Assembly (NCBI GenBank): GCA_947381965.1
Contig: CANCXX010000038.1
Span: 1 to 46,153 of the forward strand
Origin: an uncultured bacterium
GTDB taxonomy: Bacteria > Bacillota > Clostridia > Lachnospirales > Lachnospiraceae
DNA length: 46,153 bases
Direction of reading: 5' to 3'
Positions 1-46,153 of this stretch are shown here, one piece after another (the first letter of the stretch is position 1; each line of letters opens with the position of its first letter). Both the position numbers and the translations under genes were made by a program. The notes under the pieces are model-generated. The model worked only from the letters and a program-made list of their open reading frames with translations. It searched no databases and had not been told where the DNA came from.

Positions 1-91
1 AGAATTCATGCGGGTTGTCGGATTTTTTTATTCACTCAAGTGTTGAAAACGGGTTTGTTTGTCAAGGCAATTTTGCCCTTTGCTTAAGTTT

Positions 92-2041
92 TCACAATTT
101 AAGGGCATCTTCCCCCCAGCAGGCTCTCAGAGGCAGAATTACTGCCTCCTGTACCATTTGGGGACGACCAGGCAGCTTGCGCATTGTACCTTGTATGGAT
201 GCAGTCTCAGATGTACCTGGTGTATTTGTCGGAATAACTTCTGGCACTGGTGGGTCTGTTGGTTTGGCTGTTGGCTCATCTGTTGGATCCGGTGTGGGCG
301 GATTTGTAGGTTCCCCCGATGGTTCCTTTGTGGGCACTGGCGCTTCTGTTGGTGAATTTGTAGGCTTTTCCGTTGGTTCAACTGTAGGTTCCTTTGTCGG
401 AAGATACGTTGGTTCTATTGTAGGCTTTACTGTAGGAACACTACCTGGTGTACCAGTCGGTATTGGCGACCCCTCTGTTCCAGGGCTGGCGCTGGATGAT
501 GCTTCCGGCAAACCGCTGGGTGTCGCTCCCGGTGAAATGCCTGGACTTCCCTCTGGTGAACCACTTGGGTTTCCCTCTGGCGAACCACTTGGATTTCCCT
601 CTGGCGAATCGTTTGGCACTGCCCCTCCCGGTGTCCTTGTTGGTGTTGCCGTAGGCACTAACGGCCTGATCGACACCGACGACCCTGAAGGTGACGCACT
701 GGCGGAAGCGCTTGGAGATGGGCTGGTATTTCTTCCGTCATCCGGCTCCAGTTCATCAAAGGAGTACGTCACATCCTGTCCGTCATCCGCCACCACAATT
801 TCATAGCTTCTTGTAATATATCCTCTTCTTCTTAACGTAATCGTATGTGTGCCCGGTGTCTTTTCGTAAGTGACCGGAACCGTCCCCATATACAGGTTGT
901 CCTGATAAACGTCTACGTCTGCAGGGGCCTGAATAGTAATTTTGCCCTTCTTCGCATTTTCCCCGTCTTCTGTTTCTTCCTTGCCGGGGGAGGCATCGCT
1001 CTCTGCCTGATTATCCTCTTCCTGCTCTGACAGTTCCATGGAAACCGTTATTGTTTCTGGTTCCACTTTTATATACTGTGCAAGACTGTCGTACCCGGAT
1101 GCCTTTGCCATCACCTGATGGATTCCCAGCGAAAGTTTTAATGGATATGTCGTCTCCACCTTTTCGTTATCCACATAAACATCCGCGCTTTGAGGCGTAA
1201 TTTCAAATATCACTGTGCCCTCGTCCGGTTCCGGTATCACAATATCGCTTAAATCCAGTTTTGTTTCCCGGTTTCTTTCTATAACCACTTCCCTGGTTTC
1301 ATCCACATCCTGTCCGGTCAGGCGAACCTTATAACTGCCCTCCGGCACAGTAAAGAGCATATCCGGGGCAATCTGGGAAATCACACTCTGGCCAATTTCT
1401 ATCCATCCGCCCAATACCACATCTTCATTGGTAAGTTCCAGATAGCCATGCCCCTTATCAACTGTAATGCTCATAACATTGCGCCCCATTCCCTGAAAAG
1501 AAAGCACATCATGATGAATAATTTCTGCAACATCAATAGGCTTTCCCTCCGAAAACGCCATTACGCCTTTGCCGATACTGTATCTCTCTTCTCCAATGGT
1601 TATGATTCCATTTCCTGCGTGAAGATTGTATCTTTCCACTCCCTCATAGCTCCAGGCTTCTTCAGAAAGAGTAATCCTTCCCAACTTCTTCAGCTCACTA
1701 TTATAAGCGATTTTGGCTATATCCCCGGATTTAAGCTGCGCCATTGACATAGCGCCGCCATACGCATCTTCTATGATGGTTGTTCCGTCGTAGCTTAAAA
1801 CCCTGTTTTCATTTCTGTCAATCAGATGCAGGGAAAGTTCCTGATTTCTTCCGTCAATCGCTTCTATGACAGCTGATGCAGAGGAAGTATAGATATCCAC
1901 CTGCTCTTCCTCCGTATACACTTCATTCACATTTGTATAAACAGCTCCCCGTGTCACACCTGCCCTGCTGCATCCTGTAAGCAAAAGACAAAATCCACAG
2001 AAAAATCCCCCCATTATCCTATGTACTCTACTTTTTATCAT
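92..2041 (-). CDS. PEGA-domain lipoprotein with Pro/Thr/Ser-rich C-terminal stalk
   Basis: Predicted exported lipoprotein of 649 aa. The start at 2041 is chosen because an AGGAGGG ribosome binding site lies 5 nt upstream and the protein then begins with a classic lipobox signal (hydrophobic GGFFCGFCLLLTGC, Cys near residue 22). An in-frame ATG further upstream has no such site. The middle carries at least two PEGA-type beta repeats (GTVIFEITPQSADVYVDNEK; GKITIQAPADVDVYQDNLYMG), a fold found in surface proteins. From about residue 465 the chain becomes low complexity: SPEGNPSG repeats, then PTKEP/PTEKP/PTNSP repeats, resembling a wall-spanning stalk. No LPXTG-like anchor follows; the last about 30 residues are ordinary sequence. 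Function unknown; a cell-surface or envelope role is inferred from the signal and the PEGA folds. It is the last gene before the left window edge. Confidence 0.8.
   Translation of the reverse strand: MIKSRVHRIMGGFFCGFCLLLTGCSRAGVTRGAVYTNVNEVYTEEEQVDIYTSSASAVIEAIDGRNQELSLHLIDRNENRVLSYDGTTIIEDAYGGAMSMAQLKSGDIAKIAYNSELKKLGRITLSEEAWSYEGVERYNLHAGNGIITIGEERYSIGKGVMAFSEGKPIDVAEIIHHDVLSFQGMGRNVMSITVDKGHGYLELTNEDVVLGGWIEIGQSVISQIAPDMLFTVPEGSYKVRLTGQDVDETREVVIERNRETKLDLSDIVIPEPDEGTVIFEITPQSADVYVDNEKVETTYPLKLSLGIHQVMAKASGYDSLAQYIKVEPETITVSMELSEQEEDNQAESDASPGKEETEDGENAKKGKITIQAPADVDVYQDNLYMGTVPVTYEKTPGTHTITLRRRGYITRSYEIVVADDGQDVTYSFDELEPDDGRNTSPSPSASASASPSGSSVSIRPLVPTATPTRTPGGAVPNDSPEGNPSGSPEGNPSGSPEGSPGISPGATPSGLPEASSSASPGTEGSPIPTGTPGSVPTVKPTIEPTYLPTKEPTVEPTEKPTNSPTEAPVPTKEPSGEPTNPPTPDPTDEPTAKPTDPPVPEVIPTNTPGTSETASIQGTMRKLPGRPQMVQEAVILPLRACWGEDALKL
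190..660 (-). repeat. Low-complexity coding repeats (SPEGNPSG and PT-rich)
   Basis: Within the PEGA lipoprotein gene, a 24-bp unit (ccctctggcgaaccacttgg and variants, about 550-610) is repeated in tandem and encodes SGSPEGNP. It is followed toward the C-terminus by degenerate 12-24 bp units encoding Pro-Thr-Glu/Lys. These repeats also create a long glycine/valine-rich open frame on the opposite strand that is not a gene. Such tracts are prone to slippage, so length variation between strains is expected. Confidence 0.75.
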
Positions 2042-2154
2042 TCCATCCCTCCTGCATACCATAGACCTGCCTGCAATATCCGAACAAAATAAGCAGTCTG
2101 AATGCACTTCCCACATCACACAAAGCGTTATTCATGGGCCCCTTGTGTATTAAA

Positions 2155-2177
2155 TTATACTCCATCAACGAGTATAA
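2155..2177 (-). promoter_or_regulatory. Candidate promoter/operator dyad of the PEGA lipoprotein gene
   Basis: Perfect 8-bp inverted repeat TTATACTC-N7-GAGTATAA. Read on the minus strand, its downstream arm contains a TATAAT-like -10 (GAGTATAATTT). The -35 is poor, which together with the overlapping dyad would fit a regulated promoter. No regulator is assigned. Confidence 0.35.
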
Positions 2178-2202
2178 CACGTTATGTCTGATAAGAAAAG
2201 CA

Positions 2203-3183
2203 CTAAGCCAAATCATATTGGGACTTAAATTTTTCCAAAAACAGTTGTTTGTCTTTCTCCTGTTCCGTTACTTTCTTAAGCTTTTCCAGATTTTTCCCCG
2301 GAATCCATGCTTTGCCGGAGTTATAATAAAAGTTCACTATCTTCCAGAATTTTTCAGGATATGCAAGGCGGTAGTATAGCTGGAGATATTCATTTTTATC
2401 CATAGGCCTTATCCTGTCATATGTATTTACAAGCTCAAATCCTATATTATCTGCCCATCCGCTTTTTTCAAGAAGCTTCCTCATAAATAAATATAAATCT
2501 CTTACCGGACTGTCCACAGCACATTTTTCAAAATTAATCAGATTCATTTCGTCGCCGCAAAGTATAATATTATGGTACTGAAAGTCTCCGTGACACACAA
2601 AGCGGCTTTCTTTTTTATCCTGAAAGAACCTTAATTCCTCTGTAATCTGCAGCGCCAAATTAAAGAAATAGTCATAATTTTTCAAAAGGCAGATTTCAAA
2701 ATCCGTTTTTTGTCCCCTGTCCTTCAGATATTTTCTGACCCGCCGCAGCTCTCTGTTGTGCTTCTCAAATTCCATGTGGGCATAGCGGGGCGTACAAAAA
2801 CCGGGCAGCAAATCTTCTTCCATCCGGGCAGCAATATGCAGCTTTGCAAGGGTTTTTACTGCCTGCCGGCACTCTTCCATATCCCTGACATTGCATTCCC
2901 GTCCTTCAAAATAAGTCTTAAGGATATAAAAGGTTCCATCCTGATCCTGAGTTAAAAGCTCCTGCTCTTTATTCTTAAGGATGCGTTCCACATTTTTAAA
3001 CCCCTTCTCCTGCACCATGGAAAGCAGTGCGTCCTGAAATACAGCCTTTTCCTTACGCCCGGCATACTCCTTTAATATAAGAATTCCCTGCTTTGTCTCA
3101 CAAAGAATAGCCCCCCGTCCCTTCCATGTGCGAAGCACTTCTATATCATAATTTTCCAGCAGATTTACGCTTCTGTCATTCAC
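2203..3183 (-). CDS. CotS-like spore coat protein (aminoglycoside phosphotransferase/kinase fold)
   Basis: 326 aa, resembling the CotS/CotI/YsxE family of spore-coat proteins with a choline/aminoglycoside-kinase fold. The catalytic-loop motif HGDFQYHN is present near residues 198-205. The following metal-binding segment reads INFEKC (about 216-221) where active kinases of this fold normally have ID-F/W-D, so the metal-chelating Asp appears to be Asn. GTG at 3183 is preferred over the more distal TTG because a GGGGGT ribosome binding site lies about 7 nt upstream of it. It follows cca by 56 bp on the same strand. Inference: a coat or sporulation protein of the mother cell, possibly with reduced or absent kinase activity. 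The family assignment rests on the HGD motif, size and overall pattern rather than a search. Confidence 0.7.
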   Translation of the reverse strand: MNDRSVNLLENYDIEVLRTWKGRGAILCETKQGILILKEYAGRKEKAVFQDALLSMVQEKGFKNVERILKNKEQELLTQDQDGTFYILKTYFEGRECNVRDMEECRQAVKTLAKLHIAARMEEDLLPGFCTPRYAHMEFEKHNRELRRVRKYLKDRGQKTDFEICLLKNYDYFFNLALQITEELRFFQDKKESRFVCHGDFQYHNIILCGDEMNLINFEKCAVDSPVRDLYLFMRKLLEKSGWADNIGFELVNTYDRIRPMDKNEYLQLYYRLAYPEKFWKIVNFYYNSGKAWIPGKNLEKLKKVTEQEKDKQLFLEKFKSQYDLA

Positions 3184-3239
3184 AGCGATTACCCCCAATT
3201 TGTGTCATATCCTATCATATGAGTAACCGCTATAAAGTA

Positions 3240-4583
3240 TTACAAAAAATCTCTTGCTGCTTTTAACAGAATATCCCTTTCATTTAAAGCCGGATCATCC
3301 AGTACCATATCCAGCAGTTTATTAAGCGCCGCGCCTATCTCCTGCCCAGGCTTCATCCCCAGCGTCTCAATCAGATCCCTTCCTGATACTGCAAGCATCT
3401 TTAAAGAAACGCACTGACGCTCTTCCTTTATCTGTTCATATACCCGAAAGAGAGCTTCCAGTCTTTCCTCTTTTTCCTTCCTTCTATACATACTCTGGGC
3501 TTTTAAATCTGCCTTTTTTATCTCAAACAGATTCACAAAAATATCTTCACCCATTTTCATAACTGCCCGCCTGACATACTTTGGCTCTGGCTCCACATCA
3601 TAGTCGTGATATTTCACAAGATTTGTTACCATGTATATTGTATGATTGTCAAATTTAAGCCTTCCCATAATCTGTTTCGCCAGCTTCTCTGAAATCGCCG
3701 GATGACCATAAAAGTGACTGCCCCCCTCTTTATCCACGACCAGCGCTTCCGGCTTCCCCATGTCATGAAACAGCATGGAAAGACGCAGCGCCTTATCAGG
3801 TCTGATTTCTTGCATAGACTTTAAAATATGCTCCCCAACCGTATAACAGTGATGAGGGGTATTCTGCCGGGTTTCCATACAAATGTCAAACTCTGGCAAT
3901 ACCACTTTCGTTATTCCGGTTCTGTAGGCAACTCTCAAATTTTCCGGATGAGGGGATATTACCAGCTTTACCAGCTCCGCCTGAATACGCTCCGCACTGA
4001 TATAGGTCAGATTAGAAGACAGCTTTTCAATTGCCTTTGCAGTTTTTTCTTCAATCCGGTACCCCAGCTGGGAGGAAAACCGCACTGCCCGCATCATGCG
4101 CAGGGCATCTTCCCCAAAACGCTCCTGCGGGTTTCCCACACAGCGGATGGTCTTGTTTTCTATATCTTTTATACCGCCAAACAAATCCACCAGCCCCCTG
4201 TCGTCATTATACGCCATGGCGTTAATGGTAAAATCCCTGCGTTTTAAATCCTCTGTCAGATTTGCCGTAAAAGCCACTTCTTTTGGATGTCTGCAGTCTT
4301 CATATTCCCCGTCAATCCGGTAAGTCGTCACTTCAAACCCTTCCCGTTCCAGCATAACCGTAACTGTCCCGTGACGGATGCCGGTATCAATCGTATGGGG
4401 AAACAACTCTTTAACCTGATAAGGAAAAGCGGAAGTGGTAATATCCCAGTCATCCGGCTTTCTGCCTAATATAGAGTCACGAATGCAGCCGCCTACTGCA
4501 TATGCTTCGTAGCCGGCCTGCATCATCGTGTCTATAATATATTTTACTTTTTCGGGTAACTGTATGCCGGGCATGTTTTCCAT
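3240..4583 (-). CDS. cca: CCA tRNA nucleotidyltransferase with HD domain
   Basis: 447 aa class II nucleotidyltransferase that adds or repairs the 3'-CCA end of tRNA. Seen: the N-terminal GG-x-x-RD motif (AVGGCIRDSILGRKPDDWDI) with the metal-binding DxD pair in DDWDI, the RRDFTINAMAY motif, the helical NPQERFGEDALRMMRAVRFS region, and an HD phosphohydrolase domain (LSMLFHDMGKPEAL). The start at 4583 has a GGGAGGG site 7 nt upstream. The gene follows proS by 29 bp on the same strand, so the two tRNA-function genes are probably cotranscribed. The HD domain, often absent in Gram-positive CCA enzymes, is intact here and may give phosphatase or phosphodiesterase activity on tRNA ends. Confidence 0.93.
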   Translation of the reverse strand: MENMPGIQLPEKVKYIIDTMMQAGYEAYAVGGCIRDSILGRKPDDWDITTSAFPYQVKELFPHTIDTGIRHGTVTVMLEREGFEVTTYRIDGEYEDCRHPKEVAFTANLTEDLKRRDFTINAMAYNDDRGLVDLFGGIKDIENKTIRCVGNPQERFGEDALRMMRAVRFSSQLGYRIEEKTAKAIEKLSSNLTYISAERIQAELVKLVISPHPENLRVAYRTGITKVVLPEFDICMETRQNTPHHCYTVGEHILKSMQEIRPDKALRLSMLFHDMGKPEALVVDKEGGSHFYGHPAISEKLAKQIMGRLKFDNHTIYMVTNLVKYHDYDVEPEPKYVRRAVMKMGEDIFVNLFEIKKADLKAQSMYRRKEKEERLEALFRVYEQIKEERQCVSLKMLAVSGRDLIETLGMKPGQEIGAALNKLLDMVLDDPALNERDILLKAARDFL

Positions 4584-4612
4584 CTGAAAACCCTCCCTCT
4601 GCCTAAGTCCTT

Positions 4613-6043
4613 CTAATACGCCCTGCCCCAATAAACCATCTTTTTTGCAGGTTTCCCACAATAAACACAGGTGTCAGAAATACATTCCTGTTCAAAGGGC
4701 ATACACCTGCTGGTAACAGCCATATTTTCCTTGATAGCCTCTTCACAATCCCGCTCGCCGCACCACATGGCCTTTACAAATCCAGCCTTTTGTGCAAAAA
4801 TCCTTTCAAATTCTTCCCGGTTCGCAGCCGTATATGTGTGCTCTTCCAAATGCTTCTTTGCCTTTTCCAGCATATCCTTCTGGATACTCTTGAGTATTTC
4901 CCCTGCTTTTTCTTCCAGCTGGTCAAGGGAAACCTCTGTTTTTTCTCCTGAATCCCTGCGGCAGATAACACATTTCCCTGCTTCTATATCCTTAGGTCCA
5001 ATTTCCACACGCATTGGAATTCCCCGCATTTCCTGCTCTGAAAACTTCCACCCCGGACTTTTGTCGGAATCATCAACCTTCACCCGGAAATTCCCCAGTC
5101 GATCCCGAAGTTCATACGCCTTATCAAGCACGCCTTCCTTTTTCTGCTGGATAGGAATAACCATAATCTGCACAGGTGCAATCTTTGGAGGCAGTACCAG
5201 CCCCGAATCGTCTCCATGTACCATAATAATTGCTCCGATAATTCTGGTTGACATTCCCCAGGAGGTCTGATGGACATATTTCAGCTGATTATCTTTATCC
5301 GTATACTGAATGCCAAAGGCCTTTGCAAAACCATCTCCAAAGTTATGGCTGGTACCTGACTGAAGAGCCTTTCCATCGTGCATCAACGCTTCTATTGTAT
5401 AAGTAGCTTCTGCACCTGCAAATTTCTCTTTCTCTGTTTTGCGTCCCTTAACTACAGGAATCGCCAGTACTTCCTCACAAAAATCAGCATAAACATTCAA
5501 CATCTGTTCTGTTCTTGCTTCTGCCTCTTCTGCCGTGGCATGGGCCGTATGTCCCTCCTGCCATAAAAACTCCCTGGAACGGAGGAAAGGTCTGGTTTCC
5601 TTTTCCCAGCGCACCACACTGCACCACTGATTGTAAACCTTAGGCAAATCCCTGTAAGAGTGGATATCTCCTTTATAAAAATCGCAGAACAATGTTTCAG
5701 AAGTAGGCCTTACACACATTCTTTCTGCCAGAGGCGCAAGTCCCCCGTGTGTTACCCAGGCAACCTCTGGCGCAAAGCCTTCCACGTGGTCCTTTTCCTT
5801 CTGCAAAAGACCTTCAGGAATGAACATGGGCATATAGACATTTTCAACCCCTGCAGCCTTAAACCGATCATCCAGCTGCCGCTGGATATTTTCCCATATA
5901 GCGTAACCGGCAGGTTTAATCACCATACATCCCTTTACGTTGGAATAATCAATTAACTCTGCCTTTTTCACCACATCCGTATACCACTTTGCAAAATCCT
6001 CACTCATGGATGTGATTGCTTCAACTAATTTCTCCTTAGCCAT
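4613..6043 (-). CDS. proS: Prolyl-tRNA synthetase, short (archaeal/eukaryote-like) type
   Basis: 476 aa class II aminoacyl-tRNA synthetase charging tRNA-Pro in the cytoplasm. Motif 2 region ([20 protein letters not shown]) and the [11 protein letters not shown] segment are clear. The usual bacterial INS editing domain between motifs 2 and 3 is missing. Instead there is a C-terminal Cys-rich extension ([23 protein letters not shown]) ending in a terminal Tyr (WGRAY), the hallmark of the type-3 ProRS found in archaea, eukaryotes and some bacteria. The start at 6043 is set by an AGAGGAG site; an upstream in-frame ATG would add 20 unlikely residues. First gene of a probable proS-cca run. No T-box leader is visible in the roughly 120 bp upstream. 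Confidence 0.95.
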
Positions 6044-6164
6044 TTTCTCCTCTTTTCTGTGCGGCCACAAGACTCCTGCTTTCCATCTCCCGCACCAGTT
6101 CATTTAATATATCAGCTTTTCAAATTGTAGAAAAAAATTTATTCTTTGTCAATATTCCCCTCTT

Positions 6165-7787
6165 CTATTGCATGGACTCAATTTTCAAAGATTGTCGCTT
6201 CTCTGTTAACAAAAACTCTCCCATCCCCATTAGCAGAAATACATAAGGCAGGTTCAGCACATGGGCAAAGCTTACCATATTGTGGACAGCATAGCAGAAC
6301 ACACATACCGCCAAAGCGTAGACTTGAGGACTTTCCGCTCCCTTACGCATACATCTGCAAATAAAAGATATAAATATCCCCATATAAAGGCAAATTCCTA
6401 AAAGTCCTGTATTTACAAGTCCTGTAAGCAGTTCATTATGGGCATTGGTAAGGATGCTTTCCCCATAAAAATCTCGCAGCCTGGCTGCAATTTCCGGCTG
6501 GGAATAAGCATATGCTGAAAAGCAGTCCGGCCCAATGCCAAAAAGCTTATGTATCACAGGCATCTTTCCATACATCTTTATACCGCTTAAAACAGCCGCT
6601 CCTCTGCCATGTCCCCACTCTTCGTTTAACAAAAATTCACTTCTCTGTTTCAGCCCCGGTATCCCAATCTGTGTATTCATTCCTGATAAGACCAGCCAGA
6701 GTAAAATGCTGCCCACAAGAAATAAAAGCATCCCTCCATGAACCGCCTTTTGTATGCCCGGAGCATCTTTTGTAAAACCGCTCGTCTTCTGTGGGTCCGT
6801 CACTCCTTTTCTGCTCCCCAGATATCCGTACAAAAAATAAACCCCAAGGGAAATGCCCCCTGCAAGCAGCGTCAGATTAGAGTCTGTCATATATGCGCAC
6901 AAATTGTTTTTTTCATAATTATATCCCCCTGGCATCAAAATACGCATCAATCTTACCGCCTGCCCCGAAAATCCCCAAAGCGCTGCCAAAAGAAAATAAT
7001 CCCTGAGCCATATCTTTTTTTTCACTGCAATCCATAATAGCGCAAAAAACAAAGCCCCGAAGAAAAGGAAAACGCTGCTGCTGCCCTGACAAAACCCTGC
7101 CATAAACGAGACTACTATGTAAAAACCCAAAAGCAGCCTTTGGAATTTATCCTGCAAACTCCGTTCTCCTTTTTCCTTCCGAAACAAAAACAGACAAATT
7201 CCTATAGGCGAAATCACTGACAGATATCCGCAGAACCAGTTAATGTTTCCCAGGGTAGAAATAAAAGAGGGCTGCCGGATTTCCAATGGAATCACCGAAA
7301 GAGAAAACCTGTCCAAAATCCCCAATATATATACCACTCCTGATGCTGCCATTCCCACATAACATACAGCCTTTCCGCCATTCCAGAATCTGGATGTAAA
7401 AAAATAAAATAGGCACAACAAAAACAAAAGCAAAAACCCCATATGCCATCCACTCATTCCCCACAAAGCTTCTGATGGATAATCTGATATGAAATAGGAA
7501 ATAAAAATTTCAACGGCATATAGCAACACAAACCAGTCCGTTGCAGACAAACGCTCCCACGCAATCAGATACGGTTCCCTCTTTTTTATACGGCGGCTAA
7601 GAGACTCCCACAGACACATAAAACCGGCCGGACCAAGTATTCCAAGCGCCCCAAAAGAACAATATATAAAAAAATGATACTTTGCTTCTCCGATATCCAC
7701 ATACCCCTGTTTCATAAAAAAAGGATAAATACCAAATATTAATATCAGATATGCCGTTGCAAATGTATTTCCTGCTTTTTTTGCCAA
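6165..7787 (-). CDS. O-antigen ligase-like polytopic membrane protein (Wzy/WaaL superfamily)
   Basis: 540 aa integral membrane protein with about 12 hydrophobic segments. The large loop region near GIGPDCFSAYAYSQPEIAAR followed by TNAHNELLTGLVNTGLLG is typical of the O-antigen ligase/polymerase (Wzy_C) family, in which the NAHNE histidine is conserved. Likely role: polymerising or ligating a lipid-linked surface polysaccharide at the outer face of the membrane. The frame has no good ATG near its 5' end. TTG at 7787 (first residues MAKKAGNTFATAYL) is preferred because GAGGGGG lies 8 nt upstream; TTG at 7811 is the alternative. No glycosyltransferases flank it, so it is a stand-alone copy and its polymer cannot be told. 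Confidence 0.75.
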   Translation of the reverse strand: MAKKAGNTFATAYLILIFGIYPFFMKQGYVDIGEAKYHFFIYCSFGALGILGPAGFMCLWESLSRRIKKREPYLIAWERLSATDWFVLLYAVEIFISYFISDYPSEALWGMSGWHMGFLLLFLLCLFYFFTSRFWNGGKAVCYVGMAASGVVYILGILDRFSLSVIPLEIRQPSFISTLGNINWFCGYLSVISPIGICLFLFRKEKGERSLQDKFQRLLLGFYIVVSFMAGFCQGSSSVFLFFGALFFALLWIAVKKKIWLRDYFLLAALWGFSGQAVRLMRILMPGGYNYEKNNLCAYMTDSNLTLLAGGISLGVYFLYGYLGSRKGVTDPQKTSGFTKDAPGIQKAVHGGMLLFLVGSILLWLVLSGMNTQIGIPGLKQRSEFLLNEEWGHGRGAAVLSGIKMYGKMPVIHKLFGIGPDCFSAYAYSQPEIAARLRDFYGESILTNAHNELLTGLVNTGLLGICLYMGIFISFICRCMRKGAESPQVYALAVCVFCYAVHNMVSFAHVLNLPYVFLLMGMGEFLLTEKRQSLKIESMQ

Positions 7788-7851
7788 TCCTATATCCCCC
7801 TCTTTCCCCAATGTCCATAATACCTATAGCCAACAGGACGATTGTATTCTT

Positions 7852-8919
7852 TCACCCTTCCGGCGCCGCCTGCTCTTTTTCCTTCCATAAATACTTACAG
7901 GTTTCACATATAATCACCAATGCCAGAGGACCTTTGATAATCCCCCCCACGCCAAATAAATGAATTCCCGCAAATACAGCAAACAAAATTCCCACCGGCC
8001 AGACGCCCACACGTTCTCCAATCAGTTTTGGTTCCAAAAATTCTCTAATAAGCGCACATACCGCATACAGTCCAAAGCATACAAGCGCCTGATAGTAACT
8101 GCCGTTTATCAGACGCAGCAGCGCCAGCGGAATCAACATAATTCCTGTTCCTATAAAGGGCAGCATGTCCATAATCCCCGTAATAATCCCATACATAATC
8201 CCGCCCTTCATTCCCATTACCGCCAAGGTAACCGCACATACAGTACTGATAATGCAGAGAATAATTATCTGGGCCTTGATAAATGTCTTTACATATAAAA
8301 GCACCTTTTTTCCAACTTCCCTTACTCCCTTAAAATCCTCTTCCTCCTTCAGCTTTAAAAGAAGTGCGTCATAATCTTTCATAATAAGAAGGACTGCAAT
8401 TATCATAACCACAACAAAACTTACAAAGCCCACAATATTCTTTACATATCCTACCGATTTTCCCATAACCGCAGGTAAAACCTTAACCTCCAGATTTTCA
8501 ATAAAGACGTTTACCTGCTCCATAATAAAATTTTCAATCCGAACGCCATCCACACCAAACCGCTGCTCCACCATATCACAGCAGTTTCCCAGAAAATGGC
8601 CCAGTTCCTTCTGATAATCCGGCATCTGCACCGCCATCCGGCTTCCACCTGTTACCAGTGCGGAAAGCAGCAGCCACAAAAATACTGCAATCAGCACACA
8701 GCCTGCAAACAAAATTATCCCTGCCACAACCGGCTTACGGATTTTTATTTTCTTATGGATATATTGTGCCGCCGGATTTAAAACTCCTGCCAGCAAAAAC
8801 GCTAAAATAAACGGCGATACTATGGGACTTATAAACTTCATAAAACAATAAACGAAAAAACACGTCGCTGCCACAATTAAATATTTTTTTGTTCCTTCTG
8901 TCAAATGAAATTTACTCAT
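7852..8919 (-). CDS. AI-2E family transporter / YtvI-like membrane protein
   Basis: 355 aa polytopic membrane protein of the AI-2E exporter (PerM/YtvI) superfamily. It shows paired N-terminal hydrophobic segments (FFVYCFMKFISPIVSPFILA), a central soluble segment, and the C-terminal set with GIITGIMDMLPFIGTGIMLI and GGIIKGPLALVIICE, which match the conserved pattern of the family. Members are diverse permeases; despite the name few have been shown to move autoinducer-2, and Bacillus YtvI is linked to sporulation. The substrate is unknown. The ribosome binding site is weak (GTGGGTGA). It lies just upstream of the O-antigen-ligase-like gene on the same strand (64-bp gap to that gene's preferred start). 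Confidence 0.85.
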   Translation of the reverse strand: MSKFHLTEGTKKYLIVAATCFFVYCFMKFISPIVSPFILAFLLAGVLNPAAQYIHKKIKIRKPVVAGIILFAGCVLIAVFLWLLLSALVTGGSRMAVQMPDYQKELGHFLGNCCDMVEQRFGVDGVRIENFIMEQVNVFIENLEVKVLPAVMGKSVGYVKNIVGFVSFVVVMIIAVLLIMKDYDALLLKLKEEEDFKGVREVGKKVLLYVKTFIKAQIIILCIISTVCAVTLAVMGMKGGIMYGIITGIMDMLPFIGTGIMLIPLALLRLINGSYYQALVCFGLYAVCALIREFLEPKLIGERVGVWPVGILFAVFAGIHLFGVGGIIKGPLALVIICETCKYLWKEKEQAAPEG

Positions 8920-9002
8920 AAAAAATCACCCACACCTCACCAGCTTTTCCAATTATCACTGGTAGTATGGGTAATTTCAGGTAAATTATGACCATTGGAA
9001 CA

Positions 9003-9761
9003 TTAAAATGCACTGGTAAAGAAAGGTAAAAAGATTTCCCCTTCCGGCTGTTTTTCAAATTCCAGTTTTTCTCCTGATACAGGATGATAAAATGTCAGTT
9101 TATATGCGCAAAGCGCCACATTCCTGCACCCGGCTTTTTGGCTTAATTCTTTTGACCCTGGGCTTCCATATCTGTTATCCCCTAACAACGGCATATCCCT
9201 GCAGGATAGCTGTACCCTGATTTGATGATGCCTGCCCGTTATCAGCCTGATCTCTACAAGAGAAACCTCTCTCTCTTTTGAATGACTCCCGTGCTTTCCG
9301 ATACACATATCCTCTTCTAAAGCCATCAGCGTTTTTACCAGCTTGTACTCCAAAACCGCTTTTTTGGCATTTGGAAACCTTTCATCCACAACCAAAGACT
9401 GATTGTTTTTTCCATCTTTATATAAAAAATCCTCCAGTCTCCCAGCAGGCTCCTTTGGCTTCCCATATATTACCGCGTAATAGTATTTCTTCATTTGTCC
9501 ATCTGTAACCTGACTGCCAAGTCCGGCCGCCGCCTGCCTGCTCTTTGCAAATACCAAAAGCCCGGAAACCGGCTGGTCCAGCCTGTGCACAAGTCCAAGA
9601 TATGGTTCCCTGTTTCCTTTGCCCTTTGCCCCGGCCGCCAGATAATTTTTTAGTTCACTGACCATATCCTGCTGGCAGGTGCGGGCTGTCTGGGTTGCAA
9701 TTCCTGCTGGTTTATACACCACCAGAATATCTTTGTCTTCATAAATAATGTTTTTCATCAT
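9003..9761 (-). CDS. RluA-family pseudouridine synthase
   Basis: 252 aa enzyme isomerising uridine to pseudouridine in rRNA or tRNA. The catalytic block GLVHRLDQPVSGLLVFAKS contains the invariant Asp (HRLD). The N-terminal YEDKDILVVYKPAGIATQ and the C-terminal RLITGRHHQIRVQL and DNRYGSPG motifs are those of the RluA family. No S4 domain is present at the N-terminus, so it is the short, S4-less subtype. Two adjacent ATGs are possible starts (9761 or 9758) with an AGGA site upstream. Which RNA position it modifies cannot be told from sequence alone. Confidence 0.9.
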   Translation of the reverse strand: MMKNIIYEDKDILVVYKPAGIATQTARTCQQDMVSELKNYLAAGAKGKGNREPYLGLVHRLDQPVSGLLVFAKSRQAAAGLGSQVTDGQMKKYYYAVIYGKPKEPAGRLEDFLYKDGKNNQSLVVDERFPNAKKAVLEYKLVKTLMALEEDMCIGKHGSHSKEREVSLVEIRLITGRHHQIRVQLSCRDMPLLGDNRYGSPGSKELSQKAGCRNVALCAYKLTFYHPVSGEKLEFEKQPEGEIFLPFFTSAF

Positions 9762-9781
9762 TCATTCCTGTGTGTATTTTC

Positions 9782-10471
9782 TCAAACCTTAAACCGGTAT
9801 CCTACGCCCCAAATTGTTTCAATATACTGGGGCTTTGCAGAATCAAATTCAATTTTTTCCCGTATCTTCTTAATGTGTACGGTCACCGTTGCTATATCCC
9901 CAATCGAGTCCATATCCCATATTTCCCTGAAAAGTTCTTCCTTTGTATATACATGATTGGGATGCTCTGCCAGAAAAGTCAGAAGATCAAACTCCTTCCC
10001 TGTAAAGGCCTTCTCTGTACCATCCACCACAACCCGCCTTGCAGTCTTGTCAATACGGATGCCTCTGATTTCAATAATATCATTGCTCTTTTGGTTGGAC
10101 CCCACCAGCCTGTCATACCTTGCCATATGCGCTTTTACCCTGGCCACCAGCTCACTGGGGCTGAAGGGCTTAGTCATATAATCATCCGCTCCCAGACCAA
10201 GTCCCCTGATCTTGTCAATGTCATCCTTTTTGGCTGATACCATAATAATCGGAATATTCTTCTCCTCTCTGATACGTTTACAGATTTCAAACCCGTCCAT
10301 TCCAGGAAGCATTAAGTCAAGTACAATTAAATCAAACTCCTCTGACAGCGCTGTCTGCAGGCCGCCTTCGCCTTCGTTGCAGATTGCCACCTCAAACCCG
10401 CTAAGCTCCAGATAATCCTTTTCCAGATCAGCAATCGCTTCTTCGTCTTCAATAATTAAAATTCTGCTCAT
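9782..10471 (-). CDS. OmpR-family response regulator
   Basis: 229 aa cytoplasmic DNA-binding response regulator. The receiver domain (residues 1-120) has the acidic pair in IIEDEE, the phosphoacceptor D52 in LIVLDLMLPGMDG and the conserved Lys in DDYMTKPFSP. The C-terminal winged helix (about 135-229) ends in the usual YIETIWGVGYRFKV. The start at 10471 is fixed by GGGAGG upstream. It follows the histidine kinase gene by 54 bp on the same strand, so the two form a kinase-first operon. Targets are unknown; no obvious dedicated target gene is adjacent. Confidence 0.93.
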   Translation of the reverse strand: MSRILIIEDEEAIADLEKDYLELSGFEVAICNEGEGGLQTALSEEFDLIVLDLMLPGMDGFEICKRIREEKNIPIIMVSAKKDDIDKIRGLGLGADDYMTKPFSPSELVARVKAHMARYDRLVGSNQKSNDIIEIRGIRIDKTARRVVVDGTEKAFTGKEFDLLTFLAEHPNHVYTKEELFREIWDMDSIGDIATVTVHIKKIREKIEFDSAKPQYIETIWGVGYRFKV

Positions 10472-10525
10472 TTCATTTCCTCCCATTTATATAATAAGCC
10501 TGATTTGTATTTTCATAATCTGCGC

Positions 10526-12004
10526 TTATTCCGTTTCCTGATATTTACGGATTACAAAGTGCATACAGGTTCCTTCTCCTTCTTTGCTGGTTGCCCAGAT
10601 ATAACCGCCGTGGTCTTCAATAATCTTTTTGACAATGGAAAGCCCAATGCCGCTTCCTCCTTTAGAAGAATTTCTAGAAGCGTCCGTCCTGTAAAAACGT
10701 TCAAATATTTTGGGAAGATCTTTGGCTGCAATTCCCTTTCCATTATCTTCAATTTCCACTCTTATGGAATCCAGTTCGTCCAGAATACGGATATCAATTT
10801 CTCCCTTTTCCTTATCCAGATACTTAACACTGTTTCCTATAATATTGTTTACCACACGCTTTAGCTGCTCCGGATCTGCAATGATTACCGTATTAGGCGC
10901 CGCCAGGTTTGAATAATTCAGCTCTATATTCTTGGACTCCAAATCAAGTCCTACCTCTTCCACGCAGTCGCCAAAATACTCTGAAATATTAATCCTGTGA
11001 AAATGATAAGGTATTCTGTTGGAATCAATCCCCGAATAAACTGTCAGTTCGTTAATCAGTTTATCCATATCGTTAGCCTTATTATATATGGTTCTGATAT
11101 ATTTATCCATCTTTTCCGGCGTATCCGCAACACCGTCCATAATGCCTTCCACATATCCTTTAATTGCAGTAATCGGCGTCTTTAAGTCATGGGAAATATT
11201 GCTTACCAGCTCCTTATTCTGCCTCTCTGCCAGAATTTTTTCATCTGTCGACTCTTTAAGCCTAAGCCTCATATCCTCATAATTACGGTAAAGCTCCCCT
11301 ATCTCTCCATCCTCGCTGTCCGGAAGCATATATTCTAAATTTCCCTCCGCAATATTCTGCATGGCAATATTAAGCTGGTTGACAGGGACAAATACCCCTT
11401 TACTTATCCAGTTGGTGAGAAACAGGCTGGTAATAATTAAAATAACCATAATGGCAATTGCCATATCCACAAAAAGTCTTCGGGTCAAAATCGAATTAGC
11501 TCTTGTAACTACAAAAAAACTTCCTTCGCTTCCATCCGCAAAATAAAAATCCATCTGCCGGACCAGTTTTTTCATATCATCATAATAATAACTCCGGTTT
11601 AATTCCCCAAGAGCATCTTCCTCCTGAAAATCAGGAAGCCTGTCAAAAATTTTTCTGGCCGCCACCTCGTTGCCTGTGTAATACAGTTCATCTTTATTCC
11701 TGACTATAATGTAGGAGGATTTGTTGACAATCCTTTCATTAATTGTATCAAGCACCTCTGCATCTTCCAGCTTGAAAGGGTCTTCCTCCAGTATTCCTTT
11801 TACCGTCAGAAAAATCTCATCTGAAATAAGCCTTGATGCGTCTGCCGGATCAATCAGCATATTATAATCATTATTTCTAAATCCATATTCCTCCTGCTCC
11901 TTAGCAAGCGCTCCGCCAATCAGAATAAAGGCTGTACTGGCAAGTACTAACGGTAACAGAATAATTGTCAGAAAGGTGACTACCAGCCTGGTTTTAAATT
12001 TCAT
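10526..12004 (-). CDS. HAMP-domain sensor histidine kinase
   Basis: 492 aa membrane sensor kinase. TM1 lies at about residues 8-32, an extracytoplasmic sensing segment at about 33-178, TM2 at about 179-198, and a HAMP domain at about 199-255 (PVNQLNIAMQNIAEGNLEY). Then comes the HisKA dimerisation box with H272 in NISHDLKTPITAIKGY, and a HATPase_c domain with N box (RVVNNIIGNSVKYL), G1 (IEDNGKGIA) and G2 (KGGSGIGLSIVKKI). It is transcribed with the downstream OmpR-type regulator. The stimulus is unknown. Its upstream region is shared with the divergent perR promoter, but no functional link is implied. Confidence 0.93.
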   Translation of the reverse strand: MKFKTRLVVTFLTIILLPLVLASTAFILIGGALAKEQEEYGFRNNDYNMLIDPADASRLISDEIFLTVKGILEEDPFKLEDAEVLDTINERIVNKSSYIIVRNKDELYYTGNEVAARKIFDRLPDFQEEDALGELNRSYYYDDMKKLVRQMDFYFADGSEGSFFVVTRANSILTRRLFVDMAIAIMVILIITSLFLTNWISKGVFVPVNQLNIAMQNIAEGNLEYMLPDSEDGEIGELYRNYEDMRLRLKESTDEKILAERQNKELVSNISHDLKTPITAIKGYVEGIMDGVADTPEKMDKYIRTIYNKANDMDKLINELTVYSGIDSNRIPYHFHRINISEYFGDCVEEVGLDLESKNIELNYSNLAAPNTVIIADPEQLKRVVNNIIGNSVKYLDKEKGEIDIRILDELDSIRVEIEDNGKGIAAKDLPKIFERFYRTDASRNSSKGGSGIGLSIVKKIIEDHGGYIWATSKEGEGTCMHFVIRKYQETE

Positions 12005-12143
12005 AAAAATTCCTCATTCCTGCTTTGGCCTGTCAAATTAAGGTGTCAGCACAAAATCCTGTCTTTATTTCGATTATAGCACATACATGAAAAAGCTTGT
12101 TATTAAAGAATAGGGGAAACTATAAAAATTTTATAAAATGCTC

Positions 12144-12171
12144 TTGACATTCCCCAATATACTTATATAAT
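12144..12171 (+). promoter_or_regulatory. perR promoter (sigma-A type)
   Basis: -35 TTGACA (12144-12149), 16-bp spacer, -10 TATAAT (12166-12171), both perfect hexamers, about 40 bp before the perR start. Confidence 0.8.
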
Positions 12172-12178
12172 AAAGCAG

Positions 12179-12193
12179 TAATAATTATTATTT
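12179..12193 (+). promoter_or_regulatory. Per-box-like operator
   Basis: TAATAATTATTATTT matches the PerR box consensus TTATAATNATTATAA at 11 of 14 fixed positions and contains the perfect palindrome AATAATTATT. It lies directly downstream of the -10 box, where a bound repressor would block transcription, so PerR autoregulation and control of the rubrerythrin/rubredoxin genes is inferred. Confidence 0.6.
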
Positions 12194-12211
12194 TCGATAA
12201 AAGGACTCCAT

Positions 12212-12604
12212 ATGATTTTAAAACACAGCAAACAGCGGGATTCCATAAAGGAATTCCTTTCTACCCGGAAAGACCATCCCACAGCGGATGTGGTTTATAT
12301 GAACGTCCGCAAATCTTTCCCCAACATCAGTTTAGGAACTGTCTACAGAAATCTGACACTGCTTGCCGATATTGGAGAAATCACCCGTCTGCGGGTGGGT
12401 GATGGCGTGGATCACTTTGATTTTGACACCTCACCCCACTGCCATTTTGTCTGTACGGAATGCGGGAATATTTCTGACCTGTATTTATCATTTACAGAGC
12501 AGATTGTTGAAGCTGCCCAGGAAAATTTTGATGGTGAAATAAATGGTCATAAAACTTATTTTTATGGCCGCTGCCGCAACTGCGTGTGCAAATCCATAGA
12601 ATAG
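12212..12604 (+). CDS. perR: Fur-family peroxide repressor, PerR type
   Basis: 130 aa metal-dependent repressor. The winged helix is N-terminal ([18 protein letters not shown]). The regulatory-metal ligands of PerR appear conserved: H22 in DHPTAD, an Asp in HFDFD, H76 and H78 in SPHCHF, and D89. The structural zinc site is C81/C84 and C121/C124. The HFDFD...HCH arrangement and the neighbouring genes favour PerR over Fur or Zur. In this family oxidation of the Fe-bound His residues by H2O2 releases the DNA. It is followed within 55 bp by reverse rubrerythrin and then rubredoxin on the same strand, and its promoter carries a Per-box-like site, so the three genes form a peroxide-responsive module. 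Confidence 0.9.
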
Positions 12605-12659
12605 GCTGTGTCTTAGCCTGTTTCAATGGATTAATTATATAAAGAAAAGGAGAAAATCT

Positions 12660-13199
12660 ATGAAATTTGTATGTCAGGTATGTGGTTATGTTTACGAAGG
12701 TGAATCTGTACCGGAAAAATGCCCCGTTTGTAATGCGCCTGCTGAAAAATTCACCGCTCAGGGTGAAGAAAAAGTCTGGGCTGCAGAACATGTTGTAGGT
12801 GTTGCCAAGGGAGTAAGCGAGGATATTCTTGCTGACTTAAGGGCAAACTTTAACGGCGAGTGCACAGAAGTTGGTATGTATCTTGCAATGGCAAGAGTTG
12901 CCCACAGAGAAGGCTATCCCGAAATTGGATTATATTGGGAAAAAGCTGCTTACGAAGAAGCAGAACATGCTGCTAAATTTGCTGAACTGTTAGGCGAAGT
13001 GGTAACCGACTCTACCAAGAAAAACCTTGAGCTTAGAGTTGAAGCTGAAAACGGAGCAACCGCAGGCAAATTTGACCTTGCAAAACGTGCAAAAGCAGCT
13101 AACCTTGACGCTATCCATGATACCGTCCACGAGATGGCAAGAGATGAGGCTAGACACGGCAAAGCGTTTGAAGGACTTCTTAAGAGATACTTTGGTTAA
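12660..13199 (+). CDS. Reverse rubrerythrin (rubredoxin domain first)
   Basis: 179 aa peroxide reductase. The rubredoxin-type [Fe(SCys)4] site is N-terminal (C5, C8, C21, C24 in [15 protein letters not shown] and EKCPVCNAP). The four-helix diiron domain follows, with Glu/His ligand pairs in [25 protein letters not shown] and [12 protein letters not shown]. Classical rubrerythrin has the opposite order; the reversed order is typical of Clostridia, where the protein reduces H2O2 and O2 using NADH by way of rubredoxin and its reductase. The AAGGAG site 8 nt upstream fits. It sits between perR and a rubredoxin gene, consistent with one induced operon. Confidence 0.93.
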
Positions 13200-13243
13200 T
13201 TCATATTGTAAATAAACTGTTATTTATTGAAAGGAGAACTACA

Positions 13244-13417
13244 ATGAAAAAATATTTTTGCAATCCCTGCGGATATACCTATGATCCTGAAAAAGGCGAT
13301 CCTGAACATGGAATCGCACCTGGAACAGCTTTTGAGGATCTGCCTGATGACTGGTGCTGCCCTCTTTGCGGCGTAAGCAAGAGCATGTTCCAGCCCTGCA
13401 TTGACAATTATAACTAA
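13244..13417 (+). CDS. Rubredoxin
   Basis: 57 aa one-iron electron carrier. The two iron-binding knuckles are C6-NP-C9-G and C39-PL-C42-G. The conserved core [20 protein letters not shown] and LPDDW is nearly textbook. An extra Cys precedes the second knuckle (WCCPLCG) and another is near the C-terminus. An AAGGAG site lies 8 nt upstream of ATG 13244. It is probably the electron donor to the adjacent reverse rubrerythrin. The gene is short and easy to miss, but the match is unambiguous. Confidence 0.97.
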
Positions 13418-13432
13418 AACTTTTCCAAATGT

Positions 13433-13464
13433 TTAAAGGGACAGGTTGACTCCTGTCCCTTTAA
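13433..13464. terminator. Bidirectional intrinsic terminator
   Basis: Perfect 13-bp stem TTAAAGGGACAGG / CCTGTCCCTTTAA with a 7-nt loop (ttgactt-type, 13446-13451), between the rubredoxin gene and the convergent PRTase-like gene. The outer A/T pairs supply a short U tract in both directions. Confidence 0.8.
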
Positions 13465-13483
13465 TATGCCTGTAAATCATGTT

Positions 13484-14125
13484 TTAATTTATTTTTGAAT
13501 ATCCAAATCCATTGGCAAAGGCGTCAATTGCTTTTCCATCCCTGCAAAGGGCGCAGCCTTCCGGCTCATATGCCTTATAGTCAGGTATATCCGCTATGGA
13601 AAACAAAGATTTAATAGGAATTCCCATCACACTGTTAGCTGCACTAAAGACCGCGCTGATACCGCTGATTTTAGCGCCATAATAACACAATGCCTGAGAA
13701 GCCTTTACAATCGTCTGGCCTGTTGTGGCAGACGTCAGCAATAGAAGCACATGTTTTCCTTTGATCATGGGAAGCATATTTTCCCTAAAAACCAGCTGTC
13801 CTGAATTGACATATTCAGGAGTGACTATGTATATGGTATTATGTGAATTCATGGAATAGACACCTGCCCGTGTCAAATCCTCTGCCAGAAAAGCTCCTAT
13901 AATTTCACATCCCTCAATACACACTATCGTATCCACCACTGTTGTTGCCGATATCTGTTCACTTAAGGCTTTTGCCGCTGCAGAAGCTTCACTTAATCTG
14001 GATTTTAAAGTGGTCATATCCAGAAAATAATTTACATGTGAATTTGGTGTAACAAAATGCCCCGGTATTGCTTTTAGAATAACATTCGGGTGTACCTTTG
14101 ATTTAATTTTAATAGTTTCTTGCAT
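13484..14125 (-). CDS. Orotate phosphoribosyltransferase-like protein with degenerate PRPP motif
   Basis: 213 aa protein that looks like a type I phosphoribosyltransferase (PyrE-like) by length and pattern: an N-terminal hood, CIEGCEIIGAFLAEDL, then an apparent PRPP loop. The PRPP loop reads VLLLLTSATTGQTI. The two acidic residues that normally precede TTG (DD/DE) are replaced by Leu-Thr, so binding of ribose hydroxyls should be impaired or altered. The start at 14125 rather than 14131 is chosen because AGGAGG would otherwise sit directly against the first ATG. A -35/-10 pair lies upstream. No pyrimidine genes are adjacent, so a catalytic role in UMP synthesis is doubtful. It may be a regulatory or binding relative of PRTases. 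Confidence 0.65.
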   Translation of the reverse strand: MQETIKIKSKVHPNVILKAIPGHFVTPNSHVNYFLDMTTLKSRLSEASAAAKALSEQISATTVVDTIVCIEGCEIIGAFLAEDLTRAGVYSMNSHNTIYIVTPEYVNSGQLVFRENMLPMIKGKHVLLLLTSATTGQTIVKASQALCYYGAKISGISAVFSAANSVMGIPIKSLFSIADIPDYKAYEPEGCALCRDGKAIDAFANGFGYSKIN

Positions 14126-14176
14126 TGGCATACCTCCTTAAATCTTTTTATCTCTTTTAAGCAATTCTCTACTTCT

Positions 14177-14205
14177 ATAGTAAATGATATGGCAATATTA
14201 TGCAA
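14177..14205 (-). promoter_or_regulatory. Promoter of the PRTase-like gene
   Basis: On the minus strand -35 TTGCAT (14200-14205), 17-bp spacer and -10 TACTAT (14177-14182), about 50 bp before the gene. Confidence 0.55.
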
Positions 14206-14263
14206 TCCTTTCTTTTGTCAGACATTATAATTTCCGCCCCATAGTCTGCAGCATACAGCTTCT

Positions 14264-14950
14264 TTATTTTCTTCCATAAAATTTACTGCATTCTGACCGG
14301 AAATTATCAAGCGTACCATCCTCCCTATATTCCACCACCAGATAGTAACCGCCTCTTTTCCATTTATAAGAATCGCCAGACTCTGACTCTCTTTCCGGCT
14401 TACCCAAAACCTCCGCCAGCGCTTCTACAGTTAGTCCCCCAAACCCTACGCCTTCCAGGGCAGTGGATTCTGCCTCATAATAATCCCCGCAAATGCAGAT
14501 ACTTCCTACCTTGCATTCTGCCAGTGGTATTTCTGTGGATTTTCTGTTTACTGCTGAAACCAGTGCCGCACATTGCCCATCTTTTACAAGAATAATAGAT
14601 GTGTAGACCGTATTTCCGTCCGCTTTGGCAGACAGGTCATAAAGTTCTGAATATTCAAAAGAAATATCTTTCCCATTTTGGACCGCCCTTCTGCCTCCGA
14701 TATCCGAAAATCCATACCCCTCGTCAGCCAGGTCCTGAATACTGGTTCTGCCTGGCCTGACCTCCACATTTCCAAGCATCACCAGATAAGGCTCTCCAAA
14801 GGCTGACACCTTTCCATTCATCAGATTGGCCAAAAAGAAAAAAACTGTTGCCGCTACCGCAATTATCAACCCTTCCACCAGCTTTTTTCTTTTGCCTTCC
14901 AGACGGTTTTCTTCCTCCAGCTGCTCCCTATCCCTGTCCACTATCTGCAT
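14264..14950 (-). CDS. Uncharacterised single-pass membrane protein
   Basis: 228 aa, not recognised. An N-terminal charged cytoplasmic stretch (DREQLEEENRLEGKRKKL) precedes one transmembrane helix at about residues 25-42 (LIIAVAATVFFFLANLM). The remaining about 185 residues would face outside, with two Cys in CKVGSICICGDYYE and a C-terminal segment resembling a small beta-rich repeat (GGLTVEALAEVLGKPERE...YKWKRGGYYLVVEYRED). This last stretch recalls SmpA/BLIP-like or outside-facing lipoprotein folds, where a helix is followed by a strand built on aromatic residues, but this is only a resemblance. The start at 14950 has AGGAG 9 nt upstream. It lies downstream of the SAH hydrolase gene, separated by a strong inverted repeat. 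Confidence 0.7.
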   Translation of the reverse strand: MQIVDRDREQLEEENRLEGKRKKLVEGLIIAVAATVFFFLANLMNGKVSAFGEPYLVMLGNVEVRPGRTSIQDLADEGYGFSDIGGRRAVQNGKDISFEYSELYDLSAKADGNTVYTSIILVKDGQCAALVSAVNRKSTEIPLAECKVGSICICGDYYEAESTALEGVGFGGLTVEALAEVLGKPERESESGDSYKWKRGGYYLVVEYREDGTLDNFRSECSKFYGRK

Positions 14951-14969
14951 TGTACTACTCTCCTGCTTT

Positions 14970-15012
14970 GGTCCGGGAAGTACGCACAGCAGCCGCACAT
15001 ACTTCCCAGACC
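14970..15012. repeat. Intercistronic hairpin between ahcY and the next gene
   Basis: Inverted repeat with 13-bp arms (GGTCCGGGAAGTA / TACTTCCCAGACC, one wobble pair) and a 17-nt loop. On the minus strand it ends about 9 nt before the AGGAG of the downstream membrane-protein gene. There is no U tract in that direction. On the plus strand a TTTTTT tract follows only after about 10 nt. It could tune expression between ahcY and the next gene or act as a weak terminator. Confidence 0.6.
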
Positions 15013-15027
15013 GAAAGACTTTGTTTT

Positions 15028-16278
15028 TTATTCTAATGTATAACTATTTAAATATTTTTCCTGTTCCGGTGTCAGAACATCAATTTCCTTTCCTAAGAAT
15101 GCCAGCTTTCTCTTTGCCACATCCATATCCACCATTCTCGGCACATCAATCAGCCTTTCCGTAAGCTCGCTGCCATGTTCCACCAGATACTTAGCTGATA
15201 ATGCCTGAATTGCAAAGCTCATATCCATAATTTCGGCCGGATGACCGTCACCAGCTGCCAGATTTACCAGACGGCCTTCTGCCAAAACGAAAATCCACTG
15301 CCCGGTGGGAAGCTTGTAGCCCATAATGTTCTTTCTCTGCTCCCTGGTTTCCACAGCGATTTCCCGCAGTCTTGCCATATCAATCTCACAGTCAAAGTGA
15401 CCTGCGTTGCAAAGGATTGCACCATCCTTCATTACCTTAAAATCTTCTTCATCAATAACCTTATCACATCCGGTAACTGTCACAAAGAAATCGCCTACTT
15501 TCGCTGCTTCATTCATAGGCATCACATCAAATCCATCCATCACAGCCTCAATTGCCTTAATCGGATCAATTTCCGTTACAATTACTCTTGCCCCTAACCC
15601 CTTGGCTCTCATGGCAGTTCCTTTACCGCACCATCCATAGCCTGCTACTACCACAATTTTACCAGCCACAATCAGGTTGGTAGTACGGTTAATGCCATCC
15701 CACACCGACTGTCCGGTTCCATAACGGTTATCAAACAAATGCTTGCAGTCCGCATTGTTTACACGGACCATGGGAAATTTCAGCTCCCCTGCACGGTTCA
15801 TGGCCTCCAGACGGATAATTCCGGTGGTGGTTTCTTCACATCCGCCGATAATATTTGGTATCAGCTCAGGCATCTGGGTATGAACCATATTCACAAGGTC
15901 GCCCCCATCATCAATAATAATATTGGGCCCTGCCTCCAGTACGTGGCGGATATGAGACTCATATTCTTCCGGTGTACAGTCATACCAGGCATGAACTTCA
16001 AGTCCTGCTTTAACCAGCGCCGCCGCAACATCATCCTGTGTGGATAATGGATTGGAGCCTGTCACAAACATCTGGGCTCCCCCTGCTTTCAGCACCAGGC
16101 AAAGATAGGCTGTCTTTGCTTCCAGATGAACGGAAAGCGCAATTTTCTTTCCTTCAAAAGGTTTGGTTTTGCCAAACTCCTCCTCCAGGGTACGGAGCAG
16201 ATCACAATTTCTTTTTACCCACTCAATCTTGCGCTCACCGGATTCGGCCAAATTAATGTCTCTGATTTCACTGTTCAT
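15028..16278 (-). CDS. ahcY: S-adenosylhomocysteine hydrolase family enzyme (SAH or S-inosylhomocysteine hydrolase)
   Basis: 416 aa NAD-dependent hydrolase of the methyl cycle. Family features: the substrate motif with H51, catalytic D124 (IIDDGGDLVN), E149 (CEETTTG), K179 and D183 (ADCKHLFDNRYG), the NAD-binding GYGWCGKG at 214-221, and H294 in NAGHFDCEID. It differs from the animal-type enzyme at the adenine pocket: the segment is HLEAKTA (51-57) where the animal type has HMTVETA, so the purine-contacting Thr and Glu become Glu53 and Lys55. It also lacks the C-terminal KPDHYRY extension and ends in YLNSYTLE, as in archaeal-type enzymes. An SAH-deaminase-like gene lies immediately upstream. 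Either SAH or deaminated S-inosylhomocysteine could be the real substrate. A good AGGAGG site is present. Confidence 0.92.
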   Translation of the reverse strand: MNSEIRDINLAESGERKIEWVKRNCDLLRTLEEEFGKTKPFEGKKIALSVHLEAKTAYLCLVLKAGGAQMFVTGSNPLSTQDDVAAALVKAGLEVHAWYDCTPEEYESHIRHVLEAGPNIIIDDGGDLVNMVHTQMPELIPNIIGGCEETTTGIIRLEAMNRAGELKFPMVRVNNADCKHLFDNRYGTGQSVWDGINRTTNLIVAGKIVVVAGYGWCGKGTAMRAKGLGARVIVTEIDPIKAIEAVMDGFDVMPMNEAAKVGDFFVTVTGCDKVIDEEDFKVMKDGAILCNAGHFDCEIDMARLREIAVETREQRKNIMGYKLPTGQWIFVLAEGRLVNLAAGDGHPAEIMDMSFAIQALSAKYLVEHGSELTERLIDVPRMVDMDVAKRKLAFLGKEIDVLTPEQEKYLNSYTLE

Positions 16279-16290
16279 TTGTTGTTTCCT

Positions 16291-16343
16291 CCTATTCCAG
16301 TTCCGTAACCGCCCTTCCCGCGCCTTTCATCACAGAGAAATTT
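16291..16343 (-). repeat. Dispersed leader repeat, copy at ahcY
   Basis: On the minus strand this segment reads AAATTTCTCTG...GAAAGGCG...GGCGGTTACGGAACTGGAATAGG and runs directly into the ahcY ribosome binding site. It aligns with the repeat before the ABC permease at 45995-46049 and shares the GGAACTGGAATAG end with the copies at 26759-26897. Confidence 0.65.
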
Positions 16344-16431
16344 GGAACTGCATAGCCGCCAGTATTTCCCCCTGGCACTTGCCGAGCTGTTGCCGGACTA
16401 TAAAATTATTAGAATATTCAGCCGAATTTTT

Positions 16432-16460
16432 ATTATAGTGATGGTCGTCTGCCCTGTCAT
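16432..16460 (-). promoter_or_regulatory. ahcY promoter
   Basis: On the minus strand -35 ATGACA (16455-16460), 17-bp spacer, -10 TATAAT (16432-16437). This predicts a leader of roughly 145 nt before the ahcY start, containing the dispersed repeat. I recognise no known riboswitch in it. Confidence 0.65.
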
Positions 16461-16474
16461 CACTTTTTAATATA

Positions 16475-16494
16475 AAACAGGCGTTTTCCTGTTT
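16475..16494 (-). terminator. Terminator of the amidohydrolase gene
   Basis: On the minus strand AAACAGG-aaaacg-CCTGTTT followed by TATATT, overlapping the stop codon of the amidohydrolase gene. A weak 7-bp stem; it suggests ahcY is transcribed mainly from its own promoter. Confidence 0.45.
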
Positions 16495-17794
16495 AATATT
16501 CCTTTTTATCCAGTTCCATCCGCGTGATGATTTCATTCACCTTCCGGTATACCAGTTCCTCATCCAATGTAAGGACTTTCCGGTTTTCCATGGTTATCTT
16601 TCCGTCTATAATAACTGTCTCCACCTCTGAACCATTTGCCGAATAACAGAGCCCTGCTATCAGATTATTTCTTGGTGTCAGGGAAGGTGTATTTAGGTTT
16701 AAAATAGCAATATCCGCTTTTTTTCCTTCCTCCAGTGAACCAGTCTCTTCTTCAAGTCCCAAAGCTTTTGCACCATTTATGGTGGCAATCCGCAGCCCCT
16801 CCCTTGCACTGACACACTGAGGCGTTTTCTTAACTCCTTTGTGAATCAGGGTAAGCAGGCTAAGCTCATGGAACAAATTCAGGCTGTTATTGCTGGCCGC
16901 ACCGTCCGTTCCAAGACACACATTGATTCCCTTTTCCAACATGGCGGGCACTGGTGCAAAACCGTTTCCAAGCTTCATATTGCTGGCAGGATTTGTAACC
17001 ACACTCACATTCTTCGCCTTCAAAATATCCATGTCGCTTTCTGTTATCTGTACACAATGAGCAGCAATGGCCCTTCCATCAAACAGACCGTTTCTTTCTG
17101 CCATCTCAATAGGAGAGCAACCATACTTTTCCCTTATCTGCTCTATCTCGCTTTCACTTTCTGATAAATGCACATGGATTCCCATTTGGTTCTTTTTTGC
17201 CTCTTCTGAAACGATACGCATATAAGCTTCGTCACAGGTGTAAGGGGCATGAGGGCCTAACATAAAAGACAGCCTGTCACAGTCCTTTGCCCCATCCCGC
17301 TCCTCAAAAGCCTGACGCAGCCGCATCTGTCCGCCTTCATCACTTCCGCTTCCCACCAGCCCCCGGCTTATTACCGCACGCATACCGGACTCCTTCACAG
17401 CCCTGGTGGTCTGGTGAATGTTCATCTGCATATCGTTAAAGCAGGTAGTTCCACTTTTCATCATTTCAATAATTGCAAGGCAGGCGCCCCAGTAAGTGTC
17501 CTCATCTGTCATTTTCTGCTCAATAGGATCAATGGTTCCAAAAAGCCAGTCCATAAAGCTTAAGTCATCCGCCACATTTCGCATAAACGACATATAGGAA
17601 TGAGTATGACAATTAATAAGGCCAGGTATGGCAAGCCTGTCCCTGCCGTCAATCACCTTTTCCGGCGTAAAGTTATCCGGCTTTGCACCAATCCCTGCAA
17701 TCCGGCTGCCTTCTATATAAATATCCGTTTCCTTTATCACGTCTTTTTCGCCCTCCGGCAATACAGCCAGAATGTTTTTTAATAATATTCCCAT
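16493..17794 (-). CDS. mtaD: SAH/MTA deaminase-type amidohydrolase
   Basis: 433 aa cytoplasmic metal-dependent deaminase of the amidohydrolase superfamily. Metal ligands are visible: HTH in PGLINCHTHSYMSFMRN, His in MGIHVHLSESESE, His in AIAAHCVQI and Asp in LGTDGAASNNSLNLF. This motif set is that of the 5'-methylthioadenosine/S-adenosylhomocysteine deaminase (MtaD) subfamily, which converts the adenine base to hypoxanthine, rather than of guanine or cytosine deaminases. The start at 17794 has GGGAG upstream; the longer reading adds 12 poor residues. Its neighbour ahcY acts on the same metabolite family, and a 2-hydroxyacid dehydrogenase gene lies upstream, all on one strand. SAH, MTA or 5'-deoxyadenosine are all plausible substrates. 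Confidence 0.88.
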   Translation of the reverse strand: MGILLKNILAVLPEGEKDVIKETDIYIEGSRIAGIGAKPDNFTPEKVIDGRDRLAIPGLINCHTHSYMSFMRNVADDLSFMDWLFGTIDPIEQKMTDEDTYWGACLAIIEMMKSGTTCFNDMQMNIHQTTRAVKESGMRAVISRGLVGSGSDEGGQMRLRQAFEERDGAKDCDRLSFMLGPHAPYTCDEAYMRIVSEEAKKNQMGIHVHLSESESEIEQIREKYGCSPIEMAERNGLFDGRAIAAHCVQITESDMDILKAKNVSVVTNPASNMKLGNGFAPVPAMLEKGINVCLGTDGAASNNSLNLFHELSLLTLIHKGVKKTPQCVSAREGLRIATINGAKALGLEEETGSLEEGKKADIAILNLNTPSLTPRNNLIAGLCYSANGSEVETVIIDGKITMENRKVLTLDEELVYRKVNEIITRMELDKKEY

Positions 17795-17868
17795 TATTTC
17801 TCCCTTCTTTTGGATGCTTCTGGCAGCCACCTTTTATCCGGCGCTTTCCCGGCGCACATCCAGCCTTA

Positions 17869-18828
17869 TTATAGATTAACAATGTTTCTGTCCTGCCCAT
17901 TTAAGAATGCTTTTATGTTCTTACAGGTTTCAGATACACACCTGCCCCTGGCCTCAATACTCGCCCATGCCAGATGGGGGGTGATCAGCAGTTTATTGCT
18001 GTCTTTTATTCTGCTTAAAGGATTGCTTTCCTTCATTGGTTCTGTCCCTGTCACATCAAGCCCCGCTCCCCCAATATAGCCTTCTGTAAGAGCCGTATAT
18101 AAATCTTCATCATTTACCACCGGTCCTCTTGCCACATTAATCAGTATAGCGCTCTTTTTCATCTTCTTAAGAGCCTTTAGGTCTATCAGGTTCCTTGTCT
18201 TATCACTTAAAGGACAGTGGAGTGAAAGAAAATCCGCCTCCGCCAGAAGCCTGTCAAAGTCCACCCTGTCATACTCCGTACAGGTACTTTGCCCGGAAGC
18301 CGAATAAAAAATCACTCTGCATCCAAATGCCTGCGCGACTGCCGCCACCTTTCTTCCAATATTGCCCATACCGATAATGCCCCAGGTTTTTCCTGCAAGC
18401 TCCGTAAATGGAAGGTCAAAATTAGAAAAGCGGTCCTGGGAAGCATAAGCGCCAGACTTTACATAGTCATCATAATGCCGCAGCTTTTCAAGTACATAAA
18501 AGCAAAGGGCAAAGGTATGCTGTGCCACCGCATCGGTAGAATAATTCACTACATTTGCCACTTTAATTCCCCTGCTTTTGCAATAGGCAATATCCACATT
18601 ATCATATCCGGTCGCAAATTCACAAATCAGTTTAACCTTCGGCGCTTCCTTTAATACTTCTTCACTCAAAGGGGCTTTGTTGGCAACAATAATCTCCGCA
18701 TCTTTAATTTTTTCTTTTACATCTGCCGCAGTAGTGTTGGGGTAAATCACTGTCTCTCCAAGATCTCCTATTTCCTCCACTGAAACATCAAGCCCTACAC
18801 TGTTTCTCTCCAAAACAACAATCTTCAT
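17869..18828 (-). CDS. D-isomer-specific 2-hydroxyacid dehydrogenase
   Basis: 319 aa NAD-dependent dehydrogenase. Seen: the Rossmann motif GIIGMGNIGRKVAAVAQAFG (about 151-170), the signature SLHCPLSDKTRNLID, the catalytic Arg in INVARGPVVNDEDL, a Glu in the GTEPM region and His in LITPHLAWAS. This is the glycerate/hydroxypyruvate-reductase-like branch; the exact 2-oxoacid cannot be read from the sequence. It lies 74 bp upstream of the deaminase gene on the same strand, which could make it part of the same transcription unit, but I know of no step in SAH recycling that needs it. The ribosome binding site (AAGGAG) is 11 nt from the ATG, slightly long. Confidence 0.85.
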   Translation of the reverse strand: MKIVVLERNSVGLDVSVEEIGDLGETVIYPNTTAADVKEKIKDAEIIVANKAPLSEEVLKEAPKVKLICEFATGYDNVDIAYCKSRGIKVANVVNYSTDAVAQHTFALCFYVLEKLRHYDDYVKSGAYASQDRFSNFDLPFTELAGKTWGIIGMGNIGRKVAAVAQAFGCRVIFYSASGQSTCTEYDRVDFDRLLAEADFLSLHCPLSDKTRNLIDLKALKKMKKSAILINVARGPVVNDEDLYTALTEGYIGGAGLDVTGTEPMKESNPLSRIKDSNKLLITPHLAWASIEARGRCVSETCKNIKAFLNGQDRNIVNL

Positions 18829-18941
18829 ATTCTGCCGCTCTCCTTTTTTATCTCAGTTTCCAAATTATATTATACATAATTCTTTCCATTTTGGACAGAT
18901 AGCATGAAAAAAGATTTTAAAAACACTCTTTTAAATTTATA

Positions 18942-18970
18942 TTGACAATTATATATCAAAATGATATCAT
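18942..18970 (+). promoter_or_regulatory. Promoter of the SPFH operon with palindrome over the -10
   Basis: -35 TTGACA (18942-18947), 17-bp spacer, -10 TATCAT (18965-18970). The 10-bp palindrome ATGATATCAT (18961-18970) covers the -10, and a half-site ATATCA precedes it (18953-18958), a layout expected of a repressor site. Confidence 0.6.
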
Positions 18971-19007
18971 TTATACATCACATAAAATTAATTAGGAGGT
19001 ATTATCT

Positions 19008-20030
19008 ATGGAAGAAAAAGTATTAAATTATAAAAAGAACGGCATTGCCATGCTGCTTCTCCTTCTCTGCTTGTATGCAGCAGCAATTGCATGTCTTATT
19101 CTGGGTATTATCCGCCTTGACGCGGGCAGCAAAAATCCTGTTTTATTTATAATAGGTTTTATTTATCTGGCGCTTGGATGGATTCCTTTTATCGGTTTAA
19201 AGGCGATTAAGCCCCAGGAAGCTTTAGTCCTTACTCTATTTGGCGAATATGTCGGAACTCTCAAAGAAGCAGGCTTCTACTTTGTCAATCCATTTTGTTC
19301 CAGCTTTAACCCGGCTGCCAAAACCAGGCTGAAGCAAAGCGGAGACGTAGACGGCGGCGGAGCAATTGGCGGTCTGACCATCACCACAAACGGTACCCCC
19401 CAGGCTGAAGCCTCCGGCAACAGGATTTCTCTAAAAGTAATGACCTTAAACAATAACCGTCAGAAAATCAATGACTGTCTTGGAACACCTGTGGAAATCG
19501 GAATTGCAGTCATGTGGAAAGTTACAAATACAGCAAAAGCAGTTTTTAATGTGGATAATTATAAAGAATATCTTTCCCTGCAGTGCGACAGCGCGCTTCG
19601 GAATATTGTCCGCTTATATCCATATGATGTGGCTCCTAATGTAGACACCACAGGCGATGGTATTGCAGACGAAGGCAGCCTTCGGGGATCCAGCGAGGTT
19701 GTGGCAGAAAGAATACGGGCAGAAATCCAGGGGAAGGTAGAGGAAGCCGGACTGGAAATTATGGAAGCACGCATTACCTACCTTGCCTATGCACCGGAAA
19801 TCGCAGCCGCTATGCTGCAGCGTCAGCAGGCGTCCGCCATTATTGACGCCCGGAAAATGATTGTGGACGGAGCTGTTGGAATGGTGGAAATGGCTCTTGC
19901 GCGTCTTAGTGAAAATGAAGTTGTAACATTAGACGAAGAACGGAAAGCCGCCATGGTATCCAATCTTCTGGTCGTGCTCTGCGGAAACCGGGATGCCCAG
20001 CCCATTGTAAATTCAGGAAGTTTATATTAA
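19008..20030 (+). CDS. SPFH/band-7 domain membrane protein
   Basis: 340 aa. Two N-terminal hydrophobic helices (about 14-36 and 44-62) are followed by an SPFH (stomatin/prohibitin/flotillin) domain starting at [24 protein letters not shown] and running through [19 protein letters not shown] and [19 protein letters not shown] short helical tail with [20 protein letters not shown] follows. SPFH proteins form membrane-associated oligomers that organise microdomains and proteases. An Asp/Gly-rich insert at about 203-215 ([15 protein letters not shown]) resembles a calcium-binding loop and is not typical. The AGGAGGT site is strong. One base separates the stop from the ATG of the ribbon-helix-helix gene that follows, indicating coupled expression. 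Confidence 0.88.
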
Positions 20031-20031
20031 T

Positions 20032-20232
20032 ATGGCAGACAATACCAAAAAACAAATTCCCCTGCGGCTTTCCCAAAAGCTTTATGACGCAATCGCTTTA
20101 TGGGCAGAGGATGACTTCCGTTCCGTTAACGGGCAGATAGAATATTTACTGACGGAATGCGTCAGGCAAAGAAAAAAGAACGGAAAGCCGGTACCTGATG
20201 AATTTGACGTCCCGCCAAAACTTGATTTATAG
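20032..20232 (+). CDS. Small Arc-like ribbon-helix-helix protein
   Basis: 66 aa. The [20 protein letters not shown] segment followed by [20 protein letters not shown] is a classic ribbon-helix-helix DNA-binding pattern (strand, helix A, helix B with SVNGQIE), as in Arc/MetJ-type repressors. The C-terminal 15 residues are Lys/Pro-rich and probably unstructured. The start is only one base after the SPFH stop, with AGGAAG inside the SPFH gene as ribosome binding site. Inference: it may bind the palindrome at the operon promoter and autoregulate, or it may serve an unrelated function with the SPFH protein. No toxin gene is next to it, so a toxin-antitoxin reading is not supported. Confidence 0.8.
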
Positions 20233-20270
20233 GTATAAGTTTAGAAGTAAGCTTCCAAATAGTCTATTGA

Positions 20271-20304
20271 TGCAGTATCCCAAGCAAAAGCCTGGGATAC
20301 TGCA
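20271..20304 (+). promoter_or_regulatory. Strong inverted repeat upstream of the MerR gene
   Basis: Perfect 12-bp arms TGCAGTATCCCA / TGGGATACTGCA with an inner GC-aaaa-GC stem. It ends 11 nt before the MerR ATG; the GGGG used as ribosome binding site directly follows the arm. No U tract follows, so it is not a standard terminator. It could be an operator or an RNA hairpin affecting translation. Confidence 0.6.
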
Positions 20305-20315
20305 GGGGTATAAAA

Positions 20316-21134
20316 ATGAATGAAAAAAGTAAACTGCTTACCATTGGCCAGTTCGCTGCGCTGCATGGCATCAACAAGAAAACCCTTATGTGGTACGATG
20401 AAATCGGATTATTCAAACCTGCTTCCATCAATCCGGTCAATGGATACCGCTGTTATAATTATCATCAAAGCCCTGTGCTGGAAACCATCCTGCTTCTGCG
20501 GGAACTGGATGTATCCATAAATGAAATACAGGATTTTATGAAAAACCGTTCTGCCGAAGGCCTGAAAATCCTTTTGGAAGAAAAAATCGCCTGCCTGGAC
20601 TTACAGCTTGTCCACCTGCAGGCAATCAGAAAAACCTTATGCAATCATCACCAGAATATGGTCACTTTACTGACCATGGACTTATCGGAAATCAGCATTA
20701 TAGAAAAGGAGCCACGCTGTCTGGTAACTGTGGATATTGACAAAACTGTCTCTTTTGAAAAGGAAGTGGAACTAATCACCACAGAAACTGCACGTTACCA
20801 GCTTGGCCGCCTTCATGATGCCTCCTATGGCTCCATGATTTCTGTTGACAGCCTGCAAAAAGGACATTTTGACAATTATTCTATGCTGTTTATAGAAATC
20901 CCTTTTCTCACACAAAAAGCCGGACTGCATATACAGCCCGGCGGAAAATATCTGCGCGCCTTTCACAAAGGGGACTGGGACGGGCTTTCAGGACGGTATC
21001 AGTCTATCCTGGACTATGCCTGTAAACACAGCCTTACTCTGTGTGGTTTTTCCTATGAAAAAGGTATTAACGAAACAGTCGTCGATCGGATTGAGGACTA
21101 CATTGTACAGATTGAAATCCCAATCCTTGGATAA
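20316..21134 (+). CDS. MerR-family regulator with GyrI-like effector domain
   Basis: 272 aa. The N-terminal MerR winged helix is clear (LTIGQFAALHGINKKTLMWYDEIGLFKP, NGYRCYNY). A linking coiled helix (about 75-115) and a C-terminal about 150-residue domain resembling the GyrI/BmrR effector-binding fold follow (PGGKYLRAFHKGDWDGL; the last strand ends in DYIVQIEIPIL). BmrR-like proteins sense bulky hydrophobic compounds and activate efflux genes; the ligand here is unknown. A conspicuous inverted repeat sits just upstream. It converges with cls, the two stops being 23 bp apart. No transporter gene is adjacent. Confidence 0.88.
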   Translation: MNEKSKLLTIGQFAALHGINKKTLMWYDEIGLFKPASINPVNGYRCYNYHQSPVLETILLLRELDVSINEIQDFMKNRSAEGLKILLEEKIACLDLQLVHLQAIRKTLCNHHQNMVTLLTMDLSEISIIEKEPRCLVTVDIDKTVSFEKEVELITTETARYQLGRLHDASYGSMISVDSLQKGHFDNYSMLFIEIPFLTQKAGLHIQPGGKYLRAFHKGDWDGLSGRYQSILDYACKHSLTLCGFSYEKGINETVVDRIEDYIVQIEIPILG

Positions 21135-21157
21135 TTTTTCAGGAACCGCCTTCAGGT

Positions 21158-22732
21158 TTACATTAACGGCGCAATCACTTTCATAAGACGTCCCGTTAAC
21201 TTCACGGTCCACTTTTCCCTGTGGACCGTTTCCATTGTTACCTGTCTGCTTCTGGCAATTGCCTTCTGAAAATCCGCCTCAATTGCCGGAATACATTCTG
21301 TGGCATAAAGGTATGTGGCACATTCAAAGTGGTGGTACAGGCTGCGGTAGTCCAGATTGATTGTTCCAACCACTGCTTCCTGTGTGTCACTGACAAATAC
21401 TTTTGCATGGACAAATCCTGGTGTGTATTCATATATTTTCACACCGGATTCCAGCAGCGACGCATAATGGGTTTTAGCAAGTGCATAAGGTATGGCCTTA
21501 TCAGGAATGCCGGGAAGTAAAAGCACTACCTCCACGCCCCTTTCTGCGGCAAATTTCAGAGCCGTTTCCATTTCTCCATCCAAAATCAGATATGGGGTCA
21601 TAATATGTACATATTTTAATGCCCTGTTTAAAATATCCATATACACCCGTTCTCCCAGCTTATCATTGTCCAGCGGACAGTCTCCATAAGGAATGACATA
21701 ACCTGACGCATCTTTCACCGGCAGCGTTGGGTATGTGAGAAAATGGGCGGATTCATCCTCTTTTTCATCGATTCCCCACATTTGCAGGAACATTAAGGTA
21801 AAGCTTTTGACAGCTTCCCCCTTCAACATAACAGCCGTATCCTTCCAATGCCCAAATTTTCCTTTTTGGTTAATATATTCATCTGCAAGGTTCACGCCTC
21901 CATTAAAAGCTGTATGCCCGTCAATCACCAAAATCTTTCTGTGATCCCTGTAATTATAATGGGTGGAAACAAAAGGGGATACAGGCGCAAACACTTTACA
22001 CCGGATTCCAAGCGCCCTTAGACGTTTGGGATAATCATGGGGAAGCAACGCAAATTCACAGGCGCCGTCATACATCACTCTGACGTCTACACCCATTGCT
22101 GCCTTTTTAGCAAGTATCTCCAATACCCGGCCCCACATCAGCCCTTCGTCCACAATAAAATATTCCATAAAAATAAAATGCTCTGCCCCTTCCAACTGTT
22201 TAAGCATTTCATCAAACTTATCCTCCCCCAAAGGGAAATAGGTGACAGAGGTCCTGTCAAATACCGGGTGGCATCCGCTTCTGTGCATATAGCCCGCCAG
22301 TTTTGCCACTCCCGGCTTCTCCTGCGAAAGTCTCTCCATTACCTCCTCTGACTGTACAATGCTTTCCTTTGTGCCTGTAATAATCTGATTCACACGCGCC
22401 TTTAATGCTCTGTGTCCAATATCGCTTTGCGTATACAGAAATAACAATACGCCAAACACTGGCAGAAGCATTATCACAATCAACCACGTAATTTTCGCTG
22501 TAGGGTTAATCCTGCTGTTTAAAAGATAAATAACCATAACAAAGGTAAACAGTATGGTTCCTCCGAAAATATGCGGCAAAAATTCCTCAAACCACCGGAA
22601 AATGCCAAAAAGTATAAGAATCTGTGCAGCCAACAGCAGTAAAATCAACCCAAAGCGACTGAAAACAGCATGTATAATTCCCTTTTGCCCCTTTTTTAAA
22701 AGAGTCAGTCCCTTATTTTTATAATCAATCAT
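21158..22732 (-). CDS. cls: Cardiolipin synthase
   Basis: 524 aa membrane enzyme condensing two phosphatidylglycerols to cardiolipin. Hydrophobic segments lie at about 26-45, 56-70 and 80-100. Two phospholipase-D HKD motifs follow: THYNYRDHRKILVIDG and GFVHAKVFVSDTQEAVVGTINLDYRS. The N-terminal segment INPTAKITWLIVIMLLPVFG is the phospholipase D nuclease N-terminal region of bacterial Cls. AGGAGG precedes ATG 22732 by 8 nt. It is divergent from upp and convergent with the MerR gene. Length and motif order are normal, so activity is expected. Confidence 0.95.
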   Translation of the reverse strand: MIDYKNKGLTLLKKGQKGIIHAVFSRFGLILLLLAAQILILFGIFRWFEEFLPHIFGGTILFTFVMVIYLLNSRINPTAKITWLIVIMLLPVFGVLLFLYTQSDIGHRALKARVNQIITGTKESIVQSEEVMERLSQEKPGVAKLAGYMHRSGCHPVFDRTSVTYFPLGEDKFDEMLKQLEGAEHFIFMEYFIVDEGLMWGRVLEILAKKAAMGVDVRVMYDGACEFALLPHDYPKRLRALGIRCKVFAPVSPFVSTHYNYRDHRKILVIDGHTAFNGGVNLADEYINQKGKFGHWKDTAVMLKGEAVKSFTLMFLQMWGIDEKEDESAHFLTYPTLPVKDASGYVIPYGDCPLDNDKLGERVYMDILNRALKYVHIMTPYLILDGEMETALKFAAERGVEVVLLLPGIPDKAIPYALAKTHYASLLESGVKIYEYTPGFVHAKVFVSDTQEAVVGTINLDYRSLYHHFECATYLYATECIPAIEADFQKAIARSRQVTMETVHREKWTVKLTGRLMKVIAPLM

Positions 22733-22850
22733 ATTCTGATCCTCCTAACTGACTATCATTATAAACCCTACAGCCGCCGGATGGTCAATAAAGAAATTAT
22801 AAAAAATAAAACTATCCGGCATATTCTGCCGGCATTTATACACAATGGGC

Positions 22851-22879
22851 TTGTATCATTTCTTTTCGGGGCTTATAAT
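22851..22879 (+). promoter_or_regulatory. upp promoter
   Basis: -35 TTGTAT (22851-22856), 17-bp spacer, perfect -10 TATAAT (22874-22879). It lies about 45 bp before the upp ATG in the 191-bp divergent region with cls. A small hairpin CCGGCA-N5-TGCCGG (22816-22832) lies just upstream. Confidence 0.7.
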
Positions 22880-22923
22880 TTAAACAATACCCCAATACAC
22901 AATACCTACGGAGGAACACGCCT

Positions 22924-23553
22924 ATGGCCAGAACTATCATTATGGATCATCCTCTGATACAGCACAAGATAGGCTATATCAGACGCATTGAAACAGGAAC
23001 CAAAGACTTTCGTCAAACCATTAAAGAAATTGCAATGCTTATCTGTTATGAAGCGACAAGAAATCTCCCACTTTCAGATGTGGAAATTACAACCCCAATC
23101 TGTACTGCCACAGTCAAAGAGCTGAAAGGGAAAAAAATGGCGGTCATTCCCATCCTGCGGGCCGGCATCGGCATGGCGGATGGAATCCTGGAACTCATAC
23201 CCACTGCAAAGGTAGGGCATATCGGTTTGTACCGGGACCCCCAAACCTTAGAGCCCGTCGAATATTACTGTAAGCTCCCTGCGGATTGTGCGGAAAGGGA
23301 AATCTTTGTGACAGACCCTATGCTGGCTACCGGAGGCTCTTCCGCCGCAGCCATACGGATGCTCAAAGAAAAAGGCTGCAAAAAAATCCATTTTCTGTGT
23401 ATCCTCGCCGCACCGGAAGGCGTTGCCCGGATGCAGGAGGCGCACCCGGATGTAGATTTATATATAGGCGCCCTGGATGAAAAACTAAACGAACATGGCT
23501 ATATTGTTCCCGGCCTTGGCGATGCCGGAGACAGAATTTTCGGCACAAAATAA
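22924..23553 (+). CDS. upp: Uracil phosphoribosyltransferase
   Basis: 209 aa pyrimidine salvage enzyme making UMP from uracil and PRPP. The PRPP-binding loop [20 protein letters not shown] is intact, and the N-terminal [13 protein letters not shown] and the C-terminal uracil-binding [17 protein letters not shown] are signature segments. Length is normal. AACGGAGGAAC-type ribosome binding site 8 nt upstream. It is monocistronic: its own promoter precedes it and a terminator overlaps its stop codon. Confidence 0.97.
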
Positions 23554-23585
23554 CCGGCGCAGCTTATGCTGCACCGGTTATTTTT
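23551..23585. terminator. Bidirectional terminator between upp and pgi
   Basis: TAACCGG-c-GCAGC-ttat-GCTGC-a-CCGGTTA followed by TTTTT. The stem includes the upp stop codon. On the opposite strand the stem ends in TTATTTTG, so it serves the convergent pgi gene as well. Confidence 0.88.
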
Positions 23586-24930
23586 ACAGTCTCTTTAACA
23601 ATTCTTCTCTCTGAGCCTCATATCCTGGCTTTCCTAAAAGAGCGAACATATTTTTCTTATAGCTTTCCACACCTGGCTGATTGAAGGGATTCACTCCCAG
23701 CAAATAACCGCTTACCCCGCAGGCAAACTCAAAGAAATAAAATAACTCTCCCAGATAAAATTCATTTACTTCCGGTACTGTCACCATAAAGTTAGGAACC
23801 TGTCCATCCGTATGGGCAAGGATTGTCCCGTTCATTGCGCTTTTATTGACAAAATCCACGCTCTTTCCTGCCAGATAATTTAATCCGTCAAGATCTACCG
23901 GTTCTTCCTCCAGAATAATTTCTTCCCTGCTTGTTTCCACATTGATAACGGTTTCAAACATATTTCTGGAACCATCCTGGATAAACTGTCCCATAGAATG
24001 CAAATCGGTTGTTAAATCAACACTCGCCGGGAAAATGCCCTTCTGGTCTTTTCCTTCGCTTTCTCCATAAAGCTGTTTCCACCATTCAGAAACATAGTGT
24101 ACACAGGGTTCATAATTAGCAAGAATTTCTATGCCTTTACCTTTTCTTAAAAGAATATTGCGCAGAGCAGCATATTTAACGGCATCGTTTTCTTCAAAAG
24201 GAGCTTCCAGCGCCGCTTTACGTCCTGCCTGTGCACCTTCCATCAATTTATCAATGTCCGCGCCGCTTACTGCAATTGGAAGAAGACCTACAGCAGTAAG
24301 AACTGAGAAACGTCCCCCTACATCATCAGGAACCACAAAGCTCTCATACCCTTCCTCATTGGCAAGGTTCTTAAGGGAGCCTCTCGCCTTGTCCGTGGTA
24401 GCATAAATTCTCTTTGCCGCCTCTTCTTTTCCATATTTCTTTTCCAGCATTTTCTTAAACACGCGGAATGCAATGGCAGGCTCTGTGGTAGTGCCGGATT
24501 TGCTTATCATATTAACAGAAAAGTCTCTCTCCCCAATCACATCCATCAGGTGTTTAATATAAGTGGAGCTGATAGAATTTCCAACAAAATAAATTTCAGG
24601 GGTATTCCTGATTTCCTTACTTACTGTATTGTAAAAACTGTGTCTTAAAAACTCAATGGCTGCCCTTGCACCCAGATAGGAACCTCCAATACCTATAACC
24701 AAAAGGACCTCTGAATCGCTTTGGATTTTAGCTGCCGCTTTTTTAATTCTGTCAAACTCCTCCTTGTCATAATCCACCGGAAGATCAATCCAGCCAAGGA
24801 AATCATTTCCCGCTCCTGTTTTGGAAACCAATACTTCCTTTGCATCCATCGCCAGTTTCTTCATGGATTCCACTTCATGATCCTTGATAAAGCAGGCTGC
24901 TTTGGAATAATCAAATGTTACTTTGTTCAT
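23584..24930 (-). CDS. pgi: Glucose-6-phosphate isomerase
   Basis: 448 aa glycolytic enzyme interconverting glucose-6-phosphate and fructose-6-phosphate. Signatures: [18 protein letters not shown] (PGI signature 1 region), [13 protein letters not shown], the [13 protein letters not shown] phosphate-binding loop, and a C-terminal [18 protein letters not shown] matching PGI signature 2 with the catalytic Lys. Length fits the short Firmicute form. The start at 24930 has AGGAG 8 nt upstream; the longer frame adds 11 unsupported residues. It is separated from the upstream M50-like gene by 92 bp. Confidence 0.97.
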
Positions 24931-25022
24931 AATGCACGCTCCTTTAATATTTATAAATTTCAAAATACTTTAATATTAATAATAAGTTTAGCAAATGGGC
25001 CGGAGTTTTTCAAGGATTTTAC

Positions 25023-25580
25023 CTAAAATAACCATGTACTGATAAGTCTTGGCATAAGCATCGACACTCCCACACCATAAGCTAAGTCCAGCCAGAACAT
25101 GGAACCCAGCGCTCCCAGATAAATCAGCCCAATAAAAGGGGCCGTTACAATCTTAGCCAGAATATTGACCTCCTTATTCTTTAACACACTTTCTACCAGC
25201 GCCGCCGCGTCTCCCGTACTTGGAAAGGCGTGCATCAAAATAGATACCCCCAGCCAGTAAAGGATATAGCTGCACAGCTTTACAAGTATCCCCAGCGTAT
25301 CGTCCGAGGGTCCATAGCCAAAAACATTGGTATAGGCAGGCAGGGTTATCAATATGCCAAGAATTGTATTTACAAAAAAGGGGCCAAGACCAGTCATTAA
25401 ATTTTTCCACGGGTTTGACGTGGCCTCATGCAGCACATAACCACATGGATTCTTTATCTGAAAATATTTTACCTCATAAACCGGTATTCTTCCAATCCTG
25501 CAAAATATCTGATGTGCCAGCTCATGAACCGCAACTCCCGGAAAAGTGGCAATTGATATTAGTATTCCCGGTACAATCAT
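25023..25580 (-). CDS. M50-like membrane metalloprotease/HEXXH protein
   Basis: 185 aa membrane protein. A zinc-binding HELAH motif lies in the first predicted helix (FPGVAVHELAHQIFCRIG, residues 19-23). Three further hydrophobic segments follow (FFVNTILGILITLPAYT, ILYWLGVSILMHAFPS, IVTAPFIGLIYLGAL). This arrangement resembles small site-2-protease-like proteins. The usual NxxPxxxLDG third-ligand motif is not evident; the nearest candidate is HAFPSTGDAAAL. Proteolytic activity is therefore uncertain. Its ATG lies 11 bp after the stop of the TPR membrane protein gene, so the two are almost certainly cotranscribed and may act together. Confidence 0.75.
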   Translation of the reverse strand: MIVPGILISIATFPGVAVHELAHQIFCRIGRIPVYEVKYFQIKNPCGYVLHEATSNPWKNLMTGLGPFFVNTILGILITLPAYTNVFGYGPSDDTLGILVKLCSYILYWLGVSILMHAFPSTGDAAALVESVLKNKEVNILAKIVTAPFIGLIYLGALGSMFWLDLAYGVGVSMLMPRLISTWLF

Positions 25581-25591
25581 AACGTTACCCC

Positions 25592-26746
25592 CTATTCTCC
25601 CACATAATATTCTTCCAGTGTCATTTTTCCATCCAGAAAGGCATACAGGTCATCATCAAAAACATAAGTCTCTTCATATTCTTCCGCCAGTGCCCTAGCT
25701 TCTTCCACCCTGCCATTTGCAGTCAGAGCTACAATATAAGTGTCTATCACATATTCTCCTTCCGGATACATATCAAAGGCCTGGGCTGCAAAATCCAGCC
25801 CCTTTTCCAAATTTCCTTCTACAAGCTCCAAGGTGGAAAAGGCTCTTAAAACCGAATAATCCTCTTTATTAATTTTATAAGCATCATCCAGCCACTTGCG
25901 CGCCGACTTAAAATCTCCCTGACGCCGGTAGGAATTGGCAACCTGTGCGTAAGCATCATAATAGTGGGGATCGGTTCTGATGCACTCCACAAAATATGAA
26001 TTCCTTTCATCCTCATCCAGGGACATATACCCCAGATAATAATATAGCAACGCCTGGTCGTAGGCTTTATTCCCTATGTATAATGACATTTCTTCGTTGT
26101 AATCATTGAAAATTGCCTCTATGTCATTCTCATCCTCTACATATGCGTACACGGTTTCCCAGACTTTATCATTTAAATCAAGAGTATCATAATAAATATC
26201 TATCTGCTTTATGTAACCATTAATCTTATTATACTGCCCGTCCGAAACCTCTTTTCCCACCAGGAAACTGTCTATTGCATATGCCGCATAATCATAATAC
26301 CCATATTTCATCCCAATATCTGCCACCCTTATGGCCACATCTTTGTTATCAGGATTTTCCTCCAAAACAGCAAGCAATTTCTCCATTGCCGTAATCACAT
26401 ATCCGTCTTTTGCAAGGCTTTCCGCGCTGGTATAAGATTCCAGCTTTTCAAAGCCCCTTACAGAAGTAAAGAGTGTAAAGGCCATGAGACAAATTACCAC
26501 CACACCAATTATAAAAAAGTAAGGCGGTATTCTTAATTTAATTAATTCCTCCCGACAGTCCCTGCACAATTCAGAATCCGGATTTTCCGTGCGGTCTATC
26601 TGTTTCCGCCTGCACCTCTTACAAAGGTTATAATCCAAATCCGCAAAAGGATTTCCAGTATACCCATAATTACTGTCCTTATACTCTTCTCCGCTTGTCT
26701 GCTGCATATTCTCTTCCTGTACGCCCTTTTGATATTCGTTTTCCAT
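25592..26746 (-). CDS. Zinc-ribbon/TPR membrane protein
   Basis: 384 aa. A short cytoplasmic N-terminus holds a four-Cys zinc ribbon (LCKRCRRKQ ... SELCRDCREEL, about residues 41-65). One transmembrane helix follows (about 75-95, FFIIGVVVICLMAFTLFTS), then about 280 residues of tetratricopeptide-like helical repeats (for example YYDAYAQVANSYRRQGDFKSARKWLDDAYKI). No enzymatic motif. TPR domains bind partner proteins; an adaptor role at the membrane, possibly for the adjoining HEXXH protein, is inferred from the 11-bp spacing only. The leader region carries two copies of the 104-bp dispersed repeat. GGGGGAGG is the ribosome binding site. Confidence 0.75.
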   Translation of the reverse strand: MENEYQKGVQEENMQQTSGEEYKDSNYGYTGNPFADLDYNLCKRCRRKQIDRTENPDSELCRDCREELIKLRIPPYFFIIGVVVICLMAFTLFTSVRGFEKLESYTSAESLAKDGYVITAMEKLLAVLEENPDNKDVAIRVADIGMKYGYYDYAAYAIDSFLVGKEVSDGQYNKINGYIKQIDIYYDTLDLNDKVWETVYAYVEDENDIEAIFNDYNEEMSLYIGNKAYDQALLYYYLGYMSLDEDERNSYFVECIRTDPHYYDAYAQVANSYRRQGDFKSARKWLDDAYKINKEDYSVLRAFSTLELVEGNLEKGLDFAAQAFDMYPEGEYVIDTYIVALTANGRVEEARALAEEYEETYVFDDDLYAFLDGKMTLEEYYVGE

Positions 26747-26758
26747 TGCCTCCCCCTT

Positions 26759-26897
26759 CTATTCCAGTTCCGCTCACGCTCCTCCAAGCTCCTTCTTCCG
26801 GCAGAGGCAATCCGGTCTTCTTCGATGCCCGTATTCCCTCTGGGCGCTTGCCTCCGCTCACGCTATTCCAGTTCCGCTCACGCTCCTCCAAGCGCCC
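26759..26897 (-). repeat. Dispersed leader repeat, tandem copies (104-bp period) at the TPR gene
   Basis: A 31-bp block (ctattccagttccgctcacg...) occurs at 26759-26789 and again at 26863-26893, offset exactly 104 bp. The second block is bracketed by the inverted repeat GGGCGCTTG (26842-26850) / CAAGCGCCC (26889-26897). On the minus strand the element ends in GGAACTGGAATAG just before the ribosome binding site. Confidence 0.75.
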
Positions 26898-26902
26898 ACT
26901 GT

Positions 26903-27466
26903 TTACAACATTTCTTTATTATATACAGCTCTTTCTCCGCCAATAAATTTTCCTCTTGTCCTTGCACATACCAGGTGCGCTTTTCCAATCTTTTTTATTT
27001 CTGTCCGCACAGGTACGGCCACATCCGCAAGGTGCATTCCTATCAGCGTGTCGCCTATATCCATGCCTGCCTGTGCCATGATATGCTCTACAACTGCAGG
27101 ACGGACAAATCTTTTGTAGGCGGTCGTCCCAAAAGAACCGCCTGCTTTGGGCTGGGGAACCACATTTACCATAGGGAGTCTTTCTCTCTTTGCAAGTTCT
27201 TCTTCCACAATAAGCGCCCTGTTCAAATGCTCACAGCACTGGGCCGCCAGATAAATGCCCTGCTTTGAAATCACTTCATAAATTCCCTCAAATACTGCCT
27301 CCGCTGTATCTAAGCTTGAAGCGGTTCCAATCCGCTCACCAACAATTTCACTGGATGAACATCCCACTACCAATATATCCCCTTCGGATAAATGAGACTG
27401 TTCCAGCAGTTCCCCCACAGCCTGCGCTGCACGCTCCTTAACTTCCCTTAAAAATAATTCTTCCAT
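26903..27466 (-). CDS. UPF0340/YwlG family protein
   Basis: 187 aa member of the TIGR01440/UPF0340 (YwlG) family, whose function is not established. Conserved segments recognised: VVGCSSSEIVGERIGTASS, AAQCCEHLNRALIVE, VNVVPQPKAGGSFGTTAY, GMHLADVAVPVR and the basic C-terminus CARTRGKFIGGERAVYN. Several Cys and His residues cluster in the CCEH motif. The start at 27466 is set by GGAGGG upstream. It is preceded by the MCP terminator and followed by the dispersed repeat, so it is probably transcribed alone or through into the TPR gene. Family identification is confident; the role is unknown. Confidence 0.88.
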   Translation of the reverse strand: MEELFLREVKERAAQAVGELLEQSHLSEGDILVVGCSSSEIVGERIGTASSLDTAEAVFEGIYEVISKQGIYLAAQCCEHLNRALIVEEELAKRERLPMVNVVPQPKAGGSFGTTAYKRFVRPAVVEHIMAQAGMDIGDTLIGMHLADVAVPVRTEIKKIGKAHLVCARTRGKFIGGERAVYNKEML

Positions 27467-27483
27467 TTTCCCTCCATGCACAA

Positions 27484-27506
27484 AAAGGCGGTCAAGAACC
27501 GCCTTT
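27484..27506 (-). terminator. MCP terminator
   Basis: AAAGGCGGT-N5-ACCGCCTTT, followed on the minus strand by TTTTTG. It lies just after the chemotaxis receptor gene and before the UPF0340 gene. Confidence 0.85.
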
Positions 27507-27511
27507 CCCTT

Positions 27512-29206
27512 TTATTTCTTTTTAAATTTTGCAACTTTAAATCTTCTGATAAGTCCTTCCAGCGTGGTGGCCTGACCGCTCATTTCCTGACTTGCAGCCG
27601 CACATTCCTGTGAGGTTGCAGAATTGGTCTGTACAACATCGTTAATATTGTTAACTCCCTGATTAATCTGAACAAATGATTCTGCCTGGGCTTCAAGGGC
27701 GTCTGCCACACCATTGACTTCCTCTGTAATAATCTTGGAACCACTGACTACATTCTGGAGCTGCTGGGCTGTTTCATCTGCAATTACCATTCCCTTGCTT
27801 ACCGCCTGCACGGAAGATTCAATAAGCACTGTTGAATCTTTGGCTGCCTCCGCACTTTGGGCGGCTAACACAGATACCTGATCCGCCACAACTGCAAATC
27901 CTTTTCCTGCCTCTCCTGCTCTTGCCGCCTCAATAGAAGCATTAAGCGCAAGAAGATTGGTCTGGGACGCAATGTCATTAATTGTGGCAATAATTTTGCT
28001 GATTTGATTGGAGGACTCATTGATTTCCTTCATAGATGCAACCATCTCGCCCATTTTACCATTACTTATAATAATCTCTTCCCCTACATGTTCCACCCGT
28101 TTGCTGATTTTCTTGGCATTTTCCGCATTTTGTGATACCTGATCTGAAATATTTTCTATGGTGGCGGACAGCTCTTCTACTATACCGGCCTGCTCGGACG
28201 CTCCATCTGCAAGATCCGTAGCGCTTTCCGATACCTGCTGCGCCCCATCCTTCACACTGTCTGCAACCTTCTGGATTCCTTTCACTGTATCCGCCATACT
28301 TTTTTCAAATCCTATAAAGGAGTCCAGTATACCTACAAAATCTCCCTTCCACTCCACAACAGGCGTTACGTCAAAGTTGCCGGAAGAAAACTCTTTCATA
28401 GCCCGCGCAATATCATCCACATATGTGCTCAGTGTGTCTATGGATTTTCTAAGATTGTGGGCAAGGCTTCCAATTTCATCAGATGAATGATAATCCAGTG
28501 AGCTGTGAAGATTGCCTGCCGCCAGTTCACTTGCAGCAACTTCCAGTTCCTTAATCGGTACCGTAATAGACTGGGTAATATATTTCCCGATTTTAGCTGA
28601 TAAAAGGGTTGCCACTATAACAAATACAACCATAAGCACAACACCGCCTACAAATGTGTTCATACTGATTCGTAAGGCATCCTGTTTTAGCTGGTTCGTA
28701 ACGGCATCAATCTGCTCGGAAACACTTACCACTGTCTCCAGTGCAGGGATACATTCATTAAGCATTTTATTATAGGCAGCTTCGTTATTCCCTGCTTCCA
28801 TGTCATTTATTATATCATAGCCAATGTTTCCCCATTTATTCAAGGCATCCGAGTACTGCTGGCAAAGTGAATTATCCACTTTCTCCGTATTTCTTAAAAT
28901 CTCTAATTCATCATTTATTGACAATAAGCGGTTCTCTACTTTCTCCTTATAGCTTGGATATGTACTCTTATCATCATTTAACATCATTTCACGGATATTT
29001 CTGGCTGCTATATTAATATTAATCCTGCAGTCTTTCACAGCTGTATCCGCCCTTTGCGCTCCATTGGCGTAATTCTGCAGATTTTTAAATATTATCACCA
29101 TGCCTATCATGCTGAACAAAGTTGATATTACCATTAATCCAATGACTACACCATAACCGAAATTAAGCTTTTTTTTCATCTTCATCTGATTCAATCTCTT
29201 CAACAT
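27512..29206 (-). CDS. Methyl-accepting chemotaxis protein
   Basis: 564 aa transmembrane receptor. TM1 is at about 16-38 and the extracellular four-helix-bundle ligand domain at about 40-185 ([20 protein letters not shown]). TM2 is at about 188-208 and HAMP at about 210-265 ([20 protein letters not shown]). The cytoplasmic coiled coil carries the highly conserved hairpin tip ([39 protein letters not shown], given here in part), which contacts CheA/CheW. It ends in KKK with no pentapeptide. The ligand is unknown. A GAGGTG site precedes ATG 29206. No che genes are nearby. Confidence 0.95.
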
Positions 29207-29562
29207 ACTGACACCTCATCCATTTTATTATTCATACAATAAAAATAATTAACACTTTTTCTTTGTTCCGTCAATAGTTTTTTTGATTTTTTATTTCTTA
29301 TTTTTATATGTACATGAAACCAGGTGCGGTCAACATTTATCAGGCATCCGTTCCAAAATCACCTCAAGCCGTTCCACACGCTGGGCAGTAAAGCCATTCA
29401 GCCAGTTTCTGCAGGGAAGCGCCTCAATTTCTGCTGATGTCATTTTGCGTATATCCTTCTGTCCCCCATTATTTTCCTGTTTTTATTAAAATATCTATGG
29501 AATGTTTCCTAAATCTTTATTAAGATAAAGAAAGCAGACAGCAGACATAGGAGGAAAAATGA
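29207..29562. other. Intergenic region between the MCP and GH2 genes
   Basis: This 356-bp stretch separates two divergently transcribed genes. Its left part (29207-29320) is very A/T-rich and should hold the MCP promoter, though no clean -35/-10 pair is seen. The middle holds a possible 37-codon minus-strand ORF (29330-29443). The right part carries the GH2 leader with its GGAGG site. Confidence 0.6.
29330..29443 (-). CDS. Possible small protein (37 aa) or gene remnant
   Basis: A 37-codon ATG frame reading MTSAEIEALPCRNWLNGF and then TAQRVERLEVILERMPDKC. Its composition looks coding: an amphipathic helix at the end, with Cys at positions 11 and 37. AGAAGGA lies about 10 nt upstream. The frame is open for a further 14 codons upstream without another ATG, so it could also be the C-terminal remnant of a decayed gene. 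I do not recognise it. Confidence 0.4.
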   Translation of the reverse strand: MTSAEIEALPCRNWLNGFTAQRVERLEVILERMPDKC

Positions 29563-31278
29563 ATGAATACAATACCAAGACCGGAACATCCACAGCCCCA
29601 GATGGAAAGAGCGGACTGGATGAATCTGAACGGGGAATGGGACTTTGCATTTGATTTTGGTAACAGCGGAATTGACCGGAAATTATATGAAAAAACTGAA
29701 TTTTCAGAAAAAATTATGGTTCCGTTTTGTCCGGAAAGCAGGCTAAGCGGTGTGGAACATAAGGATTTTATCCCTGCAGTGTGGTATCACCGGACCTTCT
29801 GCATTTCCCCAAACCAATCCCAGAGTAAAATCCTGCTGCATTTTGGCGCAGTGGATTATGAGTGCCATGTATGGATAAACGGCAAAGAAGCCGGACTCCA
29901 TAAAGGCGGCTATTCTTCCTTTCACTTCGATATTACCAGCCTCATAAATGAGGGAGAAAACCACCTCACCGTCTATGCCGGAGATGACACCAGAAGCGGC
30001 AGACAGCCCCGCGGAAAACAGAGCAGCAAGTACGATTCTTCTGGCTGCGATTACACACGGACCACCGGAATCTGGCAGACTGTATGGCTGGAATTTGTAC
30101 CGCAATGCCATATCGAAAAACTGCAGTATTATCCCAACATCGCAGAAGGCACCCTGACCATCAAAGCTCTGACCTGCGGCTGCGGGACGCTTGTGGCAAA
30201 AGCTTCTTATCAGGGACAGGACTGCGGCTGCCAAAGCGTAAAAGTAAACGCCACAGGAGCCATTCTGACTCTGTCTCTCTCCCAGCTCCATCTATGGGAG
30301 GCTGGGGCAGGAAGACTCTATGACCTGGAGCTTACCTTTGGACAGGATAAAGTAAAAAGCTACTTTGGCATGAGGGAAATTAAAGTCGAAGGGGAAAAAG
30401 TCCTTATCAACGGAAAATCCGTTTTTCAAAGACTGGTGCTGGATCAGGGCTTTTACCCGGACGGCGTCTACACTGCGCCCACAGAAGAAGACCTCAGGCA
30501 GGATATTCTGCTGTCCCAAAAGGCTGGCTTTAACGGCGCACGCCTGCACCAAAAGGTATTTGAGCCCAGATTTTTATACCACTGCGACAAGCTGGGATAT
30601 CTGGTTTGGGGGGAACAGGCAAGCTGGGGCATGGATGTAAGCGCACCATCAGGGCTTAAATATTTTCTGCCAGAATGGATGGAAATCCTTGAAAGAGATT
30701 TTAACCATCCCTCTATTGTTGGCTGGTGTCCCTTTAATGAAACCTGGGATTATGAAGGCCGTATGCAGGATAACGACCTGCTGTCGAATGTATACAAAAT
30801 GACAAAGCTTTATGACACCACCCGCCCCTGTATTGACACCAGCGGCAACTACCATGTGCTCACAGATATTTACGACCTCCATGATTACGAACAGGATCCT
30901 GAAATTTTTGCCGCCTCTTATCAGACATTTTCCCAGGGCGGTGAGCTGAAGGATACCCACCCCCACAGACAGACCCCCATAAAAGGCGTTCCCGTATTTA
31001 TCAGCGAATATGGCGGCATCAAATGGGATATCTCAAACCCAAACGAAAAGAACTGGGGTTATGGGCTGTCTCCTGTCACAGAAACAGAATTTATTCAAAG
31101 ATACCGGGGACTTACCAATGTAATATTGGACAATCCGCATATGTTTGGATTCTGCTACACTCAGCTTTATGATGTGGAACAGGAAGTGAACGGCCTGTAT
31201 ACTTATGAACGAAAGGCCAAATTTGACATGGAAATTTTTAGAGGGATTAACAGCCGCAAAGCTGCCATTGAAGATTAA
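29563..31278 (+). CDS. Glycoside hydrolase family 2 enzyme (cytosolic)
   Basis: 571 aa retaining exo-glycosidase of the GH2 (beta-galactosidase/beta-glucuronidase/beta-mannosidase-like) family. The order is a sugar-binding jelly roll (about 1-185; GEWDFAFDFG, HFGAVDYECHVWINGKEAG), an Ig-like domain (about 186-270) and a TIM barrel. The acid/base is E393 in CPFNETWD and the probable nucleophile E482 in FISEYGG. It has no signal peptide, so it cleaves sugars already imported. The barrel ends about 60 residues after the nucleophile, so this is the short three-domain form. Substrate specificity cannot be told from motifs. An AGGAGG site lies upstream and a terminator follows. The neighbours do not suggest a dedicated transporter. 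Confidence 0.9.
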   Translation: MNTIPRPEHPQPQMERADWMNLNGEWDFAFDFGNSGIDRKLYEKTEFSEKIMVPFCPESRLSGVEHKDFIPAVWYHRTFCISPNQSQSKILLHFGAVDYECHVWINGKEAGLHKGGYSSFHFDITSLINEGENHLTVYAGDDTRSGRQPRGKQSSKYDSSGCDYTRTTGIWQTVWLEFVPQCHIEKLQYYPNIAEGTLTIKALTCGCGTLVAKASYQGQDCGCQSVKVNATGAILTLSLSQLHLWEAGAGRLYDLELTFGQDKVKSYFGMREIKVEGEKVLINGKSVFQRLVLDQGFYPDGVYTAPTEEDLRQDILLSQKAGFNGARLHQKVFEPRFLYHCDKLGYLVWGEQASWGMDVSAPSGLKYFLPEWMEILERDFNHPSIVGWCPFNETWDYEGRMQDNDLLSNVYKMTKLYDTTRPCIDTSGNYHVLTDIYDLHDYEQDPEIFAASYQTFSQGGELKDTHPHRQTPIKGVPVFISEYGGIKWDISNPNEKNWGYGLSPVTETEFIQRYRGLTNVILDNPHMFGFCYTQLYDVEQEVNGLYTYERKAKFDMEIFRGINSRKAAIED

Positions 31279-31282
31279 GTTT

Positions 31283-31307
31283 AAGGGGAGATTTTCTCTC
31301 CCCTTTT
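31283..31307 (+). terminator. Terminator after the GH2 gene
   Basis: AAGGGGAGA-N5-TCTCCCCTT followed by TT, 5 nt after the stop codon. A second small stem GTGAA-N7-TTCAC with a T tract follows at about 31319-31344. Confidence 0.75.
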
Positions 31308-31362
31308 CCCCATGTAGCGTGAACCTTTTTTCACACTTTTTTGTCCGATTAGATAAAAATGT

Positions 31363-33351
31363 TTAAATCATACCTTCTTTTATTATCTCATGGTCACGGA
31401 GCACTTTTTCGATTACCGTGCCTTTTATCACACGGAGTATGGGTTTCTTAAGCGCGTTAAGAGGTCCTGGAAGCTCAATCTCCAAAGGAGACTTTCCATC
31501 CATCAGTTTTACACTGCTGTCTAACAACTCCCGGATATCATAAACACTGCCCCAGACCTCCGGCACTCCCCGGTCTATTCCCAAAAGCCCATATACAGCT
31601 TCCATAGCAGTTCTTACCGAATACTCTGTGGTAAACACCGTATCCCTTGGGGTTTCCGCAAACTGACCCAAAAATGCAAAGTTTACACATCCGTCAGGAA
31701 TTACATCCGGACGGTCCCCTTTCGCCCTTGGCATAAAGAACGCCGTAATATAAGGCATCATAGTGGGAACACAGACTGCGCTGTTTTCTGCCAGATCAGG
31801 AATTTCCTCTGTGGGAACGCCTAAATGGTACAGCCATTCCTGGGTAATCTCCTTACCTGTACATTCCTTCATAGGCTTCTTTATAAAATCGCCGGGAACA
31901 TCTGTAAACAGGCCATATACCCACACACATACCTTGTCCTTATCCTGCTCCTTAAACTGCCCCTGCCTGTTGATGGTCCAGCTCATCAGCCAGCTGGAAT
32001 CCATACAGCTTACAATACCTCCTGTTACCACTCTTCCGCTTAAAGGATCACGCTTACAGATATTGGTAATATAGGGCAGAATTTTATCATCCAAAGTTGT
32101 TACTGTTGCAGATTCCCAATTGGTTTTAGCCACATCCGAGCAGAATTTTTCGGGATGTCCAAAGGAAGGGTCCTGCTTTGCAATATTTTTCCATAGGCTC
32201 CAGCATCCGCTGGTTCTCACTTCCGCGTCTCCGTTGGGGGCATGGTTCTGATCCCCATATATTGTTCCTTCTGTACAACTTCCATTGGTCACAAACACAA
32301 GGTCGTTTTCTGTAAGCATAATGCCCTCTTCTACCCCTTTAACCTTACATTCAATGGCCTTTGCCGTCTTTTTGCCATCCTTTATTTCAAAAATAACATT
32401 TGTCACTTCTGTATTAAACTGGAAGTCAACGCCTGCCGCTTCCAAATATTTTTGCATGGGAAGGATCAGTGATTCATACTGATTGTACTTGGTAAACTTA
32501 AGTGCGCTAAAATCTGGCAGCCCTGCAATATGATGGATGAATCTCTGGAAATAAAGCTTCATCTCCAGTGCACTGTGCCAGTTTTCAAATGCAAACATGG
32601 TCCGCCAGTATAACCAGAAGGTAGAGTCAAACACTTCTTCATCAAACACATCCTCTATTGTTTTGTCGTATAAATCTTCATCCTTTGTCATAAACAGCTT
32701 CATAATTTCCATACAGCCCTTCTGACTCAGGTTAAACAATCCATCTGTATGGGCATCCTCCCCCCGGTTTACCGTCGCTCTGCACAGGGAATAGTTAGGG
32801 TCCTCCTTGTTCAGCCAGTAATACTCGTCCAGCACAGATATGCCTGGTGTTTCCAGAGACGGAATACTGCGGAATAAATCCCACAGACATTCAAAATGGT
32901 TTTCCATCTCACGTCCGCCCCGCATTACATAGCCCCTTGTAGGGTCGTTGATGCCATCACATGCTCCTCCTGCAATATCCATTGCCTCCAGAATATGAAT
33001 ATGGGAACCTGGCATTTGCCCGTCACGAACCAGAAAACAGGCTGCTGACAGTGACGCTAATCCGCTGCCGATCAAATATGCGTTTTTATAATCCACTCCC
33101 TCTGGTTTCCTGGGCTTTGCAAAAGCTTCATAATTACCATTGGAATAGTATATCCCCTTACTGTTTTTCTCGTTCTTTCCTCTCTCTGTATTGCGGTACT
33201 CATGCTCTTTTACGGATGTTCCTGTTTTTTTGGCTCCTCCGTCCTTTTCCATTTTCTCCGCCTTTTTGTGATTCTTTGCCGCAATTGCCGCTACGCCTGC
33301 ACCTGCCGCAAGAGCTGCCACGCCAATTCCAATATTCTTTTTACCTGCCAT
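31363..33351 (-). CDS. ohyA: Oleate hydratase
   Basis: 662 aa FAD-dependent hydratase adding water across the cis-9 double bond of oleate/linoleate to give 10-hydroxy acids (MCRA family). Seen: the FAD-binding AYLIGSGLASLSAACFLVRDG, the ILEAMDIAGGACDG motif, the catalytic-region MRGGREMENHFECLWDLF, and FLGQFAETPRDTVFTTEYSVRTAM near the C-terminus. ATG 33351 with AAGGTGG 9 nt upstream is chosen; a TTG frame upstream lacks a site. Compared with typical members it has an extra about 80-residue N-terminus: a Gly/Ala-rich hydrophobic stretch (GIGVAALAAGAGVAAIAA) then Lys-rich sequence, which could act as a membrane anchor. A TetR gene lies directly upstream on the same strand. Confidence 0.95.
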   Translation of the reverse strand: MAGKKNIGIGVAALAAGAGVAAIAAKNHKKAEKMEKDGGAKKTGTSVKEHEYRNTERGKNEKNSKGIYYSNGNYEAFAKPRKPEGVDYKNAYLIGSGLASLSAACFLVRDGQMPGSHIHILEAMDIAGGACDGINDPTRGYVMRGGREMENHFECLWDLFRSIPSLETPGISVLDEYYWLNKEDPNYSLCRATVNRGEDAHTDGLFNLSQKGCMEIMKLFMTKDEDLYDKTIEDVFDEEVFDSTFWLYWRTMFAFENWHSALEMKLYFQRFIHHIAGLPDFSALKFTKYNQYESLILPMQKYLEAAGVDFQFNTEVTNVIFEIKDGKKTAKAIECKVKGVEEGIMLTENDLVFVTNGSCTEGTIYGDQNHAPNGDAEVRTSGCWSLWKNIAKQDPSFGHPEKFCSDVAKTNWESATVTTLDDKILPYITNICKRDPLSGRVVTGGIVSCMDSSWLMSWTINRQGQFKEQDKDKVCVWVYGLFTDVPGDFIKKPMKECTGKEITQEWLYHLGVPTEEIPDLAENSAVCVPTMMPYITAFFMPRAKGDRPDVIPDGCVNFAFLGQFAETPRDTVFTTEYSVRTAMEAVYGLLGIDRGVPEVWGSVYDIRELLDSSVKLMDGKSPLEIELPGPLNALKKPILRVIKGTVIEKVLRDHEIIKEGMI

Positions 33352-33483
33352 ATCAATTTCCACCTTTCTTTTATTCCTGCGGAAAACTTTAAACAAAATT
33401 TTAAACCATTTTATACAGCTATCCGCTTTGTTCTTTGCTTTGATGTCTATATATTATTCCATAAAACTTCAGATTTCTATTTA

Positions 33484-33528
33484 CAAAACAGGCGGAATGA
33501 TAAACTTTTAATCATTCCGCCTGTTTTG
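33484..33528 (-). terminator. Terminator of the TetR gene
   Basis: Perfect 18-bp stem CAAAACAGGCGGAATGAT / ATCATTCCGCCTGTTTTG with a 9-nt loop. The U tract is formed by the stem end on both strands. It separates the TetR gene from oleate hydratase, which therefore needs its own promoter. Confidence 0.85.
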
Positions 33529-33559
33529 ATAAAATCATATTCACTTGTACCATCCTGCC

Positions 33560-34141
33560 TTAAAAGCTGCGTACATCCTGTTTGTTTACCTGCTCAAAGT
33601 TGTGAATAGAATTAGCAATATTTCCATAAAGAGTAATGCTCACTCTTCTCACAATCTCCCTGTAATCGTCTTTCATTCCTCTTCCAATCCAGTCCAGCAT
33701 GATGCCCACAAAAGCATATTTGTAAAATTCTGCAATAAAGGCTTTATCCGCATCCGCCAGGTCACTGCCCATACACTTTTCCTCCACCACATGGGCAATT
33801 AATTCAAAGGTTAGTTTATATAAATAATTTTCAATCTTTTCCCTGCTGACGCACCGGTAAATATTCAAAATAAAAGGCTTATTTTCCATTACCGCCTCAA
33901 ATACCTGCAGCATCCCCTCCTGCCAGGTGTCATAAGTTTTTTTCCCTTGCAGCGCCCGTGTTCCATCCTCCACGCATACCCATTCTGCCAGGTCATAAAT
34001 ATCTTTAAAATGGTAATAAAAAGACATCCGGCTAATGCCGCAGTCTGCCGTCAGGTCATTGATTGTAATCTTGTCCAGGGGCTTTTGCAGCAAAAGTTTT
34101 TTTAATGACGCTTCCAGTGCCAGTTTTGTCGTGTTTGGCAT
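33560..34141 (-). CDS. TetR/AcrR-family regulator
   Basis: 193 aa repressor-type protein. The N-terminal HTH is standard (KITINDLTADCGISRMSFYYHFKDIYDL). The all-helical C-terminus resembles the DhaS/TetR_C ligand-binding type (EFYKYAFVGIMLDWIGRGMKDDYREIVRRV). A GGAGGAAGG site precedes the ATG. It lies 24 bp after cutC and upstream of oleate hydratase, all on one strand. Control of ohyA in response to fatty acids is a reasonable guess from position only; no operator was found by eye. Confidence 0.88.
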   Translation of the reverse strand: MPNTTKLALEASLKKLLLQKPLDKITINDLTADCGISRMSFYYHFKDIYDLAEWVCVEDGTRALQGKKTYDTWQEGMLQVFEAVMENKPFILNIYRCVSREKIENYLYKLTFELIAHVVEEKCMGSDLADADKAFIAEFYKYAFVGIMLDWIGRGMKDDYREIVRRVSITLYGNIANSIHNFEQVNKQDVRSF

Positions 34142-34165
34142 ATTCCTTCCTCCCAGGATAAATTT

Positions 34166-34918
34166 TCAAACTGCCTGCAGCACAGCAGCCGCCTCCGCCA
34201 CAACTTTGGCATCAGTTCTGTAAATACTGAATTCGCTCATCCCCGGAAGCCCCATGGGTACACCCTCTTTACGATATATCATGTCACTGTCTAAAACTTT
34301 TTTGGCTGATAAGTGATAACAGGAAACATCCGTCTGATCCAGAAATTGTCTAATAACCTCCGGCGTCACCCCCGCCCCTGCCATAATCTTTGGTCCTTTT
34401 GTCTCCTTTTGCAATTCGCATAACTGCTTTATTAACGGCATCCCCTTCAGACAGTTGTCTTCCTGCCCCGAAGTCAAAATGGTGTCAATCCCCAGCTCCC
34501 CAGCCTGCCTGTAAGTTTCTGCCGGATCCGCGCACACATCAAAAGCCCTGTGCAGTGTCACCTTCATATCGCCTGCCCTTCCTATCAGCTCTCTCATGTA
34601 TTCCATATGAAGCTTTCCATTCTCCTTAAGGCAGCCAATCACCACACCGTCAGCTCCCGCTTCCCTAAACAGCTCCACCTCTCTTTTTATAACTTCAAAC
34701 TCATGGCGGGTATAAAGGAAATCACCAAAACGGGGCCGCAGCAATACACGGACAGGCGTACTGCAAAATTTTCTTATCTGTTCAAATAATGCAAGACTTG
34801 GAGAAGTGCCTCCTATTACCAGCGACGCACAAAGCTCCAGACGGTCGGCTCCTCCCTCCGCCGCAGCAAGGGCTGACTCCACACTGTCTACACAACATTC
34901 CAAAATGTACTGTTTCAT
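34166..34918 (-). CDS. cutC: CutC family protein
   Basis: 250 aa TIM-barrel protein of the CutC family, named for copper homeostasis although the biochemical function is not settled. Characteristic segments: ECCVDSVESALAAAEGGADRLELCASLVIGGTSPS, VRVLLRPRFGDFLYT, VTLHRAFDVCADP and ILTSGQEDNCLKG. The start at 34918 (MKQYILECC) has AGGAGG upstream; the open frame extends 51 codons further but is not protein-like. It is divergent from the split SpoIID-like gene, and 24 bp from the TetR gene, with which it is probably cotranscribed. Confidence 0.92.
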   Translation of the reverse strand: MKQYILECCVDSVESALAAAEGGADRLELCASLVIGGTSPSLALFEQIRKFCSTPVRVLLRPRFGDFLYTRHEFEVIKREVELFREAGADGVVIGCLKENGKLHMEYMRELIGRAGDMKVTLHRAFDVCADPAETYRQAGELGIDTILTSGQEDNCLKGMPLIKQLCELQKETKGPKIMAGAGVTPEVIRQFLDQTDVSCYHLSAKKVLDSDMIYRKEGVPMGLPGMSEFSIYRTDAKVVAEAAAVLQAV

Positions 34919-35090
34919 ATAAATTCCTCCTGATTTTTCAAACACGCTCTCACAGGCGCAGACATCCGGCCTTTCTTCCTGCCGTCCCCTTCCGGCCCTT
35001 TCGTGTAAATACCATTGAAAAAAATATACCATAAATGATTCAAAAATAAAATCATTTCTATCGAAATACATTGTCTGATCAATAACTGTA

Positions 35091-35118
35091 ACTGTTCTTT
35101 ACACTTCTTCATATTTTA
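35091..35118 (+). promoter_or_regulatory. Candidate late-sporulation (sigma-K-like) promoter
   Basis: AC (35091-35092), 17-bp gap, CATATTTTA (35110-35118), which fits the Bacillus sigma-K pattern AC-N16/17-CATANNNTA. It lies about 30 bp before the start of the split gene. The motif is short, A/T-rich and could occur by chance. Confidence 0.35.
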
Positions 35119-35148
35119 ATTCTATAGGAAAAAGGAGAACCAAAATTT

Positions 35149-35790
35149 ATGGCTATTGGTTATATAATTATACAGGCGCGGACTGCCCATGATGCCGTCC
35201 CCTTAAGCGGAATAATAATCAAAATACTGGATAACCGGGAAAACACAATTTACCAATTGACAACCGATGAAAATGGGGAAACCGGGAAGCTTCCCCTGGA
35301 AACACTGGAAAAAAGCTTTTCGCAAAACCAGTATTTCACCGGTATTCCCTATATAGGATATAATGTACTTGCGCAAACTTCAGGTTTTAATACTCTTTAC
35401 ATCACAGATATTCCTATTTTGGATGGAGAAACAGCAATTCTCCCTCTTTCTCTCGTCCCCATGCAGGAAATGCAAAGAACCCCTATCCAGACAGAAATCC
35501 ACATTGGGAAACCTGCTGTTGCCATGAGCGGCGCCCGCAGTCAGGATGGAACCCTTTCCGAGCCCTATGTGCTGCGTCAGGTTGTGATTCCCAATCCAAT
35601 TACCATACATCTCGGACCGCCGGAAGCGTCCGCACCCAACGTCCAGATTTCCTTCCCTGACTATATCAAAAACGTAGCCTGCAGTGAAATTTATGCCACC
35701 TGGCCCGATGCGTCCCTAAGAGCCAACATATACGCAATCATTACCTTTGCTTTAAACCGTGTTTACACTGAATGGTACCGGAATCAATAG
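35149..35790 (+). CDS. SpoIID-like/LysM protein, N-terminal part of interrupted gene
   Basis: 213 codons as it stands. Residues 1-105 look like a carboxypeptidase-regulatory-type beta domain (AVPLSGIIIKILDNRENTIY ... TTDENGETGKLP). Residues 168-210 are the start of a SpoIID/LytB-type domain (FPDYIKNVACSEIYATWPDASLRAN), with E180 at the position of the SpoIID catalytic Glu. The reading frame is broken after Y210: the next codons give Arg-Asn-Gln-stop and belong to the inserted element. The missing rest of the SpoIID domain is found in frame at 37772. There is no signal peptide, consistent with a mother-cell protein. The AAGGAG site is good. On its own this product would be a truncated domain. 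Rejoined, the protein has 605 residues. Confidence 0.85.
   Translation: MAIGYIIIQARTAHDAVPLSGIIIKILDNRENTIYQLTTDENGETGKLPLETLEKSFSQNQYFTGIPYIGYNVLAQTSGFNTLYITDIPILDGETAILPLSLVPMQEMQRTPIQTEIHIGKPAVAMSGARSQDGTLSEPYVLRQVVIPNPITIHLGPPEASAPNVQISFPDYIKNVACSEIYATWPDASLRANIYAIITFALNRVYTEWYRNQ
35775..35778 (+). other. attL-type left junction of the recombinase element
   Basis: GTAC, codon phase tgG-TAC, the exact point where homology to the SpoIID-like frame stops. The same GTAC occurs at 37768-37771 in the same phase. The sequence just inside (ACCGGAATCAATAG) is the mirror of the sequence just inside the right end. Confidence 0.7.
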
Positions 35791-35838
35791 TTTTTGGGGC
35801 AGTTTTCCATTGAATAGAAAAAAGCAGCGCCGCATAAG

Positions 35839-35847
35839 CATATAATA
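35839..35847 (+). promoter_or_regulatory. Possible -10 region of the recombinase operon
   Basis: CATATAATA contains a perfect TATAAT (35841-35846) but has no matching -35 17 bp upstream. The same bases fit the -10 of mother-cell sigma factors (CATA-NNN-TA for sigma-K, and 7 of 8 of CATACAAT for sigma-E). Which factor is used cannot be decided by eye. Confidence 0.35.
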
Positions 35848-35871
35848 AATAAACATTCTAAGGATACTTCC

Positions 35872-36102
35872 ATGCGTCCAGATTCAGTATATGAGACTTC
35901 ATTTTCTTTTTCCTGCAAAAACAAATCAACCCAAGTCACGCTTATATTTCCCCGACAGTCTGATCCGGAAGCGGTCCAAAACTTTACCGCCAGACTAAAA
36001 GAGATTTATCTTGACAAAATAACCCACATTGCAGCTTCGGAAAAAACACCCTCTTTCCTTTCCTCTGTCACCAAAAACAGGGAGGAATACAACTTTGTGT
36101 AA
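35872..36102 (+). CDS. Small protein coupled to the recombinase
   Basis: 76 aa, not recognised. N-terminal beta-like segment (YETSFSFSCKNKSTQVTLIF), then a likely helix (DPEAVQNFTARLKEIYLDKI) and a polar tail. It is the first gene in the element and its last 8 bp overlap the recombinase start, so translation is probably coupled. Small genes paired with large serine recombinases can be recombination directionality factors or other accessory proteins; such a role is inferred only from position and size. The ribosome binding site is AAGGA, 8 nt from the ATG. Confidence 0.65.
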   Translation: MRPDSVYETSFSFSCKNKSTQVTLIFPRQSDPEAVQNFTARLKEIYLDKITHIAASEKTPSFLSSVTKNREEYNFV

Positions 36103-37714
36103 AAAAGTACGAACCCTGCTGCGGGTATCCTCCAGACAGCAGCTTCACGATGACGATATTCCCATTCAGAGAGCCGAGGCCATGCAATATATTGCCCAAC
36201 GTCCTGAATGGGTATTTGACCAGGAGTATATTGAAAAAGCGGTATCTGCATACAAAAATACAGTGGAACAAAGGGAGGTTTTACAGAAAATTTTAGCAGA
36301 CGCCCGAAACCGCCAGTTTGATATTCTTCTCACCTATATGTCAGACCGGATTGGAAGACAGGAAGAATACAGTTTTTATGTAGCCGCATTAAACCAGCTC
36401 GGTATAGAAGTCTGGACTATTAAAGACGGGCAGTTAAAAACCCAGGAACACATTGATAAATTGCTGAACTACATACGCTTCTGGCAAAATGAAGGGGAAA
36501 GCAAAAAAACTGGCATGAGGGTAAAAGATACACAAAAGGAACTGGTAAAATCGGGAAAGTTTGTGGGCGGCAGAGCGCCTTATGGCTATCAGCTGGTTCC
36601 TTCCGGTATGGTCAGCAGCCACGGAAGACTTCTAAAAAAGCTTGAAATTATAGAAGAAAAGGCTGAAGTTGTCAGGAAGATTTACCATCTGGCCATCCAT
36701 TGCGGCATGGGATATGAAAAGATAGCCAAAGAGCTAAACAGTCAGGGAATACCATCCATTACAACTGATAAATGGAAATCCGGAACCATAAGGAGCATCT
36801 TAACCAATCCCATTTATATGGGGTATCTAGCTCTTAACCGGAGAGTCCATCAAGGGGGATATATCCATTTGGACCGGAAAAACTGGATATATTCTGATAA
36901 GCAGCTTCCGGAATTAATGATTGTACCGCCACAGACCTGGGAAGCAGCCCAGAAAATCCGCGAAGCAAGAAAAGCAAAGATTAATGCTTCCAAGGAAAAA
37001 GCTTCAAAAGAGTATGAACTGCAGCATCATATACCTTTCAGCACAAGCGGCAGGCTTGCCCTTACGGGCCTTGCCTATTGCGGATACTGCGGAAAAAGGT
37101 TAAAAAACGGAAGCTACTGCAATCACTGGACAACCAAAACAGGGGAAAGCAAAACTTCCTATGCAGGCAGGTATCTTTGTCCTTCAAAATGTCCACAGCG
37201 CTCCTGCTACTCCCAAACTTACCTGGAAAGTATTGTCTTTGAAACAGTTGAACGCTTCCTGGAAGACTTAAAACCTATTAATCTTACTGAGGAATGGCAG
37301 AAAATTAAGCAAAATCAGACTGCAAAGACTGAAAAAGAACGAAAGGAACTTCAAAAAAAACTTCAATTGCTAAATAATGATATTCATACCCTTGAAGAAA
37401 AAATACCGGACGCCATCCGGGAAAACTATTGCTTCAGTGCCGAAAAACTGGCCTCCATCATTAAGGAGAAGGAAACCGAAAGGCAAAAGCTATCCCAAAA
37501 AGCCTGCCTGCTTAAAAGTCAGCTGCTTCTGGCATCAAAGCAATATCGTCAGGCAGAAAAAAGCTTTTCCCTGACTCCAGACTGGAAAAAAGAATTTCAT
37601 AACGCAGACACTAAAATAAAAAAAATGCTTCTCTCTTCTCTCCTTGATAAAGTTACAGTGACAGACAATCAGGTTTGCATTCAGTTCAAAATACGCCCGG
37701 AAGATTTTACATAA
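36095..37714 (+). CDS. Large serine recombinase (site-specific integrase/excisionase)
   Basis: 539 aa. The resolvase-like catalytic domain (1-140) holds RVSSRQQ with S12 as probable nucleophile and the Arg-containing YMSDRIGRQEE. The recombinase domain (about 150-300) contains GKFVGGRAPYGYQL and SGTIRSILTNPIYMGYLALNR. A zinc ribbon (CGYCGKRL, CPSKCPQRSC) and a coiled-coil segment (about 410-470) follow, then the usual C-terminal strand pair (DKVTVTDNQVCIQF). The frame extends upstream, but TTG 36095 is chosen because GGGAGG lies 9 nt before it and this start overlaps the end of the 76-aa ORF; there is no ATG before the catalytic motif apart from one at 36029 that has no site and would add 22 residues. 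It should catalyse excision of the element from the SpoIID-like gene. Confidence 0.93.
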   Translation: MCKKVRTLLRVSSRQQLHDDDIPIQRAEAMQYIAQRPEWVFDQEYIEKAVSAYKNTVEQREVLQKILADARNRQFDILLTYMSDRIGRQEEYSFYVAALNQLGIEVWTIKDGQLKTQEHIDKLLNYIRFWQNEGESKKTGMRVKDTQKELVKSGKFVGGRAPYGYQLVPSGMVSSHGRLLKKLEIIEEKAEVVRKIYHLAIHCGMGYEKIAKELNSQGIPSITTDKWKSGTIRSILTNPIYMGYLALNRRVHQGGYIHLDRKNWIYSDKQLPELMIVPPQTWEAAQKIREARKAKINASKEKASKEYELQHHIPFSTSGRLALTGLAYCGYCGKRLKNGSYCNHWTTKTGESKTSYAGRYLCPSKCPQRSCYSQTYLESIVFETVERFLEDLKPINLTEEWQKIKQNQTAKTEKERKELQKKLQLLNNDIHTLEEKIPDAIRENYCFSAEKLASIIKEKETERQKLSQKACLLKSQLLLASKQYRQAEKSFSLTPDWKKEFHNADTKIKKMLLSSLLDKVTVTDNQVCIQFKIRPEDFT

Positions 37715-37767
37715 CAAAATACCGGCCTTCCCCCTACTACATTTTACTTAAACCCATTGGTTTCGCT

Positions 37768-37771
37768 GTAC
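37768..37771 (+). other. attR-type right junction of the recombinase element
   Basis: GTAC at the point where the SpoIID-like frame resumes (TAC-AAA-AGC-CGG). It matches the left junction at 35775-35778. The 16 bp to its left (ACCCATTGGTTTCGCT) form the left arm of the reconstructed attP. Confidence 0.7.
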
Positions 37772-38959
37772 AAAAGCCGGGGATATAGCTTTGACATAAC
37801 TAACAGCACCGCTTATGACCAGTATTTTGTATATGGACGTCCCATTTATGAATCCATCAGCAGAATTGTTGACGAAATTTTCAATCAGTACGTCCGCATA
37901 CAGGGGCAAAACGCTCCTTACTTTACCTCTTTCTGCAACGGTACTACCGCTACCTGCCGCGGAATGTCCCAATGGGGTACCGTTACACTGGCAAATCAGG
38001 GCCTGTCTCCCCTGCAAATCCTGCGCACCTACTACCCAAAAAATATAGAAATTGCGGAGACAAACATTTATACAGGCGTACTCTCCTCTTATCCGGGCAC
38101 CCCCCTTAAAACAGGCAGTACCGGGCTTGATGTGGAAACCATACAAACTTATCTGAACCGGATACGGCAAAACTATCCTGCCATCCCTGTAATTACCGAT
38201 GACCCAGGTATTTTCTGGGACAGCACCAAAGCCGCCGTTACCAAATTCCAGAGTATCTTTAACCTTGCCCCCGACGGCATTGTTGGAAAATCTACCTGGT
38301 ATAAAATTTCAAGCCTCTATACGGCCGTTACCAGGCTGGCAGAACTTGACAGCGAAGGCACTACCTTAGGAATTGGAACAGTTCCGCCGGATTCTGTGCT
38401 GCGCCAGGGATCCAGAGGTCAGGATGTGATTACCCTGCAATACCTTTTGGATGTAATTTCTGAATTTTATCCCGGCATCCCGGCTCCCGCCCAGGATGGC
38501 ATCTTTGGCAGCGGCACCAGACAATCTGTAATTGCCTTCCAGCAGACAATGGGGCTTAACGCCGATGGCATTGTAGGCGCACTTACATGGAAAGCCTTAT
38601 ATGACACTTATCAGGGAATTAACCAAAACGTTCCTTCCCCCAAGCCGGAACCAGGCATCACCACATATGTAGTCCAGGCCGGAGACAGTCTGTGGCTGAT
38701 TGCCCAGCGGTATAACACCACCATAAACGCAATCAAAAATCTGAACGGGCTTACCAGTGATATGCTAAGCATTGGGCAGGTACTAAAGATTCCGGCTTCC
38801 CAGGCCCTGCCTTATATTGAATATACTGTCCGGTCCGGGGATACCCTCTGGCTGCTAGCCCAGCGGTACAACACCACCGTGGAGGCAATCAGAAACTTAA
38901 ACGGACTTACCAGCGACATATTAAATATTGGTCAGGTGCTTCGAATTCCGGCAAACTAA
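37772..38959 (+). CDS. SpoIID-like/LysM protein, C-terminal part of interrupted gene
   Basis: 395 codons with no start of their own: the open frame reaches back only into the element (TTG at 37757, no ribosome binding site). In restored numbering, residues 211-305 finish the SpoIID domain (RGYSFDITNSTAYDQYF; RGMSQWGTVTLANQGLSPLQ at about 273-292, the SpoIID C-terminal signature). Two PG_binding_1 repeats lie at about 324-392 and 423-489 (SFNLAPDGIVGKSTW-like; LNADGIVGALTW). Two LysM domains follow at about 507-551 and 559-603 (VVQAGDSLWLIAQRYNTTIN; TVRSGDTLWLLAQRYNTTVE). All modules act on or bind peptidoglycan, so a role in spore cortex or coat assembly is likely. Without excision this part should not be translated efficiently. 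Confidence 0.88.
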   Translation, partial: KSRGYSFDITNSTAYDQYFVYGRPIYESISRIVDEIFNQYVRIQGQNAPYFTSFCNGTTATCRGMSQWGTVTLANQGLSPLQILRTYYPKNIEIAETNIYTGVLSSYPGTPLKTGSTGLDVETIQTYLNRIRQNYPAIPVITDDPGIFWDSTKAAVTKFQSIFNLAPDGIVGKSTWYKISSLYTAVTRLAELDSEGTTLGIGTVPPDSVLRQGSRGQDVITLQYLLDVISEFYPGIPAPAQDGIFGSGTRQSVIAFQQTMGLNADGIVGALTWKALYDTYQGINQNVPSPKPEPGITTYVVQAGDSLWLIAQRYNTTINAIKNLNGLTSDMLSIGQVLKIPASQALPYIEYTVRSGDTLWLLAQRYNTTVEAIRNLNGLTSDILNIGQVLRIPAN

Positions 38960-38984
38960 AAAATGGTAATTCTGACTTCCACAA

Positions 38985-39013
38985 AAAGAGGAACCCGCAA
39001 TGGATTCCTCTTT
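38985..39013. terminator. Bidirectional terminator
   Basis: AAAGAGGAA-N11-TTCCTCTTT between the SpoIID-like gene and the convergent sulfatase gene. A and T runs flank it on both sides. Confidence 0.8.
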
Positions 39014-39017
39014 CATG

Positions 39018-40487
39018 CTACTCCCCATATTTTTCTTTTAATAAAGCAATTCCATATTCTCTGGGCGTGCCCTTAAGACGCTCTATATAGGACTGCAAAT
39101 GCCCTCTGCAATGTTCTGGTCCCCCTTCCCTCATAACAGTCCACATTGGATCTGCATCGTACCGGGAGTTTTTCATCATCTCATCATTCCAGTCAAGAAT
39201 CATCTTTGCCCCCTTCGCACACAGCTCCGGACATTCTTCTGCCAAATTATGCTGCTGATGAGGGTCTTTTTTAATATCAAAAAGCATTTCATCAGGCAAA
39301 AGATGATATCCTCCATGTACCGTACGGATGTATATATAATCTTCAAACCGGACACTGCGCTGACATACATGGGCGCACTGGGAAAGCACCACATAAGGCT
39401 TGGAACAGTCCTTTCCATCCTTCAGTGTCTGCGCATAAGACACACCATCATAGCGATAGCCATCCCAAGTAACCATTGATGTCCCCAAAAGTTCCTGTAT
39501 AGTAGGCAGCAAGTCCACATTATCATGAAATCCTTCCGCCACAGTCCCTTTCTGCATCCCCGGCCACCGGATAATCATCGGAATACGGCAGACTGGCTCG
39601 TCCGCCATTCCATGTTCGCCATATACGCCAAATTCTCCTATATCCTCACCGTGGTCTGCTGTGATAATAATCGCCAGATCCTCGTCATACAAATTATTAT
39701 TCTTCATCCAGCTAATAATCTGCCCAATGTTGTCATCTGTATAACGCACACCGTCATCATACAAATTCATAAAGTGTTTTGCCTCTGCAAGATTTTGAAG
39801 CTTTCCGGGATGCTTCGGCCACTGTTTAAAAGTATCGTCATTCCACATATTAATCTCATTTGCACCATGAGGACCAATATGCCGCAAATGTTCTTCAAAA
39901 ATTTCCTCTGTAATCCAGTCGTCCGGTAAATCATCCTCCTTAAAACAGCTCTTATAATCTGCAGGCGTGCGGTATGGCGTGTGCGGATCCCAATAATGTA
40001 CATGTAACATCCAGTTATCTTTTCTGCCATTACGTTCCAGCCAGTCAAGCACATGAGGCGTTACCATCTCTGCAGATTCACCTCCCCGGTTCCCCACATT
40101 AAAGCACTCATTAAAACCTGCATTAAACCACCATGCCGAATGACGCTCCGCAAAAGTTGAAAATGAAACCGTATGCAGTCCGGCGCGCCGGAACTGCATA
40201 AACAGCCCGTTCTCAGAACATTCGTCGGTAAAGCTCCTGCTCCGTCCCTGAAGCCTTAAATCTGCTGCAGTGCCCCCATGACCTAAAATCCCGTTATGTA
40301 CACCGTACTGGCCGCTGATTAAAGATGCCCTTGATGGCAGACAGGGGGCATTGGGGCAATAATAATTGTCAAACCGTATCCCCTCCCTTGCAATCTCGTC
40401 CATAACAGGGGTTGTATTCCTGCCATATCCATAACACCCCATATGATCCGCACGAAGCGTATCAATATCAAACATAATTACTCTCAT
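39018..40487 (-). CDS. Cys-type sulfatase (cytosolic)
   Basis: 489 aa member of the arylsulfatase/alkaline-phosphatase superfamily. The formylglycine site is C49-L-P-S-R (NAPCLPSRASLISGQYG), so activity requires conversion of the Cys by an anaerobic sulfatase-maturating radical SAM enzyme, which is not in this window. Metal-binding Asp residues lie in MFDIDTLRADHMGC, and the second metal site is in IITADHGEDIGEFG. There is no signal peptide, so it desulfates imported material. It is the last gene of a run with a YesMN two-component system and lies near a sugar ABC importer, which points to sulfated host or dietary glycans. Strong AAGGAGG site. Confidence 0.92.
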   Translation of the reverse strand: MRVIMFDIDTLRADHMGCYGYGRNTTPVMDEIAREGIRFDNYYCPNAPCLPSRASLISGQYGVHNGILGHGGTAADLRLQGRSRSFTDECSENGLFMQFRRAGLHTVSFSTFAERHSAWWFNAGFNECFNVGNRGGESAEMVTPHVLDWLERNGRKDNWMLHVHYWDPHTPYRTPADYKSCFKEDDLPDDWITEEIFEEHLRHIGPHGANEINMWNDDTFKQWPKHPGKLQNLAEAKHFMNLYDDGVRYTDDNIGQIISWMKNNNLYDEDLAIIITADHGEDIGEFGVYGEHGMADEPVCRIPMIIRWPGMQKGTVAEGFHDNVDLLPTIQELLGTSMVTWDGYRYDGVSYAQTLKDGKDCSKPYVVLSQCAHVCQRSVRFEDYIYIRTVHGGYHLLPDEMLFDIKKDPHQQHNLAEECPELCAKGAKMILDWNDEMMKNSRYDADPMWTVMREGGPEHCRGHLQSYIERLKGTPREYGIALLKEKYGE

Positions 40488-40543
40488 TTTTTCCTCCTTA
40501 AAGTTCCGCTTTCGCTGTTTTTCGTTCTGCTTCTGCCCTCAGG

Positions 40544-41314
40544 CTATTCTTCTTCCTCCGTCTCTCCCATACGCATTTTTAATGGGGCAATTCCATAACA
40601 ATTATGAAAATGCTGGTAAAAATAATTCATATTGGAGTACCCCACTTCCTCCGCTACCACTGATATTTTTTCCTCTGTGTTTAAAATCCTGCTGCGTGCC
40701 ACATTCATTCTATATGCCATCAGATACTCGGAAAATTTCATATTCGTTTCTCTGATAAAAATTTGTCCTAAATAAGTGGGATTCATTTTAAAACGATCTG
40801 CAATACTCTTTAATGAAATACGCTGCCCATACTCTACCCCCACAATCATTACAATTTTTCGTACCAACGGAGATAGCTCTCCATAAGGCCGCTTTAAGAT
40901 CGGATCCTCTTCCTTGTGTATCTCGTCCTGTACGGTCCCATTTAATTTCTCCACAATGACTTGCTGGACCCTTTTTAACAGCTTCCCTCCATCAATGGGT
41001 TTTAATAAATAATCCAGTGCTCCACAACGGAGCGCTTCGCAGGCATAAGAAAACTCGTCATAACCGCTCATCATAATATAGTTGGACCGGATTCCCATTT
41101 CCTTTAAACGGTTAATCAATTCATAACCATATTCATTTCCAATGCATACATCCACCAGACAGATATCCGGCTTCCAATCCACCACATGGGAGACTGCCTC
41201 AAAAAAGCTTTTTGCAGTTCTTACCTGATCAAACCCAAGCCCTTTCCAGTCAAGCAGTCTGCTCATTCCCTCCAGCACTGCCGGTTCATCATCCACAATC
41301 ATTAATGTATACAT
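40544..41314 (-). CDS. YesN-type response regulator (AraC output)
   Basis: 256 aa. The receiver domain has DDE at positions 8-10, phosphoacceptor D55 (ICLVDVCIGNEYG) and the conserved Lys in DYLLKPIDGG. A C-terminal AraC-type double HTH follows (SLKSIADRFKMNPTYLGQIFIRETNMKFSEYL; VAEEVGYSNMNYFYQHFHNCYGIAP). This type usually activates adjacent sugar-import genes. It lies 43 bp after the sensor kinase and 56 bp before the sulfatase gene on the same strand. AGGAGAGGG is the ribosome binding site. Confidence 0.94.
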   Translation of the reverse strand: MYTLMIVDDEPAVLEGMSRLLDWKGLGFDQVRTAKSFFEAVSHVVDWKPDICLVDVCIGNEYGYELINRLKEMGIRSNYIMMSGYDEFSYACEALRCGALDYLLKPIDGGKLLKRVQQVIVEKLNGTVQDEIHKEEDPILKRPYGELSPLVRKIVMIVGVEYGQRISLKSIADRFKMNPTYLGQIFIRETNMKFSEYLMAYRMNVARSRILNTEEKISVVAEEVGYSNMNYFYQHFHNCYGIAPLKMRMGETEEEE

Positions 41315-41357
41315 TTTCTACCCTCTCCTGAATACAAAATCTCTCATAAATCTTCTT

Positions 41358-43115
41358 TCACTGAACACTGCCTGCTGGTAAAAAAACAGTAACCCGGAAC
41401 CCTCCTTCCACATTGTTTCCGACTTCCATCGAAAATCCATCTCCATAAAAATAATTCAGCCGCATATACACATTGCGCAGGCCAATGTCCGCCTCCGCCT
41501 CATCATTCCCCTCAAGCATATTGCGGCGAATCTCTGCAAGCTTTACAGGGTCCGCTCCACATCCATTGTCAATCATCTCTATTTCCACTCCGCCTTCCTT
41601 TGCAAAACCATTCACAATCAGAAGATTATATTCGCTTTCGCGATCAAATCCATGAGCAAAAAAGTTTTCCGCCAAAGGCTGCAGCCAGAAATTAATTGTG
41701 GAAATGTCCCCAATCTCTTTTTCAAGCTCCATCTGATATACAAAATTATTTCCAAAACGCAGTGCCATAATTTTTAAGTACATTTCCAGAAAAGCAAACT
41801 CCTCTTTCAGGGAAATGGCATCTGCCTTGTGCATCCTTGCCCGATATAAAGCCCCCAGCATTGCAATGGCATCTGCCATATCCCGATCCTCATGCACCAG
41901 AGCCTTTGAACGGAGCATTTCCAATGTATTATATAAAAAATGAGGATTAATCTGATGCTGCAGAGCACGCATCTGGCTTTCCTGTTCTTTCAGCTTTAAT
42001 ATATACTCTGTCTCAATATAACCTTTCAGTTTCATTCCCACATCTTTTAAAGCAGTTGCAATCATCTCATATTCATTTTCCCGGTGTCGTACTGGCAAAG
42101 CCTGTTTTTGCAGCCGGCTAAAATTTCCACTTTCCATGGAAGAAAGCATGTCCATTATCATAGACAAAAAAGCCGCATCTGAATGGATACCCGCCCAGTA
42201 ACACGCCAGTACCCCCAGCGCCACAAGAATAAAGGCTGCAATTATAACTGAAATAGTATATATATTATCAGCCAGAATTTCCCCAATATTCTTCAAAACC
42301 AAAAATGAATATCCATTTTCTTCCGAGTCCTGATGCACAAAAAACACCAGTCCTCCCTTTTCTGCCAGAAGCCAGCCTGATTGCTTCTCATCCATAGCCA
42401 GCTGTCTTATCAACTGTTCATTCTGCCTGTCTGCCCCACCGCCAAACGCAATTTCTTTTTCTTCATTTAAAAGAACCCAATTTGCAGAAACCACATTTTC
42501 TTCATAAATGTCCCGCTTTTTTACCCAAAAACCAATTTCTCCAAGCGTCTGATCCATATGCTTTGGATTACGTACCGAATAAAAAGCTGTCAGGATATCT
42601 CCACGCCTGGTAAACCCCGCTGTATCTTCCGCACCTGCCTGATCAAAGCATAGCCTGATATCACCATATTCCAGCCAGATATCTTTCTGTCCTTCATCCG
42701 ACCAAAGCGTCACACCCGTAATCAGGTTTTGATTATCCAAAAGCACCTTTTTAATGCTGGCTGGCAGATAACCAATCTGTGTGCTGCTTCCAAGACTATT
42801 TTTTCTTCTTTTCTGAATATACTCATTCAGGTCGCGGGAGCAAAAAAGAGCCGCAGCATCCTCCATTAGCTTTGTATTCTCATACAATCCGTTTGTGTAA
42901 TCCATCGCCCACAACCGGATATCATTTATCCTTCTTTCCCTTTCCATAAAAGCATTCTGTGACTGCTGCCTCAAATCATTTGTCCAGGTATTCATTAAAA
43001 AAGCCAGCACACCCAAAAAAACAACAGCGCTTATCAAAAATACAAATCCCACAATCTTAAAAAATTTTATTCTGTAAATCCGATACCCCAAAAAGATACT
43101 GCGAAATCTGTTCAT
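41358..43115 (-). CDS. YesM-type sensor histidine kinase
   Basis: 585 aa membrane kinase of the LytS/YesM class. TM1 lies at about 18-42, a large extracytoplasmic sensor region at about 43-285, and TM2 at about 290-310. A HAMP-like linker precedes the His_kinase box with phosphoacceptor His in LQHQINPHFLYNTLEMLRSK. The C-terminal ATPase domain has INFWLQPLAENFFAHGFD and IDNGCGADP; the usual final GIGLRNVYMRL box is present as DIGLRNVYMRLNYFYG. The start at 43115 is preferred (GAGG 8 nt upstream) over ATG 43145. It is cotranscribed with the YesN-type regulator and probably senses a sugar or the solute-binding protein of the neighbouring transporter. Confidence 0.93.
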   Translation of the reverse strand: MNRFRSIFLGYRIYRIKFFKIVGFVFLISAVVFLGVLAFLMNTWTNDLRQQSQNAFMERERRINDIRLWAMDYTNGLYENTKLMEDAAALFCSRDLNEYIQKRRKNSLGSSTQIGYLPASIKKVLLDNQNLITGVTLWSDEGQKDIWLEYGDIRLCFDQAGAEDTAGFTRRGDILTAFYSVRNPKHMDQTLGEIGFWVKKRDIYEENVVSANWVLLNEEKEIAFGGGADRQNEQLIRQLAMDEKQSGWLLAEKGGLVFFVHQDSEENGYSFLVLKNIGEILADNIYTISVIIAAFILVALGVLACYWAGIHSDAAFLSMIMDMLSSMESGNFSRLQKQALPVRHRENEYEMIATALKDVGMKLKGYIETEYILKLKEQESQMRALQHQINPHFLYNTLEMLRSKALVHEDRDMADAIAMLGALYRARMHKADAISLKEEFAFLEMYLKIMALRFGNNFVYQMELEKEIGDISTINFWLQPLAENFFAHGFDRESEYNLLIVNGFAKEGGVEIEMIDNGCGADPVKLAEIRRNMLEGNDEAEADIGLRNVYMRLNYFYGDGFSMEVGNNVEGGFRVTVFLPAGSVQ

Positions 43116-43178
43116 CCTGCCATCCTCATCCCTCAAAGGCAACATCCCTGTTATCGCCCAGACGCTTTTGATAAACCT

Positions 43179-43207
43179 ATTATATCTGCTTATATTTTCA
43201 GTTGCAA
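43179..43207 (-). promoter_or_regulatory. Promoter of the sensor kinase-regulator-sulfatase operon
   Basis: On the minus strand -35 TTGCAA (43202-43207), 17-bp spacer, perfect -10 TATAAT (43179-43184), about 65 bp before the sensor gene. Confidence 0.65.
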
Positions 43208-43236
43208 GAATTAACGCTTCAAAGGCAATTTTAAAA

Positions 43237-43259
43237 CCCCGGACAATTCCTGTCCGGGG
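43237..43259 (-). terminator. Terminator of the solute-binding protein gene
   Basis: CCCCGGACA-N5-TGTCCGGGG followed on the minus strand by TTTTAAAATT. It separates the ABC transporter genes from the kinase operon. Confidence 0.82.
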
Positions 43260-43324
43260 CCTCTTAACATTTTTCTTATATCTTCCGGAATTTTACAACA
43301 GACTGTTTTCCATCTTCCTATTTC

Positions 43325-44896
43325 TTATTTGAAAAATTCATCAATCTGTTTCTGCGCTTCCGCAATAATCGTATCCAGACCTGCTGCTTTAAGCTCTTCC
43401 ACACACTTAGGCACTGCAGTTGCAGGGTCTGATGCTCCTGTCAGCATATCATATTTGTATTTATCCCAAACAGTATTTACATTGGATACTTCATTTTGGA
43501 TATTGGTTACATCCAGTGCAAATCCCAGACAGGTAGATGCTGCTGCTTCCTCATTCTGCTTCTTAACTTCGTCCCACTGATTAGGGTCTGCGCCTTCCTG
43601 GTTACTCATAACAAAGAAAGTTCCTTGTGTGTAAGCAGGCCATGTCCAGTCGTCTCTCAGTCTCTTAACAGTTCCATCTTCTAAATACTCAAAATGGTTT
43701 CCTTCTACACCAAATGCGCACATATCACGGAATTTGGAATCTGTATTCATCAGCTCCAGAACTTTTAATGCCTCTTCTTTATAATTGGAGTTTACAGAAA
43801 TTGCGTTCATAGATCCCTGAATTGTCTCTGTTGTATACAAAGGTCCAAACACCTTTACCGCATCGTACTTTTCTACTCCCTGTAAAACCTGCCACTGTGC
43901 AACTGCGCTGGGCCATCCCTGTGCATTACCAAACGCATTGCCTTTACTGTCTTCTGAAACTACGTTTGCATCAGGATTGATAATACCGTCTGAATACCAG
44001 GAATGCAGAAGTTCCAGGTTAGCCAGGATATCTTCCTGTTCCAGCGTGCAGACTACCTTACGTTCAGCATCGTCAATTTTTACGCCAATTGCCTGAATAC
44101 CGCTTGCTAATCCGTCATATTCATTAAAGAAGCCATTCCACAATGCCCCCTGATTAAGTTTTAAGGGATAGAAGGACTTTCCTTCTCCTTCTTTAATTGT
44201 GCGTACAATCGGGTCAATAGATGCCATATCCTTTACAGTGCCCATATCAATATTATATTTCTGTACATACTGGTCATCAAAATAATAGAACTGTGTCAGG
44301 GATGAATCTTTATAAGTAGGTACCGCATATACATTTCCATGAATCTGGACACCACTCCATAACTTCTCCGGTACAAAACTGTATAGTTCTGGTGTAGCGC
44401 TCTGTACCAAATCACTGATATTCTCAAATGCACCTAAATTTACAAATTTACTGTAATTGGTGTTATTGGTAAACATAATGTCAAAATACTCCCCAGCATT
44501 GACAATGGTATTCATCTTGGAATCATAATCATTCCATCCTGCAATTTTTACATCAATTCTTACGCCGATTTTTTCTTCTGTATAATCGCTGATCTGTGCA
44601 ATTGCCTCATCAAAATCATCTGCCGGTGTACCGCCTACTGTCCACCAGATTAAAGTAGGCACTTCTCCGCTTGCCTGTGACGCATCCTCCGTTTTGTTAT
44701 CAGCCGCGTCAGAAGCATCTGCACTTTCACTGTCAGCGCCAGCGTCTGTGCTTCCGCTGTCAGCAGCCGGCTTGGACGCATCGTCTCCTGTTGTTGACCC
44801 ATCACTGCCTGAATTACCACAGCCTGCCAGCATTCCTGCAGTCATAACAGCAGCCATTCCCAGTGCAAGCAACTTGCTTAAACTTTTCTTTTTCAT
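43325..44896 (-). CDS. Sugar ABC transporter solute-binding lipoprotein
   Basis: 523 aa extracellular lipoprotein. The signal peptide ends in the lipobox LAGC (MKKKSLSKLLALGMAAVMTAGMLAGC, Cys26 acylated). A Ser/Asp/Ala-rich linker of about 50 residues follows, then the binding domain from about residue 78 (VPTLIWWTVGGTPADDFDEAI). Size and the pattern FNEYDGLASGIQAIGVKIDDAERKV recall the large LplA/YtcQ-type CUT1 binding proteins for oligosaccharides. It is encoded next to a YtcP/LplC-type permease gene. TAAGGAGG precedes the ATG. A terminator follows. The ligand is unknown; the linked sulfatase suggests a sulfated oligosaccharide. Confidence 0.92.
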   Translation of the reverse strand: MKKKSLSKLLALGMAAVMTAGMLAGCGNSGSDGSTTGDDASKPAADSGSTDAGADSESADASDAADNKTEDASQASGEVPTLIWWTVGGTPADDFDEAIAQISDYTEEKIGVRIDVKIAGWNDYDSKMNTIVNAGEYFDIMFTNNTNYSKFVNLGAFENISDLVQSATPELYSFVPEKLWSGVQIHGNVYAVPTYKDSSLTQFYYFDDQYVQKYNIDMGTVKDMASIDPIVRTIKEGEGKSFYPLKLNQGALWNGFFNEYDGLASGIQAIGVKIDDAERKVVCTLEQEDILANLELLHSWYSDGIINPDANVVSEDSKGNAFGNAQGWPSAVAQWQVLQGVEKYDAVKVFGPLYTTETIQGSMNAISVNSNYKEEALKVLELMNTDSKFRDMCAFGVEGNHFEYLEDGTVKRLRDDWTWPAYTQGTFFVMSNQEGADPNQWDEVKKQNEEAAASTCLGFALDVTNIQNEVSNVNTVWDKYKYDMLTGASDPATAVPKCVEELKAAGLDTIIAEAQKQIDEFFK

Positions 44897-45032
44897 ATAA
44901 ATCCTCCTTATTTTAAAATTGCAGCCAGACTTCCTGCTGCCTTTATATCTTCCGGCTATCTCTCATATCTGACAGACAGCCAGGTTGATACCATAATTTA
45001 GTACAATACTCCCCATAATGTGCCAATATCAA

Positions 45033-45983
45033 TCAGCCTTTTACCGCTCCCAAAGTAAGACCGGATATAAAATACTTCTGGAAAAACGGATAAGCGCATG
45101 CAATTGGAGCCACAATAATAACCACAATTGCCATACGTGCTGCTTCCTGCGGCATCTTTGCCAGCATCTCCGCAGCCCCTAAGCCCACAGTTGCAGCATT
45201 CTTTGCCAGCATTTGAATATTCGTCAAAATTGTATTCAGCAATGCCTGTAAGGAATACAGCTTGGAGTCCTCAATATAAAGCATAGACTGATACCAGTCA
45301 TTCCAATAAGCAAAACAAAGAAATAGCCCTATGGTTGCCAGCACCGGCTGGGAAATCGGCAATACAATTCTTGCAAAAATAGTAAACTGACTGGCGCCAT
45401 CCATTTTCGCTGATTCAATCAATGACTCCGGTACAGTTGTCTTAAAGAAGGTACGGCAGACAACCACGTTGAAGGATGAAACACTAAGCGGCAATATTAG
45501 CGCCCATACAGTATTCTTCAATTCCAACAACTGACTTACCACATAATAAGTGGACACCAGACCACCGTTAAATACCATTGGGATAAACACTACCATGGTA
45601 AGAAAACCATTCAGTTTATATCCCGGCCTTGAAAGCACATACCCCATTAAAGTAGTAAGCAGCACTCCAAGAGCTGTTCCTAAAATTGTCACAAAAAGCG
45701 ATACCCCAAGAGCCCGGATAATCATCTTGCTCTGGGAAAGCAGGAAGGTGTAGCCTTCCAGCGAAAAAATCTTCGGTATAAACCGATAACCATATTCTGT
45801 AATAGACGTTTCAGCTGAAAATGAAATTGCTACCACCAGCAGAACCGGTATAACACATGCTAATGCCATCAACAGAAATATAATATTTAAAATCACATTT
45901 GCCGGTTTGGAAATCCGGTTAAAGCGGTCAAACCCATCCGGTTCGTCTTTTTTTATTCTCCGCACCTGTTTCACATTATCCAT
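45033..45983 (-). CDS. CUT1 ABC transporter permease (LplC/YtcP type)
   Basis: 316 aa inner-membrane component with six transmembrane helices. The ATPase-coupling EAA loop reads ESAKMDGASQFTIFARIVLPISQPVLA. The N-terminal extension (RRIKKDEPDGFDRFNRISKPANV) is typical of LplC/YtcP permeases. It acts with the solute-binding protein downstream; the partner LplB-type permease should lie just beyond the right window edge. The shared ATPase of such systems (MsmX-like) is usually encoded elsewhere. AGGAGGAACT is the ribosome binding site, directly after the dispersed repeat. Confidence 0.93.
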   Translation of the reverse strand: MDNVKQVRRIKKDEPDGFDRFNRISKPANVILNIIFLLMALACVIPVLLVVAISFSAETSITEYGYRFIPKIFSLEGYTFLLSQSKMIIRALGVSLFVTILGTALGVLLTTLMGYVLSRPGYKLNGFLTMVVFIPMVFNGGLVSTYYVVSQLLELKNTVWALILPLSVSSFNVVVCRTFFKTTVPESLIESAKMDGASQFTIFARIVLPISQPVLATIGLFLCFAYWNDWYQSMLYIEDSKLYSLQALLNTILTNIQMLAKNAATVGLGAAEMLAKMPQEAARMAIVVIIVAPIACAYPFFQKYFISGLTLGAVKG

Positions 45984-45994
45984 AGTTCCTCCTA

Positions 45995-46153
45995 TTCCAG
46001 TTCCATAAATGCCCTCCCTGTCGCCTTTCTCCTCAGAGCAATTTCTTCACGCTCCGCGTTCATAAATTCTCTGGGCGCCTGTCCGGGCATTTACTGATTT
46101 CCAGTTCCATAAATGCCCTCCCTGTCGCCTTTCTCCTCAGAGCAATTTCTTCA
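45995..46153 (-). repeat. Dispersed leader repeat, tandem copies (104-bp period) at the ABC permease
   Basis: A 55-bp block (ttccagttccataaatgccc...) at 45995-46049 is repeated identically at 46099-46153, offset 104 bp and cut by the window end. Between the copies the inverted repeat GGGCATTTA (46085-46093) / TAAATGCCC (46110-46118) flanks the second TTCCAGTTCC core. On the minus strand the element ends in GGAACTGGAATAG at the permease ribosome binding site. Confidence 0.8.

Follow-up and report, generated by a model that had tools for sequence, protein, structure and literature searches.

The closest described systems are intervening elements in sporulation genes. The skin element lies within sigK, a mother-cell sporulation gene, in B. 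subtilis and C. difficile and carries a large serine recombinase, like the element reported here. An excerpt of PMC5025042 describes the excision of C. difficile skin as requiring a 72-amino-acid directionality factor under the control of sigma-E and SpoIIID. In B. cereus, gerE is rebuilt during sporulation by removal of gin, according to a portion of PMC5595907. The yin element in yabG of C. botulinum and SPbeta in spsM of B. subtilis are also late-spore-gene elements with a recombinase and a small directionality factor, as the consulted part of PMC10747680 describes them. Here, we analysed a 46,153-nucleotide stretch of DNA (the window) from an uncultured bacterium of the Lachnospiraceae (GCA_947381965.1, contig CANCXX010000038.1, positions 1 to 46,153, forward strand). 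A SleC-family germination gene in the window is interrupted by what is probably a minimal, domesticated, skin-like intervening element, excised in the mother cell.

A SleC-family gene in two halves

A serine-recombinase open reading frame (ORF) was flanked by two half-ORFs, one at 35149-35790 and the other ending at 38959. The 5' half (35149..35790; this and all features below are on the forward strand) encodes host protein up to a core dinucleotide at 35775-35776, and the 3' half (37769..38959) carries the remaining SleC region, two PG_binding_1 domains, and two LysM domains. Reconstruction of the joined frame placed an intervening element of 1,993 bp, the core-to-core distance, at 35775..37767, and joining the halves restored a host frame of 605 amino acids without a stop, in which the joined site falls at a Trp-Tyr pair. 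These results agree with a preliminary description of the locus, which had read the two halves as one gene around a 1,993-bp segment and had assigned PG_binding and LysM domains to its product. PF01471 was found in the host protein by a domain search. The intact homologues expected on that reading were also found, as 17 of the 60 relatives searched had matches to the N-half (59-71% identity) in open frames of 555-684 amino acids.

The same description had called the protein SpoIID-like, a label that we replace. Residues 30-403 of the joined protein aligned to residues 92-477 of SleC (PDB 9h68, E = 2e-69), uninterrupted through the junction, and this alignment identifies the host gene as a paralogue, with a LysM tail, of the spore cortex-lytic enzyme SleC. 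A generic SpoIID protein was rejected; only weak partial matches to TIGR02669 lay behind the label, and a PF08486 search of the genome did not detect the host gene. In C. difficile, transcription of sleC depends on sigma-K and pre-pro-SleC is processed by YabG, as stated in portions of PMC3789822 and PMC10747680, respectively.

The sleC gene proper of the window genome is also split, on contig C41, by an element of 5.1 kb that lacks a recombinase, and the att arms of this element match those of the recombinase family described here. We tentatively consider that a single recombinase module might act in cis to rebuild the LysM-tailed SleC paralogue and in trans to rebuild sleC, both of them germination genes. 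If true, this bacterium would have SleC-type germination enzymes only once the doomed mother cell had spliced its DNA.

Attachment sites, element genes, and promoter motifs

The sequence common to both junctions had been given as GTAC. Comparison of the junctions across loci, together with the joined frame, narrowed the core to GT, at 35775..35776 in attL and 37768..37769 in attR, because some left junctions read TGGTG and not TGGTAC. The element ends, when rejoined, formed inverted repeats with GT at the center. By the attP dyad and arm matching, the right attP arm lies inside attL (35777..35796) and the left arm inside attR (37748..37767). The dyad on GT had a mean of 12.3 of 25 positions paired, compared with 5.0-7.9 for shuffled arms, and the GT center was the best or tied among nine centers in 22 of 26 loci. 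Two-way insertion through a palindromic core was also considered and is not needed, with core and arms of one polarity and the recombinase gene in either orientation.

The only plausible genes of the element encode a small protein and a recombinase, consistent with the earlier view of a very small element without phage cargo. The large serine recombinase (36095..37714, 539 amino acids) has Resolvase and Recombinase domains (PF00239 and PF07508 by domain search), and its TTG start was selected by homology and by the GGAGGA ahead of it. The small protein of 76 amino acids (35872..36102), whose ORF overlaps the recombinase start by 8 nucleotides, is a candidate recombination directionality factor based on its conserved linkage to the recombinase. 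A profile search found it upstream of the recombinase in 38 of 42 loci, although this count is not independent, since most of the 38 matches sit in the final profile. It was present in 5 of 40 genomes, in one copy each and always adjoining the recombinase.

Promoter motifs were labelled as sigma-E-like or sigma-K-type by resemblance to the consensus sequences. A sigma-E-like motif, GAATAG-N15-CATAAGCAT, is located at 35812..35841. The motif, which was defined after inspection and is absent from 12 of 38 loci, was found ahead of the small-protein/recombinase operon in 26 of the 38 and ahead of 8 of 411 other ORFs; shuffled sequences gave a mean of 0.74 and a maximum of 3. For the host gene, the sigma-K-type motif AC-N17-CATATTTTA is located at 35091..35118. 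Motifs of this type preceded 42 of 55 SLEC genes, and the strict motif was found in 6 of 22 LONG genes, the class of the window gene (shuffles, mean 0.54 and maximum 4).

Recurrence across genomes and alternative readings

A scan of a genome collection with the recombinase as the query gave 40 loci, and a SleC-family gene was cut at the same codon pair in all of them. Carriers with strain names include Lachnospiraceae bacterium 28-4, whose LysM paralogue holds a 1,901-bp element, and strains 10-1 and 1XD21-87, whose sleC genes hold elements of 7.3 kb and 4.0 kb, respectively. All 26 loci with both junctions rejoined in frame at the same codon, and in-frame rejoining was therefore more frequent than expected by chance. 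The recurrence of the cut at one codon in related species points to a DNA switch, probably thrown during spore formation. In the sporulating mother cell, sigma-E would activate the small-protein/recombinase operon, the small protein would serve as the directionality factor, and the recombinase would join attL and attR at GT, releasing the element as a circle. The rebuilt gene would then be transcribed by sigma-K and the enzyme incorporated into the spore. Since the element would stay in the forespore chromosome, the split would be inherited. The preliminary description had suggested a skin-like switch of very small size in a host gene new to this role, and the single insertion codon, restored frame, attP symmetry, small partner protein, mother-cell-type motifs, and constraint on the halves support this proposal; from them, we infer excision and its timing.

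Some elements are inherited along with the host and others are mobile. The attB of an ordinary integrative element could be a conserved site within SleC-family genes, with insertion there simply inactivating the gene and the host halves decaying. The reverse-oriented class suits this explanation, being plainly mobile, with recombinase dS of 0.00-0.19 between hosts whose N-halves had dS of 1.0 or were saturated, and with a rolling-circle-type Rep in the two elements examined. The split state was also scattered over the SleC tree with 8 changes, and 89 of 500 shuffled labelings were as low, showing no extra clustering. However, in pairs with the same old insertion, dN/dS of both halves was 0.009-0.083, in the range of intact genes; the halves are thus under no weaker constraint than genes without a split. 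The exact frame in 26 of 26 loci, and four elements of 1.9-2.1 kb that have kept almost nothing but the small protein and recombinase, likewise argue against decay, which we regard as unlikely. Alternatively, excision could be stochastic or dependent on growth phase, amounting to a phase-variation switch that works independently of the mother cell, and yin in yabG is indeed described in part of PMC10747680 as excised in a subset of the population at every time point. This is quite unlikely for a target that is a spore gene, with a sigma-E-like motif before the operon and a sigma-K-type motif before sleC. It is very improbable that the halves act as separate proteins and need no excision. A possible TTG start lies in frame with the 3' part, at 37757, but no ribosome-binding sequence is evident ahead of it and it falls inside the attP arm; moreover, the cut site is within the SleC-aligned region, and several left junctions have a stop directly after Trp.

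Several results weigh against the skin-like switch itself. The small protein showed no homology match to known directionality factors and no match at E <= 0.001 in a fold search. The sigma-E-like motif is post hoc and incomplete across loci, and the strict sigma-K motif is found in a minority of LONG genes. No sigma factor in the genome exceeded the TIGR02846 cut-off (best, 275.8 versus 298.65 bits), and control genomes likewise had none. The window genome also encodes four PF07486 hydrolases, which we take to be SleB/CwlJ-type, and thus SleC may not be the sole cortex hydrolase. SpoIVA, encoded in the same genome, counts for the switch.

In a scan of IMG/VR for phage carriage, 62 pattern stretches were obtained and no relative was confirmed among them. 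Distant relatives (28-30% identity) occurred in four records, from 3 of 324 phage records and 1 of 139 plasmid records, with no SleC piece and no small protein in the stretches examined. A search of genome G003 did not find the recombinase type of G023. Separately, the contig ends of G003 gave one indirect sign bearing on excision or the circle.

Comparison with known intervening elements

A full-text literature search found no report of sleC as the target of an intervening element. Programmed DNA excision in sporulation would extend to cortex-lytic, spore-opening enzymes, in gut Lachnospiraceae and not in model Bacilli. Because the same codon is hit by both horizontally moving and vertically inherited elements (down to about 1.9 kb), these loci may form a natural series from mobile element to developmental switch. 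Automatic annotation will label such germination genes as broken, though they are probably rebuilt.

As in skin-type elements, a sporulation gene is interrupted, a serine recombinase is encoded, and a common core with a restorable frame is present; prophage-like content, which has not been obligatory since gin, is absent from the window element. The target of skin is a sigma factor, whereas that of the SleC element is a cortex-lytic enzyme. C. difficile skin has 19 genes in an excerpt of PMC5025042, compared with two in the window element, and the SleC element, differing from skin, places the small protein and recombinase in one overlapping operon. The gin element likewise has no phage genes and combines a serine recombinase with a helper, GirX; however, the part of PMC5595907 consulted gives 28.6 kb, 31 genes, three recombinases, and a 9-bp shared sequence, whereas the element here spans 1.99 kb and has a single recombinase and GT as its core. 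The yin and SPbeta elements are prophages or resemble them. This does not apply to the SleC elements examined, which are found repeatedly at a single codon across many species. The catalytic and recombinase domains and the attP symmetry about a dinucleotide core are those of large serine recombinases, and the recombinase weakly matched PhiC31 integrase structures in sequence (E = 4.6e-6). PhiC31-type integrases share the Resolvase and Recombinase domains, and their attP arms are likewise symmetric around a core of 2 bp; unlike them, the SleC-element recombinase is tied to a single codon pair in a single gene family.

Split gene and predicted crossover site

In the window (contig C38 of its assembly), the 5' half of the interrupted gene is an ORF at 35149-35790 that terminates in TEWYRNQ-stop, a large serine recombinase (PF00239, PF07508) is encoded at 36095-37714, and the 3' ORF, ending at 38959, contains a pair each of PG_binding_1 and LysM domains. 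When the halves were joined at the common GT, 1,993 bp were lost and a stop-free 605-aa frame was obtained. The halves, the recombinase, and the joined frame were as given in the preliminary description, but the exact core proved to be GT instead of GTAC and the gene to be of the SleC family instead of SpoIID-like. A congeneric relative of 421 aa matched the SleC structure 9h68 (E 2.4e-130, residues 16-418); the ~421-aa type is called SleC here, and the window type is called LONG, a LysM-tailed SleC paralogue. In C. difficile, a sigma-K promoter drives sleC, which is reported to be essential for germination (PMC3789822).

The 52 loci examined comprised 7 duplicates, 19 loci with one junction, and 26 with both. 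Rejoining at GT was in frame in all 26 two-junction loci (L063 and L064 are near-identical contigs from one genome) and gave NRVYTEWY or NRVFTEWY, followed by a conserved GY.F stretch. Element sizes ranged from 1,901 to 11,291 bp, and the four smallest (1,901, 1,959, 1,993, and 2,129 bp) were all in LONG genes. The rejoined element ends were inverted repeats centered between G and T, with a mean of 12.3 of 25 positions paired versus 5.0-7.9 in shuffled arms (scored one position away). The G/T center was the best or tied among nine centers in 22 of the 26 loci, although neither these nor the junction counts are independent events because the loci are related. Such symmetry is what the attP of a serine integrase would be expected to show, and it favors GT as the crossover.

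Recurrence of the split and a second split gene

The SleC search covered 37 genomes of the window's genus and found a match in each: 23 were one continuous match, 11 were cut, and 3 were partial or odd. The cut fell at residues ~228-234 in the window's own assembly (G000) and in genomes G001, G003, G007, G008, G013, G015, G019, G023, G025, and G033, with the 3' half alone found in G013 and G023 and the halves on separate contigs in G003 and G019. LONG was split in the window's genome, G030 (two contigs), and G002. A separate genome-collection scan with the recombinase alignment, independent of the genus survey but sharing some contigs with it, yielded 124 pattern stretches and 40 distinct recombinase loci, and all 40 loci included a SleC-family gene interrupted at this site. 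The record titles named Lachnospiraceae, genera that we take to be Lachnospiraceae, or broader or unnamed labels. Distant recombinases (~34-37% identity) were also seen at SleC-family genes with the same codon cut in L070 (G007), L074 (G002), and L075 (G023).

The window's assembly yielded a single SLEC-type gene, and it was likewise split, by a 5,127-bp element between the sleC halves on contig C41 (L073, G000:C41:6000-24000). A search of this element turned up no recombinase relative. Its two att arms, which were left out of training, scored 24.4 on the arm model, a score reached by 0 of 46,111 window background sites. Within the assembly, the window copy was the only close member of the recombinase family, at 1219 bits against 45 for the next. 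The simplest reading is that the window recombinase may act in trans on the C41 element, with the caveat that contamination of this 4.3-Mb, 92-contig assembly is estimated at 7.3%.

In G003, TGGTA is exactly the end of the 5'-half contig (C100, L078) and GTAC exactly the start of the 3'-half contig (C67, L153), which places both breaks precisely on the predicted crossover. Such base-exact breaks are what an assembly graph would give if excised and unexcised alleles coexist, and this one case is an indirect sign of excision. In G003, neither recombinase type was found, nor was any contig with an empty site or with the element.

Small partner protein and predicted timing

A small protein, encoded at 35872-36102 in the window, lies directly upstream of the recombinase. 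It has 76 aa in the window and 51-89 aa among 21 aligned members, and its profile matched 38 of 42 loci; the misses were L070, L074, and L075, with distant recombinases, and L120. Weak small-protein-like ORFs preceded two of these three distant recombinases. Among the 38 loci with a hit, 20 showed an 8-nt overlap of the two genes, with the recombinase start set by homology. The family occurred in 5 of 40 genomes, in a single copy each and always adjoining the recombinase. The Pfam search assigned no family; the model, a beta-hairpin plus a helix (mean pLDDT, 75), gave no significant match in a fold search. The directionality factors of known elements are small, at 53 and 72 aa, and do not resemble each other (PMC10747680). 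We infer that the small protein is a putative directionality factor of the recombinase.

The motif GNATAN-N13-16-CATANNNW, defined after the sequences were inspected, preceded the small-protein/recombinase operon in 26 of 38 loci. Over 200 rounds of dinucleotide shuffling, the count averaged 0.74 and never exceeded 3, and among other ORFs 8 of 411 had the motif. By its consensus, it is sigma-E-like. A sigma-K-type motif was located before 42 of 55 SLEC genes and before 6 of 22 LONG genes, including that of the window; mononucleotide shuffles gave means of 1.0 and 0.5, respectively, with a maximum of 4 for either type. The model needs the excision module to be driven by an early mother-cell promoter and its target by a later one, the order predicted here. 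The window's genome encodes SpoIVA, and its sporulation-type sigma factors all scored under the TIGR02846 cut-off.

Selection, mobility, and comparison with known elements

Four species pairs were judged by junctions and recombinase distance to share one old insertion (L067/L068, L066/L092, L096/L101, and, for the 3' half only, L069/L118). Their split halves showed dN/dS of 0.009-0.083 at dS 0.5-0.9; intact pairs showed 0.013-0.044 for SleC and 0.047-0.141 for LONG. Since no separate start is evident for the 3' half, this constraint implies that the gene is rebuilt. In forward-oriented shared-insertion pairs, recombinase dS was similar to host dS (0.59 versus 0.88 and 0.81; 0.67 versus 0.73 and 0.78; 0.90 versus 0.75; 0.92 versus 0.54 and 0.77), whereas in the reverse-oriented class close recombinases accompanied distant host genes (0.00 versus saturated; 0.04 versus 1.31; 0.12 versus saturated). 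Part of the family is therefore inherited with its hosts, and part moves between them. On the genus SleC tree (34 rows), the split state needed 8 changes, at least 4 of them forced by well-supported branches, and its clustering was no greater than that of shuffled labels, which needed 9.4 changes on average and as few as the observed number in 89 of 500 shuffles.

Rolling-circle-type Rep proteins (PF23343) were encoded in the reverse-oriented mobile elements at L083:7364-8302 (+) and L098:6324-7289 (-) (E 8e-12 and 9e-10), the former with a small resolvase besides. A DUF5722 cargo protein (PF18989, E 1.3e-133) was encoded at L066:5305-6957 (-), and similar translations of ~550-570 aa recurred by eye in L063, L065, L069, L073, and L074. 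By eye, the larger elements of L067, L068, and L070 appear to encode nucleoside ABC transporters along with a thymidine kinase.

The literature found on intervening elements covers skin, SPbeta/spsM, gin/gerE, and yin/yabG. An element vfbin/spoVFB is also named (PMC10747680). No element in sleC was reported in the full-text literature searched, a scope excluding preprints and most subscription papers. The window element differs from the skin-type class in the absence of prophage content, a trait that is not obligatory since gin, but agrees with it in target, recombinase, core, and frame. From its sequence and the selection on its host gene, it is predicted to work like skin, the recombinase-carrying element excised from sigK in sporulation.
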